A stretch of 64,000 nucleotides of DNA, from the NCBI RefSeq assembly GCF_023517795.1, contig NZ_CP082928.1, forward strand, positions 4,154,001-4,218,000. The letters are read 5' to 3'. The translations under genes were made by a program, and so were the position numbers. Positions 1-64,000 of the stretch are shown here, piece after piece; the first letter of the stretch is position 1, and each line of letters opens with the position of its first letter. This DNA is from Pseudomonas fulva. Its GTDB lineage: Bacteria > Pseudomonadota > Gammaproteobacteria > Pseudomonadales > Pseudomonadaceae. Below the pieces are notes generated by a model. It worked only from the letters and a program-made list of their open reading frames with translations, searched no databases and was not told where the DNA came from.

Positions 1-1467
1 CAGCAGTTCGGGGAAATGCTCAGGCAGGTACTTGTGCAGGAAGCGGGCACAAAGCTTGGCCTTCTCCATCAGGTGCGGCGGGAGCAGGTCGGCGGGCACC
101 TGGTGCACGGTGACCAAGCCAAGACGGGCCTTGGTCGGTAGGGTGTGAGCGGGTTCATTGCAGCTCTGCCACTGTCCGCCGGTGCCGTAGTACTTGATCA
201 GGTACGCGGTGGCCAGGCGCTGGTTGCTCTTGCCGCAAATGGTGCTAATCGGCGCCGATGCTGCGCGCCCGTCGCCCTGGTAGAAGCCGCCGTTGGCCTG
301 TTCGAAGTGGCAGGCCGCCACTGCGTGGTGACCGCTGCTGGTGGTGGCGGTGCTAAGCGGTGAGAACATCGCAGAGCCAACACTGCCCTTGCGCAGGGTG
401 ACCATGGCGGCAGTGACTTGCTGCTGTGGCTTGGCTAGGTGCGCTGAGGCCATGGCGAAGTGACCGCCTTTGATGTTGGCGACCTGGGTGCGCAGCGGCT
501 CATCAGCTGCGAAGGTGCGCTGACTGCTGGCGTTGGCGAACTCGGTGAGGTGGGCGGCCGCAAGGGCGTGGTCATCCAGCGGGACGGTGAACGGCTGCTC
601 GGCCATGACGGTGTGACGCCAGAAACCCTTGGCCACTCGCACGTTGGTGTTATGCACCAGGCGTTCGTCGATGATCGATGTGCCAAGGTTGCTGAAGTCG
701 ATGCACTCGGAGGCTTGGCGCCAGGCATGCTGGCCGCGCTTGGGCTGTTCGTGGTGAGTAGGTACCGGCCAGACGATTGGCCTGCCGTCCGTGCGGCCGA
801 TCCCGAACCACCGGGTGCGGATGGTGGGTGCGCCGGTATTCGAGGCTCGCCGGATGCGGTGCTCGAAGTTGACGCCGAGGCCGCGCACCAGCGCCTCTTT
901 GGGTACCCATTGGCCGACCGCGTCCATGATCTCGGTGAAGTCGGGATGGTCGGCTGCCAGGCCGGTGCTGAGGCAGGCCACGAAGGCATCGAAGGTTCTC
1001 CCGGCTAGTTCCTTGATAGGCCTGCCGGTGTCGTCGAGCGGCCCCCATGTGGTGAACTCGGGCACGTTCTCCATGAAAAGCAGGCGCGGGCGAGTGACGT
1101 AGACCCAGTGCACGATCACCCATGCGAGCATGCGCACGCGCTTGCTGCGAGGGGCGGCGCCCTTGGCGCGGCTGAAGTGGCGGCAGTCCGGCGAGGCCCA
1201 AAGGATGCCGACCGGTTGCCCGCCAGTTGCCTGGAGCGGGTCCACCTCGAACACGTCGCTGATGTAGTGGCGCGTGTTCGGGTGGTTGGCGCGGTGCACG
1301 GCGATAGCCAGCGCGTTATGGTTGATCGCTACGTCCGGGTCACGGTAGACCCGGGCGCCGCCACTACTCGCGCCGCCAGCTCCTGCGAAGAGGTCGACGT
1401 ATAGCTCGTGATTGAACGGCAGAGGCTTCTGTGCGACCTGGTGAAGGTGTGGGTTGAAAGCGGTCAT
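1..1467 (-). CDS. DNA cytosine-5 methyltransferase (partial, C-terminus outside)
   Basis: A C5-methyltransferase that would methylate cytosine in phage or host DNA, probably for protection against restriction. The frame is open from ATG at 1467 to the window edge (489 codons). Motif I (AdoMet binding) is seen as LFAGAGG near residue 28. The catalytic loop reads SPDCRHFS, so the usual PCQ becomes DCR while the Pro and catalytic Cys remain. ENV of motif VI follows near residue 148. The start overlaps the stop of the upstream gene as ATGA, so it is translationally coupled in the leftward early operon. The Asp/Arg variant of the catalytic loop is, as I recall, common in a phage subfamily, so I expect it to be active. 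The target-recognition region and motif X cannot be judged here. Confidence 0.85.
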   Translation of the reverse strand, partial: MTAFNPHLHQVAQKPLPFNHELYVDLFAGAGGASSGGARVYRDPDVAINHNALAIAVHRANHPNTRHYISDVFEVDPLQATGGQPVGILWASPDCRHFSRAKGAAPRSKRVRMLAWVIVHWVYVTRPRLLFMENVPEFTTWGPLDDTGRPIKELAGRTFDAFVACLSTGLAADHPDFTEIMDAVGQWVPKEALVRGLGVNFEHRIRRASNTGAPTIRTRWFGIGRTDGRPIVWPVPTHHEQPKRGQHAWRQASECIDFSNLGTSIIDERLVHNTNVRVAKGFWRHTVMAEQPFTVPLDDHALAAAHLTEFANASSQRTFAADEPLRTQVANIKGGHFAMASAHLAKPQQQVTAAMVTLRKGSVGSAMFSPLSTATTSSGHHAVAACHFEQANGGFYQGDGRAASAPISTICGKSNQRLATAYLIKYYGTGGQWQSCNEPAHTLPTKARLGLVTVHQVPADLLPPHLMEKAKLCARFLHKYLPEHFPELL

Positions 1468-2054
1468 GCAGCACCGCCTGGCTTTCTGCTGCAATCTGCA
1501 CACTGCACCGATCCGGTTTGGCGAATGCCGATGAAGGTTTCGCAACCGCCCTTGCAAGCTGCTGCATGGGCTTGATCAATCTGAGCGGGCGTCAGCTCGG
1601 CGTGCTGCTCGATGCCAAGCAAGCGGCGAATCGGTTGGCCGACCTCGCTTTTGCCGCCTTGTTGGTGGTAGAGCGACCACAGCAACAGGCCTTCCATCTT
1701 CGTCGCCCGGTCAGCCATCTGCTGAAAGCGCGGGTGCAGGTCGATGCAATCTGACTCAGGGTCGAGGATCTGGTTGGCCTCGTTCATGATCACCCACACC
1801 ATGCCGCCGATTACTCGGCCGTAGAAGCTGGGATCTGTGCGTAGCAGGCGGGCCAGGTGGTTGTAGAGAGTGAGCAGGTGCTGGGGGTTCTCGCTGTCGA
1901 ACTCGTCGAGGCCGTCGTGCAGCAGTTTGCCCAGGTCTGCGCCCGCTTCGTGGTTCTGGAACGGCCCACCGAAGCGGGCGTCGAGCAACTGCAGTACCTG
2001 ATGCAGTTCTTCAGCGGCTTTGACGTCGCTGGCCGAAGGCTTGGCCATTTTCAT
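1464..2054 (-). CDS. Phage hypothetical protein with C-terminal zinc-ribbon-like cysteines
   Basis: A protein of 196 residues that I do not recognise. The start at 2054 overlaps the preceding HD-protein stop as ATGA; an in-frame extension upstream has no reason to be used. The middle is helical and rich in Leu and Asp. The last about 30 residues carry four cysteines in a CxxxC...CxxC arrangement, compatible with a small zinc site. It sits between the HD hydrolase and the cytosine methylase in one tightly overlapping operon, suggesting an early function in DNA or nucleotide metabolism, but nothing more specific can be said. Confidence 0.7.
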   Translation of the reverse strand: MKMAKPSASDVKAAEELHQVLQLLDARFGGPFQNHEAGADLGKLLHDGLDEFDSENPQHLLTLYNHLARLLRTDPSFYGRVIGGMVWVIMNEANQILDPESDCIDLHPRFQQMADRATKMEGLLLWSLYHQQGGKSEVGQPIRRLLGIEQHAELTPAQIDQAHAAACKGGCETFIGIRQTGSVQCADCSRKPGGAA

Positions 2055-2626
2055 TGAGTAGCCCTCGCACGGTGAGTGGTGGTGAGCAGACTCATCAGCC
2101 GCTGGAAGTAGCGGTCGCGGGCTTCCTCTGCACTCCATGGTTTGATGCGCCACGCCGGCAGTTCGATGCCCTGGATGCAGTCCCAGGCGTCGGGGTGGTC
2201 GGGCATGAGGTCACGGCGCTCGACGGCGAGCATGTACATGTCGGCCTCTTTCACCTGGTCGGGTAGCTCGGGCTCGAGGTCGAAGCGTTCGCAGATGGCG
2301 AGCCAGATGCGCTGCTCGACCTGGCCGTATACGTCATCGACGGCCATGTCCTGGGCGTAGCCGCGCATGGCCAGCTTGAGCGGGCGCGTCATGTCGCCGA
2401 TGTAGGCTTCGGTGGCGTCGTGGAGCAGGGCGTGCAGCTGGTGTTCGGCGTCGACCAGCTCGTGTACGCGGAAGCTGTGCTCGGCGACCGAGTAGTGCTT
2501 GCTGGTGTGGCCGTTGAAGCGGCAGAGCCGGGCCAGGCTGAATGCGATGTCTGCCGGGTGGATCATGGCGGCTGTGGGCTCGAGCAGCTCGAAGCGGATG
2601 CCTTGGTTGGTGAGGATCCAAGTCAT
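2051..2626 (-). CDS. HD-domain metal-dependent phosphohydrolase (YfbR-like)
   Basis: A protein of 191 residues with an HD-superfamily core: His50 in VAEHS, the paired His69-Asp70 in ALLHDATEAY, and a later acidic EADMYML helix, which together would bind a metal and hydrolyse a phosphate ester. Members of this group include YfbR-type 5'-deoxynucleotidases, so a role in nucleotide pool control is plausible; the substrate is inferred. The start at 2626 has a GGAGG ribosome site and overlaps the upstream DHH gene stop as ATGA. A longer frame upstream of 2626 lies inside the DHH gene and is unlikely to be used. Confidence 0.8.
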   Translation of the reverse strand: MTWILTNQGIRFELLEPTAAMIHPADIAFSLARLCRFNGHTSKHYSVAEHSFRVHELVDAEHQLHALLHDATEAYIGDMTRPLKLAMRGYAQDMAVDDVYGQVEQRIWLAICERFDLEPELPDQVKEADMYMLAVERRDLMPDHPDAWDCIQGIELPAWRIKPWSAEEARDRYFQRLMSLLTTTHRARATQ

Positions 2627-3648
2627 AGCGGATCCTCCATGTCGAGCAGTTGACTCGCTGTCACGAGTGCTCGGCCTGCCCGTGCTGCAGAAACCTGACC
2701 GCCGGTGAGCGCCTGGCTCAGGCACTCGGTAACTTCGCGAAGGGCATTCAGAAGCTGGGCTTCTTGCTCGCTGCTCTCCAGTGTTGCCGGCAAGAAGCCC
2801 GTCACCAGCTCGTGGTCGAAGGGCACGGTGAAGCCGGCCGCGTTGCGGTGGCCGCCGCCGCCGTATTGTTTGGCGACCTCGGCCACGTCGAGGCCTTCGG
2901 GCTGGCTGCGCAGGGAGAAGACGCGGCCCTTGGGGGTGTCGCTGTAGCAGGCAGCGAAGGGTTCGCCCTGGGCCTGGATGTGGCCGGCGTCGCTGGCCAT
3001 GAAGTGGGGGCAGTTCAAGGTCGGGACGTCATGGCCGCCGATGGTGAGGCGGCGCGCGCTCGGCAGCAGGTCGGCCAGGTTCTTGGCGTTTGCTCTCAAG
3101 ATGGCATGGCCGTCCCCACGAAGGCCAGAAAGGTGCTGCTTCATCAGGCTGTCCCAAAGGTGGAAGTCCTGGGCGTGACTGAACAGCGCCGCCGTGACCA
3201 CCTCGGTCCCGGGCAGGTCGAAGCGCCAAAGGTCGCGATCCTCGATGTGGTTGATCAAGCGTGGGCGTGGCTCGTCCGGGATGAGGTAGTCCCAGGTCAG
3301 GCCGGCGCCGCTGCGCTGCATATCGAACACCGTGCCGACGCGCTGCTCTGAGGTGCGCCATTCCGCGAACGTCGGTGGTGCTGGCTGTAGGCGTACCAGT
3401 GCTTCGGCTGCCGTCTTATGGTGGTCGATGATGAGGATCGAGCGGGCCTGATGGCCGAGCAGCACGAGCAGCTCGTAGGGGTAGGAGAAGTCGACGATGA
3501 TCACGTCGCGGCCTTCAACGTCCGGTGCGGGCTGGCCGTAGTGGCCTGCCACGAAGTCGACGTTATCGGCGCCCAGCGCCTTGCGAACGACCCAGGCGGC
3601 GCCGAAGCCATCGGCGCAATTGGCGTGGTAGATGCACAGGGTCTTCAT
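2623..3648 (-). CDS. DHH/DHHA1 family phosphoesterase
   Basis: A protein of 341 residues. The N-terminal DHH domain shows a metal-ligand loop CADGFGAAW (residues 11-19), Asp53 in IIVDFSY and the signature DHHK at 75-78. The C-terminal DHHA1 domain shows GGGGHRNAAGF, which binds the phosphate of the substrate. Family members (RecJ, NrnA, GdpP-type) cleave single-stranded DNA, very short RNAs or cyclic dinucleotides; with only DHH and DHHA1 domains this one looks most like NrnA-type enzymes. It is paired and translationally coupled with the HD hydrolase, suggesting joint action on nucleotides or signalling molecules. The start at 3648 overlaps the preceding stop as ATGA. Confidence 0.85.
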   Translation of the reverse strand: MKTLCIYHANCADGFGAAWVVRKALGADNVDFVAGHYGQPAPDVEGRDVIIVDFSYPYELLVLLGHQARSILIIDHHKTAAEALVRLQPAPPTFAEWRTSEQRVGTVFDMQRSGAGLTWDYLIPDEPRPRLINHIEDRDLWRFDLPGTEVVTAALFSHAQDFHLWDSLMKQHLSGLRGDGHAILRANAKNLADLLPSARRLTIGGHDVPTLNCPHFMASDAGHIQAQGEPFAACYSDTPKGRVFSLRSQPEGLDVAEVAKQYGGGGHRNAAGFTVPFDHELVTGFLPATLESSEQEAQLLNALREVTECLSQALTGGQVSAARAGRALVTASQLLDMEDPL

Positions 3649-4361
3649 GCTGCGGCCTCCTGCTTGGCGACGCGCTGCATGGCGGTCTCGTAACTCATAA
3701 GCAACCGGGGGCCTGGGCTTTCGGCGAAGTCGTGATGGGTCAGGTACAGGGTGTGCTGTTTGTCCAGCGCGGCGCCGGGCTGCCAGTCGTCGACGATCTT
3801 GGTGAGCCCCAGGGCTTTGGCGATACGGGCGGCGTTGAGAGTTTTGCCACAACCCTGCGGGCCTTGGACGATCACGCTGCGCCCTGCTGGGATAGGCTTT
3901 GGTGCCAGGTCAGCCAGGCGGCCAACTGTGGCATTGAGCTTGTCCCTGACCGCCAGGGCGTCACGTTCGCCCTGGGCATTGCCGAGGGTACCGTGAGCAA
4001 TTGCGGCGGCCCTGAGTTGAGTGATCGCGCGCTTCACCCACAACAGCTCGTGGTCACTCAGGCAGCGCTGGGCGAACAGTTTCACCCGGGCGTCTGCGTC
4101 TTGGGTGATCGAGTCCAGGGCTATCCGGTGATTGGCCGCCTGGTTCGCTCGCTGAGCTTTTAAGCGTATGACTTCGCGAGCCTGTCCGTCGAGGCTGTAC
4201 TGTAGCTCGTCGATCATAGGCTGACGGGCCTGGCTGCCGGCGCTGTAGCCCTGGGCGCGAATGCGTGCTTTGGTGGTGCGGCTGATCACCAGGTGAATGG
4301 CGATGCCGATAGCCAGGCCGGCGATCAGGCCGATGGCGAGTAGTTGAATGGTCGGGTGCAT
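3645..4361 (-). CDS. Membrane-anchored protein with C-terminal P-loop
   Basis: A protein of 238 residues. Residues 7-26 form one hydrophobic transmembrane helix, followed by a long Ala/Gln/Arg-rich stretch likely to be helical or coiled. A Walker A motif GPQGCGKT lies at residues 167-174, followed by a short nucleotide-binding-like segment ending in a VDDW strand. The whole P-loop region is only about 70 residues, too short for a full ATPase domain. Similar proteins recur in Pseudomonas prophages as far as I know, without an assigned role. The leader shares a 15-bp block with the gene starting at 5640. Function unknown; it could be a nucleotide-sensing membrane protein. Confidence 0.72.
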   Translation of the reverse strand: MHPTIQLLAIGLIAGLAIGIAIHLVISRTTKARIRAQGYSAGSQARQPMIDELQYSLDGQAREVIRLKAQRANQAANHRIALDSITQDADARVKLFAQRCLSDHELLWVKRAITQLRAAAIAHGTLGNAQGERDALAVRDKLNATVGRLADLAPKPIPAGRSVIVQGPQGCGKTLNAARIAKALGLTKIVDDWQPGAALDKQHTLYLTHHDFAESPGPRLLMSYETAMQRVAKQEAAA

Positions 4362-4423
4362 GTGCTGTGCCTCGAAGGTGGTAAGAGGCCGGCGTGGTAG
4401 GCGCCGGCCGGTTGGTGCGGTGG

Positions 4424-5254
4424 TTACTTGCCGAGCTGGAAGGTGCCGATGGTCAGCGGCACCAGGCCGCCGATCTCGCTGCTCAGCACGTTCTTGAACT
4501 CTTCGGCGAACTCTTCGCGCTGGGCTTCCTCACCCACCCAGCGCAGCTTGAGCACTGGGGCGTCGTTGCCGGTGATGACCGACAGGCGCAGCACGATCAG
4601 CGCCGGCTGCAGGCCCTCGTAGGGCACGGTGGTGAAGTGGAAGCTGGTGGGCAGGGTTTCCTGGCTCTTGGCTTCGATTTCATCCATGGCGCTGCGGCTG
4701 GCAGAGAGGTCGCCCACCGAGCTGTCACGCTGGCTGGTGGCCTTGATGGTCATGCGGCGAATGCCGTTGATGGCGGCAACGATGTTGAGCTTGGCTTCGC
4801 CTGCACTCGCCTCGATGTTGCGTGCCCAGTCTTCCAGCCACTCGGCCAGGGCCTGCTGGCTTAGCTTCTGGCCCACGATGGCCTCTACTGCCTTGAAGGC
4901 AGCGGTGGGCTTGAGCGTGAGGGTGGCGGTGTCGTCGGCGTGGCCGGCGGTGTCCGGGTTGCCGAGGTTGAACAGCACCTGAGCGCTCATGTTGTCCTGG
5001 TTGATGAAGCCGGACGGGCCGGCTGCGCTGAGGTCGTCGACGTGATTGGTAACGTAGTTGCAGAAGTCGCGCAGGGAGTGGGTTTTGAGATCGCCGCGGA
5101 AGCGGTTGCGCAGTTCCTGATACTGCTCGAGGTTGAGCGTACGCGCGGCTTCCGGGAGCACCGCCAGGGTCGTGCCGCCGGGGACTTCAATGCGGGTGCC
5201 GGAAGCGATCAGGGCCTGGGCTTCGATGTGCTGCAGGGTTTCTTTGTTGAACAT
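4424..5254 (-). CDS. DUF2303 family phage protein (YfdQ-like)
   Basis: A protein of 276 residues matching my recollection of the DUF2303/YfdQ family, found in the early left operons of many temperate phages. An N-terminal segment contains the RDFCNYVTNH stretch typical of the family, and the C-terminal half is beta-rich and ends in VPLTIGTFQLGK. No catalytic motif is evident; its biochemical role is unknown. The start at 5254 is preceded by GGAACC rather than a strong ribosome site. The leader contains the CTTGGTAAGTGGG block (5269-5281) also found before the gene starting at 7325. Confidence 0.75.
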   Translation of the reverse strand: MFNKETLQHIEAQALIASGTRIEVPGGTTLAVLPEAARTLNLEQYQELRNRFRGDLKTHSLRDFCNYVTNHVDDLSAAGPSGFINQDNMSAQVLFNLGNPDTAGHADDTATLTLKPTAAFKAVEAIVGQKLSQQALAEWLEDWARNIEASAGEAKLNIVAAINGIRRMTIKATSQRDSSVGDLSASRSAMDEIEAKSQETLPTSFHFTTVPYEGLQPALIVLRLSVITGNDAPVLKLRWVGEEAQREEFAEEFKNVLSSEIGGLVPLTIGTFQLGK

Positions 5255-5295
5255 GGAGCAGGTTCCTTCTTGGTAAGTGGGAGGTGTGCGGTGAA

Positions 5296-5640
5296 TCAGT
5301 CGCGTGCTACGACCGGGGCGTCTTCACGCTTGAAGAGCTGGTCGGTGGGGTTGGTCTGGAACAGCTGCAGGCCGTCCGGCGTGACGAACAGCGGCGTGTC
5401 GAGGGCGAGGTCTTCGCCTTTCTTGCCGCGCTTGGTGGGCTGCACGTAGGCCAGCTTGTGGTTCACGCTCACCTGGTTGCTTTGGGCGATCTGCTTGAGG
5501 CTGAAGGTGAGGGTGACCGAGCCGGCTTTGCCGGTGTCGATGACGCCCGCGGCCACGTCGCTCAGGGCGCGGCCTACCTGCTCGGCGAACACGCCGGCGT
5601 TGAGTGAGCCGATGAAGTCGGCGGTATCGGTTGCTTTCAT
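5296..5640 (-). CDS. Phage hypothetical protein (114 aa)
   Basis: A small protein directly upstream of the DUF2303 gene in the same operon. The first half is amphipathic helical (TADFIGSLNAGVFAEQ), the second half beta-rich and polar. This pairing with DUF2303 is frequent in Pseudomonas prophages, to my memory, and suggests the two products act together, but no function is known. The ribosome site GAGG lies in the duplicated leader block at 5638-5652, giving good support for the ATG at 5640. Confidence 0.68.
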   Translation of the reverse strand: MKATDTADFIGSLNAGVFAEQVGRALSDVAAGVIDTGKAGSVTLTFSLKQIAQSNQVSVNHKLAYVQPTKRGKKGEDLALDTPLFVTPDGLQLFQTNPTDQLFKREDAPVVARD

Positions 5641-5677
5641 GTGCTGTGCCTCTTGGTGATGGCCTTGGTGGGGCCGG

Positions 5678-5944
5678 TTATGCCGCTTGTTTGGCGGCGT
5701 GTTCTTGCTGGCGGTCGAGCCATTTGGCGAGGGTAGGCAGGTAGATGACCCAGGGCGACCGCTTGGAATTGGGGTCCAGCCTCCAGAGCTGAAGCTGCAG
5801 CCCGCCGGCGGCGATCTTGCGGCGCAGGTAGGCCACGCTTTTGATGTGCGGCAGGTGGTCGGCCAGCAGCTGTTCGGCGGTGATGTAGTTGGCCGAGTAG
5901 CGTTGGCGCAGCTGCTCGAGCGTGGTTTGCGGTGCCTCCGTCAT
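5678..5944 (-). CDS. Pyocin activator PrtN-like DNA-binding protein
   Basis: A protein of 88 residues with the pattern of the PrtN family: YITAEQLLADHL, then a helix-turn-helix-like SVAYLRRKIAAGGL, then a tail with KRSPWVIYLPTLAKWLD that resembles the KSPWLVHxxDLAxxID ending of PrtN. In P. aeruginosa PrtN activates pyocin genes; phage homologues may act as activators or as excisionase-like DNA binders. Which of these applies here is not shown by the sequence. The start at 5944 overlaps the upstream gene stop as ATGA. Confidence 0.65.
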   Translation of the reverse strand: MTEAPQTTLEQLRQRYSANYITAEQLLADHLPHIKSVAYLRRKIAAGGLQLQLWRLDPNSKRSPWVIYLPTLAKWLDRQQEHAAKQAA

Positions 5945-6297
5945 GGCTTGGCCTGCGGCTCGAAGCGCGTGGCGGCGAGCTGGACCAGCCCCTCGATGGA
6001 TTTGGCGCGCTGGCGGTACACCGGCTCGCCGCTGGCGTTGACGATCAGGGCGAGGTAGGGCGCCTGGGCTTTCGGCTCCAGCGATACATAAGGCAGGTGG
6101 CCGAGCGGCGTTACGCGCACCAGTTCGGCGTACAGCCGGCCCAGCTCTTCGCGGTGCGGGTAGGCAGCGTTGAGGCGTTCGATGGCCTCGGCGCTGGTGT
6201 CGGCCAGGGTTTTGCCGCTGAGCGCAGTAGGGTGCTCAACGTGCACGCTGGCCAGCTTGAGGGCGCCGATGGCGTGGCTGATTGGGCTGTTGCTCAT
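5941..6297 (-). CDS. Phage hypothetical protein (118 aa)
   Basis: An unrecognised small protein between the KilAC-like and PrtN-like genes, overlapping both by four bases. It has no signal peptide, membrane segment or cysteines. The composition is Ala/Leu/Glu-rich and mostly helical, with the middle segment AIERLNAAYPHREELGRLY amphipathic. Tight coupling with two likely DNA-binding proteins hints at an early regulatory or host-takeover role, which is only inference. Confidence 0.62.
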   Translation of the reverse strand: MSNSPISHAIGALKLASVHVEHPTALSGKTLADTSAEAIERLNAAYPHREELGRLYAELVRVTPLGHLPYVSLEPKAQAPYLALIVNASGEPVYRQRAKSIEGLVQLAATRFEPQAKP

Positions 6298-6584
6298 GCT
6301 TGGCTCCCTGCCTGACGTGGCGGCATGTGGCGGATATGGATGCCCAGCTGTTCAGCCAGCCAGGCGACGCCGTCTTCCGTGGTCATCACCACCGGGTAGT
6401 GCGATATCTTGCCGATGCGTGGATTCCAGCGGCCGCGGGTTTCGACGAACAGCCGGCCCTCCACTCGCGGCGATGGGATCAGCTGGCTTTCGGCGTTCAG
6501 GATCTTCAGCTCGCGGAGTTTCGTGCGTAGCTTGCGGTCGCCCATGCCCAGCACAACTGCGGTGGCTTTCAGGTCGCGGTTCAT
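6294..6584 (-). CDS. KilAC-like phage antirepressor C-terminal domain protein
   Basis: A protein of 96 residues from the ATG at 6584, chosen because GAGG sits six to eight bases upstream; a GTG nine bases earlier is also open. The fold pattern looks like the KilAC winged-helix domain: LKATAVVLGMGDRKLRTKLRELKIL (a helix-turn-helix), then a beta-hairpin with GRLFVETRGRW, then HYPVVMTTEDGVAWLAEQLG, close in style to the GQxWL ending of phage antirepressors. It lacks the N-terminal BRO or Rha domain, so it would bind DNA without the usual partner domain. Identification is by pattern only. Confidence 0.5.
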   Translation of the reverse strand: MNRDLKATAVVLGMGDRKLRTKLRELKILNAESQLIPSPRVEGRLFVETRGRWNPRIGKISHYPVVMTTEDGVAWLAEQLGIHIRHMPPRQAGSQA

Positions 6585-6594
6585 GGCGGTCACC

Positions 6595-7128
6595 TCAGGC
6601 GGCGAGCTGCTGGATGTGCTCGGCGAGCGAGAGGTAAACGTCTTGCGAGCTGCCCATGGCCAAGTGCGTGTTGGTGCCTTGGGCGGCGACGGCTACGAAC
6701 CGCGAGCCATCGGGGCTGGCGTGCACGTTGACGATGGTCCCGGTGGTGAGCGTGGTGCTGCCTCCCTGGCGGCACACCGTGCGCAGGGTACGTTCGTCGT
6801 CGGTGCCCAGGGTGGCCGTTGGGCTGAGGCCGGCATCGCTTTCAGGGCGGGGAATGCCGGTGTCGAGCCGGCCGTTGGCCAGGTCTTCGATGAACAGCTT
6901 GGCCTGGTTGAAGAAGCCGGCCTCGTGTGGGTCGAGCGTCAGCTCGCCAGTAATGTCCGCCAGGGCGGCGCGCAGGCGGATGCGGTGCTCGCTGCATTCG
7001 GCGTCGATGTGCACGCGGATGGCCTGGCTGCTGTCGCCTGGGCGGGCCAGCTTGAGGATGACGCTGCCGCCGTGGATAAGCGCGGCGCGCAACAGGTCTT
7101 GCGACGCGAGGGTGAGGATGAGGTACAT
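6595..7128 (-). CDS. Phage hypothetical protein (177 aa)
   Basis: A protein I do not recognise, second gene of the leftward operon. It is beta-rich, with two repeated Thr/Gly-rich stretches (STTLTTGTIVNVHASPDG). The ATG at 7128 forms a TGATG stop-start overlap with the preceding gene; a GTG at 7131 closer to the GGAGG-type ribosome site is an alternative that adds one residue. No catalytic or binding motif is visible. Confidence 0.62.
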   Translation of the reverse strand: MYLILTLASQDLLRAALIHGGSVILKLARPGDSSQAIRVHIDAECSEHRIRLRAALADITGELTLDPHEAGFFNQAKLFIEDLANGRLDTGIPRPESDAGLSPTATLGTDDERTLRTVCRQGGSTTLTTGTIVNVHASPDGSRFVAVAAQGTNTHLAMGSSQDVYLSLAEHIQQLAA

Positions 7129-7325
7129 CACGCTGCACCTCCTTGGAAGCCACTGAAGTCTTCGAAGGCGGGCAGGGTAGTGCTGCGCAGTTGGGGGCGG
7201 CCGCGGACGATCATCACCAGCTGGCCGGTGGCCTGCTGGATGCTGCGAACGATGGTGGGGTTAGAGGCCGCTGCCGGGTGGATCACCACCGGGCAGCGGG
7301 TTTTGCTGTGCTGTGCCTGTTTCAT
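7128..7325 (-). CDS. First gene of leftward early operon, small hypothetical (65 aa)
   Basis: A short basic protein at the position that lambda uses for N, directly after the left operators. It contains GQLVMIVRGRPQLRS and is arginine-rich toward its middle, but it lacks the arginine-rich N-terminus expected of an N-type antiterminator, so I do not assign that role. Its coding status rests on position, on the shared CTTGGTAAGTGGG leader block and on the stop-start overlap with the next gene. Confidence 0.55.
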   Translation of the reverse strand: MKQAQHSKTRCPVVIHPAAASNPTIVRSIQQATGQLVMIVRGRPQLRSTTLPAFEDFSGFQGGAA

Positions 7326-7336
7326 TGCCGTAAACC

Positions 7337-7349
7337 CTTGGTAAGTGGG
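7337..7349 (-). repeat. Leader motif shared with 5269-5281 and 8586-8597
   Basis: The 13-mer CTTGGTAAGTGGG occurs here and at 5269-5281, each just before a leftward gene. Its complement without the last base, CCCACTTACCAA, occurs on the plus strand at 8586-8597, and CCACTTACCA at 8457-8466. The copies sit in early control regions only, so a regulatory role is likely but undefined. Confidence 0.5.
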
Positions 7350-7359
7350 TACGGCAGAG

Positions 7360-7400
7360 ATTATCCCTGTTGGGTATTGGAGTAAATACCTATCGGGTAT
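7360..7400 (-). promoter_or_regulatory. Left operators OL1/OL2 and candidate PL promoter
   Basis: Two copies of a 15-bp operator of the form ATACC-N5-GGTAT: an exact one at 7386-7400 and one at 7363-7377 with a single half-site change (ATCCC). They are 23 bp apart. On the minus strand a possible -10 (GATAAT, 7360-7365) and -35 (TATTTA or TTTACT, around 7381-7388) fall within the same stretch, so repressor binding would block leftward transcription. Placement between the repressor gene and the first leftward gene copies the lambda layout. Confidence 0.72.
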
Positions 7401-7403
7401 TTT

Positions 7404-8087
7404 TCAGAGTTGGTCGAACCGCCATGTGGCTTTGCCGACTATCGCCCAGGTATCGTCGATTTCTTGGATGCGCGGTTTGAAATCTTCATTCAGGGCGAAT
7501 AGGAAGAGGCGGCCGTCTTCTTCGATCAGCTTCTTGAACGTGCCGGCTGTGTGATCTGCTTTTTTGGCGAACACGAAATCACCCGGCTTCCACTCCAGAG
7601 AGGGCTCGATTAGCACCTTGTCACCGCTCCAGAATTTTGGCTGCATTGAGAAGCCGTCTAGCTTGAGGATGAAGGCGTTAGGCGTGGGATTGCCTGGTGC
7701 GTCCAGCCATTCTTCGGCAGTGCCGGGCTGGTAAAGATCGATGATTTCCATTGCTGCTCCCGCGGCAGTAACGCCGACAACCGGTAGCTTCCCTTTAGGC
7801 GCTCCCACAGGCCACGCATCTGACTTATAGGTGCCTTCGCTGTCCGCAAGCATGAGTGCTGTTGCGGGTATGTCCAGATCGTAGGGGCTCAGTCCGAGCA
7901 CCTGCTCGATTTGGCGTGCCATATCGTCGCCGATGCCCTTGTGACGTGTAGGGCCCGCGAATTGGCCGACCTGACTGGTTTCTTTATCCAGCTGCCGAGC
8001 CAGCTCGGCAACAGACAGCGGGCGGCTTGCCATCTCGCGGCGCAAGTTGGCGTGTCGAATCTCGGGGATGGTGGGGAGTTTTTTCAT
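7404..8087 (-). CDS. CI-type phage repressor with LexA-like S24 peptidase domain
   Basis: The lysogeny repressor, 227 residues. An N-terminal helix-turn-helix region (LSVAELARQLDKETSQVGQF, about residues 24-43) would bind the operators on either side of the gene. The C-terminal S24 domain carries the Ala109-Gly110 cleavage site, the nucleophile Ser147 in DGFSMQP and the general base Lys185 or 186 in AGTFKKL, so RecA-stimulated self-cleavage on DNA damage is expected. The start codon has only a weak AAGG upstream. Expression is probably autoregulated through the operators at 8109-8162. This links prophage induction to the SOS response. Confidence 0.92.
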   Translation of the reverse strand: MKKLPTIPEIRHANLRREMASRPLSVAELARQLDKETSQVGQFAGPTRHKGIGDDMARQIEQVLGLSPYDLDIPATALMLADSEGTYKSDAWPVGAPKGKLPVVGVTAAGAAMEIIDLYQPGTAEEWLDAPGNPTPNAFILKLDGFSMQPKFWSGDKVLIEPSLEWKPGDFVFAKKADHTAGTFKKLIEEDGRLFLFALNEDFKPRIQEIDDTWAIVGKATWRFDQL

Positions 8088-8108
8088 CCTTGAATTTTCG
8101 CTTATCCG

Positions 8109-8162
8109 TTACCTAGTGGGTAAGTGCCCATTGGCTATTGCAAAGCAATACCCGATGGGTAA
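8109..8162. promoter_or_regulatory. Right operators OR1-OR3 and candidate PR promoter
   Basis: Three sites with the same 15-bp form as the left operators: TTACC-TAGTG-GGTAA (8109-8123), a weaker GTGCC-CATTG-GCTAT (8124-8138) and ATACC-CGATG-GGTAA (8148-8162). A rightward promoter fits with -35 TTGCAA (8138-8143), 17-bp spacing and -10 AAGAAT (8161-8166), so the second and third sites overlap it. The 23-24 bp step between two of the sites is shared with the left operator pair. Promoter elements are weak matches and are inferred. Confidence 0.7.
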
Positions 8163-8184
8163 GAATCTGCGCCAGAGGTGACCC

Positions 8185-8445
8185 ATGAAACTCAGTGACT
8201 ACATCCGTTCACTCGATAAACCCAAAGCGCCGGAGGGCAATCCGCTCTGCGACTACGCGCGGCGGTGCAACGTGACCATCGGATACATGAAGGTTCATGT
8301 GTTGTACGCCAGGAAGGAGCCGCGCTTTCGCCTACTGCTCGCGCTTGCTCATGAAAGCAACGGCGCTGTCAGCATTCCCGAGGTACTTCAGCATTTCGGT
8401 GTGGCCGAGGAGCAACTGCTCTACTCAGGCTCGCAAGCCGCTTGA
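8185..8445 (+). CDS. Cro-like transcriptional regulator
   Basis: The first rightward gene after the operators, 86 residues. The middle holds a helix-turn-helix-like stretch (LCDYARRCNVTIGYMKVHVLY), similar in style to YdaS/Cro proteins that choose lytic growth by binding the same operators as the repressor. GAGGTG lies just upstream of the ATG. Assignment rests on position and helix pattern; sequence similarity to lambda Cro itself is not obvious. Confidence 0.68.
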   Translation: MKLSDYIRSLDKPKAPEGNPLCDYARRCNVTIGYMKVHVLYARKEPRFRLLLALAHESNGAVSIPEVLQHFGVAEEQLLYSGSQAA

Positions 8446-8761
8446 ATCACCCGCCACCACTTACCACCGCATTGCGGGGTGGCGTTGCCGGCACCGTGGC
8501 CTTACCAGCAGAGCGGGGCCGGCAGTAACCAGAGCAACAAACCTGACGCTACAGCGGCAGGTGCAATAGAGGCCGGAATCAGGATCCCACTTACCAATGA
8601 TCTCCTGACCCGGCGTTCCGGTGACGCGGTTACCAGCCGCTTCACCTCAATAACCGTTTCCCCTGAGGCACAGCACGTACATAAGGGGTTTCGGCTGCTG
8701 TGGCCATAGGATAGGGCGCTGCCCGACCTGTGGCTATGGTAGTTAGCGGGGTTTACTACCA
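8446..8761 (+). other. Non-coding early leader with repeated TTACCA
   Basis: 316 bases without a convincing gene. TTACCA occurs four times on the plus strand (8461, 8502, 8591, 8640), two of them inside the CCACTTACCA block. Just before the next gene there is an inverted repeat GGTAGT (8738-8743) and ACTACC (8755-8760) around an 11-base loop. Short open frames exist on both strands but none has a good start or recognisable product. It could contain antitermination or CII/other regulator sites. Confidence 0.45.
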
Positions 8762-9247
8762 ATGAGCACCAGTACAGCAATGACGGGCGGGCCAGTGCGC
8801 TCGCTCGCGGCGGCGATCGATCTGGATTGCCGCGAGTTCAAAGGCGGACACACGGCGGTGTGCGCCATCCTCGAGGAGCCTTACGGCCCTTTCCAGAAAC
8901 GCCTTTCCAGTTCCTACCCTGAGCATCACTTGAACACCCTGCAGCTGGCCCGCGTGGTGGAGCTGACGCGGGGCCCGATGGTGCGTGAGTGGTTCGAGCA
9001 GGTGTTCGGCGTAGTGACCTACCAGCCCAAGCCGGTGCAGGCCAGCCAGGACGCGCTGAAGCAACTGAGCCGCCTGCTGGAGAAAGAGGGCAAGTTCGTT
9101 GGCAGCCTGGTGGGCGGCGCTGCGGACAACCAGTGGAACGCTGACGAAGTGGCTGCGCTCGAGGAGCACGGCTATGCGCTGATCGGCAAGCTGCTGGGCA
9201 TCATGGCCGGCGCGCGTGAAGCGATGGAGGGCCGCCAGGATGGATGA
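8762..9247 (+). CDS. CII-like phage regulatory protein (CP76 family)
   Basis: A protein of 161 residues with the pattern of the CP76/CII group of phage 186-type regulators: LDLDCREFKGGHTAVCAIL, then HHLNTLQLARVVELTRGP, then a variable helical tail. Such proteins act as transcription activators at establishment of lysogeny. The ATG at 8762 (or 8780 in frame) lacks a Shine-Dalgarno sequence; the preceding hairpin (8738-8760) occupies the ribosome-binding region. The next gene overlaps its 3' end by eight bases. Confidence 0.62.
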   Translation: MSTSTAMTGGPVRSLAAAIDLDCREFKGGHTAVCAILEEPYGPFQKRLSSSYPEHHLNTLQLARVVELTRGPMVREWFEQVFGVVTYQPKPVQASQDALKQLSRLLEKEGKFVGSLVGGAADNQWNADEVAALEEHGYALIGKLLGIMAGAREAMEGRQDG

Positions 9248-9443
9248 GCACCAATTCGAACTTGCGCAGAAGGCTGAGGAAGCTCGCGTGGCGCAGGCTA
9301 TTGCCAATCGTGTGCAGTACCAAGGCGAGAGCGCAGAAGAATGCGAGAGCTGCGGAACCGACATCCCCTTGGCACGGCGCCTGGCGGTACCGGGTTGCCA
9401 GACGTGTGTTGATTGCCAGAGTCTGCGGGAGCGTCGCGGATGA
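9240..9443 (+). CDS. TraR/DksA-type C4 zinc-finger protein
   Basis: A 67-residue protein. The N-terminal half is a charged helix (DEHQFELAQKAEEARVAQ), the C-terminal half a C4 zinc finger CESCGTDIP...CQTCVDCQ, as in phage and plasmid TraR. Such short DksA relatives insert in the RNA polymerase secondary channel and alter promoter choice. The start at 9240 overlaps the CII-like stop, and the stop at 9443 overlaps the next start as ATGA, so all three are coupled. Confidence 0.85.
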   Translation: MDEHQFELAQKAEEARVAQAIANRVQYQGESAEECESCGTDIPLARRLAVPGCQTCVDCQSLRERRG

Positions 9444-10204
9444 CTGACGTCGACCTTCACTTCGGCGACTGCCTCGATGTAATGCCGGCGCTGCCGGATG
9501 GTCACTTCGACATGATCCTGGCTGACCTACCGTACGGCACGACCCAGTGCCCTTGGGATGTCGTCATACCCTTCGAGCCAATGTGGGAGCAGTACCTGCG
9601 CTTGGCCAAGCCGAATGCCGCAATCGTGCTGTGTGCAGCTCAGCCGTTCGCCTCGCTGCTGATCGCCAGCCAGATAAAGCTCTACCGATACGAATGGATC
9701 TGGGAGAAGGGAAACGCGACTGGCTTTCTTAACGCTAACAAGCAGCCACTTCGGGCCCACGAGAGCGCCCAGGTTTTCTACCGTGAGTTACCGGTCTACA
9801 AGCCACAGATGGAGCGCGGCTATCCGCGCAGCACCGCCAAGCGCGGTGCGTTCTTTTCCGAGTGCTATGGCAAGGCCATGACGCCTACTGAGTATGAGTC
9901 GACTGAGCGATTCCCGCGGTCGGTCCAGTTCTTCAGCAGTGACAAGCAGCACGCCAACTTCCATCCGACGCAGAAACCAGTCAGCTTCATGGAATATTTA
10001 GTGAGGACGTACACCGAGCCGGGTATGCGGGTGCTCGACAACAGCATGGGCAGCGGAACAACAGGCGTGGCGTGCGTACGTGCCGGCTGCCATTTCACTG
10101 GGATCGAAAAGAAGCTGAAGTACTTCGAGATCGCCCAGAAGCGCATACAGGCCGAGGTGAGTCGCCCGATGCTGGACTTGGTGGTAGGAGGCTCGCGTGG
10201 TTGA
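9440..10204 (+). CDS. DNA (N6-adenine or N4-cytosine) methyltransferase
   Basis: A beta-type amino-methyltransferase of 254 residues. The catalytic motif IV, DLPYGTT (about residues 32-38), precedes the AdoMet-binding motif NSMGSGTTGVA near the C-terminus. The order catalytic-then-AdoMet defines the class. The motif reads DLPY instead of the usual DPPY. The HPTQKPVSFMEYLVR helix before motif I is typical. It would modify phage DNA; the target sequence cannot be read from the protein. The ATG is coupled to the zinc-finger gene through an ATGA overlap. Confidence 0.87.
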   Translation: MTDVDLHFGDCLDVMPALPDGHFDMILADLPYGTTQCPWDVVIPFEPMWEQYLRLAKPNAAIVLCAAQPFASLLIASQIKLYRYEWIWEKGNATGFLNANKQPLRAHESAQVFYRELPVYKPQMERGYPRSTAKRGAFFSECYGKAMTPTEYESTERFPRSVQFFSSDKQHANFHPTQKPVSFMEYLVRTYTEPGMRVLDNSMGSGTTGVACVRAGCHFTGIEKKLKYFEIAQKRIQAEVSRPMLDLVVGGSRG

Positions 10205-12953
10205 TAAAGCCCCTATCGCAGCCTGGGCCCGGCGGTATATCGAGAACTTCAAACTTGCCCTGGTGCCGATACCCGAGGGCGAGAAAGGCCCGACTGGACG
10301 GGGCTGGAACAAGCCAGGCGGCTATATCACTGACGCGGCGAAGGCCGAGGCGCACTGGACGAAGCACCCGAAACAGAACATGGGTGTGTTGCTCGGTGCG
10401 AGCGGCGTTTGCTCGCTCGATGTCGACCACGTGGAGTGGACGCGCCAGGTGTTGGGCGACCTGCTGGGCATGAGCCTGGACGATGTGGCCGCCGAGCACG
10501 CGACCAGCGTGGGCAACCCTGAGCGCTTCCGCATCATGTTCGCGGTGCCGGCCGGCTGCGAGTTCAGCCGGCATTCGCTTGTGTGGCCCAACCCTGACGA
10601 CCCGGACGGCTCCAAGCACAAGCTGGCCATGAGGGCGATGAAGCGCGCCCAGGAGATCGGCGACAAGGATTCGGAAGCGGAGATGCGCGCCAAGGCCAAG
10701 GCGCTCGCACCTGTGACGGTGTTCGAGCTGCGCGGCGGCGATGTGCAGGACGTGCTGCCGCCCTCGATCCACCCAGGTACTGGCCAGCCTTACACCTGGC
10801 GCACGGCGCCGGGCGCCGAAGGGTTCGGCGATCTGCCGCGCGACCTGGTGAACATCTGGACCAACTGGGAGGTGTTCAAGCGCATGGCGCTGGATGCTTG
10901 CCCATGGGCGCCGAAAGCGCCGGAGCCAGCTGCCAAGAAGGGCGCAGCGGCGAAGCCCTCGCCGGCCGGTGCGGGCGGGAAGGGCGAGTCGGTGGTGGAT
11001 GCCTACAACCGCGCCTATGACGCCGCGGGCCTGCTGCAGGCCGCCGGTTACATGAGGCGTGGCAAGAAGTGGCTCTACCCGGGCAGCTCGACGGGCCTGC
11101 CGGGTATCTCGGTCAACGATGAAGGCCGGGTGTATTCGCACCACGGCGCAGACCCGTTGGCGAACGGCCACTGGAATGACCCGTTCGATGTGTTCTGCCT
11201 CCTCGAGCACGACGGCGACCAGAAAGCAGCGGTGAAGGCTGCGGCGAAGTTGCTCGGGGTGGATCACGCGAGCAAGCGCAAGCAGGTGGTGAAGCAGAGC
11301 GGCCCGAAGGCGGATGCACCCCCGGCCGCTGACGCGCCTGAGCTGCCGCCGCAGGCTGATGATCTTCCCCCGGCCCCATCTGACGCAGAGGCCGCCAGCG
11401 AGGCCGGCACCAACAGCACCGGGGGTGCGGGGGGAGGCTTCTCGCTGGCCTGGCTGCTACGGCGGTACGCGCTGATCGAGGGCACCACCCACGTATGGGA
11501 TATCGATGCGGCGAAGAAGATCAAGAAGTCGGGCTTCATCGCGCATATCGGCAAAGAGTCGTTCAAGGAATGGGAGGCGGTCACCGACAAGCGCAAGAAG
11601 CGGGTGAGCGAGGAGTGGGTCAAGGATAACGAGCGCACTCAGGCGCTGGCCGGCAAGGCCCTGGGCGACTTCTCGATGCCGATGATGACGCGGTACGTGT
11701 ACATCGACGGGACTAAGGACGCCTGGGACTACGCGAAGAAGCGGCGCATTGCTGAGGGCGCGGTGAAGATGGCCCTGGGCGATGCGTACAGCCTGTGGCT
11801 GAACAGCCCGGATCGGCGCGTAGTGGACATGAACCACATCGTGTTCGACCCGACGATGACGCATGACCCCGAGGTGTACATCAACACCTTCGAGGGCCTG
11901 CCGCTGCAGCCTGAGCGCAACGATGCAGCGTGCGAGAACCTGATCTGGCTGGTGTCGTTCCTGTGCAACCACGCCGAGGACGCGGCGCAGTGGCTGTCGC
12001 GCTTTCTGGCGTACCCGCTGCAGCATACGGGCGCCAAGCTGGATACGGCGGTGCTGATGCATTCGACTACCGAGGGTTCGGGCAAGAGCCTGTTGTTCTC
12101 GGTGGTGATGGGGCGCATCTACGGGCAGTACTCGGCGACGGTGGGGCAGACGCAGCTGGAAGGGTCGTTCAACGCCTGGCAGAGCGGGAAGATGTGGGCG
12201 GTGTTCGAGGAGGTTGTGAGCCGCGACCAGAAGTACAACCAGGTGGGAAAGATCAAGCAGCTGATCACCGGCCAGACGGTGCGCATCGAGTCGAAATTCG
12301 TCAATGGGTGGGAGGAGGCGTCGCACATGAATGCGGTGTTCCTCTCGAACGAGATCGTGCCGTGGCCGATCAGCGACAGCGACCGGCGATTCCTGGTGAT
12401 GTGGCCCGAGGCGAAGCTGCCGGAGGAACGGCAGAAGGCGATCAAGCACGAGCTGGATAACGGTGGGGTCGAGGCGTTCTACGCCTGGCTGCTGGCCTAT
12501 GACCTGGGCAACTTCGACAAGCAGACCAAGCCGCCCGTTACGCCGGCGCGCGATCGCCTGGTGGCGTTGAGCCGGGCGCCTTGGCAGACGTTCATGCATC
12601 TGTGGCGCCTGGGCGAGCTGGGCGCGAACCTGTGGGGCGCCTGCCTGAGCAGCGACCTGTACTCGTTGTTCCTCGAGTGGTGTCAGCGGGGCAAAGAGCA
12701 CTCGATGAGCCAGACGAAGTTCTCGCTGTTCATCACGACGATGGACGTCGACAAGACTCGCGCCATCCCCTGGACGGATCGCAACACCAGGCGATTCGCG
12801 GCGTTCTTCTTCCCGAAGGATGAGGAGTCCTTCCTGCCACCATCCACCACGGCGGCCGTGCTGGGCAAGCATGTGGTCGAGTGGCGCGACCGTGCCCGCA
12901 AGGCCGGCTGGAACGTGGACAAATGGGACCACGTGCAGCAGGTGGCAGCATGA
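10197..12953 (+). CDS. Replicative primase-helicase (PrimPol plus SF3-like ATPase)
   Basis: A replication protein of 918 residues. The N-terminal part resembles bifunctional primase-polymerase domains (GVLLGASGVCSLDVDHVEW with Asp75-x-Asp77). A central segment GRVYSHHGADPL...FDVFCLLEHDGD (about 305-345) is common in phage primases, followed by a Pro/Ala-rich linker. The C-terminal ATPase has Walker A STTEGSGKS near residue 624 and MWAVFEEV as Walker B near 661. It would unwind and prime the phage origin, probably at the repeats just downstream. The start is GTG with a good GGAGG site, overlapping the methylase by eight bases. Confidence 0.88.
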   Translation: MVDKAPIAAWARRYIENFKLALVPIPEGEKGPTGRGWNKPGGYITDAAKAEAHWTKHPKQNMGVLLGASGVCSLDVDHVEWTRQVLGDLLGMSLDDVAAEHATSVGNPERFRIMFAVPAGCEFSRHSLVWPNPDDPDGSKHKLAMRAMKRAQEIGDKDSEAEMRAKAKALAPVTVFELRGGDVQDVLPPSIHPGTGQPYTWRTAPGAEGFGDLPRDLVNIWTNWEVFKRMALDACPWAPKAPEPAAKKGAAAKPSPAGAGGKGESVVDAYNRAYDAAGLLQAAGYMRRGKKWLYPGSSTGLPGISVNDEGRVYSHHGADPLANGHWNDPFDVFCLLEHDGDQKAAVKAAAKLLGVDHASKRKQVVKQSGPKADAPPAADAPELPPQADDLPPAPSDAEAASEAGTNSTGGAGGGFSLAWLLRRYALIEGTTHVWDIDAAKKIKKSGFIAHIGKESFKEWEAVTDKRKKRVSEEWVKDNERTQALAGKALGDFSMPMMTRYVYIDGTKDAWDYAKKRRIAEGAVKMALGDAYSLWLNSPDRRVVDMNHIVFDPTMTHDPEVYINTFEGLPLQPERNDAACENLIWLVSFLCNHAEDAAQWLSRFLAYPLQHTGAKLDTAVLMHSTTEGSGKSLLFSVVMGRIYGQYSATVGQTQLEGSFNAWQSGKMWAVFEEVVSRDQKYNQVGKIKQLITGQTVRIESKFVNGWEEASHMNAVFLSNEIVPWPISDSDRRFLVMWPEAKLPEERQKAIKHELDNGGVEAFYAWLLAYDLGNFDKQTKPPVTPARDRLVALSRAPWQTFMHLWRLGELGANLWGACLSSDLYSLFLEWCQRGKEHSMSQTKFSLFITTMDVDKTRAIPWTDRNTRRFAAFFFPKDEESFLPPSTTAAVLGKHVVEWRDRARKAGWNVDKWDHVQQVAA

Positions 12954-12967
12954 CTACGACCAAAAGT

Positions 12968-13277
12968 GTGTTGGGTGTGTTGGGTATGTGTTGGGTTGGT
13001 TTTGGCAACCTTACACACATTGCGCCCAGTAATTCCGGGCGTTGCGGCGGTGTGTGTTGGGTGTGTTGGGTTTACGCGCCCGCGCGCGTGCGTATGCGAA
13101 AAAAATCACTCTCCCTCCCTTGGCGTAACTCATCCCTCCGCTGCGTTTTTTCTCCACGCGAGACCCTGAAAAACCTTACCAACCCAACACACCCAACACA
13201 CATTGCTTTAAAGCTTTGTTTTGAAAGGGTTTTGGTTGTGTTGGGTGTGTGTTGGGTTGAGCAATTTTGTGTTGGGT
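12968..13277. repeat. Iteron-like GTGTTGGGT array, candidate replication origin
   Basis: Ten exact copies of GTGTTGGGT in 310 bases. Eight are on the plus strand (starting 12968, 12977, 12988, 13054, 13063, 13238, 13249, 13269) and two are inverted (13182-13190, 13191-13199). Neighbouring copies are 9, 11 or 20 bp apart. An 11-mer ACACACATTGC also repeats at 13013 and 13196. The array follows the primase-helicase gene and includes A/T-rich pieces such as 13201-13235, as origins do. No protein-coding gene is convincing in 12954-13295. Confidence 0.65.
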
Positions 13278-13295
13278 TGGGTTTTGAGCGGGGGA

Positions 13296-13877
13296 ATGGC
13301 GATGAATGAGGTGATCGAGGCGCTGTTGGTGGCGTGGGGCGAGGAGGTGGTCAGCCCGGCCCTGGATGTGAGCATCCGTTCGCCGCTGGGCACGATGGAT
13401 GAGGAGGGGGGGCGTGGGGTTGGTGGGTCGCGCTGCTTGTCGAGCGTTGAGTGCGAGGTGGCGGTGAGCCGTGCTTCGGCTGCCGTCGACCGGGGCATCA
13501 CGCTACTGGCCGCCGATGAGGCGGACGGCGGCCTGGGGTCGAAGGGCAGGGCGCTGCGGTACCTGGCCCATGTGCGATACACGTCGCGCCCGAAGCTGGC
13601 GGTTGCCGCGCAGTGCCACACGCTGGGCATCAGCATGCGGACGTATCGCACGCGCGTCGGCGAGCTGCACCAGGAGCTGGCCAAGGTGCTGCCGGGCGTA
13701 GCGGCCGAGCGGGATGTGGAAGAGCGTGGTACCGATGCGGCGGCAGCTGCTCGCTCGCGGGCACGTGCAGTGCGGTCGGCTGCCAAGGCTGAGGCGAAGC
13801 GCCTGGAGCTGTTGAAGGCAACCGGCAGGGCGAATCGGGATGCCTATCGAGCGGCAGTGAAAGCCAATGGCCTATGA
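13296..13877 (+). CDS. Hypothetical phage protein, possible late regulator
   Basis: A protein of 193 residues, starting at ATG 13296 after GCGGGGGA (ATG 13302 is an alternative). The centre (ALRYLAHVRYTSRPK then AAQCHTLGISMRTYRTRVGELHQEL) looks like a DNA-binding helical domain, and the C-terminal third is a basic Ala/Arg/Lys helix. Its place between replication and holin genes is where Q-type antiterminators or late activators sit in lambdoid phages. I cannot match it to a known Q family, so the role is inferred from position. Confidence 0.55.
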   Translation: MAMNEVIEALLVAWGEEVVSPALDVSIRSPLGTMDEEGGRGVGGSRCLSSVECEVAVSRASAAVDRGITLLAADEADGGLGSKGRALRYLAHVRYTSRPKLAVAAQCHTLGISMRTYRTRVGELHQELAKVLPGVAAERDVEERGTDAAAAARSRARAVRSAAKAEAKRLELLKATGRANRDAYRAAVKANGL

Positions 13878-14160
13878 CCGTTCGTCGGGGTGGTTTGTCG
13901 TGAACCGTGCGCGAACCGTGCGTGAACCCTGCGTGAATCGTTCAAGCCAAAACAGCCCGTTGCGGGCGTTGCATGTCGGGGGGTAAAAGGTGCCCAGGCT
14001 TTATTGCGGTGCCCGCGATAAACACCCTGCACGGTGCTGTGCAACTCGACGGTCGCTCCCCCGCGCCGTCACCGCCCCCTCGGGGGCAACCATTCCGAAG
14101 CCCTGCCGACCTGGCGGGGCTTCTTCGTTTCTGGCCCTTGGCCGCTTGGGAGTGTTCACG
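13878..14160 (+). other. Late control region with 11-bp tandem repeats
   Basis: About 280 bases without a gene. At 13900-13943 four imperfect 11-bp units run in tandem (GTGAACCGTGC, GCGAACCGTGC, GTGAACCCTGC, GTGAATCGTTC). These are followed by GC-rich dyads, including GCCCCCTCGGGGGC (14074-14087), and by the terminator at 14098-14130. This is the expected place for a late promoter and a regulator binding site; no standard promoter stands out. Confidence 0.5.
14098..14130 (+). terminator. Rho-independent terminator before holins
   Basis: The stem AAGCCCTGCC / GGCGGGGCTT with a five-base loop is followed by TTCTTCGTTT. It would end early transcription before the late genes, as lambda tR' does for Q-dependent control. 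Confidence 0.7.
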
Positions 14161-14520
14161 ATGGGCGAGCCAACAGTCGCTGCGATTGGTGTCGCCGGGG
14201 CAGTAGGTGCCGGACTGTCGGGCTTTTTCGTGGGCGTCGATGGCAACGCGGCTACCGGTGCGCTCTGCGGTGCGCTGGTGTTCGTGACGACTCGCCCCGA
14301 CCTCGGGTTGCTTGAGAGGATCGTGTACTTCTTCGTCAGCTTGGTGATGGGCTACCTATTCAGCCCCGCGCTTTCTGAGTTGGAGTTCATGGGCATTCGG
14401 CCGTTCGCCTATTCGGGGCCGGCTGCATTCGCGGCGGCTGCGCTGGTTGTGACCGTCACCGTGGTGGCGATCAAGAAGCGCGGGCCACCGCCGCCCGTAT
14501 CGGGAGACGCTGATGGCTAG
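14161..14520 (+). CDS. Putative holin
   Basis: A membrane protein of 119 residues. Three hydrophobic stretches are visible: VAAIGVAGAVGAGLSGFFVG, IVYFFVSLVMGYLFSPAL and FAAAALVVTVTVVAI. A charged, Pro-rich tail (KKRGPPPPVSGDADG) lies at the C-terminus. Size and topology fit a class I phage holin, which permeabilises the inner membrane to release endolysin. Here it lies ahead of the terminase, far from the endolysin gene. The ATG follows GGGAG and lies just after the terminator; the next gene overlaps its end by eight bases. Confidence 0.72.
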   Translation: MGEPTVAAIGVAGAVGAGLSGFFVGVDGNAATGALCGALVFVTTRPDLGLLERIVYFFVSLVMGYLFSPALSELEFMGIRPFAYSGPAAFAAAALVVTVTVVAIKKRGPPPPVSGDADG

Positions 14521-14842
14521 TTTGATCATGACCCAGGCCACCTTCTGGTTGTGCGTGGTGCTCTTCGTTCGTCTCTTCACGTTTCAACGTGGCGCCCTTC
14601 GCTTTCGGCGCGGTATGTCGTGCCTGGCGTACGTGGCGATGGCCAGCGCTGGTGCGGCGGTGATCCACATACTGCAGGGCGATTTGGTGTTGCCCGGGCA
14701 TGCGTGGCCGCTGGTTGTGCTGCTCACGATCTTCACCGGGCTGGTCGTACGGGCGCGCGGCAACCTGGCCGCCGTGCTGCGGCCCAGCGCCTCGGGCTGG
14801 AATGGCCTCGAGCGCCGGCGCCGTGGCGAACCTCGGCCCTGA
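14513..14842 (+). CDS. Second holin-like membrane protein (HP1-type)
   Basis: A 109-residue protein with three predicted membrane helices (FWLCVVLFVRLFTF, LAYVAMASAGAAVIHIL, WPLVVLLTIFTGLVV) and a basic tail rich in Arg. It fits the phage holin HP1-type family as I remember it. Paired with the preceding holin, it may be a co-holin or antiholin. It overlaps the first holin gene by eight bases, so the two are translated together. Confidence 0.68.
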   Translation: MASLIMTQATFWLCVVLFVRLFTFQRGALRFRRGMSCLAYVAMASAGAAVIHILQGDLVLPGHAWPLVVLLTIFTGLVVRARGNLAAVLRPSASGWNGLERRRRGEPRP

Positions 14843-14866
14843 CAGAAAAAGGTACTCCCGGCGGGG

Positions 14867-14884
14867 GTCGCCTCATGCGGCGAC
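14867..14884. other. Candidate cos site (dyad GTCGCC-N6-GGCGAC)
   Basis: The 125-base gap before the small terminase gene holds a perfect interrupted dyad GTCGCC-TCATGC-GGCGAC flanked by a G-run. Lambda's nicking site is also a GGCGAC-containing dyad placed just upstream of nu1. Downstream sequence to 14960 could contain the terminase-binding part. Assignment rests on position and dyad shape only. Confidence 0.5.
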
Positions 14885-14967
14885 GTAGACCGCGGAAAAT
14901 TCTCAGATAGACGGACATATAGGGGGTTCCGCTTCCGGTTGTCTGTCTCGGGCCTTTGGAGTGGTTC

Positions 14968-15477
14968 ATGCCTTCGCAGAAAGAGATCGCTGAGCACCTC
15001 GATATGAGCGAGCGCAACTGCCGCGATGTGCTCAAGACGCTCGACCTCGACTGGACCGTCGAGACCATCGACAGGATCCGCGTCGCCTATATCCGAGACC
15101 TGCGCGAGAAAGCTGCCGGTCGCGGCGGCAGCCAGGTTGAAGCGCTCAACTCAGCGCGCATCGAAGAATCCACGGTTAAGGCCGCCAACGGCCGCCTGAC
15201 CTATCACGAAAAATTGGGGACGCTGGTACCGGCTGCTGATGCGGCGTCGGCTTTACGTGACTGGGCAGGCTTCGCCAACCGCGAGTATCAGAGCGGCGTG
15301 GAGAAGATCGTCCAGCAGTTGGAGGCCGAGCATCAGATCAGCATCGACCGCGACGGGGTGAGCCGCATTGCTGGATCTACAGTCAGCCGAATTGGAGGCT
15401 ATGCGGATAAACTTGGCCGTCGTATTGCTGGACGCGGCCCTGCAATTCAACCCGCCGAAGGATCAGCCGACAGCTGA
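14968..15477 (+). CDS. Terminase small subunit (Nu1-like)
   Basis: The DNA-recognition subunit of the packaging motor, 169 residues. The N-terminus is a winged-helix-type DNA-binding stretch (QKEIAEHLDMSERNCRDVLK). A linker and a helical C-terminus for contact with the large subunit follow. Start at 14968 is supported by GGAG eight bases upstream; an ATG twelve bases earlier overlaps that site. The large subunit gene begins inside its 3' end. Confidence 0.82.
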   Translation: MPSQKEIAEHLDMSERNCRDVLKTLDLDWTVETIDRIRVAYIRDLREKAAGRGGSQVEALNSARIEESTVKAANGRLTYHEKLGTLVPAADAASALRDWAGFANREYQSGVEKIVQQLEAEHQISIDRDGVSRIAGSTVSRIGGYADKLGRRIAGRGPAIQPAEGSADS

Positions 15478-17446
15478 GTACATCGAGAACGAGTTCTACC
15501 TGCCGGCCGAGGCGGGCGTGCTCCACGGTCTCTACGAGTTCTACTACACCCCGTATTTCCTTGGCGTTGCCGCGGCACTCGATGACCCGGAGGTGAAGGA
15601 AGTCGATCTGATGAAGGCCGCCCAGATCGGCTGGACCTACTTCCTGATCGCCTTCATCTTCAAGCGCATCACCGGGCGGCCCATGCCGATCATGGTGCTG
15701 TTCGCCAAAGAAGGCGACGGCAAGTCGTTCCATGACGAGAAGCTGGTGCCCGCCATCAGGGCAAACGAGGCGGTCGGGCGTCTGGTCGATGTTGAGACCG
15801 CGAAGAAATCCGGTAACCGCTGGAACCACAAAGGCTTCCCGGGCGGCTTCCTGAAACTGGTCGCGTCCAACTCGCCCGGTAACGTCAAGTCGACATCTAG
15901 CGTCGGCCTGGCCGTGGTCGAGGAACCCGACGACACCAGCGATGACGTGAAGGGGCAGGGGGATGCCATCGGCCTGCTCGAGGAGAGGGTCAAGCGCTAC
16001 CCAGGTTCCAAAACCGTGGTCGGCGGCACTCCGTCACTCAAGGGCCTTTCGAAGACGGAGCAGCGCCTCAAGCAGACCGACCAGCGCGTGCTGCCAATCG
16101 TCTGTCACGAATGCGGCGAAAGCCACGTGCTGGACTTCGCACACATCACCTACCTCACCGGCGACCCTGAGGCCGGCGATGTACCGCATGAAGTGTATGG
16201 CTACGCCAAGCCCGATACGGCCAAGTACGTTTGTCCGCACTGCGCCTGCATGTGGGACGACTACCAGCGCAAAGACAACATCCGCCGCACCTGCTTTGAC
16301 GCGCTCGAGCGTGGCGACCCAATGCGCGGCTGGGTGGCCACGGCGCCGTTTTATGGCAAGGCTGGCTTCATGGAGCTCAGCGAGCTATACGCCTGCCTTC
16401 CTGGCACCACGCTGGCAGATCTGGTTCGCGAGAAGTTGGCAGCCGAGAAGCTGGCCGACGCCGGCGACCCGAAGCAGCTGATCAAGTTCGTCAACCAGAA
16501 GCAGGGTCGGGCCTACGAGTACCGCACCGACCTGCCTGAGGCGGACAAGCTGCGCGAGCGCTGCGAGGACTACCGCGAGCTGGTCATTCCGGCCGGCGGG
16601 CTGATGCTGTTCCTCACTGTCGACGTGCAGCACGACCGGATCGCACTGATCCTACGTGCCTGGGGCCGCGGTGAGGAAAGCTGGCTGGTGCTGTGGACGG
16701 AGATTGCCGCGCAGAGCGGCACCTCGGACAAGACCGACCCCGTATGGGCCGAGCTGGACCGCATACTGTTCGGCACCTACGCCCACGCCAAGGGCTACCG
16801 CCTGCGGGTCAGCGCGGCCAGCATCGACTCCTCGGACGGCCAGACCAACGACGCGGTTTACAACTACGTGCGCACCCGCAAGAAGCGCTTCGCCAAGTTG
16901 CTGGCCATCAAGGGCAGCACCAACGTGGACGCCGAGATCCTCACCGCGCCGCGCAAGATCGACCTCAACACGCAGAGCACCAAGGCCTCGCGCTACGGCC
17001 TGCAGGTCTACCAGGTCGGTGTCACCAAGGCCAAGGATCTGCTGTTCGAGCGGTTGAAGGTCACTGGCCACGGGCCGGGGCGCATGCACTTCTATCAGGG
17101 CGTGCGCGCCGACTACTTCGACCAGCTGCTGGCAGAGGTCAAGGCGCCCAGCCGCAAGCACGGCGGCAAGAAGGTGTACCAGAAGAAGGCCGGCGCCGCG
17201 AACGAAGCACTGGACTGCGAGGGTTACCAGATCCACCTGGCCCGGTACATGCGCCTGCACCTGAAATCACCGAGCGACTGGGACGACATCGAAGCCGGCC
17301 TGATGCAGGTCGACCTGCTGGCCGAAGCAGACGAGCAGGCACCGCTGGTGGCTGAAGACGGCAAACCAACAGCTCCGCCGCCGGCCGCCAAGCCTGCTGG
17401 CATGAGCCTGGCCGACCTCGGCCGGATGATGAACGGAGACGACTGA
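15401..17446 (+). CDS. Terminase large subunit (lambda GpA family)
   Basis: The packaging ATPase and cos endonuclease, 681 residues. The ATPase motif appears as KAAQIGWTY (about residues 69-77), matching the deviant KSARVGYSK loop of GpA. A zinc-binding-like pair CHECGESH...CPHCACMW lies mid-protein. The nuclease motif LTVDVQHDRI with its catalytic Asp is at about residues 405-414. ATG 15401 follows GGAGG closely; a TTG at 15368 would add eleven residues. The stop TGA overlaps the GpW start. Confidence 0.93.
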   Translation: MRINLAVVLLDAALQFNPPKDQPTAEYIENEFYLPAEAGVLHGLYEFYYTPYFLGVAAALDDPEVKEVDLMKAAQIGWTYFLIAFIFKRITGRPMPIMVLFAKEGDGKSFHDEKLVPAIRANEAVGRLVDVETAKKSGNRWNHKGFPGGFLKLVASNSPGNVKSTSSVGLAVVEEPDDTSDDVKGQGDAIGLLEERVKRYPGSKTVVGGTPSLKGLSKTEQRLKQTDQRVLPIVCHECGESHVLDFAHITYLTGDPEAGDVPHEVYGYAKPDTAKYVCPHCACMWDDYQRKDNIRRTCFDALERGDPMRGWVATAPFYGKAGFMELSELYACLPGTTLADLVREKLAAEKLADAGDPKQLIKFVNQKQGRAYEYRTDLPEADKLRERCEDYRELVIPAGGLMLFLTVDVQHDRIALILRAWGRGEESWLVLWTEIAAQSGTSDKTDPVWAELDRILFGTYAHAKGYRLRVSAASIDSSDGQTNDAVYNYVRTRKKRFAKLLAIKGSTNVDAEILTAPRKIDLNTQSTKASRYGLQVYQVGVTKAKDLLFERLKVTGHGPGRMHFYQGVRADYFDQLLAEVKAPSRKHGGKKVYQKKAGAANEALDCEGYQIHLARYMRLHLKSPSDWDDIEAGLMQVDLLAEADEQAPLVAEDGKPTAPPPAAKPAGMSLADLGRMMNGDD

Positions 17447-17658
17447 TGATCACCCAGCAGCACCAGCTGCAGGAGGCGCGGAATGCGCTGCACCTGCTGC
17501 TCACTGGGCAAAGCACCGTGAGCATTCAGCGCGACGGCAAGAAGGTGGATTTCTCACCGGCCAACCGCCGCGACCTCGAAAACTACATCAGCCAACTGGA
17601 GGGCCAGCTGGGTGTCGGCGGCCCGCGCCGTCGTGGCCCAGCTGGTGTGATCGCATGA
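17446..17658 (+). CDS. Head-tail joining protein GpW-like
   Basis: A 70-residue protein with the GpW pattern: a helical start (QQHQLQEARNALHLLLTG), a short beta-hairpin (STVSIQRDGKKVDF) and a second helix (NRRDLENYISQLEGQL). In lambda GpW closes the portal after packaging and provides the site for GpFII and the tail. Its place between terminase and portal agrees. The ATG is coupled to the terminase stop. Confidence 0.88.
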   Translation: MITQQHQLQEARNALHLLLTGQSTVSIQRDGKKVDFSPANRRDLENYISQLEGQLGVGGPRRRGPAGVIA

Positions 17659-19235
17659 AGACAGTCGAGATCCTTGCCCCCAACGGTCTACCCGCGCGCG
17701 AGCAGCTCAGTACTTGGCAGGGCGCCGCCGGCGGCTTCGGTGGCCAGCTGGAGCGTTGGCTACCGTCGATGAAGAGCATGGACGCCGCGCTGCTGCCAAA
17801 CCTCAAGCTCGGCAATGCGCGCGCCGAGGACGTCACGCGCAACAACGCGTTCGCCGCCAACGGCGTGCAGCTGCACATCGATAACATCGTTGGCCACCTG
17901 TTCCGCCTCAGCTACAAGCCACGCTGGAAGCGCCTGGGCATCAGCGATGCGGACGCCCGCGCGTTCGCCGAGGATGTCGAGGCTTGGTGGTTCGAGTTCG
18001 CCGAGGATCCCGTAGGCTGCTGGCTCGACGTGGAGCGCAAACGCACGGCCACCATGATGGTGCGCGAGGCGGTCGGCACCCACACCCGCCTGGGTGAAGT
18101 GTCCGCCGCCGCTGAATGGGTGGAGCGCCGTGGCACGCCCATGCGTACCGCTGTTCGCTTGGTCAGCCCCAAGCGCATCGGTAACCCCGGTGATCGGTCG
18201 GACACCGCCACTATTCGCGGCGGTGTTGAGTTCGACCGCAACGGCGTGGCGATCGCGTACCACGTACGGCAGCTGGCCTCGGGCGGCATGGGCCTCGGCA
18301 ATGGTTATGGTCGCGAGTGGCGCCGCGTCGAGCGAGAGGCGGCCAACGGGCGCCTGAAGTTCATCCACGTGTTCGAGCCCACCGAGGACGGCCAGGCCCG
18401 CGGCGCCAATCAGTTTCTGAGCGTGCTCGAGCAGAGCCACATGCTGCCCAAGTTGCAGCACACCAAGCTGCAGAACGCGATCGTCAACGCCATGTACGCG
18501 GCGACCATCGAGAGTGAAATGGGCACCGATGCAGCACTGGAGATCATCGGCGCTGGTGATGAGGGCGTGAACAACATCACCAAGTACATGATGGCGGTGA
18601 ACAGCTTCAACACCGGAAGCAAGCTGTCGCTGAACGGCGTGAAGATCCCGCATCTGTTCCCAGGCGAGAAGCTACACCTGCAGACCAGCGGCAACGTCGA
18701 CAACGGCTATGCCGACTTCGAGTCGAGCATCCTGCGTTGGATGTCGGCGGGGCTCAACGTGCCTTATGAGCCGTTCGCCCGCGACTACCGGCAAAGCACC
18801 TACAGCAGCGCCCGTGCCTCGATGATGGAAGGCTGGCGTTACTACATGGGCCGCCGCAAGGTCATCGCCTCGCGCTTTGCAACGCACCTGTTCGTGCTGG
18901 CGTTCGAGGAGGCGCTGCAGCGGCGCCTCCTCACGCTACCGCGTAATGCCACCCGAGGCTTCTACGAAGCGCGCGCCTCCTGGTGCAACTGCGACTGGAT
19001 CGGCGCCGGCCGCCTGGCCATCGATGGCCTCAAGGAAGTGAAGGAATCCGTGCTGCGCATCCAGGAAGGCCTCAGCACCTACGAAAAGGAGCTGGCCATT
19101 CTCGGCGAGGACTACCAGGAAACTTTCGCCCAGCAGGTGCGTGAAATGAACGAACGCCGGGAGGCTGGCCTGCCGCCTCCGAGTTGGATGCGCACGCAGG
19201 AACTTTCGCCGGAAGTCGCCGAGCCCACCGAATAG
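17655..19235 (+). CDS. Portal protein (lambda GpB family)
   Basis: The dodecameric portal through which DNA enters and leaves the capsid, 526 residues, about the length of GpB. Family features include NAFAANGVQLHIDNIVGHLFRL near residue 58, EWRRVEREAANGRLKFIHVFEP in the middle and LNVPYEPFARDYRQSTYSSARA (wing/clip) in the second half. It overlaps the GpW gene by four bases. The short C-terminal tail is proline- and glutamate-rich. Confidence 0.93.
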   Translation: MKTVEILAPNGLPAREQLSTWQGAAGGFGGQLERWLPSMKSMDAALLPNLKLGNARAEDVTRNNAFAANGVQLHIDNIVGHLFRLSYKPRWKRLGISDADARAFAEDVEAWWFEFAEDPVGCWLDVERKRTATMMVREAVGTHTRLGEVSAAAEWVERRGTPMRTAVRLVSPKRIGNPGDRSDTATIRGGVEFDRNGVAIAYHVRQLASGGMGLGNGYGREWRRVEREAANGRLKFIHVFEPTEDGQARGANQFLSVLEQSHMLPKLQHTKLQNAIVNAMYAATIESEMGTDAALEIIGAGDEGVNNITKYMMAVNSFNTGSKLSLNGVKIPHLFPGEKLHLQTSGNVDNGYADFESSILRWMSAGLNVPYEPFARDYRQSTYSSARASMMEGWRYYMGRRKVIASRFATHLFVLAFEEALQRRLLTLPRNATRGFYEARASWCNCDWIGAGRLAIDGLKEVKESVLRIQEGLSTYEKELAILGEDYQETFAQQVREMNERREAGLPPPSWMRTQELSPEVAEPTE

Positions 19236-19243
19236 GACAGGCC

Positions 19244-20563
19244 ATGAACCAATATCCACATATCGCCAGCCGGGTGCTGAACACGCCCTTGTTGCTGGAG
19301 CCTGGCTACGCCCGGGTGTTTTTCAGTGCCCTGAGCAGCCGCCTTGGCATTGCCTCGCTTAGCGACGAGCAGGGCGCCGTCGACATGAGCCAGAAGCTGC
19401 GGGTGGATGCTCGCAGCTACAGCAAAACGGCCACCAACCGCTGGGGCGAAGAGGAAGTGCTGTTCCAGGTCGTGGACGGCGTGGCGCTGCTCGACGTGAA
19501 AGGCTCTCTTGCCCACAAGACCGGCAACCTCAAGCCCTACAGCGGCATGACCGGCTACGACGGCATCATCAACCGCGCCGCCATGATGTTCGCCGAGCCG
19601 GATGTGAAGGGCGTGCTGATGGACATGCACACGCCCGGCGGTGAGGTGTTTGGCTGCTTCGATACGGCCGACCGCCTGCGGCAGCTGTCGCAACAGGCCG
19701 GCAAGCCGATCTGGTCCCTTGCTTGCGACTCGTCCTGCTCGGCGGGCATGGCGCTCTCCAGCGCGGCCAGCCGTCGGCTGATCACACAGACCGGCTACGT
19801 CGGCTCGGTGGGCGTGGTCATGGCTCACGCCAGTTATGAAGACTACCTGGAGCAGGAGGGCATCAAAGTCACGCTCATCCACTCCGGGGCGCACAAGGTG
19901 GAGGGTAATCCTTACGAGGATCTGCCTGCCGAGGTGCTGAGCCGCTTCCAGGCCGACACCGACGCCTTGCGCCAACAATTCGCCGAGCTGGTGGCCCGCA
20001 ACCTGGGGCTTTCCGTCGAGGCGGTACTGGCCACCGAAGCCGCGGTGTTCCGTGGCCAGGCGGCAATCGATGTCGGCTTCGCTGATGGCCTGGTCAACGG
20101 GCATGAAGCGGTGGCCGAGTTCTCTGAGTATCTGTCCACGCAGGGCAGGACAACCACCATAGGAGCCACACGCATGACCGGGACAACCCCCGCGCCATCT
20201 GCCGAAGCTGCCCCACCTGCGCAGGCAGGTAGCCAGCCGGCAGCACCCTTTGATGCTGCTGCAACCGCCAGCGCCGAGCGCGCTCGCGTACAGGGCATTC
20301 AGCAGCACGCCGAGGCCGAAGGCCGCAGCAAGCTCGCCAGCCACCTGGCCTTCAACACGGAAATGAGCGTCGACCAGGCCGCTGCCCTCTTGGCCGCAGC
20401 GCCAAAAGAGCAGGGCGCCGCCCTCGATGCCAGTACCGCGCTGGACAAGATGATGGCCACTGAAGAACAGCCGAACCTCACCGCAGGTGCAGGCGACGCC
20501 AAACCCACCCAGGCCCAAGGCATCGCAGCCAGCTGGGCCAAAGCCACGGGAGCGAAAGTCTGA
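19244..20563 (+). CDS. Prohead protease fused to scaffold (lambda GpC-like, S49)
   Basis: A protein of 439 residues with an N-terminal S49/ClpP-like peptidase domain. MHTPGGEVFG forms the oxyanion region and DSSCSAGMALSSAA carries the likely nucleophile serine. The C-terminal Ala/Gln-rich third is the scaffold, removed during head maturation. Start at 19244 is supported by AGGACAG. Its 3' third also encodes a nested scaffold from its own start at 20174. The stop overlaps the start of the decoration protein. Confidence 0.92.
   Translation: MNQYPHIASRVLNTPLLLEPGYARVFFSALSSRLGIASLSDEQGAVDMSQKLRVDARSYSKTATNRWGEEEVLFQVVDGVALLDVKGSLAHKTGNLKPYSGMTGYDGIINRAAMMFAEPDVKGVLMDMHTPGGEVFGCFDTADRLRQLSQQAGKPIWSLACDSSCSAGMALSSAASRRLITQTGYVGSVGVVMAHASYEDYLEQEGIKVTLIHSGAHKVEGNPYEDLPAEVLSRFQADTDALRQQFAELVARNLGLSVEAVLATEAAVFRGQAAIDVGFADGLVNGHEAVAEFSEYLSTQGRTTTIGATRMTGTTPAPSAEAAPPAQAGSQPAAPFDAAATASAERARVQGIQQHAEAEGRSKLASHLAFNTEMSVDQAAALLAAAPKEQGAALDASTALDKMMATEEQPNLTAGAGDAKPTQAQGIAASWAKATGAKV
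20174..20563 (+). CDS. Nested scaffold protein (Nu3-like), in-frame start
   Basis: An internal ATG at codon 311 of the protease gene is preceded by AGGAG at 20161-20165, eight bases upstream. Translation from here gives a 129-residue Ala/Gln/Glu-rich protein matching the scaffold part alone. Lambda Nu3 is produced in the same way from inside gene C. The ribosome site in mid-gene is the evidence; expression itself is inferred. Confidence 0.7.
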   Translation: MTGTTPAPSAEAAPPAQAGSQPAAPFDAAATASAERARVQGIQQHAEAEGRSKLASHLAFNTEMSVDQAAALLAAAPKEQGAALDASTALDKMMATEEQPNLTAGAGDAKPTQAQGIAASWAKATGAKV

Positions 20564-20913
20564 TGGCCATCGTTCAACAGCCCGTCGACAACTGGGTCAC
20601 CGGTTCCGACTCGTACCAGACCACCCTCGTCACCATCCTGCAGGGCCAGAACCTGCTGGAAAAAACGCCCCTCGGCGTCGTCGAGGCCAGCGGCAAGGTG
20701 GTCGCCTGGGATCCTGCAGCCAGCGATGGTCGCGAAAAGGCCGTGTACATCACCGCCTATGCCGTTGACGCCACCGGCGCCGACCAGCAGGCCCAGGTGA
20801 TCAAAACCGGCACCTTCAACCCCGAGCAGGTCGTCTGGCCGGCCGGTACCACCGACGCGCAGAAACGTGCAGCCTTCGTGGGCTCGCCGATCAGCCTGCA
20901 ACTGCCCGTATAA
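20563..20913 (+). CDS. Head decoration protein (lambda GpD-like)
   Basis: A 116-residue protein, close to the 110 of GpD. It binds trimer positions on the expanded capsid and stabilises it. The start region with TGSDSYQTTLVTILQGQNL, then KTPLGVVEASGKVVAWDP and a beta-rich end with GTFNPEQVVWPAG, follow the family pattern (HDPD). It sits between protease/scaffold and major capsid, as in lambda, and is followed by a terminator-like hairpin. Confidence 0.87.
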   Translation: MAIVQQPVDNWVTGSDSYQTTLVTILQGQNLLEKTPLGVVEASGKVVAWDPAASDGREKAVYITAYAVDATGADQQAQVIKTGTFNPEQVVWPAGTTDAQKRAAFVGSPISLQLPV

Positions 20914-20935
20914 GGGCGCCACACCACACCCAAGG

Positions 20936-20957
20936 GGCCGCTACAGCGGCCTTTTTC
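20936..20957 (+). terminator. Terminator-like hairpin between gpD and gpE
   Basis: The stem GGCCGCT / AGCGGCC is followed by CTTTTTC. It lies 19 bases upstream of the major capsid start and may attenuate transcription or stabilise transcript ends. Confidence 0.65.
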
Positions 20958-20975
20958 ATTTCAGGAGACTGAACA

Positions 20976-22001
20976 ATGGCCGCTGGCTACGATACGACCA
21001 CCCTCTTGGGTGTGAAGGAAATCCTTCCCAAGTTCACCCCGCTGTTCCTGCAGATGTTCTTCCCGGAAGCCGCAACCTTTCCCACCGTGGAAGTGGCTTT
21101 CGACAAGATCAAGAAGGACCGCCGCCTGGCGCCCTTCGTGTCGCCGCTCGTTTCCGGGCGCCCGCGCCGCGAGCGCGGTGGCTTTCTCACTACGCTCGAG
21201 CCGGCCTACATCAAGGAAACCGATGTGGTGCGCCCCACGCGCTTGCTCAAGCGCCGCCTGGGCGAGGCGCTCAACGGCGAGATGAGCGCTGCCGAGCGCC
21301 ATGACGCCGTGGTGGCGGACATTTTGGTCGAGCAGGAAGAGAACATCGTCGCCCGCGAAGAGTGGATGGCGGTGCAGGCGGTGCTCTACGGCAAGGTCAT
21401 CATGGAAGGCCCCGACCACCCGCCGGTCGAGGTCGACTACGGCCGCAGCCCCGAGAACCAGATCGTGCTGGCAGGCGCTGCCAAATGGGACGCCGTGGAC
21501 GTCGAAACCTACGACCCCACCGACGACCTGGAAGAGTGGAGCGCCGAGACCACTGGTGCCGTTGGCCTGGTGATCATGGGCAAGGGCGCCTGGAAGCTGT
21601 TCAGCCGCTTCAAGCCCGTGAAGGATCTGCTCGAAACGCGCCGCGGCAGCACCAGCCAGCTGGAGCTCGGCCCGCAGCTCGAGAAGGAAGTGATGCGCAA
21701 GGGCTTCATCGGGGAGTTCGAGATCGTCGTCTACACCGGCAAGTACACCGACGATGAAGGCGCGAAGACCAACTTCATGCCGGACTACGGCGTGCTGATC
21801 GCCCCGGCCAGCGCTGACAACGTGATGGCCTATGGCGGTATTCAGGACGCCAAGGCCAACGCCAATGGCATCGCCGAAGCCACGCGCTACCCGTCGAACT
21901 GGTTCACCGACAACCCCAGCGTCGAGTGGCTGCAAACGCAGACCGCGCCGGTGCCGGCGCTGTTCGATGCCGACGAGTTCGTGTTCGTCACCGTAGCCTG
22001 A
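20976..22001 (+). CDS. Major capsid protein (lambda GpE family)
   Basis: The capsid subunit, 341 residues, the same as GpE. Recognisable segments are LFLQMFFPEAATFPTVEVAFD near residue 25, RHDAVVADILVEQEENIVAREEWM and the glycine-rich C-terminal half ending in FDADEFVFVTVA. A strong CAGGAGA site precedes the ATG, as expected for the most highly produced structural protein. Confidence 0.92.
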   Translation: MAAGYDTTTLLGVKEILPKFTPLFLQMFFPEAATFPTVEVAFDKIKKDRRLAPFVSPLVSGRPRRERGGFLTTLEPAYIKETDVVRPTRLLKRRLGEALNGEMSAAERHDAVVADILVEQEENIVAREEWMAVQAVLYGKVIMEGPDHPPVEVDYGRSPENQIVLAGAAKWDAVDVETYDPTDDLEEWSAETTGAVGLVIMGKGAWKLFSRFKPVKDLLETRRGSTSQLELGPQLEKEVMRKGFIGEFEIVVYTGKYTDDEGAKTNFMPDYGVLIAPASADNVMAYGGIQDAKANANGIAEATRYPSNWFTDNPSVEWLQTQTAPVPALFDADEFVFVTVA

Positions 22002-22052
22002 TCGGCTCCCTTTCGCTGAGGCGCGCAGCCGCGCGCCTTCAGGAGATATCCC

Positions 22053-22310
22053 ATGGCAAAGCTCTACATCGTGAAAACCACCGTGCACGCTATCCCGAAA
22101 AAGGGTGGCAAGAAAGTGATCATCAAGTCCTCGAAAGACCCGCAGCCGGTTCCCGGCGAGTTCGTCAAAGAGCTGCTGGCCAGTAATGCCATCGAGGAAG
22201 CTGGCAGCGACAACACGGCGACCGCCGATACCACCGCTGCTCCTGCAGGCGGTGCTGCTGGTGGCGGCGCTGGTGCTGGCGGCAGCGGCGACGACGCGAC
22301 AGGCGACTGA
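22053..22310 (+). CDS. Small head-region protein with Gly/Ala-rich tail
   Basis: A protein of 85 residues. The first 50 are basic and beta-like (KLYIVKTTVHAIPKKGGKKV); the remainder is a low-complexity Gly/Ala/Asp tail. It takes the place of lambda FI, which delivers the terminase-DNA complex to the prohead and also has a charged, low-complexity part. Similarity to FI is positional only. AGGAGA precedes the start. Confidence 0.6.
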   Translation: MAKLYIVKTTVHAIPKKGGKKVIIKSSKDPQPVPGEFVKELLASNAIEEAGSDNTATADTTAAPAGGAAGGGAGAGGSGDDATGD

Positions 22311-22312
22311 CC

Positions 22313-22639
22313 ATGCCCAGCGACTTCGACCGACTCATGCGCCGCGCTGACGACAGCCTGTTCCGTGTGTTCGGCGAGGATCGCGAGGCGTGCAGGCCCA
22401 CCTACATGGCTCCCGGCGGTATGCAGGTGCCTTGTGAGGTGATCCTGGCGCGCAACGTCACCGTTGCCGGCGCCGATGGCATGTTCCGCCCCGTGCGTGT
22501 GCTGGCCGAACTGCGCTGCCACCAGGTGCAAGGGCGTCGTGGTGGCATCCTCACGGTGCCCGAAGGGCGCTTCAAGCTGGCCGAGCCGATCGATAACGAC
22601 GGCCTGGTCGAGCGCTGGGAGCTCCTGGAGGTGACCTGA
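22313..22639 (+). CDS. Head-tail attachment protein (lambda FII-like)
   Basis: A protein of 108 residues with the pattern of the phage attachment/FII family: a helical N-terminus (SDFDRLMRRADDSLFRVFGE), then a compact beta barrel (VPCEVILARN, LAELRCHQV, GRFKLAEPIDNDGLVERWELLEV). FII finishes the connector and docks the tail. It lies two bases after the preceding gene and its stop overlaps the next start. Confidence 0.68.
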   Translation: MPSDFDRLMRRADDSLFRVFGEDREACRPTYMAPGGMQVPCEVILARNVTVAGADGMFRPVRVLAELRCHQVQGRRGGILTVPEGRFKLAEPIDNDGLVERWELLEVT

Positions 22640-23208
22640 TGGCCGGCTACGACAGCTTCCGCGTCGAGGTCAAAGGCGGCGAGGCAGCACTGGCGCGCTT
22701 CGACGCCGCACCCAACAAGCTACGGCGGGCCATTCAATTGGCCCTCAACACGGTAGGGCGCGGCACCCGCACGCAGAGCTGGCGGGAGATTCGCGACGAA
22801 ATCAACCTCAAGCCTAGCTACATCCGCAACGAGGTGAACTTCATTCCCGCCACGCCCGATGAGCTGCGCGTGATCATCTTCGCGCGGCGCCGCGGCGTCA
22901 CCCTCAGCCAGTTCCCGAACCGCCAGCTATGGCGGCAAGGTAAGAACGGCAAGCGGGTGAAGGCTGGTGTTCGCGTCGAGGTGGGCAAGGGCTGGACGGA
23001 GCTGGTCGAAACCGCCTTTATCGCGCCCATTGGCCCGGCCGGCGGTCTGATCGCCGAGCGTACGAGCAAGCCTCGCTTGCCGATCGAAGTGCTGCACGGC
23101 CCGTCGCCGTCGCAGGTGCTCAGCACCAAGCTGGACGATATCGGCGCCGATGCCCAGCGCAAACTCGAACCCGAGATCGAACGCCAACTGAGGCGCAGCA
23201 ACCTATGA
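22639..23208 (+). CDS. Minor tail protein Z-like
   Basis: A protein of 189 residues corresponding in place and pattern to prophage minor tail protein Z. It has a helix-rich start (LRRAIQLALNTVGRGTRTQSWREI) and a basic middle with the RQGKNGKRVKAGVRVEVG stretch. Z is needed for correct connection of tail to head in lambda. It overlaps the next gene by four bases. Confidence 0.72.
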   Translation: MAGYDSFRVEVKGGEAALARFDAAPNKLRRAIQLALNTVGRGTRTQSWREIRDEINLKPSYIRNEVNFIPATPDELRVIIFARRRGVTLSQFPNRQLWRQGKNGKRVKAGVRVEVGKGWTELVETAFIAPIGPAGGLIAERTSKPRLPIEVLHGPSPSQVLSTKLDDIGADAQRKLEPEIERQLRRSNL

Positions 23209-23672
23209 CCAACCCCATCAAGCAGGCGCACGACGCAATGGTCCAGCGCCTCGGGCAGATCATGCCCGCTAACGGCTACCTGACTGATGCCGGTACCCGC
23301 ATCCGCGAAGGCTGGCTCAGTGAACTGCTGCAGGCGCCTGACCTGGTGTTCCCCTTCATCGCCCTACAGCCTGGCCTGTACGTGCCGGGCAGCTGGGGGC
23401 CTGGCGCGACGCTCACGCGCGTGGGGCGCCGGGTGGTCGGCGCGGTCAATGGCGCGGCGGACAACTACCTCGAACAGCTTGAGGAGCTGTATTGCGACCT
23501 CGTCGCCTGCTTGCAGGTGCCTGAGGGCGTACCCAACCCCTGGGGCCGGCCTGGGCCGTACCAGGTCACGCTGGAGCCCGGCCAGATGTTCCCGCCGGGT
23601 GACGGGCTCAACGCTGGCACGGTGCTCATGCCGCTCCAGCTTCACATCATCATTCAGCAGAACGGAGCATGA
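23205..23672 (+). CDS. Tail terminator-like protein (lambda U position)
   Basis: A protein of 155 residues between Z-like and tail tube genes. It begins with a helix (IKQAHDAMVQRLGQIM) and continues with beta strands including DLVFPFIALQPGLYVPG and a C-terminal MPLQLHIIIQQ strand, as expected for the ring protein that ends the tail tube. The assignment is mainly from gene order. Confidence 0.58.
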   Translation: MTNPIKQAHDAMVQRLGQIMPANGYLTDAGTRIREGWLSELLQAPDLVFPFIALQPGLYVPGSWGPGATLTRVGRRVVGAVNGAADNYLEQLEELYCDLVACLQVPEGVPNPWGRPGPYQVTLEPGQMFPPGDGLNAGTVLMPLQLHIIIQQNGA

Positions 23673-23676
23673 CCCC

Positions 23677-23883
23677 ATGACCAGCAAGACCGCTGCCGAT
23701 CAGGCAGCCGCTGCGCAGGCTGACAAGCCAAAGCGCAACCTTGTTGAGGTCACCCTCAGCAAGCCCCATACCCACGCCGGCAAACCCTGCCAGGCGAAGG
23801 ACAAAATCAAGGTGACGGCTGCTCAGAAAGAGTGGCTCGTTCGCCAGGGCAAGATCGAAGGCCAGGAGGTGAGCAATGGCTGA
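23677..23883 (+). CDS. Small phage protein (DUF7210-like)
   Basis: A protein of 68 residues: an Ala/Lys-rich leader, then VEVTLSKPHTHAGKPCQAKDKIKVTAAQKEWLVRQGKI. The pattern of a short beta-sheet followed by a helix recalls the DUF7210 group of small phage proteins, to my memory. Its job is unknown. It overlaps the start of the tail tube gene by eight bases. Confidence 0.62.
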   Translation: MTSKTAADQAAAAQADKPKRNLVEVTLSKPHTHAGKPCQAKDKIKVTAAQKEWLVRQGKIEGQEVSNG

Positions 23884-24619
23884 TATCCGTGGCGCCTTCC
23901 TTGGCGTAGGCAAGCTTTACCTCGAAGACCTGGACGAGCCAAAGGGCCTGATCTTCATCGGCAACGTCAGCTCTCTGACTTACGAGGCGACCCCGCAGGA
24001 GATCGAGGAGCAGGACTACACCAGCCCTGGCGGCGGCCTTGATGCTTCCGTGCAGCGCATCAGCTCGCTGAACGTGAACTACAACGCCCGCCATTTCAAA
24101 AAGGACAACATGGCACGTGCGCTCTACGGCAGCGCGGCGGATGTGGAAGCCGGTACCGTAACTGGTGAGGAACACAAGGCATACCCGGGCGCGCTGCTCT
24201 TGCTGGGTAACCCAGGCGCTACCAGCGTCGTGGTCACCCCGACCGCCGGCGGGGATCCTTTGGTGTTGGACACCGATTACACCCTCGACCCGGCTGGCTT
24301 CCCAGTCATCGCCGAGGGTGGTGCCGTGCCGGCCGCCGGCATGGATGTCGAAGTCGACTACGCGTTCGCCAAGCACGCCACCATCCAGGCGCTGGTCAAG
24401 TCCGGCAAGCGATTCCGCCAGGTGTTCGTCGGCCTCAACGAGGCGCGCAGCGGCAAGCCGGTGGTGATCGAAGTGTTCCGCGTGAACCACTCGCCGGCCA
24501 CGCTCGGCTTCATTGGCGATGAGTTCCAAGGTATGGAGTTCACCGCCAAGGTCGAGAAGGATCCCACCAAGGTCGGTACCGGCCTGTCGCAGTACATGGT
24601 GATCAAGGACGTGGAGTGA
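23876..24619 (+). CDS. Major tail tube protein
   Basis: A protein of 247 residues, comparable to lambda V. The start ADIRGAFLGVGKLYLEDL, the beta-rich centre and the closing EFQGMEFTAKVEKDPTKVG...QYMVI are typical of tail tube subunits that form a stacked ring tube. GGAGG lies just upstream of the ATG. Position upstream of the frameshifted chaperone and tape measure supports the call. Confidence 0.8.
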   Translation: MADIRGAFLGVGKLYLEDLDEPKGLIFIGNVSSLTYEATPQEIEEQDYTSPGGGLDASVQRISSLNVNYNARHFKKDNMARALYGSAADVEAGTVTGEEHKAYPGALLLLGNPGATSVVVTPTAGGDPLVLDTDYTLDPAGFPVIAEGGAVPAAGMDVEVDYAFAKHATIQALVKSGKRFRQVFVGLNEARSGKPVVIEVFRVNHSPATLGFIGDEFQGMEFTAKVEKDPTKVGTGLSQYMVIKDVE

Positions 24620-24692
24620 TGCTGCGGGGCCAGGGATGGCCCGACCTATCGTCTGGTGGTAGATTCCCGGCAGTGAATGGGAGGGAAGCCAC

Positions 24693-24920
24693 GTGAAATG
24701 CCCGAAGTGCAAAACCAACCCGGCGACCAATGCGCTGAGCAATTGCCCGAATTGCGGTGAAAAATACCCCGAACGAGATGAGCGAAAATTCCCTTTTCCT
24801 CAAGGGCTCATATGGGTGGCTGTAGTGCTGCCTATCACCTTTATTTTGTTAATTTTCGCCTTCTCTCAGGATGCGCAAAAGCGTAACCAAGTGCCCGCCT
24901 ACCAGGGCCAGAGCAAATAG
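24693..24920 (+). CDS. Zinc-ribbon membrane protein, probable moron
   Basis: A 75-residue protein read from GTG 24693 after GGGAGG. The N-terminus has a CxxC...CxxC zinc ribbon (CPKCKTN...CPNCGEKYP), followed by one membrane helix (LIWVAVVLPITFILLIFAF) and a short polar tail. It sits between tail genes, is more AT-rich than its neighbours and ends at its own terminator, the signature of an added moron. The function is unknown; it may alter the lysogen's envelope. Confidence 0.68.
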   Translation: MKCPKCKTNPATNALSNCPNCGEKYPERDERKFPFPQGLIWVAVVLPITFILLIFAFSQDAQKRNQVPAYQGQSK

Positions 24921-24938
24921 GTTTTGAAAACGCATATG

Positions 24939-24962
24939 ACCCGCTTCGGCGGGTTTTTTATT
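24939..24962 (+). terminator. Rho-independent terminator after zinc-ribbon gene
   Basis: The stem ACCCGC / GCGGGT with loop TTCG is followed by TTTTTTA. A strong terminator inside the tail operon, so late transcription must pass it, presumably by antitermination. Confidence 0.85.
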
Positions 24963-24976
24963 ACCTGGAGAAAAGC

Positions 24977-25324
24977 ATGAGTGATTCAGCAGCGAAGGGC
25001 GTCGTGTCCGTCGGCTCCGAAGACAACAGGCGTGACATCGTTGTTTCTGAGCTGACGGTTGCGCAGATGCGACAAGTGATTATGCATGACAGCTGGCCAG
25101 GGACCGATGCAACCCCCGAGGATCTTGCCCACTACCAGCTGGATAACCTGCTTCTTGAGGGTTGCCGTCTCAGCGACTTAGGAGTGATGGCCAACCTGAC
25201 CAAGGCGGATATTGGCGGCTTGACCGGAGGTGAGCTGCGCAAGGTGCTCGCCAAAGCAAAGGAGCTGAATCCAGATTTTTTCAGCGCTCTGGCTCGAGCG
25301 GCATCGGCCCGGAGCAGTTCTTGA
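24977..25324 (+). CDS. Tail assembly chaperone (lambda G-like), with -1 frameshift extension
   Basis: The 0-frame product has 115 residues and an acidic, helical composition typical of tail chaperones. Codons GAT TTT TTC at 25274-25282 contain the in-frame slippery heptamer T_TTT_TTC. A -1 shift there leads into an open frame to 25422 and gives a 148-residue G-T-type fusion. In lambda the two products bind the tape measure and recruit tube subunits. Location just before the tape measure gene agrees. Confidence 0.83.
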   Translation: MSDSAAKGVVSVGSEDNRRDIVVSELTVAQMRQVIMHDSWPGTDATPEDLAHYQLDNLLLEGCRLSDLGVMANLTKADIGGLTGGELRKVLAKAKELNPDFFSALARAASARSSS

Positions 25325-25422
25325 AGGATCTCGAGTCCTGTATCGCCGCGCTTGGCCGCCTCGGCCACCCCAACGCAATTCATTACCCCTGGCGTCTGTT
25401 CGAGCGCTGCTTGAAGGAGTGA
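25276..25422 (+). CDS. Frameshifted extension (lambda T-like part of GT chaperone)
   Basis: After a -1 slip at TTTTTTC (25276-25282) the ribosome reads 46 further residues. Key segments are GPEQFLKDLESCIAALGRL and HYPWRLFERCLKE, ending at TGA 25420-25422, three bases before the tape measure ATG. The frame has no convincing independent start, which fits expression only by frameshifting. Not verified experimentally. Confidence 0.72.
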   Translation, partial: FFQRSGSSGIGPEQFLKDLESCIAALGRLGHPNAIHYPWRLFERCLKE

Positions 25423-25425
25423 TCT

Positions 25426-28400
25426 ATGGCTGACGTTGAGCTTCGGCTGACGGCCGACACCGATGGTGCCGAGAAGGGCATCGCTGGCTTCCGCAAGGAA
25501 TATCAGGAGTTGGTCAAGGCTATCCAGAAACCGCTGCGCCAGATCGAGGCGCTGGAGAAAACCACCGAATCGGCCAAGAAAGCGACTACGGAATTCTTCG
25601 CGGCTAAACGACGTGTTGATGAGCTGAAAACAGCCATCGCCGCCGCCGGTCAGCCGGTCAAATCGTTGGATCGCGACCTGGCCCGTGCCGAAAAGACGCT
25701 TAGCAGCGCAACCCGCGCCTTCGAGTTGCAGAAGACGCGCGTGCGTGAGCAGCGCGCTGAGCTGAAGGCGGCCGGCGTGGACTACCGCAACCTGGCCACC
25801 GAGCAGCAGCGCCTGCAGGGCGCGTTGGCGGGTGCCATTGGCGAGGGCCAGGGTGATGCTGCAATCAGCAGGGCCATGGATACGTTCGGCGTCACCAAGC
25901 TGCGCGAGCTGCGTGCCCAACTGGTCACTCTGCGTTCAGACTACGCCCGCCTGACCCAGGCCGGGCAGATGTCCGCTCAGGAGCGTATCGGCGCCGAAAT
26001 CCAGTACCAAGCCAGCCTGCGCCGTACTCAGCAGCAGATTGCTGCGCTGGGCTCTGAGTCCGGCGAGGGCGGCGGCGGTTCAGGCATTGCTGCTATCACC
26101 GCACGAATTGCGGCGATCACTGCAGCGGCCTACACGGTTCAACGGGTGGCGGGGTTCTATTTCAACGCCGCTGATGCGGTTGGCGAGCTGGAAGACCGCA
26201 TGCGCAATGCGCTGCCAGTGCAGGAGGATTACGAACGCTCGCAAGCGCGGCTGGAGGATATCTCCCGGCGAGTGCGCATCCCCATTGAGCAGACCAGTCA
26301 GCTATTCCTGCGTTCAGTTGGCCCGCTACAGGAAATGGGATTCTCGGTGGCGCAGACCACTGACCTCGTTGGTGCGCTGTCGGCCGGCTTGGTGGCGAAC
26401 AGCGTCAAAGGCGAACAGGCCGCTGCCGTTATCAACCAGTTCAGCAAGGGGCTTCAACAGGGCGTAATTCGAGGGGATTCATTCAACGCTATCTTGGACA
26501 ACTCGACGGCTCTTACCAAGGCATTGATGGACGGCCTCGGTGTAACGCGCGAAGAGCTGATCCGCATGGCTAACGCCGGGGAGCTGACTTCAGAGAAGGT
26601 AATCACAGCGTTTTCATCGCAAGCTGACGCGCTTCTTAAGTTGGCCGACGCGATGCGTGTTACCGGCGCAGATGCGGCCGGCACCTTCAGCGGTTCTGTG
26701 ACCAAGCTGATTGGTGCCATCGACAAGTTGACTGGTGCTTCCGCTAAAGCGGTGAAAGAGCTTGATCGTGTATCCGACGCAATCAACGATATTGCCAAAG
26801 GCAAATTTGACAAGGCAGTTGAGCTGCAGGCCCAGAGCATTGGCAACGTGGCATCGTCTCTATTCCCCGGGGCGCGGGGCATCGTCGAGAGCTACCGCGT
26901 TTGGAAGGAGCAAACCACCGAGGCGCTGGAAGATGTAACTGACGCCGAGAAGATTGCGAGGAGCGAGTCGGAAAAGGTTCAGGAGGAGCGTTACGCCCAG
27001 CAGCGCGCCTGGGCTACCAAATTCAACGAGTCTATCCAAAACGACCTGGTCAACCCGTTCAAGACGGCGCTCAACGATCAGGTCGCAGCCCAGAACAGGG
27101 CGAACTCGAAGCTGCGCAAAGCTCAGGATGAACAGGTCGCAACGCAGAAGCGATACAGCGATGCACTGAAAAAGCTGCGCGATGGTGCCACTGGCCCCGC
27201 GTCGTTCGGCAATGCGCAGGATCTGCGTGTAGCTGCCAACCGAGCGCTTACCGACGGGGACTTCAAGCGCGCCAAGCAGTACGCCCAGGAATCCCTGGAC
27301 ATGCTGATGAAAATCGCCGAAGAGGGTGGCAACACCTACGGTTTTGCTGGTCTGATCAAGGGGCTGCAGGCCATCGAGCAGCAGGCTGATAAGTCGCTTA
27401 TCGCTGCTGCGGATGCGGAGCGCACCGCCCAGATCGAGAAAGTCCGGGCGATGAAAAAGGAGTTCGAGGAACTCAAGAACTTCAAGATTTCGCCAACTAT
27501 CGACGACGAAGCACTGGCTGCTGCTACCGCGAAGATGAAGCGTTGGTCCGAGATGATGGGCAAGTCGCTGAAGATTGACCCGCGCTCACCAGAAACGGCA
27601 ACGAAGCCCCCGGCCGGCTGGCGTGCGCCGATGGCACTGCCAAAGGCTGGTGCTTCGCCCGCTGGCAAGCCGGCGACATCGCCAAGTGTCACGAAGCCGG
27701 CCACAACCCCAACGGTGCAGGCAGTAATCGAACCGGTGGCGATCCAAAAGCCGAAGTCGCCGACTCTGGTCGCGCTTGAAGTGCCAGCGAACCCGAACTG
27801 GATCCGTGAGGGAAATTCCTTCCGGCAGAAGCCACTGGATGTGGACGCAAAGCCGAAATGGGTGCAGGACGGCAACTCGTTCACGAACAAGCCTGTTGAG
27901 GTCGAGGCGAAACCGAAGTGGGTGCGGAACGGTAATAGCTTCAGCGATGCGCCGGTAGAGGTGGATGTGGTCGCCAAGAAGGTAGCCACCCCGGAGGGTG
28001 AGCCGCTGAAGGTTCCAGCACTGCTGCAGCCTTTGCCCCTGCCAGGGGATGCACCGCCGGTTGAGGTTAAGAGCGCCATCGACGAGGCATCAAAGGCGAC
28101 GGTGGCGCAGCAGTTCGGCGCTTTCATCCAAGAGCTGAGCAACAGTGCCTTGATCACCCTGCGACTGCAGGTGCCGAGCTCACTGACTGCCGAGCCAACC
28201 CCTGGCCTGGCCACCGGCGGCATCATCCGCGGCCCTGGCACCGGTACCAGCGACAGCATCGTGGCCAGGCTCTCGAACGGTGAGGGTGTGCTGAACGCCC
28301 GGGCCGTGCGTCACTTCGGCCCGGACTTCGTGCACCAGCTGAACCGCCTGCAGATGCCGGCGTTCGCCGAGGGTGGCGTGTTCCGCGCACCGCCGATCAG

Positions 28401-28593
28401 CGCGCCAAGCATTCCGCAGCCCAGCCAGGCGCTGCTCGCCCGTGCGGCCGGTCCGGATTACCCGGATCTCGGCTCGGTCAACTTCAACCTGCCCGGCGGC
28501 GACTCGTTTACCGCTTACATGCCATCGAATGAAGCGAGAAGAATTCAGCGACTAGCGTCGAAGTTTGGTGGCTCCAGCCGAGGTAAAGGGTAG
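25426..28593 (+). CDS. Tail tape measure protein
   Basis: The longest gene of the prophage, 1055 residues, setting tail length and passing into the host envelope at injection. Residues 20-230 are coiled-coil-like. A hydrophobic Ala/Ile-rich region lies around 220-245. The tape measure domain (ISRRVRIPIEQTSQLFLRSVG...GGEQ-like segment) spans about 275-430. The C-terminal third has a Pro/Lys-rich linker with three repeats containing W[IV]xxGNSF (residues about 790-850). A tail segment ends with ATGGIIRGPGTGTSDSI, typical of many tape measures. Confidence 0.92.
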   Translation: MADVELRLTADTDGAEKGIAGFRKEYQELVKAIQKPLRQIEALEKTTESAKKATTEFFAAKRRVDELKTAIAAAGQPVKSLDRDLARAEKTLSSATRAFELQKTRVREQRAELKAAGVDYRNLATEQQRLQGALAGAIGEGQGDAAISRAMDTFGVTKLRELRAQLVTLRSDYARLTQAGQMSAQERIGAEIQYQASLRRTQQQIAALGSESGEGGGGSGIAAITARIAAITAAAYTVQRVAGFYFNAADAVGELEDRMRNALPVQEDYERSQARLEDISRRVRIPIEQTSQLFLRSVGPLQEMGFSVAQTTDLVGALSAGLVANSVKGEQAAAVINQFSKGLQQGVIRGDSFNAILDNSTALTKALMDGLGVTREELIRMANAGELTSEKVITAFSSQADALLKLADAMRVTGADAAGTFSGSVTKLIGAIDKLTGASAKAVKELDRVSDAINDIAKGKFDKAVELQAQSIGNVASSLFPGARGIVESYRVWKEQTTEALEDVTDAEKIARSESEKVQEERYAQQRAWATKFNESIQNDLVNPFKTALNDQVAAQNRANSKLRKAQDEQVATQKRYSDALKKLRDGATGPASFGNAQDLRVAANRALTDGDFKRAKQYAQESLDMLMKIAEEGGNTYGFAGLIKGLQAIEQQADKSLIAAADAERTAQIEKVRAMKKEFEELKNFKISPTIDDEALAAATAKMKRWSEMMGKSLKIDPRSPETATKPPAGWRAPMALPKAGASPAGKPATSPSVTKPATTPTVQAVIEPVAIQKPKSPTLVALEVPANPNWIREGNSFRQKPLDVDAKPKWVQDGNSFTNKPVEVEAKPKWVRNGNSFSDAPVEVDVVAKKVATPEGEPLKVPALLQPLPLPGDAPPVEVKSAIDEASKATVAQQFGAFIQELSNSALITLRLQVPSSLTAEPTPGLATGGIIRGPGTGTSDSIVARLSNGEGVLNARAVRHFGPDFVHQLNRLQMPAFAEGGVFRAPPISAPSIPQPSQALLARAAGPDYPDLGSVNFNLPGGDSFTAYMPSNEARRIQRLASKFGGSSRGKG

Positions 28594-28631
28594 TAATCTG
28601 TGGTGGCCATTAACCATCGAGGAACTTCAGA

Positions 28632-29027
28632 ATGGATGAATCAAAGCCAAGTTATAACGACGCTCCGATTGAAGGCATGGATTGGATGCTCCAGAACCTG
28701 ATCAAACTAGCTGAGCAGGGTGCTGAGATAGGTGTGACCCTCACTACCACCGGCGGTACGGTCTGCGGAAACGTAATTAGCGGAAAACGTTACCTGGAAA
28801 TTGTCGAGGGAAAGTTTCAGCGGGCAGAAGGTCCGGTCGCGGGAGCTATGGCTGAATGGGCTAAGGCGTTCATCCCTGTAGTTTCTGAGTGGAACGAAGG
28901 TGGTCCGTATTTTATTCACCTCAGCAACGTGCGTATGGATATGGCCGGGCAGCTTGCTAAAACCGAGTCCGTTTGGCGCGGTAATCTGACACACGTCACC
29001 GGGCTCATGTTTGGCCTCCCAAGCTGA
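28632..29027 (+). CDS. Accessory protein in tail operon (GvpU-like pattern)
   Basis: A protein of 131 residues inserted between tape measure and distal tail genes, with AT-richer sequence and its own downstream terminator, so a likely moron. The N-terminal part DWMLQNLIKLAEQGAEIGVTLTTTGG followed by GNVISGKRYLEI resembles, from memory, the small GvpU-type domain found outside gas vesicle clusters. That similarity is unverified and gas vesicles are not implied. GAGGAAC precedes the ATG. Confidence 0.6.
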   Translation: MDESKPSYNDAPIEGMDWMLQNLIKLAEQGAEIGVTLTTTGGTVCGNVISGKRYLEIVEGKFQRAEGPVAGAMAEWAKAFIPVVSEWNEGGPYFIHLSNVRMDMAGQLAKTESVWRGNLTHVTGLMFGLPS

Positions 29028-29045
29028 ACGCCAGCTCATCTAACT

Positions 29046-29070
29046 AAGCCCGCCAACCGGCGGGCTTCTT
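29046..29070 (+). terminator. Rho-independent terminator after 28632-29027 gene
   Basis: The perfect stem AAGCCCGCC / GGCGGGCTT with an AACC loop is followed by CTTATTT. It closes the inserted gene before the distal tail genes resume. Confidence 0.8.
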
Positions 29071-29088
29071 ATTTCTGGAGCCTCACCC

Positions 29089-29616
29089 ATGGCATTGCCA
29101 CCCCTCATGCTCGGCGGCGTGCCGATCGTGCTGCACGCCGGCGCGCCTGAAGAAAGCATCGAGCCTATCGGCGGCAACAGCCTGTTGCGCATGAGCGGCG
29201 GTGCAGCGGTGAAGCAGCAACACTGGAGCCGTTCAGCCGGCAGTATCAACGGCGCAGGCTGGATGCCGCCGGGGCTGGATGGGCTGGATTACACGGGGCC
29301 GCTGGAGCTGCGCAGCACCAAGGTGCAGAACCAGGCAGGCGATGGCCCCATCTTCAACCTCGCCGGCACGCCGCGCCCAGACTACGCCCCGTGGGGCATG
29401 GCGATGATTGGCCGGGACTGGGTGGATGTGCCGAGCAGCTATGAGCCCGGCGAAGACGGCGGGCCTGGTGTGCTGACTATCCCGCCCGTGGCGGGCGCCA
29501 CGCTGTACATCGCGAGCTGGCTGCCCGTGTTCTCGGTGTTCGCCAACAAGCCCGGCGGCTCGCAAAGCGCGGCCACGGCGAACCACAGCTGGACCTTCAC
29601 CTGGGAAGAGGCCTGA
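29089..29616 (+). CDS. Distal tail structural protein
   Basis: A 175-residue protein directly after the tape measure region, the usual place for distal tail components. It begins LPPLMLGGVPIVLHAGAP and has a central LDGLDYTGPLELRSTKVQ, both consistent with a beta-rich ring protein that starts tail assembly. No database-named family can be claimed. It is followed after one base by the next tail gene. Confidence 0.6.
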   Translation: MALPPLMLGGVPIVLHAGAPEESIEPIGGNSLLRMSGGAAVKQQHWSRSAGSINGAGWMPPGLDGLDYTGPLELRSTKVQNQAGDGPIFNLAGTPRPDYAPWGMAMIGRDWVDVPSSYEPGEDGGPGVLTIPPVAGATLYIASWLPVFSVFANKPGGSQSAATANHSWTFTWEEA

Positions 29617-29617
29617 C

Positions 29618-31354
29618 ATGATCAACGGATCCCCGCTAAACAGCGGCCCGCTGAACACGCTTCGGGCCGGGGTGGCGCCGCAGCCTGAGCCGGAGTACCG
29701 GGTGCACGGCACCTCGTACGTATGGCGGGTGCGGCTGCTGATCGGCGGGGTGGACATGACGGCCATCCTCACCGGCCAGCTGGACGTCGACCGGGAAGAG
29801 GGCGCCGCCGCTGTGGCGGGCTTCAGCCTGTACCTGGCGCCCGGGCAGCCGGTGGTGCCCACGCAGTGGATCGGCAAGGCCGTGACGCTCGACTACATCA
29901 GCCGCGACCGCTACGGCGTGGTGACCGAAGCCCGCCTGTACACCGGCCTGCTGGAGCTGCCCACATGGGACGCCACCACCCGCGTGCTTGGCTGCGAGTG
30001 CAGCGATCAGCTGCAGCAGCGCATCGAAGGCCTGACCCTGGAACAGATCGACACGCTGTGCGGCGGCTACTGGTCGGCGGATGTGTTTGAGCCCGTTGAG
30101 GGCCGCAGCCGCTGGGACTACGCCGGCGAGCGCATGAGCACCAGCCCGGCCAGCCTGGATGCCGACACCTACGGCAACCTGCGCACCACCAGCTGGTACG
30201 CGGCCGCCACGCCGCACTTCGTGTTCGGCCCAGGCCAGACGCTGGACGGCAGCGTGCAGCTCGAGCTGCAGGCGCACGGCGGCACCACCAACTATGTGGA
30301 GATCACGCTGGACTACCGGTACAGCCGGTTGTGGCAGGCGAACCAGTCGTTCGGCTGGACGCACCCGGAGACGAATGGGGCCTCGGGCATCCAGGGTTTC
30401 TGCAACTGGCGAACCTACTCGTCCGAGCTGCCAACCACTGACGACATCGAAAATGCCATCACCGGCAGTGGCCTGGCCCTGATCGGTGGCGTTGGCGGCA
30501 CGCAGTTGCCGATGAGCATGCCGAACCCTTGCGGTGACGGTAGCCCGTGGCAGAACACCTTTCCCGGGCTTTGGCTGATCGCTACGGCCACTGGCGCCCG
30601 GCGCTGGGTGCAAACCGTCACCGAGAAATACAGCCTGGTGCTGCAAACGCCGCTCGGCGAAAGCGAAGCTACGCGGGTAATCAGCCGCGACTCCGCCAGC
30701 TTCGAGATCGAGAACAGCCGCACCGACGACTGGGAGAACGATGAACCGAGCGGGCAGGGCCGCCATGAAGATCTCACCGACAACGCCCGCCGGGTTGCAG
30801 CGCTTGAGTGCCTGCTGCACCGAGGTAGCACGACGCTGGTGAGCGCCCACCGCGGCACCACACTGAGCTTCCAGGTACCGACCGACATGGCGCTGGATAT
30901 CGACCTGCTGCACACGCTGCAGGTCGCCGACAAGGCATTGGCCACCGGCAAGTGTCGACGCATCCAGCACGTGCTGGATCTGGCCGGTGGTACTGCCATC
31001 ACCACGCTGGACGTGGCGGTGATGAACGGCGGTGGTGTGAGTGACCCGCTGACGGTTCCAGGATCGCCCGACACGTCGCTGCCGAACCCCTCAGGTTCTG
31101 GCGCGCCGCTGGGCACGCAGTTGGGCGGGCGCATAAACCACCCCGTAACCGGCCAGCGAATACCCCCATACGACGACAACCGCCTCGGATTCAGCGGCAA
31201 CTGGGATGTGACCGACGACCTGACCGCCGAGCAGTTCCCGCGGCGCTTCGATGTAGAGGCGCGGGAAATCCCCGAGCAATACCGCGACGAGCGCACCGCT
31301 ACCGCCTCGGCGACATATCGCGTGGGCATCCCGAATGATCCGTTGGAGCTTTGA
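29618..31354 (+). CDS. Tail tip/baseplate hub-like protein
   Basis: A protein of 578 residues. The N-terminal domain (VWRVRLLIGGVDMTAILTGQ then LYTGLLELPTWD) looks like the beta-domain of tail hub proteins that hold the fibre base. A central section of alternating strands follows, and a Pro-rich end (NPSGSGAPLG...NHPVTGQRIPPYDDN). It does not resemble lambda J, so the tail tip of this phage is of another type. The next gene overlaps by four bases. Confidence 0.58.
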   Translation: MINGSPLNSGPLNTLRAGVAPQPEPEYRVHGTSYVWRVRLLIGGVDMTAILTGQLDVDREEGAAAVAGFSLYLAPGQPVVPTQWIGKAVTLDYISRDRYGVVTEARLYTGLLELPTWDATTRVLGCECSDQLQQRIEGLTLEQIDTLCGGYWSADVFEPVEGRSRWDYAGERMSTSPASLDADTYGNLRTTSWYAAATPHFVFGPGQTLDGSVQLELQAHGGTTNYVEITLDYRYSRLWQANQSFGWTHPETNGASGIQGFCNWRTYSSELPTTDDIENAITGSGLALIGGVGGTQLPMSMPNPCGDGSPWQNTFPGLWLIATATGARRWVQTVTEKYSLVLQTPLGESEATRVISRDSASFEIENSRTDDWENDEPSGQGRHEDLTDNARRVAALECLLHRGSTTLVSAHRGTTLSFQVPTDMALDIDLLHTLQVADKALATGKCRRIQHVLDLAGGTAITTLDVAVMNGGGVSDPLTVPGSPDTSLPNPSGSGAPLGTQLGGRINHPVTGQRIPPYDDNRLGFSGNWDVTDDLTAEQFPRRFDVEAREIPEQYRDERTATASATYRVGIPNDPLEL

Positions 31355-31836
31355 GCATGTCACCAGGTGAACGAGAGCGCCGGGCCATTCAGCCGCGCAA
31401 CACCGCCGAACGGCGTGCGTCCGATAACGCTGCCGCCCGCCGGTCAGGCGGCCAGGCCATGGTCGAGCGCCGCACAGGCAAGAGCCAGGCCGACGACATC
31501 AATGCCCTGGTGACCCCGCCTCGACAGCAGCGCAGCTTGAGAACGCTCGAGGCGCGCGGCGGGCTTCCCGCTCAGCGCGGGCGCGGCACGTACGTGGCGC
31601 CGCCGGCCACGCCCGGCGGTGGTGGGGTGGCCAGCCCACTGACCGTGCAGCAGATCGTTTACGCGGAAGAGCCCAGCTACATCGCGACGTTCGACGCGAG
31701 CGGCTACTTCGCAGTGAAGAAGATCGCCCGCATGGTGATGGTCGACGCCGAGGGCCGGCAGATCATCGTCGAGGGCTTTGCCGCTCTCGACGAAAACGGC
31801 AACCCGAAACCACCGGAGAACCCGAATGGAGAGTAA
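31351..31836 (+). CDS. Tail-region hypothetical protein (161 aa)
   Basis: An Arg-rich, low-complexity N-terminal half (about residues 1-75 with many Arg and Ala) is followed by a small folded part with SPLTVQQIVYAEEPSYIATFDAS and VKKIARMVMVDAEGRQIIVEGF. It probably bridges tail tip and fibres. It overlaps both neighbours by a few bases, so it is part of one translational unit. No family recognised. Confidence 0.58.
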   Translation: MSMSPGERERRAIQPRNTAERRASDNAAARRSGGQAMVERRTGKSQADDINALVTPPRQQRSLRTLEARGGLPAQRGRGTYVAPPATPGGGGVASPLTVQQIVYAEEPSYIATFDASGYFAVKKIARMVMVDAEGRQIIVEGFAALDENGNPKPPENPNGE

Positions 31837-33415
31837 CTGGCCGCCGAGCGCGATCACGGGTATCGACCCGCTGCCGTACCACGGCCTTGTGTACACCATG
31901 CAGGGCAACCCGCAAATCATGCTCGACCCCCTGGACGGCCGGGCGTCGCTGCCTATGCCGGCGTTCTACTCGAGGTATCTGGGCGAGAACCACAGGATGG
32001 CGGACTACGCCGCGCAACAGGACGGCTACCTGTGGGACATCGGCATGCCGGACCCGCCGCCGAACCCTGAGATCGAAGCAGCAGGAGGCAAACTGCTCGG
32101 CCGTCGGATAGTGGGCGGCGGGTTGTTCCTGCCGGTGCGCCTGGGCGAGCTGACCCGCCATCTGTTCATTTCCGGCAGTGTATTCGACGGGCAGGTGCTC
32201 TTCTCGGCGCAGCCGCGCGGTGGCGTGGGCCGTACGCTTGCGCAGCTGCCGCTGGCCGACGTGCAACTCGACTGGTCGAAGGCCGCGATCGAATACGACG
32301 GTTCGCTGGCCTCAAGAATAATGCCGGAGCCATCCTACGGGCTGACTAAGTTGGACATCAGCCCGGACGGCACGCGCCACCTGTTTGGGGTAAGCCTGGC
32401 CGGCCTAGCAGATACAGCAGGCTGGGCCACCACCATGGTGGCGATCATCGAGCTGGTGCTGAGCCTGAATGACCAAGGCGAGGTAAAGGGCACGGCGACT
32501 ATCCGGCGCACCGCCGCCGAGCTGATGGGCAGTTACAGCTTCACCGTGAACAGCAGCCTGGGCCGCCTCACCAGCGTGGCGGATGGTTACCCGAGCTGTA
32601 CCTCGCATCCCGTAGTGCAGGACAGGCCAAACGAAACCAGCGGCGACAATGGCTCGCGTGGGTGGGAGAGTAAGCGCACGGGTGTGGTAATCGGCGCGGT
32701 GTATTCAGGTGATGACATTGACTTCATCACCGCCAGCTACGCCGACCAGCGAAGCGAGACGATCAGCACCACAACCGATTCGTACCAGTGGGGCAAGCCC
32801 AATGCCGAATCCGGCACTTGCGAGCCTTGGCAGCCTGGTGAAGAGCCGCCCAGGCCACCCGCGCGGCAGCGCTACACCTCGAGCTATCACTATGAACTGG
32901 TGTTCAGCTTCAAGGGCGCGAGCATCAGCACCAGCATGGATTCTGATCGGCTGGTTATGCTCACGCAGCCTTCGGGTGGTCGGGCTACCGGCACTTCGGT
33001 AACCAATGACTCGGCATCCGCGGGCCTGCAGCGCACGCTTGAAGAGGAGGTTGCGCCCGGCACGTTGCAATCGCTGGACAAGCTCAACCCTAGAAATGAT
33101 GCGGGCCTGATCTACCTGCCCGCGGCGCTGTGGGCCACGAACTACTACACCGTGAGCGCGGTGGTCCGGCGCAACTGGGTGTCGCTCGCCACGTTCGAGA
33201 GCTACACCCTGACTGGCCAGCCCGGCTACAAAACCTTCTGGGGGCCGCTGCTTACGCCGCTGGGGGTGGTGGGTGAAACCACCGAATACCCGATCCGCAC
33301 TTCTGGCAGCGGCCTGGTACCGAACTTCATCTACAACGCCGCCTATAACCCCATCACCGGCCAGGCCGTGCGCGAGTGCGACATGCCCGGGCGAACCATC
33401 GCAGGCTTCATATGA
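31826..33415 (+). CDS. Tail tip or fibre-associated protein (529 aa)
   Basis: A beta-rich protein without a recognised domain, beginning MESNWPPSAITGIDPLPY. The start at 31826 is preceded by GGAG and overlaps the previous gene. The protein is rich in Gly, Thr and Ser, as in exposed tail proteins, and has no signal peptide or membrane segment. Given the place between hub and fibre genes it may be a receptor-contacting or adaptor protein. Confidence 0.55.
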   Translation: MESNWPPSAITGIDPLPYHGLVYTMQGNPQIMLDPLDGRASLPMPAFYSRYLGENHRMADYAAQQDGYLWDIGMPDPPPNPEIEAAGGKLLGRRIVGGGLFLPVRLGELTRHLFISGSVFDGQVLFSAQPRGGVGRTLAQLPLADVQLDWSKAAIEYDGSLASRIMPEPSYGLTKLDISPDGTRHLFGVSLAGLADTAGWATTMVAIIELVLSLNDQGEVKGTATIRRTAAELMGSYSFTVNSSLGRLTSVADGYPSCTSHPVVQDRPNETSGDNGSRGWESKRTGVVIGAVYSGDDIDFITASYADQRSETISTTTDSYQWGKPNAESGTCEPWQPGEEPPRPPARQRYTSSYHYELVFSFKGASISTSMDSDRLVMLTQPSGGRATGTSVTNDSASAGLQRTLEEEVAPGTLQSLDKLNPRNDAGLIYLPAALWATNYYTVSAVVRRNWVSLATFESYTLTGQPGYKTFWGPLLTPLGVVGETTEYPIRTSGSGLVPNFIYNAAYNPITGQAVRECDMPGRTIAGFI

Positions 33416-34278
33416 AATTCGTGAACAACTGGATGCGGCCTGTAACTCTCGCCGCAGGCGTGACCGCGCTCGACCTTGATCTGGCGGATGGTGAATACCG
33501 CCTAACGCTGGCTGACGACGCCGCCGCCGCCACCCGCTGGGAGGTTGTGCAGGCAAATGTTGTCGGTGGTAGCGCGACGCTCCAGCGTGCTCAGGAAGGC
33601 ACAACTGATCAGGACTGGCCCGAGGGCAGCGTGATTTACAACGCGATCACTGCGGGTTGGCTAACCGGCATCGACACACGCGTTACAGATCTGGAGCAGT
33701 CCGGCGGCGGTGGCGGAGGCCCGGTGGTTACCCCCGACAGGCCGCAGGACGCACCGGCCTACACCGGGCAGATTCATGTTTGGGAAGGCGTGGCCAGTTA
33801 CGTCGCGCTCGCCAACAACACCCCTGAAGACTGGGCGCTTTTTGCCGGCGCCGATGGGGGGTACGGATATTCCTTAAACCCTGGTTCGCCCGGCGTTGTT
33901 TATCAGCTGCCGCGCCATGCACGAAGGATCCAGGTAACGGCAGAATTGGGAGCGCTACCTGAAGGCTTTCCATTAACGCTGGTTGTGCCCGCGTGGGAAG
34001 GGACGCCGCATGGTTGGTCGCTTGACGTCGAAGCAACTGATATCGGGCTGAGCCTGGACTTCAGCGCGCTCGGCTCGATGTTGCAATGCAGCATCTTGGA
34101 CTTCGGAACCGGTACGACAGCCACTGTCGCCGGAACCGTGCTGATCCTCCGAAACAGCCAGCCGATTTCGATCTCGATAAGGGAAGCCGCATCTTACGTG
34201 GAAGGCGCTTACTGCAGCCTTGAACTCCGTTCCCACACCATCCCTACCATCAGCTTTCTACCTGTGCCTGAGGAGTAG
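33412..34278 (+). CDS. Tail fibre adaptor-like protein (288 aa)
   Basis: The N-terminal 100 residues (NNWMRPVTLAAGVTALDLDL, VGGSATLQRAQEGTTDQDWP, AGWLTGIDTRVTDLEQ) form a small beta-domain common at the base of phage fibres. A glycine run (GGGGGG, about residues 103-108) then acts as a hinge, followed by a beta-sandwich-like C-terminus. Start at 33412 overlaps the preceding stop as ATGA. Confidence 0.58.
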   Translation: MKFVNNWMRPVTLAAGVTALDLDLADGEYRLTLADDAAAATRWEVVQANVVGGSATLQRAQEGTTDQDWPEGSVIYNAITAGWLTGIDTRVTDLEQSGGGGGGPVVTPDRPQDAPAYTGQIHVWEGVASYVALANNTPEDWALFAGADGGYGYSLNPGSPGVVYQLPRHARRIQVTAELGALPEGFPLTLVVPAWEGTPHGWSLDVEATDIGLSLDFSALGSMLQCSILDFGTGTTATVAGTVLILRNSQPISISIREAASYVEGAYCSLELRSHTIPTISFLPVPEE

Positions 34279-34284
34279 CCAGCC

Positions 34285-34863
34285 ATGCAGCCGGCCTGCC
34301 TAGACCTGCCCGTGACAAAAGGCGCCACGCTGCGCAAACCGCTGCTGCTGATGCAGCCCACCTACACCTACCGGCCGATCACGGCCATTGCACAGAGCGC
34401 ACCGCTGCGCCTCACGGTGCCAGAGCACGGCCTGCCGGGTGACTGGCCGACATGGATTGAAGGCAGCAACTGGTCTGCCCTGAATCGCGACAAGGGCCGC
34501 GAGGGTTTCCGGATCGCCAAGCGCGTGGACGCGGACACCCTCGACTACAACGACCTCAACGGCCTGGGCCAGCGCGCCCAGGGCGGCACGCTGGTGTATC
34601 AGCTGCCCGTTGACCTGGCCGGATGCCGCGCCGTGCTGCTGATCACGCCTGATGCTGGCCAGCCGATCGAGCTGACCACCGAGAACGGCGGCCTGGCCAT
34701 CGCCGGCCTGGGCCGCCTGCTGCTGGAGATGACAGCCGCGCAAACCGCTGCCATCGACTGGGCAGAGGCGCGCTACAACCTGGACATCACCTTCACCGAC
34801 GGCAGCGTGCAGCGGTGGCTCCAGGGCAAGGTGACCGTTAACGGAGGCTGCTGCCATGGCTGA
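34285..34863 (+). CDS. Tail protein with E1-FCCH-like fold
   Basis: A protein of 192 residues. The segment LRLTVPEHGLPGDWPTWIEG followed by RIAKRVDADTLDYNDLNG fits the pattern of the small beta-barrel (FCCH-like) found in many phage tail proteins, where HGLP and VDADT are characteristic. The rest is a beta-domain with LPVDLAGCRAVLLITPDAG. It probably decorates the tail tip. The next gene overlaps its end by eight bases. Confidence 0.6.
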   Translation: MQPACLDLPVTKGATLRKPLLLMQPTYTYRPITAIAQSAPLRLTVPEHGLPGDWPTWIEGSNWSALNRDKGREGFRIAKRVDADTLDYNDLNGLGQRAQGGTLVYQLPVDLAGCRAVLLITPDAGQPIELTTENGGLAIAGLGRLLLEMTAAQTAAIDWAEARYNLDITFTDGSVQRWLQGKVTVNGGCCHG

Positions 34864-35077
34864 CGCACCGACTGTGCTGGTCGACGCCGCGCCGTTCGTG
34901 CTGGTGGTCGAGCCGCAGCAGGTGGCGGGCGTGGTGGTGGCCAGTGGGGAGCAGGGGCCGCCGGGGCGTGACGGCTTGGACGGCGCGGAGGTCAGCGCTT
35001 CAGCAGATAACCAAATACAGAAATTGCCCGACGGGCTATACGTCCAGCCTTTGAGCTGGGAAACCGCTGATTGGTAG
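34856..35077 (+). CDS. Small tail protein with collagen-like triplets
   Basis: A 73-residue protein. A Val-rich N-terminus (VLVDAAPFVLVVEPQQVAGVVV) is followed by four Gly-x-y triplets (GEQGPPGRDGLDG), a collagen-like motif often used for trimerisation in phage fibres, then a short end LYVQPLSWETADW. The repeat is short, so it is more a hinge than a rod. Confidence 0.6.
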   Translation: MADAPTVLVDAAPFVLVVEPQQVAGVVVASGEQGPPGRDGLDGAEVSASADNQIQKLPDGLYVQPLSWETADW

Positions 35078-35088
35078 GAGAGAGAACC

Positions 35089-35688
35089 ATGGCTCAGCTG
35101 AAGTTTTTCAAGGTAACCGCGCTGCCCGGCGAGGGGCAATGGGAGCCGAACGCACTCTACTTCCTCGAGCGCGATGTGCAGGGGATGCTCATCGCTGAAA
35201 GCATCATCACAAACCAGGCGGGTGAACCGCGCGGTATGGGAAATTCCGATATCACGAGCATGCTGATTTCGGCAGCCCTACAGGATTTTGCACAAAGCTC
35301 CCAGGCTCTGCGCATGGCCGCCGACATCGCACAGCGTGACGCGATTGCCCGTTCTGATCCGCAAATCAACAAGCTGATCCTCGTGGCCGATGCCATCGCA
35401 GATGAATCGGTGGAGCGGGGCGCTGCCCTGTACTTCTACGATGTGTCCGAAGACACCTTCACAAAGGTGGCCGAGTACGAGTCGATTGACATCGAGTTCA
35501 CCTGGTCCAGCATCAAAGGCGGGCCAACCAGCACGCCCGCGCAATTGGACGATGCGGCAGACAAGGCGCATGTCCACGCCAACAAGGGCGTGCTCGACCA
35601 ACTCAGCGAGAACGCCAGCCAGCAGCTGACCTTCCGCGGTGCAGCCATCGGCGGCGGCTCCATGGAATGGGCGACGGTGAACTGGTAA
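35089..35688 (+). CDS. Tail fibre protein, N-terminal paralogue 1
   Basis: A protein of 199 residues. It starts AQLKFFKVTALPGEGQWEPN, close to the start of the next gene product, suggesting that both attach to the same tail position. The C-terminal half includes the DKAHVHANKGVLDQLSENA pattern found in many fibre proteins. GAGAGA lies before the ATG. It is probably a shaft or adaptor for the next fibre. Confidence 0.65.
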   Translation: MAQLKFFKVTALPGEGQWEPNALYFLERDVQGMLIAESIITNQAGEPRGMGNSDITSMLISAALQDFAQSSQALRMAADIAQRDAIARSDPQINKLILVADAIADESVERGAALYFYDVSEDTFTKVAEYESIDIEFTWSSIKGGPTSTPAQLDDAADKAHVHANKGVLDQLSENASQQLTFRGAAIGGGSMEWATVNW

Positions 35689-35698
35689 GGGGAACGGC

Positions 35699-36730
35699 AT
35701 GGCCGAGTTGAAGCTTTACAAAGTCGTATCAGCTCTGCCTCAGACCCTGGAGGCGGACTCGATCTATCTGGTCCGCGCCGGGGATGGCTTCGATCTGTAC
35801 ACCACCAACCATGGCGGCACGATCATCAGCTACAAGGCCAACTACCAACCGAAGCACGCCAACCTGACCTCGCTGGCGGGGCTGACGGGGTCGGCGAACA
35901 AGATGTTCTACTTCACGGCCGAGAGCGCTATGGCGCTTGCCGACCTCACGGTGTTCGGGCGGCTGCTCAACGCGGCGGCGGATGCGCCGGCTGCACGCTC
36001 CACCCTGGGCCTGGGAACGGCTGCAATTCGAAACGTGGGCACCGGTGGTTTTGATCTGGTAGAGCGCCAGGCCCTAGGAACCGCAGCGTACTTGCCTGTA
36101 CAGGCAGGTAGATTCGTTTCCAGCCTCACTCAAACTGCCGTCGCGTTGGAGGGCTCTTTCGGCTTCGGAGGCCAGCCCGGCTTCATGGGTACCAACCCAA
36201 CCATGGAGACCATCTTAGAGAACCACGGTATCTCGAAGATGCTCAGGATCGAAGACAACACCGTCGGGTATTACTCCTACTGCCCACTGTTACATGCCGG
36301 CGGCTCTGATACCTGGTGGCAGTTGCAAGTGCACTATCTCACCGGCGCTGTGCAAGTTGCTTACGGGATCAACAAGACCCGCAATGGCCGTGTGCAGGTG
36401 ATCACTGAAATCAGCGAGGAGTTTGGAACCAACGCCAACGGCGATTTCTGGCGCTTCACTGATGGCCGCCTGGAGATGATCAGGCCCGTGACCATTTCCG
36501 CGACTGCAGGAGCCTATGGTGAGACTAACGTCCAGCTCCCTGCGGTGAGGTCGTCGGCCTACCGGGCGGTCATCCTTGCCACGGTGGCGGGCGTCGGCAG
36601 CAGCGAAAGCTATGACGTGCTGAAGCTGCAGGCTGACTTCCTCGCTGGGGATACCGTCAAGTTGCGTTGGAAGTTCTCGGTAACCCAGAGCTATGTCGTC
36701 TGGATCTCAGTAAAAGGACGCTGGAAATGA
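35699..36730 (+). CDS. Tail fibre protein, receptor-binding candidate
   Basis: A protein of 343 residues, the last large tail gene and therefore the likely host-recognition fibre. The N-terminus (AELKLYKVVSALPQTLEADSIYLVR) parallels the preceding gene. The middle has fibre-type repeats (LLNAAADAPAARSTLGLGTAA) and the C-terminus is a beta-rich tip domain. The next gene overlaps its end by four bases. Which receptor it binds cannot be judged. Confidence 0.68.
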   Translation: MAELKLYKVVSALPQTLEADSIYLVRAGDGFDLYTTNHGGTIISYKANYQPKHANLTSLAGLTGSANKMFYFTAESAMALADLTVFGRLLNAAADAPAARSTLGLGTAAIRNVGTGGFDLVERQALGTAAYLPVQAGRFVSSLTQTAVALEGSFGFGGQPGFMGTNPTMETILENHGISKMLRIEDNTVGYYSYCPLLHAGGSDTWWQLQVHYLTGAVQVAYGINKTRNGRVQVITEISEEFGTNANGDFWRFTDGRLEMIRPVTISATAGAYGETNVQLPAVRSSAYRAVILATVAGVGSSESYDVLKLQADFLAGDTVKLRWKFSVTQSYVVWISVKGRWK

Positions 36731-37074
36731 TTATCCACCTATCACCTGTCCGCAGTGATGAGGCGTTGCCGACCCTGTCGGTGGCCGGGGACGTGCTGAC
36801 GTTGAACGGGGAGGCCTTTGACTTCAGCCCGCTGCCCGAGGGTGCGAGCTTGCCTGCAGTCGCAGTGGGCTCTGGCTGGTTTGTTGGTGAGGTTGAGCGG
36901 CATGCTGGAGAGCTGCACGTCACGCTGAAGCTTCCGCATGGGCGCAGTCCGTCGCGGGCGGTGGCTTTTCCCGACGCGCTGGTGGCCTCTGATGGAGGTC
37001 CGATCGCGCTGCCGTTCGACCCGGCCGTCGATGACGAGCAGGGCAGCACTCAGGAGGTTGCCAATGGGCATTGA
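36727..37074 (+). CDS. Small fibre-associated protein (115 aa)
   Basis: An unrecognised 115-residue protein with a beta-rich pattern (LPTLSVAGDVLTLNGEAFDF, GSGWFVGEVERHAGELHVTL). Similar small proteins with this start and tryptophan-glycine core lie after fibre genes in many Pseudomonas phages, as I recall, perhaps as fibre chaperones. It is coupled to both neighbours by overlaps. Confidence 0.55.
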   Translation: MIIHLSPVRSDEALPTLSVAGDVLTLNGEAFDFSPLPEGASLPAVAVGSGWFVGEVERHAGELHVTLKLPHGRSPSRAVAFPDALVASDGGPIALPFDPAVDDEQGSTQEVANGH

Positions 37075-37396
37075 TTTTTCACAGGTGGTCACCTCCGAGG
37101 ATAAGGCTTATGCCGCTGCTGAGGCTGAGCGTTCTGCATTCAAAGTCGAGCGCGCGGCGCAGGTGCGTCGTATCTCTGTGACGACTGAAGCTGGGCGGTG
37201 CTTCGATGGTGACGAGATCAGCCAGGGCCGTATGGCTCGCGCCATTCTTGCGCTCGATGCAACAGGGCCTGGGGCGACTGTGCGCTGGGTGCTGCACGAC
37301 AACACTGCCGTCGACGTCGGTGCGCCTGAGCTGCGAGAAGCGCTCGCGCTCGCCGGCCAGGCGCAGGCCGATCTATGGGTGCAGCCGCAAGGCTGA
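37064..37396 (+). CDS. Small tail-fibre-region protein (DUF4376-like)
   Basis: A protein of 110 residues from ATG 37064, with GGAGG before it. The helical start (SEDKAYAAAEAERSAFKVERAAQVRRISV) and ISQGRMARAILALDATG pattern match proteins annotated as DUF4376 or tail fibre assembly in related phages, as I recall. It overlaps the preceding gene by eleven bases. It likely helps fold or attach the fibre. Confidence 0.58.
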   Translation: MGIDFSQVVTSEDKAYAAAEAERSAFKVERAAQVRRISVTTEAGRCFDGDEISQGRMARAILALDATGPGATVRWVLHDNTAVDVGAPELREALALAGQAQADLWVQPQG

Positions 37397-37458
37397 TCAC
37401 CGTCCATTTCAAAGCAGCCCGCCACCGTGCGGGCTTTTTCATGCCTGGAGAAAACCCT

Positions 37459-38001
37459 ATGGCTCGACTCACTGCAAAAGAAGCGGGCGGCGCGAACGTG
37501 CTCGCCTTTCTGGATATGCTCGCCTGGAGCGAGGGCACTGACCACCCTAATCAGCGCAGTAACGATGACGGTTACGATGTACTCGTCGGCGGCCAGCTGT
37601 TCACAGACTACAGCAAGCACCCGCGCATCTCGGTATCGCTGCCGCGCTACGGCATCAAGTCCACCGCTGCCGGCCGCTACCAGTTCCTGGCCCGCACCTG
37701 GGACGCGATCGTCACGAACTACGGCTTTATCGGCCGCTTCATCCCGCGCGCCCAGGATCTGGCTGCCGTGAAGCTGCTCACCGAATGCGGCGCGCTGCCA
37801 CACATCAAGGCCGGCCGCATCAAGGAAGCCATCGCCGCTGCGGCGCCGATCTGGGCCAGCCTACCTGGCGCTGGCTACGGCCAGCGCGAGCACAAACTGG
37901 CCAGCTTGCTGAAGATCTATGCCGACGAACGCACCGCTGAGCCCTGCGACCAGGGCGACCTGCTGGCCATGTTCACCGCGTGTGGTGGGGTGGTCGCATG
38001 A
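37459..38001 (+). CDS. Endolysin, lambda R-type lytic transglycosylase
   Basis: A muralytic enzyme of 180 residues that cleaves the glycan strands of peptidoglycan at lysis. The start of the domain FLDMLAWSEGTDHP carries catalytic Glu25, followed by DGYDVLVGGQLFTDYSKHPR, STAAGRYQFLARTWD and IWASLPGAGYGQREHKL, all closely parallel to lambda R. No signal peptide or SAR anchor is visible, so it depends on the holins. The stop overlaps the Rz-like start as ATGA. Confidence 0.95.
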   Translation: MARLTAKEAGGANVLAFLDMLAWSEGTDHPNQRSNDDGYDVLVGGQLFTDYSKHPRISVSLPRYGIKSTAAGRYQFLARTWDAIVTNYGFIGRFIPRAQDLAAVKLLTECGALPHIKAGRIKEAIAAAAPIWASLPGAGYGQREHKLASLLKIYADERTAEPCDQGDLLAMFTACGGVVA

Positions 38002-38468
38002 TCCCGGTCCAGTACCAGCTGGTCGCCAAGACGGTCGGCGTGCTGCTGCTCATGGCCGCCGCTGCCGGTGTCGTGTGGTGGGGCATGGCTCCGCGTATCG
38101 CTATCGAGGATCAGCGAGCGGGCAGGGCAGAGCAGCAGCTGGCCGATGCCCAGGCCATGATCGAGCTGCAGGCCGGCGTTCTCGCCCAGCAGCACCACCA
38201 GCTCGGCCAGCTCGCCGACGTCGACCGCCGCATCCAGCAGCTTGGCCAGACCATCAACCGCAACCAGGCCGCGCAGTCGGCTGCCCTCGAGGAGCTCAAA
38301 CGCAATGATCAAGCCGTGGCTGTATATCTGTCTGGTGCTGTCCCTGGCGCTGTTGGCCAGCTGTACGCGCGACCCGAAACCACCGACCCCGCCGCCTACC
38401 GCGGCACGCATGGAGTGCAGCCTGGTACCGTGCCGGCTGCCGGGCCGCCAGGCGCTGGTGGTGAATGA
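37998..38468 (+). CDS. Inner-membrane spanin (Rz-like)
   Basis: A 156-residue type II membrane protein: an N-terminal helix (LVAKTVGVLLLMAAAAGVVWWG) and a long periplasmic coiled coil rich in Gln, Ala and Leu (about residues 35-110), then a proline-rich end. With the outer-membrane lipoprotein encoded inside its gene it would fuse the two membranes in the last step of lysis. Start is coupled to the endolysin stop. Confidence 0.88.
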   Translation: MIPVQYQLVAKTVGVLLLMAAAAGVVWWGMAPRIAIEDQRAGRAEQQLADAQAMIELQAGVLAQQHHQLGQLADVDRRIQQLGQTINRNQAAQSAALEELKRNDQAVAVYLSGAVPGAVGQLYARPETTDPAAYRGTHGVQPGTVPAAGPPGAGGE

Positions 38469-38571
38469 CGACTGGCGGCGCGCCGTCGACGAGCTGGAGT
38501 ACGAGCTGGGGCAATGCAGCACCCAGGTGATTGCGTGCATCGAGCGTCAGGCCGCGCAGCGGCCTAAGTGA
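38305..38571 (+). CDS. Outer-membrane spanin lipoprotein (Rz1-like)
   Basis: An 88-residue lipoprotein starting inside the Rz gene in another frame and running 103 bases past its end. The signal peptide is PWLYICLVLSLALLAS followed by the lipobox cysteine at residue 20 (LLASC). Next come TRDPKPPTPPP (proline-rich, as in Rz1) and a charged C-terminus. GAGG lies before the ATG. The nested layout is a strong sign of the Rz/Rz1 pair. Confidence 0.88.
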   Translation: MIKPWLYICLVLSLALLASCTRDPKPPTPPPTAARMECSLVPCRLPGRQALVVNDDWRRAVDELEYELGQCSTQVIACIERQAAQRPK

Positions 38572-38689
38572 AAGAGAGGCGCCGAGCCCAGGTGCGTCAA
38601 CACCCAGGCTCGACACCTGACCCGCAGAACGTCCCTGCAAGCCAAGCCATGGCCTCCGCCTCGTGCACGAAGCGCGGCGAGCCTAGCAC

Positions 38690-38705
38690 CTGTTTATCTA
38701 TACAG
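38690..38705 (+). promoter_or_regulatory. LexA box before adenine methylase gene
   Basis: CTGTTTATCTATACAG keeps CTG-N10-CAG and differs from CTGTATATATATACAG at two positions. It lies 16 bases before the ATG at 38722, where a LexA dimer would block transcription, so the following gene may be SOS-induced. Confidence 0.72.
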
Positions 38706-38721
38706 TAAAGGTTTGCACCTA

Positions 38722-39515
38722 ATGACCAGCCCTATCATCCCTTGGATGGGCGGCAAGCGCCGTCTTGCCGATCGCCTTATCCCTCTGTTCCCGCCCCACG
38801 AATGCTACGTCGAAGTGTTCGCCGGTGGCGCGGCCTTGTTCTTCATGCGCCCTCAACCGGCCCCGGTCGAGGTGCTGAACGACATCAATGGCGACCTGGT
38901 GTCGCTGTATCGCGTTGTCCAAAACCACCTCGAGGAATTCGTACGCCAGTTCAAATGGGCGCTGACCAGTCGCCAGCTATTCGAGTGGCACAAGCTCGCC
39001 CGGCCGGAGACGCTGACCGACATCCAGCGCGCCGCGCGCTTCTTCTACCTGCAGCACAACGCCTTCGGCGGCAAGGTGTCCGGGCAGACGTTCGGCACGG
39101 CCACCACCGCCCCAGGCTTCAGCGTGATGCGCATCGAGGAGAATCTCACGGCGGCCTGGCAGCGCCTGGCCGGCACCTACGTCGAGAACCTGGGCTGGCT
39201 TGAATGCGCCGAGCGCTACGACCGCGCTCACACCTTTCACTACATGGATCCGCCGTACTGGAAAACCGAGGGCTACGGCGTGGCTTCCCGTTCGAGGAGT
39301 ACGAGCGGATGGCCGACTTCATGCGGCGCTGCAAGGGGAAGGTGATGGTGAGCATCAACGATCATCCCGACATCCGCCGGGCGTTCGAGGGCTTTCACAT
39401 GGAGCAGCTGGATATTCGGTATAGCTGTACGAACCAGCGGCAGGGGCTGGCCGAGAAGACCGGCGAGCTGGTGATCATGAACTGGGAGCCGGCGGCCTTG
39501 CAGGGGTTGTTCTAG
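38722..39515 (+). pseudogene. Dam-type DNA adenine methylase, frameshifted
   Basis: A D12-class adenine methyltransferase. The AdoMet motif PWMGGKRRLADRL (residues 7-19), FAGGAALFF and the catalytic MDPPYWKTEGYG are present in the first frame (38722 to stop 39345). At about 39281-39285 the expected GYGV-x-FPFEEYERMADF continues in the +2-frame reading (to 39515), so one base appears to be missing. The C-terminal third (CKGKVMVSINDHPDIRRAF, EKTGELVIMNWEP) is intact in that frame. Without correction the protein ends with about 20 wrong residues and probably lacks activity. A sequencing error would give the same picture. Confidence 0.82.
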
Positions 39516-39638
39516 ATTGAAAATCAGCGGCCACTACTCAAGGGGCAGAGGCTCGGGTCATGCCTGAATCGCTTAGGTTCATCGACCTTTTTGTAATCCA
39601 ATAAACCATTTATCATGAATGCTTCGTAAGGAGGCGTT

Positions 39639-40721
39639 ATGAGAAAGGTTTCTAAGGCGTCACTGGATTGGGCGCGTCGAGCGATTCGCTCGGATAGAGC
39701 CCGCCGCTCTCGGCAAGCGGGGGTTAGGCGTAGTAGACGTTACAGGAAGCAAAGGTATCGAAAGTTTTCGAGCATCCGGCTTCGTCTCCCATCCATTATC
39801 AGTCTTTCTGAGGGGGAGTTCCGTAGCCAAGTTATCCAATTCATTCGCAAAATGAAAGATCGGGTAGCATCTCCCGAAGTTTCCAATGTGATCATCGATT
39901 TTTCAAGAATAACTATGCTGCATCCTTGCGGTACGCTTTTATTTGTTGCTGAGCTAGAAAGGCTTTTCGAATCGCCTTTTGCTCAAAAAAAACTGAGCGC
40001 TATTTATCCTGTTGATCGCAACGTTGAACAAATGTTTCAGCACATAAAGTTGCTTGAGCGATTAGGGTTGCCACCGAGGATAAGTGAGATTAATGCGAGT
40101 AATGTTTTGCCCTGGCTGTACGCGTCTGGGCACGAAGGCGATTTAGATTCAATTGCTGAAAAACTGCCGAAGATATTGACCGAAGGCGGGAATATGGAGA
40201 TACGGCTCGCTCTAATGAGCGGAATGGCAGAGGCGGTTGCGAACTCCTCAGAGCATGCTTATTTGAAGCAGTCGAAAACTCCAGTGCCAGGATCTGTTCC
40301 TCTGAAATGGTGGCTGTTTGCACGGCAATCAGGCGATGACGTTTCTGTTGTGATCTGTGACCTTGGCTTAGGAATACCTGGAACATTAGAGGCTAACTGG
40401 CGTGAGGAGTTAGGATCCTTATTGAAAACTAGGTCAGGTTTAAAGCGTAAAGATCATAAAATGATTGAGCTTGCCCTTACGGTAGGTAAAACCAGCACAA
40501 ATAAAGTAAATCGCGGTAAAGGTCTCAAGGATATCTTGAAGGTTGTGAGAGATAAAAAGGTAGGGGAGATATGTATTTTCAGTAATCGAGGCGTCTACTC
40601 TCTAGATAGCCCTAATGATTCCCTGGTTTCGCGTGACGAGCGAAACAGTATTAATGGAACTATTGTTCAGTGGAAGATTCCAATCGAAGCCCTTGGGTTC
40701 GAGGTCTCTGAGAGATTATGA
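39639..40721 (+). CDS. STAS-like region fused to GHKL (HATPase) domain, cassette gene 1
   Basis: A protein of 360 residues. Residues 1-45 are extremely basic (Arg/Lys-rich, Tyr-interrupted). A STAS-like strand-helix unit (NVIIDFSRITMLHPCGTLLF, 83-102) follows. The C-terminal half is an ATP-binding GHKL domain: N-box GMAEAVANSSEH (195-206, Glu198, Asn202, His206), G1 DLGLGIP (241-247) and G2 NRGKGL (291-296). There is no phospho-acceptor His domain, so it resembles RsbW/SpoIIAB-type kinases or GHKL ATPases more than sensor kinases. GGAGG precedes the ATG. The DNA is markedly AT-richer than the phage. It overlaps gene 2 as ATGA. Function unknown. Confidence 0.8.
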   Translation: MRKVSKASLDWARRAIRSDRARRSRQAGVRRSRRYRKQRYRKFSSIRLRLPSIISLSEGEFRSQVIQFIRKMKDRVASPEVSNVIIDFSRITMLHPCGTLLFVAELERLFESPFAQKKLSAIYPVDRNVEQMFQHIKLLERLGLPPRISEINASNVLPWLYASGHEGDLDSIAEKLPKILTEGGNMEIRLALMSGMAEAVANSSEHAYLKQSKTPVPGSVPLKWWLFARQSGDDVSVVICDLGLGIPGTLEANWREELGSLLKTRSGLKRKDHKMIELALTVGKTSTNKVNRGKGLKDILKVVRDKKVGEICIFSNRGVYSLDSPNDSLVSRDERNSINGTIVQWKIPIEALGFEVSERL

Positions 40722-41038
40722 CCAGCATGACAATACATGTAGCAAAAGAATTTACGAAGCTGCCCTGCGTTCGTCTTCGAGATGATGGTAAAAAGTCGGG
40801 TGAGGAGTTTCGTGAGGATATATTGCTTCCTGCTCTAAAGCGGAACGATAAGGTTGTGGTCGATCTGAACGGCGTATTAACCTTGGGTTCTTCTTTTTTG
40901 GAAGAGACTTTTGGAGGCTTAGTTCGTAAAGGCTACTTTACAGCCAAAGAGCTTAAATCTAGGTTGGAGATAAAGTTTCAGGTCGATAGTTATGTTAAAG
41001 AATGCTGGGACTATGTCGGCGCCGCTCGCAAGGAATAA
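40718..41038 (+). CDS. STAS-like DUF4325 protein, cassette gene 2
   Basis: A small protein of 106 residues: EEFREDILLPALKRNDKVVVDLNGVLTLGSSFLEETFGGLVRKGYF has the pattern of DUF4325, a STAS-related domain in which a buried strand (VVVDLNGV) is followed by a SSFLEETF helix-cap. STAS proteins are phosphorylated or bound by RsbW-like kinases. The SSF/S position would be the place of modification by analogy; this is inference. It is coupled to gene 1 by ATGA and followed by gene 3 after two bases. Confidence 0.75.
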   Translation: MTSMTIHVAKEFTKLPCVRLRDDGKKSGEEFREDILLPALKRNDKVVVDLNGVLTLGSSFLEETFGGLVRKGYFTAKELKSRLEIKFQVDSYVKECWDYVGAARKE

Positions 41039-41040
41039 AT

Positions 41041-41523
41041 ATGGAGTTCAAGGATTGGGCAGAGTTGGCGCGTTGGGTTGTGCCACTGTTGGTATTAATA
41101 TTGGGTTGGTCGGTAGTTTCGCGTGGTAATGATCGGCGCGAGACCCGGAAAGAAATCAGGCAATTCATTGATCGTACAATTGTCTCTGTAGAGAACATTC
41201 GAAATAATACAATCGAATGTCTGACTCAAGCCGATGGGCCTAAGTCTAAACGCTTAGAGCTTTCGATTGATCCGGAGTTGCTGCAGATGGAAAAGTCTCT
41301 ATCTCTGCTTAATTTGAAGTGTGCGGGAAAAGCTGTCGATGGACGTGCTTTGAGGCAAGCTGTTTCCGATAATGGTGTTTATCGAGTTGCTAATCGCGAC
41401 AAGCTAAGTATGGATCATCGCGTTTTAGCTAATATTAATCTTAACGCTGCCGAGTTAATTGCAAGTCTGGAAGAGGCTTACCGAGATACATATCAAAAGG
41501 AGCGATTCTTTCGAATTGGCTGA
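41041..41523 (+). CDS. Single-pass membrane protein, cassette gene 3
   Basis: A protein of 160 residues from ATG 41041 with AAGGA upstream. One N-terminal membrane helix (LARWVVPLLVLILGWSVVS) is followed by a mostly helical charged domain (about residues 30-155) without cysteines forming a metal site or obvious catalytic motif. It is transcribed with genes 1 and 2 and is the likely effector or membrane sensor of the set. I recognise no family. The AT-rich base composition matches the other two genes. Confidence 0.72.
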   Translation: MEFKDWAELARWVVPLLVLILGWSVVSRGNDRRETRKEIRQFIDRTIVSVENIRNNTIECLTQADGPKSKRLELSIDPELLQMEKSLSLLNLKCAGKAVDGRALRQAVSDNGVYRVANRDKLSMDHRVLANINLNAAELIASLEEAYRDTYQKERFFRIG

Positions 41524-41572
41524 TCGGTTTAACTGTTCGCTCGTTTGTTGTAAGGTGCTCGGCCATTGTGAG

Positions 41573-42268
41573 CTACAATAGCGGGCCGTCAATCTGCACT
41601 ATCAGTTCCGGCCCTTTGTTACTCACGTTGCCTACCGCCTTGTCCACTGGATACCACACAAAATGATCAGCCGGAGTGTCGTGGTGCCTGGCCAGATCCT
41701 CCGCCCGCTCGGACAGCAAGCCCGGCTCCAGCCATTCTCTTGCCACATCTGGCGGCAGCACGACAGGTCGCCTGTCGTGTATGTCGACCATCCCCTGATC
41801 GCTGGCTGCGGTGATGATAGCGAAGCCGCCAGCGCCTTCCTCTCCGTCCTGCGGCACGTCGGCAATGCCGGCGAAGAACGCCGGGGCGCCGCCTTTCAGC
41901 CGGATGAAATACGGCTGCTTGACCTTGGGATTGTCCGGGTCTTTCTTCCATTCGTACCAGCCATCCGCCGGAATGATCACGCGCCCCTTCTTCCAGATCG
42001 CGCCCCAGAACCGACTGGTGGCGGCGGTCTCGATGCGCGCGTTGATCGCGGGCGGCCGCTTGCCGTCCGCCCAGTGCGGGGCGTAGCCCCATTGGGTTCG
42101 GGTCGCATGCGTGCCCAAATCATCTTGATGCAACAGCAGGACGCGGGACTGTGGCGCCACGTTGTAGCGGGCCAGGGGCTCGTTCGACCAATCGCCCTCG
42201 AGCAGACCCAGCTGTAGAGCCTTCGCGTACTCGTCGACAGTTCGGTACTGCGTGAATCGTCCGCACAT
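41573..42268 (-). CDS. SRAP-family abasic-site protein (YedK/HMCES-like)
   Basis: A protein of 231 residues that would form a thiazolidine crosslink with abasic sites in single-stranded DNA. Met1 is followed by Cys2, the catalytic cysteine; INARIETA carries the conserved Asn and Glu; IPADGWYEWKK and the active-site His in VDIHDRRPVVL are all present. It is transcribed divergently from the UmuDC-type genes, so the LexA box at 42332-42347 may control both. It is a phage-carried DNA damage protein. Confidence 0.9.
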   Translation of the reverse strand: MCGRFTQYRTVDEYAKALQLGLLEGDWSNEPLARYNVAPQSRVLLLHQDDLGTHATRTQWGYAPHWADGKRPPAINARIETAATSRFWGAIWKKGRVIIPADGWYEWKKDPDNPKVKQPYFIRLKGGAPAFFAGIADVPQDGEEGAGGFAIITAASDQGMVDIHDRRPVVLPPDVAREWLEPGLLSERAEDLARHHDTPADHFVWYPVDKAVGNVSNKGPELIVQIDGPLL

Positions 42269-42324
42269 GAAACCCTCCGGTCGTCAGTTGGCCATCATGA
42301 GTCTTTGACCGCGGCTCGGGTCAT

Positions 42325-42353
42325 TTGGTATCTGTATATGCATACAGTATTAT
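42325..42353 (+). promoter_or_regulatory. SOS promoter with LexA box before umuD-like gene
   Basis: The LexA box CTGTATATGCATACAG (42332-42347) fills the spacer between -35 TTGGTA (42325-42330) and -10 TATTAT (42348-42353), 17 bp apart. A bound LexA would occlude the promoter, so umuDC-like expression should follow DNA damage. SRAP on the opposite strand may share this control. Confidence 0.88.
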
Positions 42354-42368
42354 TCTCAGGTCTCTCTT

Positions 42369-42806
42369 ATGGGCAACGCAACCATCCTCGGCCCAGTGGG
42401 CAGCTCATCCTCCGAGCTGCCTTTTTTTTCCTACCGGGTGCCGGCCGGCTTCCCCAGTCCCGCGCAGGATCACCTCGAGCAGAAAATCTCTCTGGACGAA
42501 GTGCTGGGCATCCACGCGCCTCAGACATACCTGGTGCGGGTTGATGGCGACAGCATGACCGGGGTGGGTATCTTCGACGGTGACGTGGTGGTGGTCGATA
42601 AGTCGCTGGATGCGGTGTCGGGCGACGTGGTAATCGGAGCTGTGAACAGCGAGCCGGTGCTGAAGACCTACATTCGCCGAGGCCAGCAGGTGATTCTCCA
42701 ATCCGAGAATCCGAAATACCCGCCGCGGTACATCCTCGAGGGCGACGAGTTCGAGGTGTGGGGCGTGGTTACCAGCGGCCTGCGGCGGTTGCGCTGCCAT
42801 GCTTGA
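42369..42806 (+). CDS. UmuD-like S24 peptidase (polymerase V subunit)
   Basis: A protein of 145 residues that self-cleaves after RecA contact and then joins the UmuC-like polymerase. The cleavage site is Ala26-Gly27 in VPAGFPSP, the nucleophile Ser62 in GDSMTG and the base Lys99 in VLKTY, all at the same spacing as E. coli UmuD. The start at 42369 has a weak ribosome site (CTCTCTT before it). The gene overlaps umuC-like by eight bases. Confidence 0.92.
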   Translation: MGNATILGPVGSSSSELPFFSYRVPAGFPSPAQDHLEQKISLDEVLGIHAPQTYLVRVDGDSMTGVGIFDGDVVVVDKSLDAVSGDVVIGAVNSEPVLKTYIRRGQQVILQSENPKYPPRYILEGDEFEVWGVVTSGLRRLRCHA

Positions 42807-44073
42807 GCAGGTTGTGGCGCTGATCGACTGCAACTCCTTCTACTGCAGCTGCGAGCGTGTATTCCGGCCTGATCTGCGGCGGGTGCCACTGGTGGTGCTA
42901 AGCAACAACGACGGCTGCGTGATCGCCAGGTCGGCCGATGCCAAGCCGTTCGTGAAAATGGGCGCGCCGTATTTCCAGATCAAGAACGAGCTTCGCCGCC
43001 ACGGCATCGTGCCGTTCAGCAGCAACTATGCGCTGTACGGCGATATGAGCGAGCGGGTCATGACAGTGATTGAGGGCATGGCCCCGGCGGTCGAGGTGTA
43101 CAGCATCGACGAAGCCTTCGCCGACTTGACCGGCATGCCAGGTGACCTCGAGCAGCTCGGCCGCGAGATCCGGGCCCGGGTGCTCAAGTGGACGGGTATC
43201 CCCACCGGCGTCGGAATCGCCGGCACGAAGACCCTGGCCAAGCTGGCAAATCACGCTGCGAAGAAGTGGCAGACGCGAACTGGCGGCGTGGTCGACCTGC
43301 GCGACCCTGATCGGCGCGACAAGGTATTGAGGGTGCTGCCGGTGAGTGACGTGTGGGGTGTTGGCCGGCGAATGACCGAACACCTCAACGCCCAAGGCAT
43401 CAGGACGGCCTGGGATCTGGCCCAGGCTGACGCCTGGACGCTTCGCAAGCAGTTCAGCGTGGTGATCGAGAAGACAGCGCGCGAGCTGCGCGGGACGCCA
43501 TGCCTGACGCTGGATGAGGCAGCACCGCCAAAGAAAGAGATCTGCTCAAGCCGGATGTTCGGCAAGCGCCTGCAGGACATCGAGTCGATTCGCCAGGCCG
43601 TGGCGACCTACACCGCCACCGCGTGCGAGAAGCTGCGGGCGCAGCAGTCTGTGTGCCGGCAGATCCGCGTCGGCGTGCGCACGGGCATGCACAATCCAGA
43701 GGAAGCGAAGTACGCCAAGGGCGTGACGCTGCAGCTGCCCTGGGCGACTGACGACACCCGCATGATCACTCATTATGCGATGCACGCCTTGGAGCAGGCC
43801 TACCGAGCCGGTTACTGGTACAGCAAGGCCGAGGTGATGCTGCTCGACCTCTGCCAGCGAACCGAGATCACCGGCGACCTATTTGCGCCTCAGCAGTCAG
43901 CCGAATCTACGCGCGTAATGGCGGTGCTGGACGAGATCAACGCCAGGTGGGGCAGGGGAACGCTACGGCCGGGACGGGTGGAGCTTCAGCCGGAGTGGGG
44001 TATGCGGCGGGAGATGATGAGCCAGAGCTTTACGACGAAGCTTGATCAGTTGTGGACGATTGGCGGTAAGTAG
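42799..44073 (+). CDS. UmuC-like Y-family DNA polymerase V catalytic subunit
   Basis: A translesion polymerase of 424 residues. Metal ligands are Asp10 (ALIDCNSFY) and Asp104-Glu105 (YSIDEAF). GIPTGVGIAGTKTLAKLAN is the thumb helix-hairpin-helix region, and DVWGVGRRMTEHL a second DNA-binding hairpin. The C-terminus MMSQSFTTKLDQLWTI is typical of UmuC. As a prophage-encoded RulB-type polymerase it would raise damage-induced mutagenesis. It is the last phage gene before the attachment region. Confidence 0.93.
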   Translation: MLEQVVALIDCNSFYCSCERVFRPDLRRVPLVVLSNNDGCVIARSADAKPFVKMGAPYFQIKNELRRHGIVPFSSNYALYGDMSERVMTVIEGMAPAVEVYSIDEAFADLTGMPGDLEQLGREIRARVLKWTGIPTGVGIAGTKTLAKLANHAAKKWQTRTGGVVDLRDPDRRDKVLRVLPVSDVWGVGRRMTEHLNAQGIRTAWDLAQADAWTLRKQFSVVIEKTARELRGTPCLTLDEAAPPKKEICSSRMFGKRLQDIESIRQAVATYTATACEKLRAQQSVCRQIRVGVRTGMHNPEEAKYAKGVTLQLPWATDDTRMITHYAMHALEQAYRAGYWYSKAEVMLLDLCQRTEITGDLFAPQQSAESTRVMAVLDEINARWGRGTLRPGRVELQPEWGMRREMMSQSFTTKLDQLWTIGGK

Positions 44074-44185
44074 CCAAGCTCACGAGCTTGTACAATGCCG
44101 TCGGAGGCGGCATGGAGCTACCGTTCGTCGGAAGCTGGTGAGCGCGGTGTGGGGCTGATTTTGCGTGAATCTCAGTTGCCGCTAA

Positions 44186-44206
44186 TGCGGGTATTGGTGC
44201 GGGTAT
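44186..44206. repeat. TGCGGGTAT direct repeats, candidate attachment-region arm sites
   Basis: TGCGGGTAT occurs twice, 12 bp apart (44186-44194 and 44198-44206), in the non-coding stretch between the umuC-like gene and dinB. Paired repeats of this kind are common near attachment cores of tyrosine integrases. Two hairpins (AAGCTC/GAGCTT at 44077-44090, ATGCCG/CGGCAT at 44096-44114) lie a little upstream. The core itself cannot be found without the left end. Confidence 0.5.
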
Positions 44207-44244
44207 CAAATCATTTGTTGTTTATGAAAGCCCAATAAAATCAA

Positions 44245-45321
44245 ATGGATAAGAAGCAAAGGAAGATCGTCCACATCGATTGCGATGCCTTCTATGCGTC
44301 GGTCGAGATGCGCGACAACCCGGCGCTGGCCGACAAACCCATGGCCGTTGGCGGCTCGGCCGATCGGCGCGGGGTGATCGCCACCTGCAACTACGAGGCG
44401 CGGGCCTACGGTGTGCGCTCGGCCATGGCCTCGGGGCATGCGCTGAAGCTGTGCCCGGACCTGCTGATCGTCAAACCACGTTTCGACGTCTACCGCGCGG
44501 TGTCCCGGGAGATCCACGGAATCTTTCGCGACTACACCGACCAGATCGAGCCGTTGTCCCTGGACGAGGCCTTTCTCGACGTTTCCCATTGCGAGCACTT
44601 CGGTGGCAGCGCCACGCGTATCGCCCAGGATATCCGCCGACGGGTGTCCAGTGACCTGCATATCACCGTGTCCGCCGGGGTGGCGCCCAACAAGTTCCTG
44701 GCCAAGATCGCCAGCGACTGGCGCAAGCCCAACGGCATCTTCGTGATCACCCCGGATCAGGTCGAGGATTTCGTGGCCGAGCTGCCGGTCAACAAGCTGC
44801 ACGGGGTCGGCAAGGTCACCGCGGACAAGCTCAGCCGCCTGGGCATACGTACCTGCCGTGATCTGCGCGAGTGGAACAAGCTGCGCCTGGTGCGCGAGTT
44901 CGGCAGCTTTGGCGAGCGGCTGTGGAGCCTGGCCCATGGCATCGACGAGCGGGTGGTGCAGACCGACAGCCGCCGCCAGTCGATGAGCGTGGAGAACACC
45001 TACGATCAGGATCTGCCGGACCTGCAGGCCTGCCTGGCGCAGCTGCCGGCCTTGCTGGAAGAACTGGAGCGACGCATGACGCGCCTGGATGGCAGCTATC
45101 GGGCGGGCAAGCCCTTTGTCAAGATCAAGTTCCACGACTTCACCCAGACCACCCTGGAACAGGCCGGTGCGGCGCGGGACCTGGAAAGCTATCGCCTGTT
45201 GCTGACCAGTGCCCATGCCCGGGGCAATCGGCCCGTGCGGTTACTCGGTGTTGGCGTGCGGTTGCTGGATTTGCGCGGCAAGCACGAACAGCTGGATCTG
45301 TTCACACCGTCCGAACGGTAG
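44245..45321 (+). CDS. dinB: DNA polymerase IV
   Basis: A Y-family translesion polymerase of 358 residues, the chromosomal counterpart to the phage polymerase just upstream. Asp12 (HIDCDAFYASVE) and Asp107-Glu108 (LSLDEAF) bind the metals; GVAPNKFLAKIASDW and KLHGVGKVTADKL are the thumb and hairpin motifs. The C-terminal QLDLF tail fits the beta-clamp binding motif. No ribosome site is strong before the ATG and no LexA box is visible in the 170 bases upstream, possibly because the prophage separated it from its own promoter. Confidence 0.95.
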   Translation: MDKKQRKIVHIDCDAFYASVEMRDNPALADKPMAVGGSADRRGVIATCNYEARAYGVRSAMASGHALKLCPDLLIVKPRFDVYRAVSREIHGIFRDYTDQIEPLSLDEAFLDVSHCEHFGGSATRIAQDIRRRVSSDLHITVSAGVAPNKFLAKIASDWRKPNGIFVITPDQVEDFVAELPVNKLHGVGKVTADKLSRLGIRTCRDLREWNKLRLVREFGSFGERLWSLAHGIDERVVQTDSRRQSMSVENTYDQDLPDLQACLAQLPALLEELERRMTRLDGSYRAGKPFVKIKFHDFTQTTLEQAGAARDLESYRLLLTSAHARGNRPVRLLGVGVRLLDLRGKHEQLDLFTPSER

Positions 45322-45327
45322 AACGAG

Positions 45328-45363
45328 GACGGCCAGGTGGGCTGGGCAGCCCGCCTGGCCGTC
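45328..45363. terminator. Bidirectional hairpin between dinB and META gene
   Basis: GACGGCCAGG and GGGCTG pair with CAGCCC and CCTGGCCGTC to form a stem of about 17 bp with a two-base loop. It lies between convergent genes, so it likely ends both transcripts, though the T-run is missing. Confidence 0.68.
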
Positions 45364-45370
45364 GGGCAGC

Positions 45371-45772
45371 CTACTCGTCAGGCCACAGGCGGATCGGTTT
45401 GCCGCTGGCCGGCCACAGGCGCAGTTGCTCGATGGGCGATATATCCCAGCGCTCGATGGTCGTCAGGCTCTGCAGAAAGCGGTTTTCCTGTTCCATCAGT
45501 GCCGGCGCGCACAGTTTGCGGGTGCTGCCGGCGTTACCGAAGGTCAGCTTGTCGCCGTCACGCTGATAGCTGGCGAACCAGTGGTTGCAGCCGGCATTGC
45601 CGTAGGCGCGGCCGTCTTCGCCAAGGATGATGGTCAGATGGCTGTTGTCGATCAGCGGTCGCTCGCCTATCCATTCCACGCGGTAGGTGCGCTCGTTTTC
45701 CAGCTGCACGGGTTTTGCCGCGCAGCCAGCCAGGGCTGCAGCGAGCAGACCAAGGGCGAGAAGCGGTTTCAT
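45371..45772 (-). CDS. META/HslJ-domain lipoprotein
   Basis: A 133-residue envelope lipoprotein: signal PLLALGLLAAALAGC with lipobox LAGC (Cys17). The META-type domain shows YRVEWIGERPL, then DGRAYGNAGCNHWFASYQ, the family's N-G-C-N signature, and LCAPALMEQENRFLQSL. HslJ proteins are linked to heat or antibiotic tolerance in the outer membrane; the precise function is unknown. It shares an A with the stop of the upstream gene (TGATG). Confidence 0.85.
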   Translation of the reverse strand: MKPLLALGLLAAALAGCAAKPVQLENERTYRVEWIGERPLIDNSHLTIILGEDGRAYGNAGCNHWFASYQRDGDKLTFGNAGSTRKLCAPALMEQENRFLQSLTTIERWDISPIEQLRLWPASGKPIRLWPDE

Positions 45773-46209
45773 CAGGCCTCCTTTTTAATACACGCAGGGC
45801 ACAAGTGCTTGTCCTGCTGTTTGCGCCAGCCCAGCTCGGCAAGGCGGGCGTCGGCGGCTGGCGTCTGGGCTTTTTTGCCCAGTGCACTGTCGACCGCGAA
45901 TTCGAAGTCCAGTTGCCTGGCGCAGCTGTCGCAGGTGACCTGCCAGTTGAAGATCGACAGCTCGGTGAACGCCGGCCCGTGGGCGACGGCGACCCATTGG
46001 CCGGGCGGGTTGATCAGGTGACGGACCTTGTCGACCTGCAGGCGCATGCTCAGGTCGCGGCTGCCCTTGAGGCTGACGACCAGGGTGTCGCTGCCCTTGA
46101 TCGAACCGCCGTTGCCGGTGACCTGGTAGCGGCCGGGAGCCAGGGCGCGGCACTCGATCAGGGTGTGTTCGGGGTTGAGCAGGTTGTAGCGAAAATCGTG
46201 TTCGGCCAT
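45772..46209 (-). CDS. Conserved hypothetical protein with zinc-ribbon-like cysteines
   Basis: A 145-residue protein starting at 46209, with GGAGG ahead of the ATG. The middle contains VTCDSCARQLDF and the end HLCPACIKKEA, together four cysteines in CxxC pairs that could hold zinc. It is otherwise beta-rich and soluble. I recognise it as a common Pseudomonas protein without a known role. It is transcribed with the lipoprotein. Confidence 0.7.
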   Translation of the reverse strand: MAEHDFRYNLLNPEHTLIECRALAPGRYQVTGNGGSIKGSDTLVVSLKGSRDLSMRLQVDKVRHLINPPGQWVAVAHGPAFTELSIFNWQVTCDSCARQLDFEFAVDSALGKKAQTPAADARLAELGWRKQQDKHLCPACIKKEA

Positions 46210-46301
46210 GGGTCCTCCGGGTAAGGACGGCATTCTAGCAGGGCCTGACAGCGGAGGGCGGACGGCGACGCCCGGGGTCAGCCCGACGTCGCAGTGAAGC
46301 A

Positions 46302-46920
46302 TCAGGCAGCGGGAAAGATGTCCCGCAAGGCGGCGCGATAGAGATCGAATGCCGCCACGGCGCCGCCGACGGCTTCTTCACGCTGGTTTTCGCTCAGCGC
46401 CAGGCCGTCGAGCAGGGCGACGAACTGGCGCCAGTGCAGGCCGCGGCCATCCGGGTGGGCGGCCAGGTGGCGGGCACCCTTTTCAGCGCTGAGGCCGATC
46501 TGCTGGCCTTGTTTGAACAGAAAGGCGGCGCCCAGGTTGGACCCCTCGCAGCAGTACAGCCAGCCCAGAGCAGCGTGGGCGCTGGGCGGCGCCACAGCGG
46601 CGGGCGTGGGCGGGTGGGGCAGGCCCAGGTCGCTAAGATCGGCACGCACCGCTTCGAAGCGGGGCAGTTCGCGCAAGCCCGGCAGCAGGCGATTGAGCTC
46701 GATATCGTCGTACAGCCCACCGAGGGCGCCATGGAAGCGGTGCTGCAGGCGCAGGAAGCAGCCATAACGCGCGAGGCTCTCGAAGGGCCGCGACTGCATC
46801 ACCAGCGTATCGACACTGTCGTGATCACGGCGGGTGCCGGCTTTCAGGCGCTTGCTCAGCGGCAGTTGCTCAGGCGCCGTCGCCAGCACGGTTGCCGCGC
46901 GCGCTAGCGATGCCTCGCCC

Positions 46921-46934
<14 letters not shown>
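46302..46934 (-). CDS. Heme oxygenase (HemO/BphO family)
   Basis: A protein of 210 residues that opens heme to biliverdin, iron and CO. The N-terminal helix LSKRLKAGTRRDHDSVDTL has the proximal His; LGWLYCCEGSNLGAAFLFKQ is the distal helix with the family's glycine-containing bend, and GARHLAAHPDGRGLHWRQFV follows as in HemO. It overlaps the end of gacS by 14 bases, so the two are probably cotranscribed. It may serve iron release from heme or supply biliverdin to a bacteriophytochrome; no phytochrome or heme transport gene lies in the window. Confidence 0.85.
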
Positions 46935-49674
<2,740 letters not shown>

Positions 49675-49808
49675 GCAATGCCCCCTTTCGACGATGCCGG
49701 CCAGTGTAGCGATTCCGGCCGGGTGACGCTTGCCCGTCGTAAGGCGGGTTACGGGGCCCCATGCAATAGGTAGAATCGCTCGCATTCGCTTTTCAGAGCC
49801 ACATTGCC

Positions 49809-50516
49809 ATGACGTCCTCAACTATCCCCGCCACCCGAATTCTCGCGGTCGAAGACGACCCGGCCCTGGCCTCCCACCTGCAGGCCCACCTGCAGGGCAG
49901 CGGCTTCGAGGTGACCCTCAGCCACGACGGCAGCGAAGGCCTGCGTCTGGCCCAGGAGCAGCACTTCGATCTGATCCTCATGGACATCCTGCTGCCTGGC
50001 AGCAATGGCCTGGACGTGCTGCAGCGCCTGCGCGAACAGCGCCATGTGCCGGTCATCCTGATGTCCGCCCTGGGCGCCGAGCAGGATCGCATCGCCGGTT
50101 TCAGCAAGGGCGCCGACGACTACCTGCCCAAGCCGTTCAGCCTGGGCGAGCTCAGCGTGCGTATCGAGGCCATCCTGCGCCGGGTCGCCTACGAGCGCCG
50201 TGGCCAGCCGCCGCTGCAGGCTGATGCGCTGACCTTTCATGAAGATCGCTGCGACGTCTGCCATGAAGGGCAGTGGGCCATGCTCACCTCTACCGAGTAC
50301 CGCCTGCTGGAAACCTTTTCCCGGCACGCTGAGGAAGTGCTCAGCAAGGCCTTCCTTTATCAGCACGTGCTGCATCGCGGTTATTCCCAGCACGACCGCA
50401 GCCTGGATATGCACGTCAGCAACGTGCGCCGCAAGCTCAAGGGCATCGCCTACAACGGCAAGCGCCTGGAGTCGGTGTGGGGCAAGGGTTACGTGCTGAC
50501 GGCCCGGGAAGCCTGA
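49809..50516 (+). CDS. pfeR: OmpR-family response regulator, PfeR-like
   Basis: A response regulator of 235 residues. The receiver has Asp59 (LILMDILLPG) and Lys108 (YLPKPF); the winged-helix output domain includes LTSTEYRLLETFSRH and SLDMHVSNVRRKLK. It sits just ahead of the sensor gene pfeS and the receptor gene pfeA, as in P. aeruginosa, where PfeR activates pfeA when enterobactin is present. The start lies in the divergent promoter region shared with gacS. Confidence 0.85.
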   Translation: MTSSTIPATRILAVEDDPALASHLQAHLQGSGFEVTLSHDGSEGLRLAQEQHFDLILMDILLPGSNGLDVLQRLREQRHVPVILMSALGAEQDRIAGFSKGADDYLPKPFSLGELSVRIEAILRRVAYERRGQPPLQADALTFHEDRCDVCHEGQWAMLTSTEYRLLETFSRHAEEVLSKAFLYQHVLHRGYSQHDRSLDMHVSNVRRKLKGIAYNGKRLESVWGKGYVLTAREA

Positions 50517-50517
50517 G

Positions 50518-51873
50518 GTGCCGGGGTGGCATTCGCTGTTCTGGAAGCTGATCGTCGGCCTGGCGCTGTTCTGCCTGCTGACCGTCAGCATGCACCTGGA
50601 TCTGGAACGACGGGTGTACGACTCGATGTCTACGCTGTCCCCGCGCAGCCAGCAGGAGCTGAGCGTCATCGCCGGCGAGGCGGAAGCGGCCTGGCGTGAG
50701 CGCGGTCGCGATGGCCTGGACGAGTTTCTGCACGACTTCTACCAGCGTGAGCAGGTCTGGGTCGTGGTGGTGGACCAGCATCAGCGGTCGTTGTCTTCCT
50801 GCCCGCTGAGTGACGAGGAGGCGCTGCGCCTGAGCTTCGTGCGCCGGCTCGATCAGAAGGTCGGCCGTCCCGGTGGGCAGCCGGTGTTCTACATCCCGTT
50901 CAGCGACGGGCAGGCACGCCTGGTGCTGGAGTTGCCGCCGCGCCTGGATCCGCGCAACGCCCGGCCGATATGGGATTTCCTGCTGCACAGCGTCTTGCCC
51001 GCCTGCCTGGCCATCCTCCTGGGCACCCTGTTGTATCGCTGGCTTATCGCGCCTCTGGTGATCCTGCGCCGCCAGGCCAACAGCCTCAGCGCGGGGGACC
51101 TGAGTGCCCGGGTCGGCCCGCCGGTGGCGGCCCGCAAGGACGAACTGGGCGAGCTGGGCCGCGCCTTCGACCATATGGCCGAGCGCCTGCAGGGCACCGT
51201 GGTGTATCAGCGGCGCCTGCTGCGCGACCTGTCCCACGAGCTGCGCACGCCGCTGAGCCGCCTGCGCGTGGCCAGTGACGGCGAGAGCGACCCGCAGGTG
51301 CTGCGCCAGCGCCTCGACCGGGAAATCACCATCATGCAGACCCTGGTGGAGAACTCCCTGGAGCTGGCCTGGCTGGATTCCGAGCGCCCGCAGTTCGCTC
51401 GCGAGCCGATCCGGGTGCTGCAGCTCTGGGACATGCTGGTCGAGGATGCCTGTTTCGAGGCCGCCTGGCCCAGCGAGCGTCTGCTGTTCGAGGTCGATGA
51501 AGACTGCACGGTGTACGCCAACCTGACCAGCCTGGCCCAGGCCCTGGAAAACCTGCTGCGCAACGCCATTCGCCACTCACCGGCCACGGGGCAGGTGCGC
51601 CTGACGGGCGTGCGGGAAGACGATTGCTGGCACCTGTGCCTGATCGACGAGGGCCCCGGTATCGAGGCGCGCTACCTGGAAACCATTTTCGAGCCCTTCG
51701 CCCGGCTCGACAGCGCGCGCCCGGGCGACGGCGGCTTCGGCCTTGGCCTGAGCATCGCCCGCAGCGCCATCGCCCTGCAGGGTGGTCGGCTGTGGGCCCA
51801 GAGTCCGCCCGGCAGCGGGCTGCAGATGCACCTGCTGCTACCGGCGGCCGAGGTGCAGGTGCAAAGTGTATAG
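50518..51873 (+). CDS. pfeS: Sensor histidine kinase, PfeS-like
   Basis: A kinase of 451 residues: a membrane helix (LIVGLALFCLLTVSM, 11-25), a periplasmic sensor of about 140 residues, a second helix (LLHSVLPACLAILLGTLLY), HAMP, and HisKA with His240 in LSHELRTPLSRLR. An HATPase domain has NLLRNAIRHSP and GEG-type boxes (DEGPGIE, GGFGLGLSIAR). It would sense ferric enterobactin status and phosphorylate PfeR. The start is GTG 50518, one base after the pfeR stop. Confidence 0.85.
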   Translation: MPGWHSLFWKLIVGLALFCLLTVSMHLDLERRVYDSMSTLSPRSQQELSVIAGEAEAAWRERGRDGLDEFLHDFYQREQVWVVVVDQHQRSLSSCPLSDEEALRLSFVRRLDQKVGRPGGQPVFYIPFSDGQARLVLELPPRLDPRNARPIWDFLLHSVLPACLAILLGTLLYRWLIAPLVILRRQANSLSAGDLSARVGPPVAARKDELGELGRAFDHMAERLQGTVVYQRRLLRDLSHELRTPLSRLRVASDGESDPQVLRQRLDREITIMQTLVENSLELAWLDSERPQFAREPIRVLQLWDMLVEDACFEAAWPSERLLFEVDEDCTVYANLTSLAQALENLLRNAIRHSPATGQVRLTGVREDDCWHLCLIDEGPGIEARYLETIFEPFARLDSARPGDGGFGLGLSIARSAIALQGGRLWAQSPPGSGLQMHLLLPAAEVQVQSV

Positions 51874-51876
51874 TCT

Positions 51877-51918
51877 GTAAATGACGTTTACTCTCATATG
51901 ATATTAACTATCATTTGC
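51877..51918 (+). promoter_or_regulatory. pfeA control region: palindrome and Fur box
   Basis: GTAAATGACGTTTAC (51877-51891) is a palindrome with perfect 5-bp arms, a candidate PfeR site. At 51900-51918 a 19-mer GATATTAACTATCATTTGC matches the Fur consensus at about 13 of 19 positions. Iron repression plus activation by enterobactin would suit the receptor gene that follows. Both are inferred from sequence. Confidence 0.62.
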
Positions 51919-52025
51919 GTCGTTATCACGGCGGAAAGGCTCTAGGGCGAGCCTTCAGGAGATCCACTGACCGCCGTTTTCGCCCGTCTGGGCCTGACAA
52001 TCATGCGGTATGGGGGATGATGTCG

Positions 52026-54311
52026 ATGAATCCGAAGTACAAACCGAGTCTGCTGGCCACGGCCATCATGATGGCGTTCAGTGTGCCGACAGTGGCGACT
52101 GCACAAACTAGCGAAATCACCCTCGATGAGGCGGCGGCCAGCGCAGACCGGCAAGCGGAACAGGGCGGCCAGGCGCTGGAAATCGGAGAGACGCGGATCA
52201 TCGGTACCGCCGAGCAGGAGCTCAAGCAGGCCTCCGGTGTGTCGATCATTACGGCTGACGACATCCAGCGACATCCGCCGGCCAACGATCTGTCCGAAAT
52301 CATCCGTCGCATGCCGGGCGTCAACCTGACCGGCAACAGCGCCAGTGGCCAGTTTGGCAACAGCCGGCAGATCGACCTGCGCGGCATGGGCCCGGAAAAC
52401 ACCCTGATTCTTATCGACGGTCGCCCCGTCGCTTCGCGCAACGCTGTGCGTATGGGCCGCTCCGGTGAGCGTAACGGTCGCGGCGACAGCAACTGGGTGC
52501 CGGCCGAGGCGGTCGAGCGCATCGAAGTGCTGCGCGGCCCGGCGGCTGCCCGTTATGGTTCGGGCGCAGCGGGCGGCGTGGTGAACATCATCACCAAGGC
52601 GCCTGGCAAGACGGTTTCCGGGTCGGTCACCGCGTACACCAGCGTGCCGGAAAACAGCGACGAGGGCTCGACCCGACGGCTGAGCTTCAACACGGCAGGG
52701 CCGCTGACCGACAACCTGTCGTTTCGCGTTTACGGCAACCTGAACAAGACCGAAGCCGACGATGCCGCGCTGAACGACGATTACGCCCTGGGCGCCAACC
52801 CCGCTCCAGCCGGGCGCGAAGGTGTTCGCAACAAGGATATCAACACCCTGCTGCGCTGGGACGTCACCCAGCAGCAGACCCTGGAGTTCGAGACCGGCTT
52901 CAGTCGCCAGGGCAACATCTACGCCGGTGAGCGCGCCCAGGATCACCCCACCACAGTGGGCAATACCAATAATTTGCTCGGCCGCGAAACCAACACCATG
53001 TACCGCCAGACCGCGGCGATCACCCATCGTGGTGACTGGGACATTGGCACCTCACAGGTTGGCATTTCCTACGAGAACACCCGCAACCGACGGATGGCCG
53101 AGGCGCTGGCTGGCGGGCCGGAAACCGGTATCAGCGGGCAGGATAAATCGACGTCTGAACTGGACAATTACCGTTTGCACGGTGAGCTCAACCTGCCATT
53201 GGCGCTGGGCTTTCATCAGACGCTGACCCTCGGCGGCGAGTACGTGCGTGAAGAGTTGGACGATCCGTATTCCAATGGCCAGGCCGCGTCGTTCGGCGGC
53301 ATCACTCTGCCGGGTTTCACCGCGGGCACCCGCAGCGGCGAGTCGGACGCGGACAACTACGCGCTCTACATCGAAGACAACATCGAGCTGACCCCCGACT
53401 GGACGCTGACCCCTGGCCTGCGCTTCGACGACAACAGCATCTTTGGCAACAATTGGAGCCCGAGCCTCAACAGCGCCTACAAGCTAACCGACACCGTCAC
53501 CCTCAAGGGCGGCGTCGCCAAGGCATTCAAGGCCCCCAACCTATATCAGTCCAACCCCAACTACATCTACTTCACCAAGGGCAATGGCTGCCCGGATGGT
53601 TCGGGCGGTGGCGGTGGCTGCTATATCCTGGGCAACCCTAACCTGGAGGCCGAGACCAGCATCAACAAAGAGCTGGGCATCGCCTTCGACGACGCCGGCT
53701 GGGTTGCGGGGCTGACCTACTTCCACAACGACTACAAGAACAAGGTCGTGGCCGGGATGGGCGACGGCTCCGATCCCATTCAAGTGGTTCCGGGCGCCAC
53801 CAACTATGCGGAGGTCTACCAGTGGGTCAATGCGCCCAAGGCCATTGTCTCGGGTTGGGAGGGTAACCTGACAATTCCGCTGCTGGGCAATCAGGGTGAG
53901 ATGCTGAGTTGGAGCAACAACTTCACCTACATGATCCAGAACAAGAACAAGAGTACCGGGGAGCCGCTGTCGGTAATTCCCAAGTACACCGTCAACTCGA
54001 TGCTCGACTGGCGCGTGAGCGAAGCCCTCGATCTGTCACTGATCGTCACTCACTATGGCAAGCAGGAGCCGCGACGCCTGACCAGCCAGGGCAGCGCCGC
54101 CACGGGTGACGCGTTGCGCGAGCGAGACCCCTATACCCTGGTGGGCTTCGCCGCCAACTATGAGCTGAACGACAACTGGCGTTTCGGCGCAGGTGTCAAC
54201 AATCTGTTCGACAAGCAGATTCGTCGTGAAAGCATCGCCGGTGGCGAAGGCGCCAACACCTACAACGAACCGGGCCGAGCATTCTACGTATCGGCAACCA
54301 CGTCCTTCTGA
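52026..54311 (+). CDS. pfeA: Ferric-enterobactin TonB-dependent receptor PfeA
   Basis: An outer-membrane transporter of 761 residues. The signal peptide ends VATA-Q. The plug domain includes KQASGVSIITADDIQRHPP, NDLSEIIRRMPGVNLTGNS, RQIDLRGMGPENTLILIDG and RYGSGAAGGVVNIITK, near-identical to P. aeruginosa PfeA/FepA signatures. The 22-strand barrel ends in VSATTSF. Start 52026 fits GGGGGA eight bases upstream; the two preceding ATGs (52017, 52020) are too close to that site. The Fur/PfeR region controls it and a terminator follows. Confidence 0.93.
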   Translation: MNPKYKPSLLATAIMMAFSVPTVATAQTSEITLDEAAASADRQAEQGGQALEIGETRIIGTAEQELKQASGVSIITADDIQRHPPANDLSEIIRRMPGVNLTGNSASGQFGNSRQIDLRGMGPENTLILIDGRPVASRNAVRMGRSGERNGRGDSNWVPAEAVERIEVLRGPAAARYGSGAAGGVVNIITKAPGKTVSGSVTAYTSVPENSDEGSTRRLSFNTAGPLTDNLSFRVYGNLNKTEADDAALNDDYALGANPAPAGREGVRNKDINTLLRWDVTQQQTLEFETGFSRQGNIYAGERAQDHPTTVGNTNNLLGRETNTMYRQTAAITHRGDWDIGTSQVGISYENTRNRRMAEALAGGPETGISGQDKSTSELDNYRLHGELNLPLALGFHQTLTLGGEYVREELDDPYSNGQAASFGGITLPGFTAGTRSGESDADNYALYIEDNIELTPDWTLTPGLRFDDNSIFGNNWSPSLNSAYKLTDTVTLKGGVAKAFKAPNLYQSNPNYIYFTKGNGCPDGSGGGGGCYILGNPNLEAETSINKELGIAFDDAGWVAGLTYFHNDYKNKVVAGMGDGSDPIQVVPGATNYAEVYQWVNAPKAIVSGWEGNLTIPLLGNQGEMLSWSNNFTYMIQNKNKSTGEPLSVIPKYTVNSMLDWRVSEALDLSLIVTHYGKQEPRRLTSQGSAATGDALRERDPYTLVGFAANYELNDNWRFGAGVNNLFDKQIRRESIAGGEGANTYNEPGRAFYVSATTSF

Positions 54312-54326
54312 CAGGTGGTATCCAGG

Positions 54327-54356
54327 CCACCGCCTCTGATGGGGCGGTGGTTTTTT
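54327..54356 (+). terminator. Rho-independent terminator after pfeA
   Basis: CCACCGCC and GGCGGTGG pair around an eight-base loop, followed by TTTTTT. It separates pfeA from the methyltransferase gene, which may still receive read-through. Confidence 0.88.
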
Positions 54357-54378
54357 GCATTCAAACGGACTCACCTGT

Positions 54379-55884
54379 ATGGCTGCCGACTACATCACCG
54401 ACGTTGCCTATCCACATTTCTTCCAGCGCGAAACCACACCGATCTGGCTGAGCTTCGCTGCGCGTGCGCTGGGGCGACCCAGCCCCGATCTGCGCCAGCC
54501 GTTCGCCTCTTGCGAGTTAGGTTGTGGCCAAGGTTTCGCCACGGTACTGCAGGCCGTCGCCAATCCTCAGGGGCATTTCGTCGGCGTGGACTTCAATGCC
54601 GAACATATCACCCATGCCCGTGCGCTGGCACAGGCTGCCGGTGTGACCAACGTGGAATTCGTCGAGAACAGTTTCCAGGGCCTGCTCGAGCAAACCGAGA
54701 CTGCCCCACGTTACGACTTCATCATCCTGCATGGCATCTACTCGTGGGTGTCGGCGGCGGATCAGCAGCGCCTGCGGCAGTTCGTCGAGCGTCAGCTCAA
54801 GCCCGGCGGAATTGTCTTCGTCGGCTACATGGCTCAACCAGGGCTAGATTTCTTCGCGGCGCCACGGCGTTTCGTCCAGCAGTACGCGCAGACCCTGTCA
54901 GGCAGCTCGGCACAACGCGTGGTCGAGTCGTTGCGCGCGTTGCAGCGCCTGGCGACGAGTGGGGCAGGGCTGTTCGCCCATGACCGACAGGTGGCGGCTT
55001 ATGTCGAGCGCTGCCTGCAGGATGATCCGCACTACCTCGCCCACGAGCTGCTCAACGAGCACTGGCACACACTCCCGGTGGCCGAGGTGATGGCGGCGTT
55101 CCAGGCCTGCAGCACCGATTATCTGGGCAGCGCCAGCCTGATGGACAACATCGACGAGCTCTCGCTGCCGGCCAACGTGACCGAGCAACTGGCGGGCCTG
55201 CAGGGCACCGTGCTGAGGGAGACCTTCAAGGATCTTGCCCGCAACCAGACCCAGCGCCGGGATCTCTATCAGCGCGATACCGGGGCGCTGGACGAGTACG
55301 CCCACAAGGCCGCACTGTTCGACCAGGTGGTGGCTGCCTTGCCCGGTGCACCGACCCACGGCGGTGTGACGTTCGAGACCCGCATCGGCGCGGTCGAGGG
55401 GGCTGCGTCGCTGTTTTCGCCGATCCTGCAGGCACTGGCGCAGCGGCCGCAGAGTTTTCCCAGCCTGCTGCGATTGCCAGCACTGGCCGGGCAGGCTGGC
55501 AGCATCAGTCCGGCGCTTCAGGCGCTGGCGGCCGCGGGGCATGTGCACCCCCTGTTGCCTGGGCAGGTCGATGTGGCGGGTTGTCAGGCCTTCAACCGGG
55601 TGATCTGCGAGCGTGTGCTGGCTGGCGCTCGCTATTCCCACCTGGCAGCACCGAGCCTGGGCTCCGGGATCGCGGCGAGCTTTGTCGAGATGGCCGCCGC
55701 ACGTGTGTTACTCGATCACCCCGCGCTGCGTGGTGCCCTATTGTGCCAGACCGCGGACGCCTTGCTGCGCAAGATCGGCTGGCAACCGCTGGCCAATCCA
55801 GATGACTCGTTGCAGGCTCAATTGAGCCGCTTCGAGCGCGATACACTGCCGGTCTGGCAGCAGCTCGGTGTGGTGGGCTCATGA
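54379..55884 (+). CDS. Class I methyltransferase with methyltransferase regulatory domain
   Basis: A protein of 501 residues. The N-terminal Rossmann AdoMet domain shows ELGCGQGFATVLQA (motif I, about 46-59), GHFVGVDFNAEHI and DFIILHGIYSWV; the LHGIYSWV segment is characteristic of the group that carries a regulatory domain (PF10119 style), here YLAHELLNEHWHTLPVAEV, residues about 220-290. The remainder is helical. The natural substrate is unknown. It overlaps the esterase gene by four bases and sits between the receptor and the esterase, so it likely belongs to siderophore uptake or modification. Confidence 0.78.
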   Translation: MAADYITDVAYPHFFQRETTPIWLSFAARALGRPSPDLRQPFASCELGCGQGFATVLQAVANPQGHFVGVDFNAEHITHARALAQAAGVTNVEFVENSFQGLLEQTETAPRYDFIILHGIYSWVSAADQQRLRQFVERQLKPGGIVFVGYMAQPGLDFFAAPRRFVQQYAQTLSGSSAQRVVESLRALQRLATSGAGLFAHDRQVAAYVERCLQDDPHYLAHELLNEHWHTLPVAEVMAAFQACSTDYLGSASLMDNIDELSLPANVTEQLAGLQGTVLRETFKDLARNQTQRRDLYQRDTGALDEYAHKAALFDQVVAALPGAPTHGGVTFETRIGAVEGAASLFSPILQALAQRPQSFPSLLRLPALAGQAGSISPALQALAAAGHVHPLLPGQVDVAGCQAFNRVICERVLAGARYSHLAAPSLGSGIAASFVEMAAARVLLDHPALRGALLCQTADALLRKIGWQPLANPDDSLQAQLSRFERDTLPVWQQLGVVGS

Positions 55885-56834
55885 ACCGATGGTTGAGCAT
55901 TCTTATCGTGCTGGCGACCTTCAGCGGGGCCGCCGTGGCCAAGCCTGATCTGTCCCAGCCGCTGGGCCCGACCCTGGCCGATCAGGGCTCGGCCCATTAC
56001 CGCTTCACCCGACAGGAACTCGCCTCGGCCGACGGCCAGCGCCACTACCGCATCTGGACCGCCATTCCCGAGCAGGCCGCGCCCCCGGCGGGTTATCCGG
56101 TGCTGTACCTGCTCGATGGCAACGCCGCCCTGGGGGCCCTGCGGGAGGCGCAGCTGGCCGACCTGGCCAGGCGCGGCCCGCCGGTGCTGGTGTTCATCGG
56201 CTATGCCACCGACCTGCGCTTCGATGCGACGGCGCGTGCCTACGACTACACGCCGCCGCTGCCAGGCGGCGAGCCGGTGATTGACGATATCGCCCGGCAA
56301 CGGCGCGGCGGCGGCGCGGATGAGTTTCTCGACCTGATCGAGCAGCGCATCAAACCCCTGGTGCAGGCGCAGGCGCCTATCGACCGGCAACGGCAGAGCC
56401 TCTGGGGGCATTCCTACGGCGGGCTGCTGACGCTGCATGCGCTGTTCACCCGGCCGGCGAGCTTCCACCGCTATATCGCCGCCGATCCGTCGTTGTGGTG
56501 GCAGGGCGGCTTCATTCTCCAGGAGGCCCGGGCCTTCGTCGCCCGCCCGCAGCCGTTCGACCTGACGCTGCTGACCGGTGGCGCGCAGCGCGAACGCCCG
56601 CCAGGCAAGAACGACGATCCGCAGGTGCGTGCCCGGCGTGACGCCGTCGCCGCGCTACCGGCCAATGCAGCCGAACAGCTTGCCGAGCAGTTGGCGGCGG
56701 TTGACCATGGCCCGGTTCGCTACAAGCGCTACCCCGACCTCGGCCACGGGCCCATGCTGCCGGCCTCCCTTGGTCCGGCGCTGCGCCTGAGCGCCGGGGA
56801 TGACGGGGGCATTGCCCAGTGGGGGGCGCAATGA
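55881..56834 (+). CDS. pfeE: Enterobactin trilactone esterase, PfeE/IroE-like
   Basis: A secreted alpha/beta hydrolase of 317 residues. The N-terminus is a signal peptide (WLSILIVLATFSGAAVA). The nucleophile is Ser178 in WGHSYGG, with the closing His in DLGHGPML. YPVLYLLDGNAAL is the oxyanion region. In P. aeruginosa PfeE hydrolyses ferric enterobactin in the periplasm so that iron is released. It follows pfeA in that species; here a methyltransferase gene comes between. Confidence 0.85.
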   Translation: MNRWLSILIVLATFSGAAVAKPDLSQPLGPTLADQGSAHYRFTRQELASADGQRHYRIWTAIPEQAAPPAGYPVLYLLDGNAALGALREAQLADLARRGPPVLVFIGYATDLRFDATARAYDYTPPLPGGEPVIDDIARQRRGGGADEFLDLIEQRIKPLVQAQAPIDRQRQSLWGHSYGGLLTLHALFTRPASFHRYIAADPSLWWQGGFILQEARAFVARPQPFDLTLLTGGAQRERPPGKNDDPQVRARRDAVAALPANAAEQLAEQLAAVDHGPVRYKRYPDLGHGPMLPASLGPALRLSAGDDGGIAQWGAQ

Positions 56835-56843
56835 GTCGCCCGG

Positions 56844-56859
56844 ATTTACATATGTAAAT
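56844..56859. promoter_or_regulatory. Perfect 16-bp palindrome before fepB-like gene
   Basis: ATTTACATATGTAAAT is a perfect palindrome in the 121 bases between the esterase and the binding-protein genes. It ends in GTAAATGA, the same 8-mer as in the palindrome upstream of pfeA (51877-51884), so one regulator may bind both. Confidence 0.55.
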
Positions 56860-56955
56860 GAAAATCCTGCGCATTTGTGATGCAGTATTGCCGCTGCCGC
56901 GTTACAGCCCTACGACGCGGCGGCACGATTTTACCGTTGAAGAAAGGATATGTTG

Positions 56956-57879
56956 ATGATCGCTCGCCTATCTCGCTGCTCCCGCCTGCTGGCGCTGTCC
57001 GGCCTGTTCGCACTGTTGCCGCTGGGAGGTGCACTGGCCGAGCCGCGCAGCCTGGATACCGCCTATGGTGAGGTCAGGCTGGAGGGCGCTCCGCAGCGCG
57101 TGGTGACCCTGAGCGAGAACGCCCTGGATGTGGCCCTGGCCGTCGGCGTCAAGCCGCTGGGCAGCGTCGCCACCCGCGGCGGCAGCGACGTATCGGGCTA
57201 CCTGAAGGACAAGGCGGGCGATATCAGGATCGTCGGCACCGCGCGGGAAACCAACCTGGAGTCGGTGTTCGCCCTGCAGCCAGATCTGATCCTGGCCGGG
57301 CCGGAGCTGACCCGGGATCAGTACCAGAAACTCAGCCTGATCGCGCCGACCCTGGTACCCAAGGGCAATTCCTTCGCCGACTGGCGCAACAACGTCGCGT
57401 TCTATGGCCAGGCGCTCGGCAAGCAGCAGCAAGCCGAGGCTGCCGTCGCGGCGGTCGACGCACGTATCGAAAACCTCAAGGGCAGGATCGAGCCGGGCCA
57501 GGTCGCTTCCGTGGTGCGCTGGAGCCCGCAGGGCCCGGGCGTGATGTCGCAGCATTTGTTCGTGGGCCAGTTGCTGGGCCAACTGGGCTTCAAGGGCACG
57601 GCGATGGCCGCCGAGCTGACCCAGAAACCCCATAGCGATGCCCTGAGCCTGGAGAACCTGTCGCGCATCGACGGCGATTGGCTGTTCCTCGCCACCCTCA
57701 ATGCCGGTGGCGCCAAGGCCCTGGAACAGGCGCGCCAGCAGCCGGCGTTCGCGCGCCTCAAAGCGGTCAGCAGCGGCCATGTGCAGAGCGTCGACGGGCA
57801 GATCTGGAGCAGCGGCGCCGGCCCGCTGGCGGCCAAGGTGATTCTCGATGACGTGGAGAAGGCCGTCACCTCGCAATGA
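56956..57879 (+). CDS. Periplasmic iron-siderophore binding protein, FepB-like
   Basis: A 307-residue solute-binding protein: a signal peptide (LLALSGLFALLPLGGALA), then APQRVVTLSENALDVALAVGV, LKDKAGDIRIVGTARETNLE and ALQPDLILAGPELT, the helical-backbone clamp of siderophore binding proteins. ATG 56956 is seven bases from AAGGA; ATG 56950 is too close. It overlaps the permease start as ATGA. Context and family suggest ferric enterobactin or its breakdown products; the ligand is inferred. Confidence 0.85.
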   Translation: MIARLSRCSRLLALSGLFALLPLGGALAEPRSLDTAYGEVRLEGAPQRVVTLSENALDVALAVGVKPLGSVATRGGSDVSGYLKDKAGDIRIVGTARETNLESVFALQPDLILAGPELTRDQYQKLSLIAPTLVPKGNSFADWRNNVAFYGQALGKQQQAEAAVAAVDARIENLKGRIEPGQVASVVRWSPQGPGVMSQHLFVGQLLGQLGFKGTAMAAELTQKPHSDALSLENLSRIDGDWLFLATLNAGGAKALEQARQQPAFARLKAVSSGHVQSVDGQIWSSGAGPLAAKVILDDVEKAVTSQ

Positions 57880-58889
57880 GCAGCGCGGCAAAACCCGCTC
57901 GCCTGACGCTGGCCGCTGCGCTGGCCTGGGTAAGCGCGGCGCTGGCATTGCTGTGCATCGCCAGCCTGCTGATCGGCGCGGGGGAGGTGGGCATCCTGCG
58001 TAGCCTGTCGGCGCTGAGTGGCGGCGTGGATGACGAGGCACGCTTCGTGCTCCTCGAGCTGCGCCTGCCGCGTACCCTGCTGGGTGTGCTGGTCGGCGTG
58101 GCGCTGGGCGCCGCGGGCGTGGTGCTGCAAGCGGCCACCCGCAACCCCCTGGCCGAGCCCGGCCTGCTTGGCGTCAGCGCAGGAGCCTCGTTCGCCGTGG
58201 TGCTGGCGATCAGCCTGGGCGCCAGCGCGGCGACCCTGAACCTGGGCGTGGCCATCGGCGGCGCCCTGGTTGGGTGCCTGCTGGTATTGCTGGTCACCCA
58301 GGTACGCGGCGTCGGTGATGACCCGGTGCGCCTGGTGCTGGCCGGTGCCGCCTTCTCGGGCATCCTCACCGCGATCAGCACACTGATTCTGCTGCACGAC
58401 CAGCGTAGTTCCGACGAGATCCGCTTCTGGATCATCGGCGCCCTGGCCGGTCGCCCCCAGGACGTGCTGACCTGGAGCGCGCCCGGCCTGCTGCTCGGCT
58501 TGCTGCTGCTGGCGCCGCTGATTCGTCCGCTGGCGGCCCTGGCGTTGGGCGAGAAGATGGCCACCGGGCTCGGCCATCACCCCGGTCTGACCCGTCTGGG
58601 CGCCTTGCTCGGCGTCGCCGTGCTGGTCGGCACCGCCACGGCAGCGGCCGGGCCCATGGCCTTCGTCGGCCTGGTGGTGCCCTTCGTGGCGCGCCGCCTG
58701 GTGGGGCCGGACATCCGTCGCACCATTGGCCTGTCACTGTTGCTCGGGCCGATCATCGTGCTGTTCGCCGATATCCTCTCGCGTCTGTTGGTCAGCCCCT
58801 ACGAGCTGCCGATCGGCGTGGTCACCGCGTTGATCGGCGCGCCCGTGCTGATCGCGGTGGTACGCAGCCACAGGTTGCCGACCCTATGA
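57876..58889 (+). CDS. FecCD-family siderophore permease, FepD-like
   Basis: A membrane protein of 337 residues with about ten hydrophobic helices. It has the family signatures LRLPRTLLGVLVGVALGAAGVVLQAATRNPLAEPGLLGVS-type start (about 52-90) and AGPMAFVGLVVPFVARRLVGPD with DIRRT near 265-285. It forms the membrane channel with the next gene product. It is overlapped at both ends by four bases. Confidence 0.88.
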   Translation: MSSAAKPARLTLAAALAWVSAALALLCIASLLIGAGEVGILRSLSALSGGVDDEARFVLLELRLPRTLLGVLVGVALGAAGVVLQAATRNPLAEPGLLGVSAGASFAVVLAISLGASAATLNLGVAIGGALVGCLLVLLVTQVRGVGDDPVRLVLAGAAFSGILTAISTLILLHDQRSSDEIRFWIIGALAGRPQDVLTWSAPGLLLGLLLLAPLIRPLAALALGEKMATGLGHHPGLTRLGALLGVAVLVGTATAAAGPMAFVGLVVPFVARRLVGPDIRRTIGLSLLLGPIIVLFADILSRLLVSPYELPIGVVTALIGAPVLIAVVRSHRLPTL

Positions 58890-59944
58890 AGGCAACGACC
58901 TCACCCAAGGCGCCCACGGGTTACTGGTTGCTGGTGGTCGGCTCGCTGCGCCTGCTGTTCAACCGCCGTGGCGTGTATGCCGCGCTGGGCCTTTCCCTGG
59001 CCATCGTGATCATCACCGGCGTCAGCCTGGCATCCGGTGCCGCCGGCCTGTCGCCATGGACGGCGCTGGCCGCAGCCTTCGGCGAGGGCGAGCCGATGCA
59101 CGTGTTTCTGGTGCAGGAGCTGCGCCTGCAGCGCCTCGTCGCCGGCCTGTTCACCGGTGCAGCGTTCGGCATTGGCGGTTGCCTGTTGCAGACCCTGGCG
59201 CGCAATCGCCTGGCCACACCCGGAGTGATCGGCATCGACGATGGCGCCACGGCCTTTGCGGTGGCGTCCATCGTCGCCGTGCCGACCACCCTGGCGCCGT
59301 CCGCCCTGGCGCTTACTGGCGCCACCACGGCCGCGGTGCTGGCCTTCGGGCTGAGTGCCGGCGCCGGGGCGCGGGGGTATCGCTTCATCGTGGTGGGCAT
59401 CGCCGTGGGCGCGGTGTTCGGCGCGCTGACCAACCTGATGCTGGCACGTGCCGACATCGACGCCGCCAACGTCGCCTATCCCTGGACGGTCGGCAGCCTC
59501 AACGCGCGCCCCACCCAGGCGGTGTGGCTGCTGGGTGTCGGCCTGCTGCTGTGCCTGCCGCTGGTCAAGTACCTGGCCCAGCGCCTGGAGCTGATGCGCT
59601 TTGCCGACAGCGTGGCGGTGGGCCTGGGCGTGCGCCTCAAGGCCATGCGCCTGCTGACCCTGGTCACCACGGTGCTGCTCACCGCCCTGGCGGTGGCCGT
59701 GGCCGGCCCGGTGGGGCTGGTGGCGCTCGCCGCGCCGGAGATGGCCCGCTACCTGAGTGGCCACCGTGGTGTGCCGGTATGCTGTGCGGCCCTTGCGGGG
59801 GCACTGCTGATGACCGTCGCCGATTGGGTCGGGCGCACCTGGCTGGCACCCATCGAGATTCCCGTGGGGGTGATCACCGCCGTGGTCGGTGGGCCCTACC
59901 TGCTGTGGATCCTGTTGCGCCAGCCGTCGCGCAAACTGACATGA
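58886..59944 (+). CDS. FecCD-family siderophore permease, FepG-like
   Basis: The second channel subunit, 352 residues, with about ten membrane helices. VQELRLQRLVAGLFTGAAF then QTLARNRLATPGVIGIDDG and AGPVGLVALAAPEMARYLSGH are the FecCD signatures. It differs from the first permease and so forms a heterodimer, as FepD/FepG do. The gap of 40 bases before the ATPase gene holds a GC-rich dyad without a T-run. Confidence 0.88.
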   Translation: MKATTSPKAPTGYWLLVVGSLRLLFNRRGVYAALGLSLAIVIITGVSLASGAAGLSPWTALAAAFGEGEPMHVFLVQELRLQRLVAGLFTGAAFGIGGCLLQTLARNRLATPGVIGIDDGATAFAVASIVAVPTTLAPSALALTGATTAAVLAFGLSAGAGARGYRFIVVGIAVGAVFGALTNLMLARADIDAANVAYPWTVGSLNARPTQAVWLLGVGLLLCLPLVKYLAQRLELMRFADSVAVGLGVRLKAMRLLTLVTTVLLTALAVAVAGPVGLVALAAPEMARYLSGHRGVPVCCAALAGALLMTVADWVGRTWLAPIEIPVGVITAVVGGPYLLWILLRQPSRKLT

Positions 59945-59984
59945 AAGGCCGCCCCGGGCGGGCGGCTGCTGTGGAGCTGAACCC

Positions 59985-60803
59985 ATGACCACCTCCAACC
60001 TGTTCGCCACCAAGCCCGCGGTCGAGGTCACCCTGCAGGCCGAGCGCCTGAGCCTGGGTTACCCCCAGGCGGCGATCATCGACGACTTGTCCCTGCGCAT
60101 TCCGCCCGGGCAGGTCACGGCCATCGTCGGCCCCAACGGCTGCGGCAAGTCCACCCTGCTGGCGGGGCTGTCGCGCCTGCACAAGCCCACGGCCGGCGCG
60201 GTGCTGCTCAACGGCAAGGTTATCGGCAGCCTGCCGTCCAGACAGGTCGCCCGGCAACTGGCGCTGCTGCCCCAGGACGCCACGGCGCCGGACGGCCTGA
60301 CCGTCTCCGAGCTGATCCGCTTCGGCCGCCAGCCGCACCAGAGCCTGCTGCGCCAGTGGTCCGCCGAGGACCAGGCGATCGTCGACGAAGCGCTGCGCGT
60401 CGCCGACCTGCAGGCACTCGCCGAGCGCCCCCTGGAGTCGATGTCCGGCGGGCAGCGCCAGCGTGCCTGGATCGCCATGGCGGTGGCCCAGCAGACGCCC
60501 TTGCTGCTGCTCGACGAGCCCACCTCGGCACTGGATCTCGGTCACCAGATCGAAGTCTTCGAGCTGATTCGCGACCTGGCCTCGGCCGGCAAGACCGTGG
60601 TCATGGTGGTGCATGACCTGTCCAGCGCCTGCCGCTACGCCGACCATCTGGTGGCAATGAAGGCCGGCCAGATCGTCGCCGAGGGTGCGCCGAGCGCCAT
60701 CGTCACGCCTGAATTGGTCGCGCAGCTGTACGAGGTGCAGTGCACCCTGATGCACGACCCGGTCAGCGGTACGCCGATCATCGCCGGCATCACCCGGCGT
60801 TAG
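59985..60803 (+). CDS. ABC transporter ATPase, FepC-like
   Basis: The energy subunit, 272 residues. Walker A GPNGCGKST lies at 49-57, the signature MSGGQRQRAWIAMA near 148, Walker B LLLLDEPTSALDLGHQ near 172, and VVMVVHDLSSA carries the H-loop. VPAG-like IP PGQ start and QLYEVQCTLM-type end are typical of siderophore ATPases. It powers import of the iron complex through the two permeases. Confidence 0.92.
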   Translation: MTTSNLFATKPAVEVTLQAERLSLGYPQAAIIDDLSLRIPPGQVTAIVGPNGCGKSTLLAGLSRLHKPTAGAVLLNGKVIGSLPSRQVARQLALLPQDATAPDGLTVSELIRFGRQPHQSLLRQWSAEDQAIVDEALRVADLQALAERPLESMSGGQRQRAWIAMAVAQQTPLLLLDEPTSALDLGHQIEVFELIRDLASAGKTVVMVVHDLSSACRYADHLVAMKAGQIVAEGAPSAIVTPELVAQLYEVQCTLMHDPVSGTPIIAGITRR

Positions 60804-60998
60804 ATGAATCGGTTATCAGCTTAGACTCGCTGGTTCGCACGCTCGCGGTCGGCACCTGGGAATGCCGGTATTCGCGGGCTCTGGCCGCTCAGGCGGTTAC
60901 CGCGGGAGCCGATCGAGGCCTGCAGTGGGGAGTAGGGGTTGCAACGATTTGCCGGTATCATGGCCGCCCCCTGCAGCCGTCTGGACCTGATCGACGCC

Positions 60999-61904
60999 AT
61001 GACCCAGCAATACCCCACGATCGCCGAATGCGTCGGCAACACCCCGCTGGTTCGCCTGCAACGCCTGCCCGGCGCCACCAGCAATACCCTGCTGGTCAAG
61101 CTCGAAGGCAACAACCCGGCCGGCTCGGTCAAGGACCGCCCGGCGCTGTCGATGATCGCCCGTGCCGAGCTGCGCGGTGATATCCAGCCCGGCGATACGC
61201 TGATCGAGGCCACCTCGGGCAATACCGGCATCGCCCTGGCCATGGCCGCGGCGATCAAGGGTTACCGGATGATCCTGATCATGCCGGACAATTCCAGCGC
61301 CGAGCGCAAGGCGGCGATGACCGCCTACGGCGCCGAGCTGATCCTGGTCAGCAAGGAAGAGGGCATGGAGGGCGCCCGTGACCTGGCGCTGGCCATGCAG
61401 GCCGAGGGCCGCGGCAAGGTGCTCGACCAGTTCGCCAACGGCGACAACCCGGTCGCCCACTACACCAGCACCGGCCCGGAAATCTGGCGCCAGACCGGCG
61501 GGCAGATCACCCATTTCATCAGCTCCATGGGCACCACCGGCACCATCATGGGCGTGTCGCGCTACCTCAAGGAGCAGAACCCGGCCGTGCAGATCGTCGG
61601 CCTGCAGCCGATGGAAGGTTCGGCGATCCCGGGCATCCGCCGCTGGCCGGAAGAGTACCTGCCGAAGATCTTCGAATCCGAGCGCGTCGACCGTATCGTC
61701 GACATGGCCCAGGCCGAGGCCGAGGACGTGATGCGCCGCATGGCGCGCGAAGAGGGCATCTTCTGTGGCGTGTCGTCCGGCGGCGCGGTGGCGGCCATGT
61801 TGCGCCTGTCCCGGGAGCTGGAGAACGCCGTGCTGGTCGCCATCATCTGCGACCGCGGCGACCGCTACCTGTCCACCGGCGTATACGACGCCGTGGCGAA
61901 CTGA
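60999..61904 (+). CDS. cysM: Cysteine synthase B
   Basis: A PLP enzyme of 301 residues forming cysteine (or S-sulfocysteine) from O-acetylserine. [21 protein letters not shown] is the start pattern; [16 protein letters not shown] contains the PLP lysine; [19 protein letters not shown] binds the PLP phosphate region. Start at 60999 matches the usual CysM N-terminus; a longer frame from 60939 is not needed. The stop overlaps the rlmD start, so the two genes are coupled. Confidence 0.95.
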
Positions 61905-63253
61905 TGGCCCGCAAGAACGGCGGCCTGCGCTTTCAGCCCAGCGGCGGCACCCGTGCCGCCCAGGTGCCGGTGGGCAAGAAGCAGCGCCTGAAGATCGAGC
62001 GCCTGGCCAACGATGGCCGTGGCATCGCCTTTATCGACGGGCGCACCTGGTTCGTCAGTGGCGCGCTGCCGGGCGAAGAGGTTGAAGCGCGGGTACTGGA
62101 TGCACGCAGCAAGGTCGTCGATGCGCGTACCGAACGGGTGTTCCAGGCCAGCCCCGGGCGGCGCGTCGAACCCTGTGTGCATGCGCGCATCTGCGGCGGT
62201 TGCAGCGTTCAGCATATCCCCCACGCCGAACAGCTGGCGCTCAAGCAGCGCCTGCTCGCCGAACAGCTCGACCGTCTCGGCGGCCTGCAGCCCGAGGCCT
62301 GGGCCGAACCGCTGAGCAGCCCGGAATTCGCCTACCGCCGCCGTGCGCGTATCGCGGTGCGCTGGGATGCCCGCAACAAGCGCCTGGATGTGGGCTTTCG
62401 CGCCGCGGCCAGCCAGGACATCGTCGCCATCAGTGAGTGCCCGGTGCTGGTCGAGCCACTGCAGCCGATCCTGCGTGCATTGCCGGCGCTGCTCGGTGGT
62501 TTGCAGGCGCCGCGTGCCATTGGTCATGTGGAACTGTTCCAGGGCACGGCCAGTGCCATTCTGGTGCGCCATACCGAGCCCCTGAGCGAAGTGGACAGGG
62601 CCCGCCTGCAGGCCTTCTGCTCGGTACACGAGGCCCAGCTGTGGCTGCAGGGCGAGGGGGCGCCGCAACCGGTGGATGCCGCCCAGTCGCTGGGCTATCG
62701 CCTGGAGGCGTGGAACCTGCAACTGGCCTATCGGCCGGGCGATTTCGTGCAGGTCAATGCGGCGGTGAATGCCGCCATGGTGGCCCAGGCCTTGCAGTGG
62801 CTGGCGCCGCGAGAAGACGAGCGGGTGCTGGATCTGTTCTGCGGGCTGGGCAACTTCGCCCTGCCGCTGGCCCAGCGCGCCCGTGAGGTGATTGCCGTGG
62901 AAGGCGTGCAGGCGATGGTCGAGCGGGCGGCGGACAATGCCCGCAGCAACGGCCTGGCCAATGCGCACTTTTACCAGGCCGACCTGTCCAACCCGCTGGC
63001 CGCGGCCGGCTGGGCGGCTGGCGGCTTCGACGCCATCGTGCTCGACCCGCCGCGCGATGGCGCGCTGCAGGTGGTCCGGCAGGTCGGCAGCCTGGGTGCC
63101 AAGCGGCTGGTTTACGTGTCCTGTAACCCGACGACGCTGGCACGCGACAGTGGCGAATTGTTGCAACAGGGTTATCGCTTGAAGAAAGCCGGTATTCTGG
63201 ACATGTTTCCGCAAACCGCGCATGTCGAAGCGATGGCGCTGTTCGAGCTCTAA
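61904..63253 (+). CDS. rlmD: 23S rRNA (uracil-1939-C5)-methyltransferase RlmD
   Basis: A radical-free AdoMet methyltransferase of 449 residues. A TRAM-type OB fold (about 20-80) binds RNA. Cys91, Cys97 and Cys100 in [10 protein letters not shown] with a later Cys near 180 (ISECPVLVE) bind a 4Fe-4S cluster. The AdoMet domain has [16 protein letters not shown] and [10 protein letters not shown]; the catalytic Cys lies in [11 protein letters not shown]. The order cysM-rlmD-relA is typical of Pseudomonas. Confidence 0.95.
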
Positions 63254-63366
63254 GCTGTCAGATAATGCAGTGGCGCACAGGAATTGCGCCGATTGGTCAA
63301 ACCGACCGGCTCGCAGAAGCCCGGCGACATTCAACGGGGCGTGCCCCGTGATAGGGAAGGTATTAG

Positions 63367-64000
63367 ATGGTTCAGGTTAGAGTGCACCAGCCCATCAACG
63401 ACGATGGCAGTATCAATCTCGAGGCCTGGCTGGAGCACGTCACGAGTGTCGACCCGGCCCTCGACCGTGATGCGTTGCGCGCCGCCTGTGAATTCGCCCG
63501 GGCGGCCGAGCAACAGGCCAATGCGGCGCAGAACCTGTGGACCGAAGGCACCTCCAGTTTCAGTGCCGGTCTGGAAATCGCCGAAATTCTCGCCGACCTC
63601 AAGCTCGACCAGGATTCCCTGGTCGCCGCCGTCATCTACCGCGGCGTGCGTGAGGGCAAGATTCCCCTGGCTGACGTGCGTCAGCGTTTCGGCCCGGTGG
63701 TGGCCAAGCTGATCGAGGGCGTGCTGCGCATGGCGGCCATCAGCGCCAGCCTCAACCCGCGCGGCGAATCTACGGTGCTGGGCTCCCAGGCCCAGGTCGA
63801 CAACCTGCGCAAGATGCTGGTGGCCATGGTCGACGACGTACGCGTCGCGCTGATCAAGCTGGCCGAGCGCACCTGCGCGATCCGCGCCGTCAAGGACACC
63901 GACGAGGAGCGCCGCCAGCGCGTGGCCCGCGAGGTCTTCGACATCTACGCGCCGCTGGCCCACCGCCTGGGCATCGGCCATATCAAGTGGGAGCTGGAAG
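63367..64000 (+). CDS. relA: GTP pyrophosphokinase RelA (5' part)
   Basis: The N-terminal 211 residues of the stringent-response alarmone synthetase; the rest lies beyond the window. The hydrolase-like domain is degenerate: DSLVAAVIYRGVREGKIPL has no HD pair, the hallmark of RelA as opposed to SpoT. APLAHRLGIGHIKWELE at the edge leads toward the synthetase domain. GGGAAGG lies before the ATG at 63367. It is the last of the conserved cysM-rlmD-relA run. Confidence 0.93.
   Translation, partial: MVQVRVHQPINDDGSINLEAWLEHVTSVDPALDRDALRAACEFARAAEQQANAAQNLWTEGTSSFSAGLEIAEILADLKLDQDSLVAAVIYRGVREGKIPLADVRQRFGPVVAKLIEGVLRMAAISASLNPRGESTVLGSQAQVDNLRKMLVAMVDDVRVALIKLAERTCAIRAVKDTDEERRQRVAREVFDIYAPLAHRLGIGHIKWELE

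Follow-up and report, generated by a model that had tools for sequence, protein, structure and literature searches.

The window analysed here is a stretch of 64,000 nucleotides of the Pseudomonas fulva genome (NZ_CP082928.1, positions 4,154,001 to 4,218,000), to which all coordinates below refer. Reading of its orfs places a cassette of three genes, all on the + strand together with every feature described for them, at 39639-41523: gene A (360 amino acids, 39639-40721), gene B (106 amino acids, 40718-41038) and gene C (160 amino acids, 41041-41523). A and B overlap by the tetranucleotide ATGA, the ATG of C lies two bases past the stop codon of B, and a Shine-Dalgarno sequence of gene A, TAAGGAGG, can be read at 39627-39634. 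Sizes and junctions agree exactly with a preliminary description of this DNA, which had also judged the cassette by eye to be AT-richer than its surroundings; its GC content is 45.1%, compared with 63.8% for the window and 63.2% (36001-39500) and 62.5% (41573-44073) for the two flanks. An alternative in-frame ATG at 41002 would lengthen C to 173 amino acids.

The surrounding stretch is a prophage, as had been proposed: nine of the ten window proteins tested against PHROGs matched, including eight matches of phage type (7407-39342), namely repressor, primase, terminase, portal, maturation protease, tape measure, endolysin and DNA methyltransferase. The order of genes is dam (frameshifted), the cassette, a SRAP gene on the opposite strand, and umuD-like, umuC-like and dinB-like genes. 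The source genome, a single contig of 5.44 Mb, contains one match of A at E ≤ 1e-3. The dam stretch is matched in 17 of 57 genomes, the source genome included, and the slot was compared with seven of the others (L138-L144). Against window positions 36501-46000, their similarity starts at 38563-38620, runs at 80-82% identity and stops at 39485-39515, which is the end of dam. Behind dam, two of them (L138 and L144) have umuDC-like genes that are themselves similar to those of the window, one (L139) has a stretch resembling the SRAP gene of the window, one (L140) has chromosomal genes, among them one that reads as recA, and the remaining genomes have other genes. The slot behind dam is therefore variable, and the cassette is a cargo that it carries, adjoining SOS-type genes.

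Gene A is predicted from profiles, alignment and a structural model to encode a basic N-terminal helix, a STAS domain and a GHKL kinase domain like those of RsbW and SpoIIAB. The basic helix occupies about residues 1-43 (39639-39767) in the alignment; the first 56 residues of A include 21 lysines or arginines and two acidic residues, and the net charge of residues 1-50 ranges from +3 to +19 among 45 aligned A proteins, which were picked from distinct loci with the shorter A proteins of 300-317 residues (for example L071, L073, L090 and L152) left out. Eleven residues are invariant in all 45 sequences (E198, N202, H206, W224, D241, G243, G293, G295, S315, G340 and W345), and these conserved residues make up the GHKL kinase motifs known as the N, G1, G2 and G3 boxes. 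The N box, E198..N202..H206-A-Y208 (40230-40262), contains both residues that had been singled out beforehand, Glu198 and Asn202, and has an HAY ending that is presumably the one found in RsbW and SpoIIAB. The G1 box, D241-L-G-L-G-I-P247 (40359-40379), has G245 in 42 of the 45 proteins in addition to its invariant D241 and G243, and the G2 box, R292-G-K-G-L-K-D298 (40512-40532), is built around the invariant G293 and G295.

The score of A against the Pfam family HATPase_c_2 is weak (E 0.0096, below the cut-off of that family), but a full set of GHKL motifs is present in the alignment and the model. Among PHROGs, A matches phrog_3364 (function not known) at E 1e-48, and its profile reaches SpoIIAB and RsbW by sequence weakly, at E 0.15-0.35. 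In the AlphaFold2 model (mean pLDDT 85.8 from 42 rows), residues 6-39 form a single N-terminal helix, followed by a STAS-like alpha/beta part and then the GHKL part; the best match of the model in the PDB is SpoIIAB (1til, E 1.8e-4), one of ten matches at E ≤ 1e-3 that also include CheA kinase domains. A is likely a kinase that combines a STAS domain with a GHKL domain like that of SpoIIAB and RsbW, an assignment that had been anticipated together with a STAS partner and that is consistent with the invariant boxes, the fold match and the domain found in B. An ordinary sensor histidine kinase was considered for A and rejected, because the model has no dimerisation domain of that kind and the partner is STAS-like.

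That partner, B, matches DUF4325, a STAS-like family (E 6.7e-15, residues 27-86), and contains no other Pfam domain. Two adjacent serines, Ser58 and Ser59 (codons at 40889-40894), are candidate phospho-acceptors, with Ser59 present in 57 of 57 aligned B proteins and Ser58 in 51 of them. By homology, B is probably phosphorylated by A. A role of B as a transcription factor was rejected, as B is too short.

Gene C is predicted to encode a single-pass membrane protein with a cytosolic helical bundle. Hydropathy and charge place the transmembrane part at about residues 9-27 (41065-41121), followed by a stretch rich in arginine and lysine. C scores meaningfully against none of the families searched, with no match in Pfam up to an E value of 1, and no recognised toxin motif was found in it. 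An N-terminal hydropathy of at least 1.4 was computed for 46 of 60 C orfs, for 158 of 766 background orfs (mechanical orfs of 130-220 amino acids, many of which are not genes), and for three of 60 A orfs and two of 60 B orfs. In 53 of the 60 C orfs there is more positive charge after the hydrophobic stretch than before it; hence the C-terminal part of C should be cytosolic, and B could reach it. The model of C (33 rows, mean pLDDT 93.5) is almost all helix, and a continuous helix (residues 3-62) leaves the membrane and runs into the helical bundle, which may offer B a place to bind on a membrane anchor.

The model of C has no fold match at E ≤ 1e-3 in the PDB or BFVD, and its nearest solved structures, at noise level, are sensor, receptor and vinculin-type helical bundles, the sensor domains of NarQ, QseE, Tar and Tsr included. 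Look-alikes of this kind would suit either role, that of sensor or that of effector. C might accordingly perceive the adsorption of phage, the entry of DNA or stress on the membrane, and signal through B to A, with the output elsewhere, for example by action of the basic domain of A on nucleic acid; a bundle carried on one membrane helix is compatible with this arrangement, and the basic N-terminal helix of A could be the output. C is also the least conserved of the three proteins, with no invariant column in its alignments and one nearly invariant column in one of them, and sensors are often poorly conserved. A sensor is nevertheless considered an unlikely identity for C. The position of its gene and the precedent of the toxin-antitoxin system VapKSC, described below, suggest that C is the putative effector that B restrains.

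A lack of co-occurrence in other genomes had been named at the outset as a result that would speak against the interpretation; the three genes do occur together elsewhere. B and an orf in the place of C (any orf of at least 100 amino acids starting between -130 and +150 of the end of B) follow A in 60 of 63 distinct A orfs; these differ from each other in their last 200 residues and include some close relatives, the counts being of sequences and not of independent events. The three exceptions are the front half of a split A (L004), an A-B fusion followed by C (L076) and an A-B pair without C (L091). The profile of C matches 49 of the 60 orfs in its place at E ≤ 1e-3 (11 of the 49 come from the loci from which the profile was built); ten of the other 11 have an N-terminal hydropathy of at least 1.3. 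In L087, the orf in the place of C is not hydrophobic. With 60 of 63 A orfs sharing the arrangement, including a near-constant linkage to the membrane protein, the trio is beyond chance, and chance orfs were rejected on this linkage. Among 57 loci, the distances of the proteins are correlated at 0.83 (A-B), 0.85 (A-C) and 0.71 (B-C), values reached in none of 2000 permutations each; for distant pairs alone (1494 of 1596), the correlations are 0.62, 0.32 and 0.24, respectively. A, B and C travel as a unit. Three compact forms (L077, L115 and L153), in which the kinase is reduced to 174-186 amino acids, keep B and a hydrophobic C, which makes a kinase, a STAS protein and a membrane protein the likely minimum of the system.

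The trio is carried by mobile elements, as had been proposed: phages, plasmids and prophages bearing it have hosts that include Pseudomonas, Vibrio, Acinetobacter, E. coli and Leptospira, among others. On viral contigs, A, B and a match to the C profile were found in 22 of 22 loci, four of which (L015-L017 and L019) helped to build the profiles and two of which (L025 and L026) are near copies of Marinobacter phage AS1. That phage (locus L014) was the one match among 50,697 phage records. On genome contigs, A and B were found in 17 of 17 loci, with a match to the C profile in 15 and a hydrophobic orf instead in two; ten of these loci are from Pseudomonas and the rest are from Mariprofundus, Variovorax, Pseudoalteromonas, two Alphaproteobacteria, Sulfurospirillum and Arcobacter. 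In a sample of the phylum, 12 of 398 genomes have a match of A at E ≤ 1e-3, and A and B occur together in nine. In the genus Pseudomonas, A matches 137 genomes at E ≤ 1e-3; 23 of the 398 genomes searched were kept at E ≤ 1e-19, and one more (G338) has a compact trio. The remaining matches in the genus were dropped before counting, as orfs of 357-809 amino acids that match positions 182-317 of A alone; three such orfs that were examined, L078 and L079 from the genus and L093 from the search of the phylum, have 717-747 amino acids and no match to the B profile, and are presumably CheA.

Plasmids account for 13 records with B, and eight of the ten examined contain A, B and C (L001-L004 and L150-L153), one of them (L150) from the spirochaete Leptospira; A is split by an IS3 element in L004 and is 174 amino acids long in L153, and the other two plasmids examined (L147 and L149) have B without a recognisable A. 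The presence of the trio on plasmids of 14-127 kb (L001, L003, L004 and L150-L152), in three cases near other toxin-antitoxin genes (L001, L003 and L004), would suit an addiction module, a toxin-antitoxin set that ensures stable maintenance of plasmid or prophage and has no specific role against phages. This explanation seems quite improbable: a three-part kinase switch exceeds what addiction needs, many copies reside in phages or prophages, which integrate stably, and some occupy a hotspot of phage exclusion.

The hotspot is that of P2-like phages, in which old and tin are located between gpA and gpQ, a region that collects anti-phage systems (PMC9122126). Five P2-like relatives (L020-L023 and L028), with pairwise identities of 41-89% among their A proteins, have the trio flanked by a gpA-type replication gene and a gpQ-type portal gene; the gpA of L028 was identified by tblastn only, at 34% identity. 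Their slot is thus the one in which old, tin and the other systems of the P2-like hotspot are described (PMC9122126), whereas the proteins of those systems are unlike A, B and C, and the window copy resides behind dam in another phage type and another slot. PADLOC has no model for A, B or C, which speaks against a defence function. When 280 of 379 neighbour proteins in two sets (proteins over 900 amino acids left out) were scanned, the matches were mainly to methyltransferases, as raw counts and not as an enrichment; among the matches listed were also DinG (two proteins), three PD-Lambda-5_B, single matches to MzaA, mad2, BrxH, PsyrT, DpdF, DEDDh and DRT, and a match of a neighbour of the L049 trio to PDC-M68B. 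Other neighbours in both sets are phage genes (integrase, repressor, terminase, portal), joined in the first set by ordinary chromosomal genes such as those of tRNA synthetases and MutS. The defence-hotspot neighbourhood that had been expected holds for the five P2-like loci, but elsewhere the neighbours are mostly of phage or chromosomal type with some defence-type matches. A housekeeping pathway as the main home of the homologues, named at the outset as another result that would speak against a defence function, was not seen among the loci examined.

A precedent for such a function is VapKSC, reported together with CapK-CapS by Chambers et al. (EMBO J 2026, June; PMC13373217), in which one operon encodes a kinase with STAS and GHKL domains, a STAS protein and a VapC-like toxin of the PIN type. 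According to that source, VapS is the antitoxin, a phosphomimetic substitution at Ser48 of VapS no longer holds the toxin, and the vapKSC operon confers about 2-log protection against phage Bas42 (PMC13373217). A survey of DUF4325 in 398 genomes, 29 of which have a match, yielded three loci of the vapKSC type (L104, L105 and L107), and a fourth (L148) was recognised by its annotation. The S proteins match Escherichia VapS (PDB 9z7o) with E 4e-26 as a three-locus profile and E 7.7e-14 for L104 alone, PIN models are matched by the third genes of all three loci, in two cases above the Pfam cut-off and in the other case below it, and the S protein of L104 carries DUF4325, as does B. The survey also contains one-piece orfs that combine a GHKL motif with DUF4325, some of which, by eye, start like HTH proteins. 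Profiles of VapK and VapS built from the three loci match A with a probability of 97.5 (E 6e-12, 248 columns) and B with a probability of 92.3 (E 5.7e-7), and Ser48 of VapS aligns without a gap with Ser58 of B, although the fully invariant residue is Ser59.

By these profile comparisons, the kinase-STAS core of the cassette is homologous to VapKS, and its third gene differs. The two systems share a three-gene order of STAS-GHKL kinase, small STAS protein with a conserved serine or threonine, and third gene, but the latter encodes a PIN ribonuclease in VapKSC and a single-pass helical membrane protein in the cassette, and A has an additional, strongly basic N-terminal helix. The terms "transmembrane", "membrane protein" and "DUF4325" do not occur in the main text of the VapKSC paper (PMC13373217). 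CapK-CapS likewise pairs a STAS-GHKL kinase with a STAS substrate; in contrast to CapK, A is predicted to have no HTH domain (the model has the long helix 6-39 and then STAS, and no HTH is matched in Pfam), B lacks the winged HTH that follows the STAS domain of CapS, and no immune operon lies behind the A-B pair in the window.

The pairs SpoIIAB-SpoIIAA and RsbW-RsbV resemble A and B in the predicted kinase fold and in the conserved serine of the STAS-like protein, but the cassette kinase has an extra STAS domain and basic helix, and its third gene is a near-constant membrane protein. The resemblance of A to these anti-sigma kinases, weak by sequence and present also by fold, raises the possibility that A and B are a partner switch acting on a sigma factor or repressor of host or phage in lysogenic conversion, with C as a membrane anchor. 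The two E. coli copies examined, in which A, B and C are recognised by profiles and of which one spans 5674-7631 of L145, are located in lambdoid prophages, in the early region, flanked by a DUF977 gene and hokD, and the window cassette adjoins the SRAP and umuDC-like genes, locations that would suit a regulator. Such a function is considered very improbable, as neither B nor C has a DNA-binding domain in Pfam, none of the flanking genes examined in the window encodes a sigma factor, the occurrence of the trio in unlike phages and plasmids and in different slots argues against a fixed phage target, and the core is related to VapKS, which regulates a toxin.

The interpretation that we favour, and hold to be rather probable, is that the cassette is a mobile three-part phospho-switch of the VapKSC type in which the effector is a membrane protein and not a PIN ribonuclease. 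Its function would, with moderate confidence, be that of a phage-carried exclusion or abortive infection module that controls C through the phosphorylation of B, by analogy with VapKSC. At rest, unphosphorylated B would bind C (or A) and C would be kept harmless. A stress signal from an incoming phage or from DNA damage would switch on kinase A; the signal is most likely a nucleic acid, which A may bind through its basic N-terminal helix and the groove between STAS and GHKL domains. A nucleic acid is suggested as the trigger by the basic helix and by the activation of CapK by single-stranded DNA, for which an aromatic residue of the binding site is reported (F54 in VapK, W68 in CapK) (PMC13373217). 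A would then phosphorylate B on Ser59 (or Ser58), phosphorylated B would release C, and C would act on the inner membrane to stop growth or the incoming phage. Whether the module represents a widespread and as yet unnamed class of immunity, borne by phages and plasmids, in which a membrane effector is unlocked via a STAS protein by a serine kinase and not by proteolysis of an antitoxin, we judge to be an even question.

The preliminary description had known of no system with this set of genes, a statement that stands for the membrane protein in third place but not for the kinase-STAS core, which is already present in VapKSC and CapK-CapS (PMC13373217). In a literature search of open-licence papers by title and abstract, preprints and supplementary datasets aside, no paper was found that treats the A-B-C trio as a system. 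Genes of the trio are nevertheless in print: a table for Francisella phage vB_FhiM_KIRK lists a 293-residue protein, a 112-residue DUF4325 protein and a 125-residue transmembrane protein in this order (Fhv_0046-0048), adjoining a CI-type repressor, and gives the first 23% identity to Marinobacter phage AS1 (PMC7924643). By their description in the table they look like the trio, and they are hypothetical proteins there; the genes have thus been published and the function has not (PMC7924643). What sets the cassette apart is the membrane protein as third gene on a known kinase-STAS core.

It was not until 2026, with VapKSC, that a kinase was reported to release a toxin by phosphorylating the STAS antitoxin. 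If the function proposed here is correct, a second type of effector would make the kinase-STAS principle general and C a new family of membrane effectors; together with VapKSC, the kinase-STAS pair would be a general plug-in trigger for different killers, a ribonuclease in one case and a membrane protein in the other. It would also explain prophage genes annotated as "ATP-binding protein", "STAS-like domain-containing protein" and "hypothetical protein". At the DNA level, matches to one branch of the trio, over part of the query, occur in 24 of the 5,426 complete genomes of E. coli, and so the module is testable in standard laboratory strains.

The dam-type phage methyltransferase gene that adjoins the cassette (38713-39515) is broken in the window into two frames (38713-39345 and 39204-39515). 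In the ORF listing of seven other genomes with similarity to this stretch, dam is a single ORF of 267-269 aa in five and is contained in a 308-aa ORF in L142; in L138 it is masked by a longer ORF on the opposite strand. The slot following dam is filled by umuDC-like genes in two of these relatives (L138 and L144). In the window, SRAP, umuD-like, umuC-like and dinB-like genes, adjacent to one another, directly follow the cassette (41573-45321).

Compact trios consisting of a kinase, a DUF4325 protein and a membrane protein are found at three homologous loci (L115:866-2216, L077:681-2007 and L153:1980-3261, the last a plasmid record), and their kinases, at 174-186 aa, are too short to hold the STAS domain and basic N-terminus. 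Gene A also occurs in altered forms: at L076:680-2058 (minus strand) A and B are naturally fused into one 312-aa ORF, followed by C, and in an Acinetobacter plasmid copy (L004:3242-6350) an IS3-like element (ISAba14) disrupts gene A.

Two other plasmid records carry DUF4325 genes (L149:2453-3175 and L147:4001-4321) with no adjacent kinase recognisable; the gene following that of L149 encodes a long hydrophobic stretch. Five loci from the DUF4325 genome survey (L098, L100, L101, L110 and L113) are single ORFs of approximately 334-352 aa that coincide with a DUF4325 match and contain a GHKL motif, and their start, judged by eye, resembles that of HTH proteins; these are possibly one-piece kinase-STAS regulators. 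An HTH regulator precedes a vapKSC-like operon on plasmid P5 of Deinococcus gobiensis (L148:2968-4814), the genes of which are annotated as encoding an ATP-binding protein, a STAS-like protein and a PIN domain protein.
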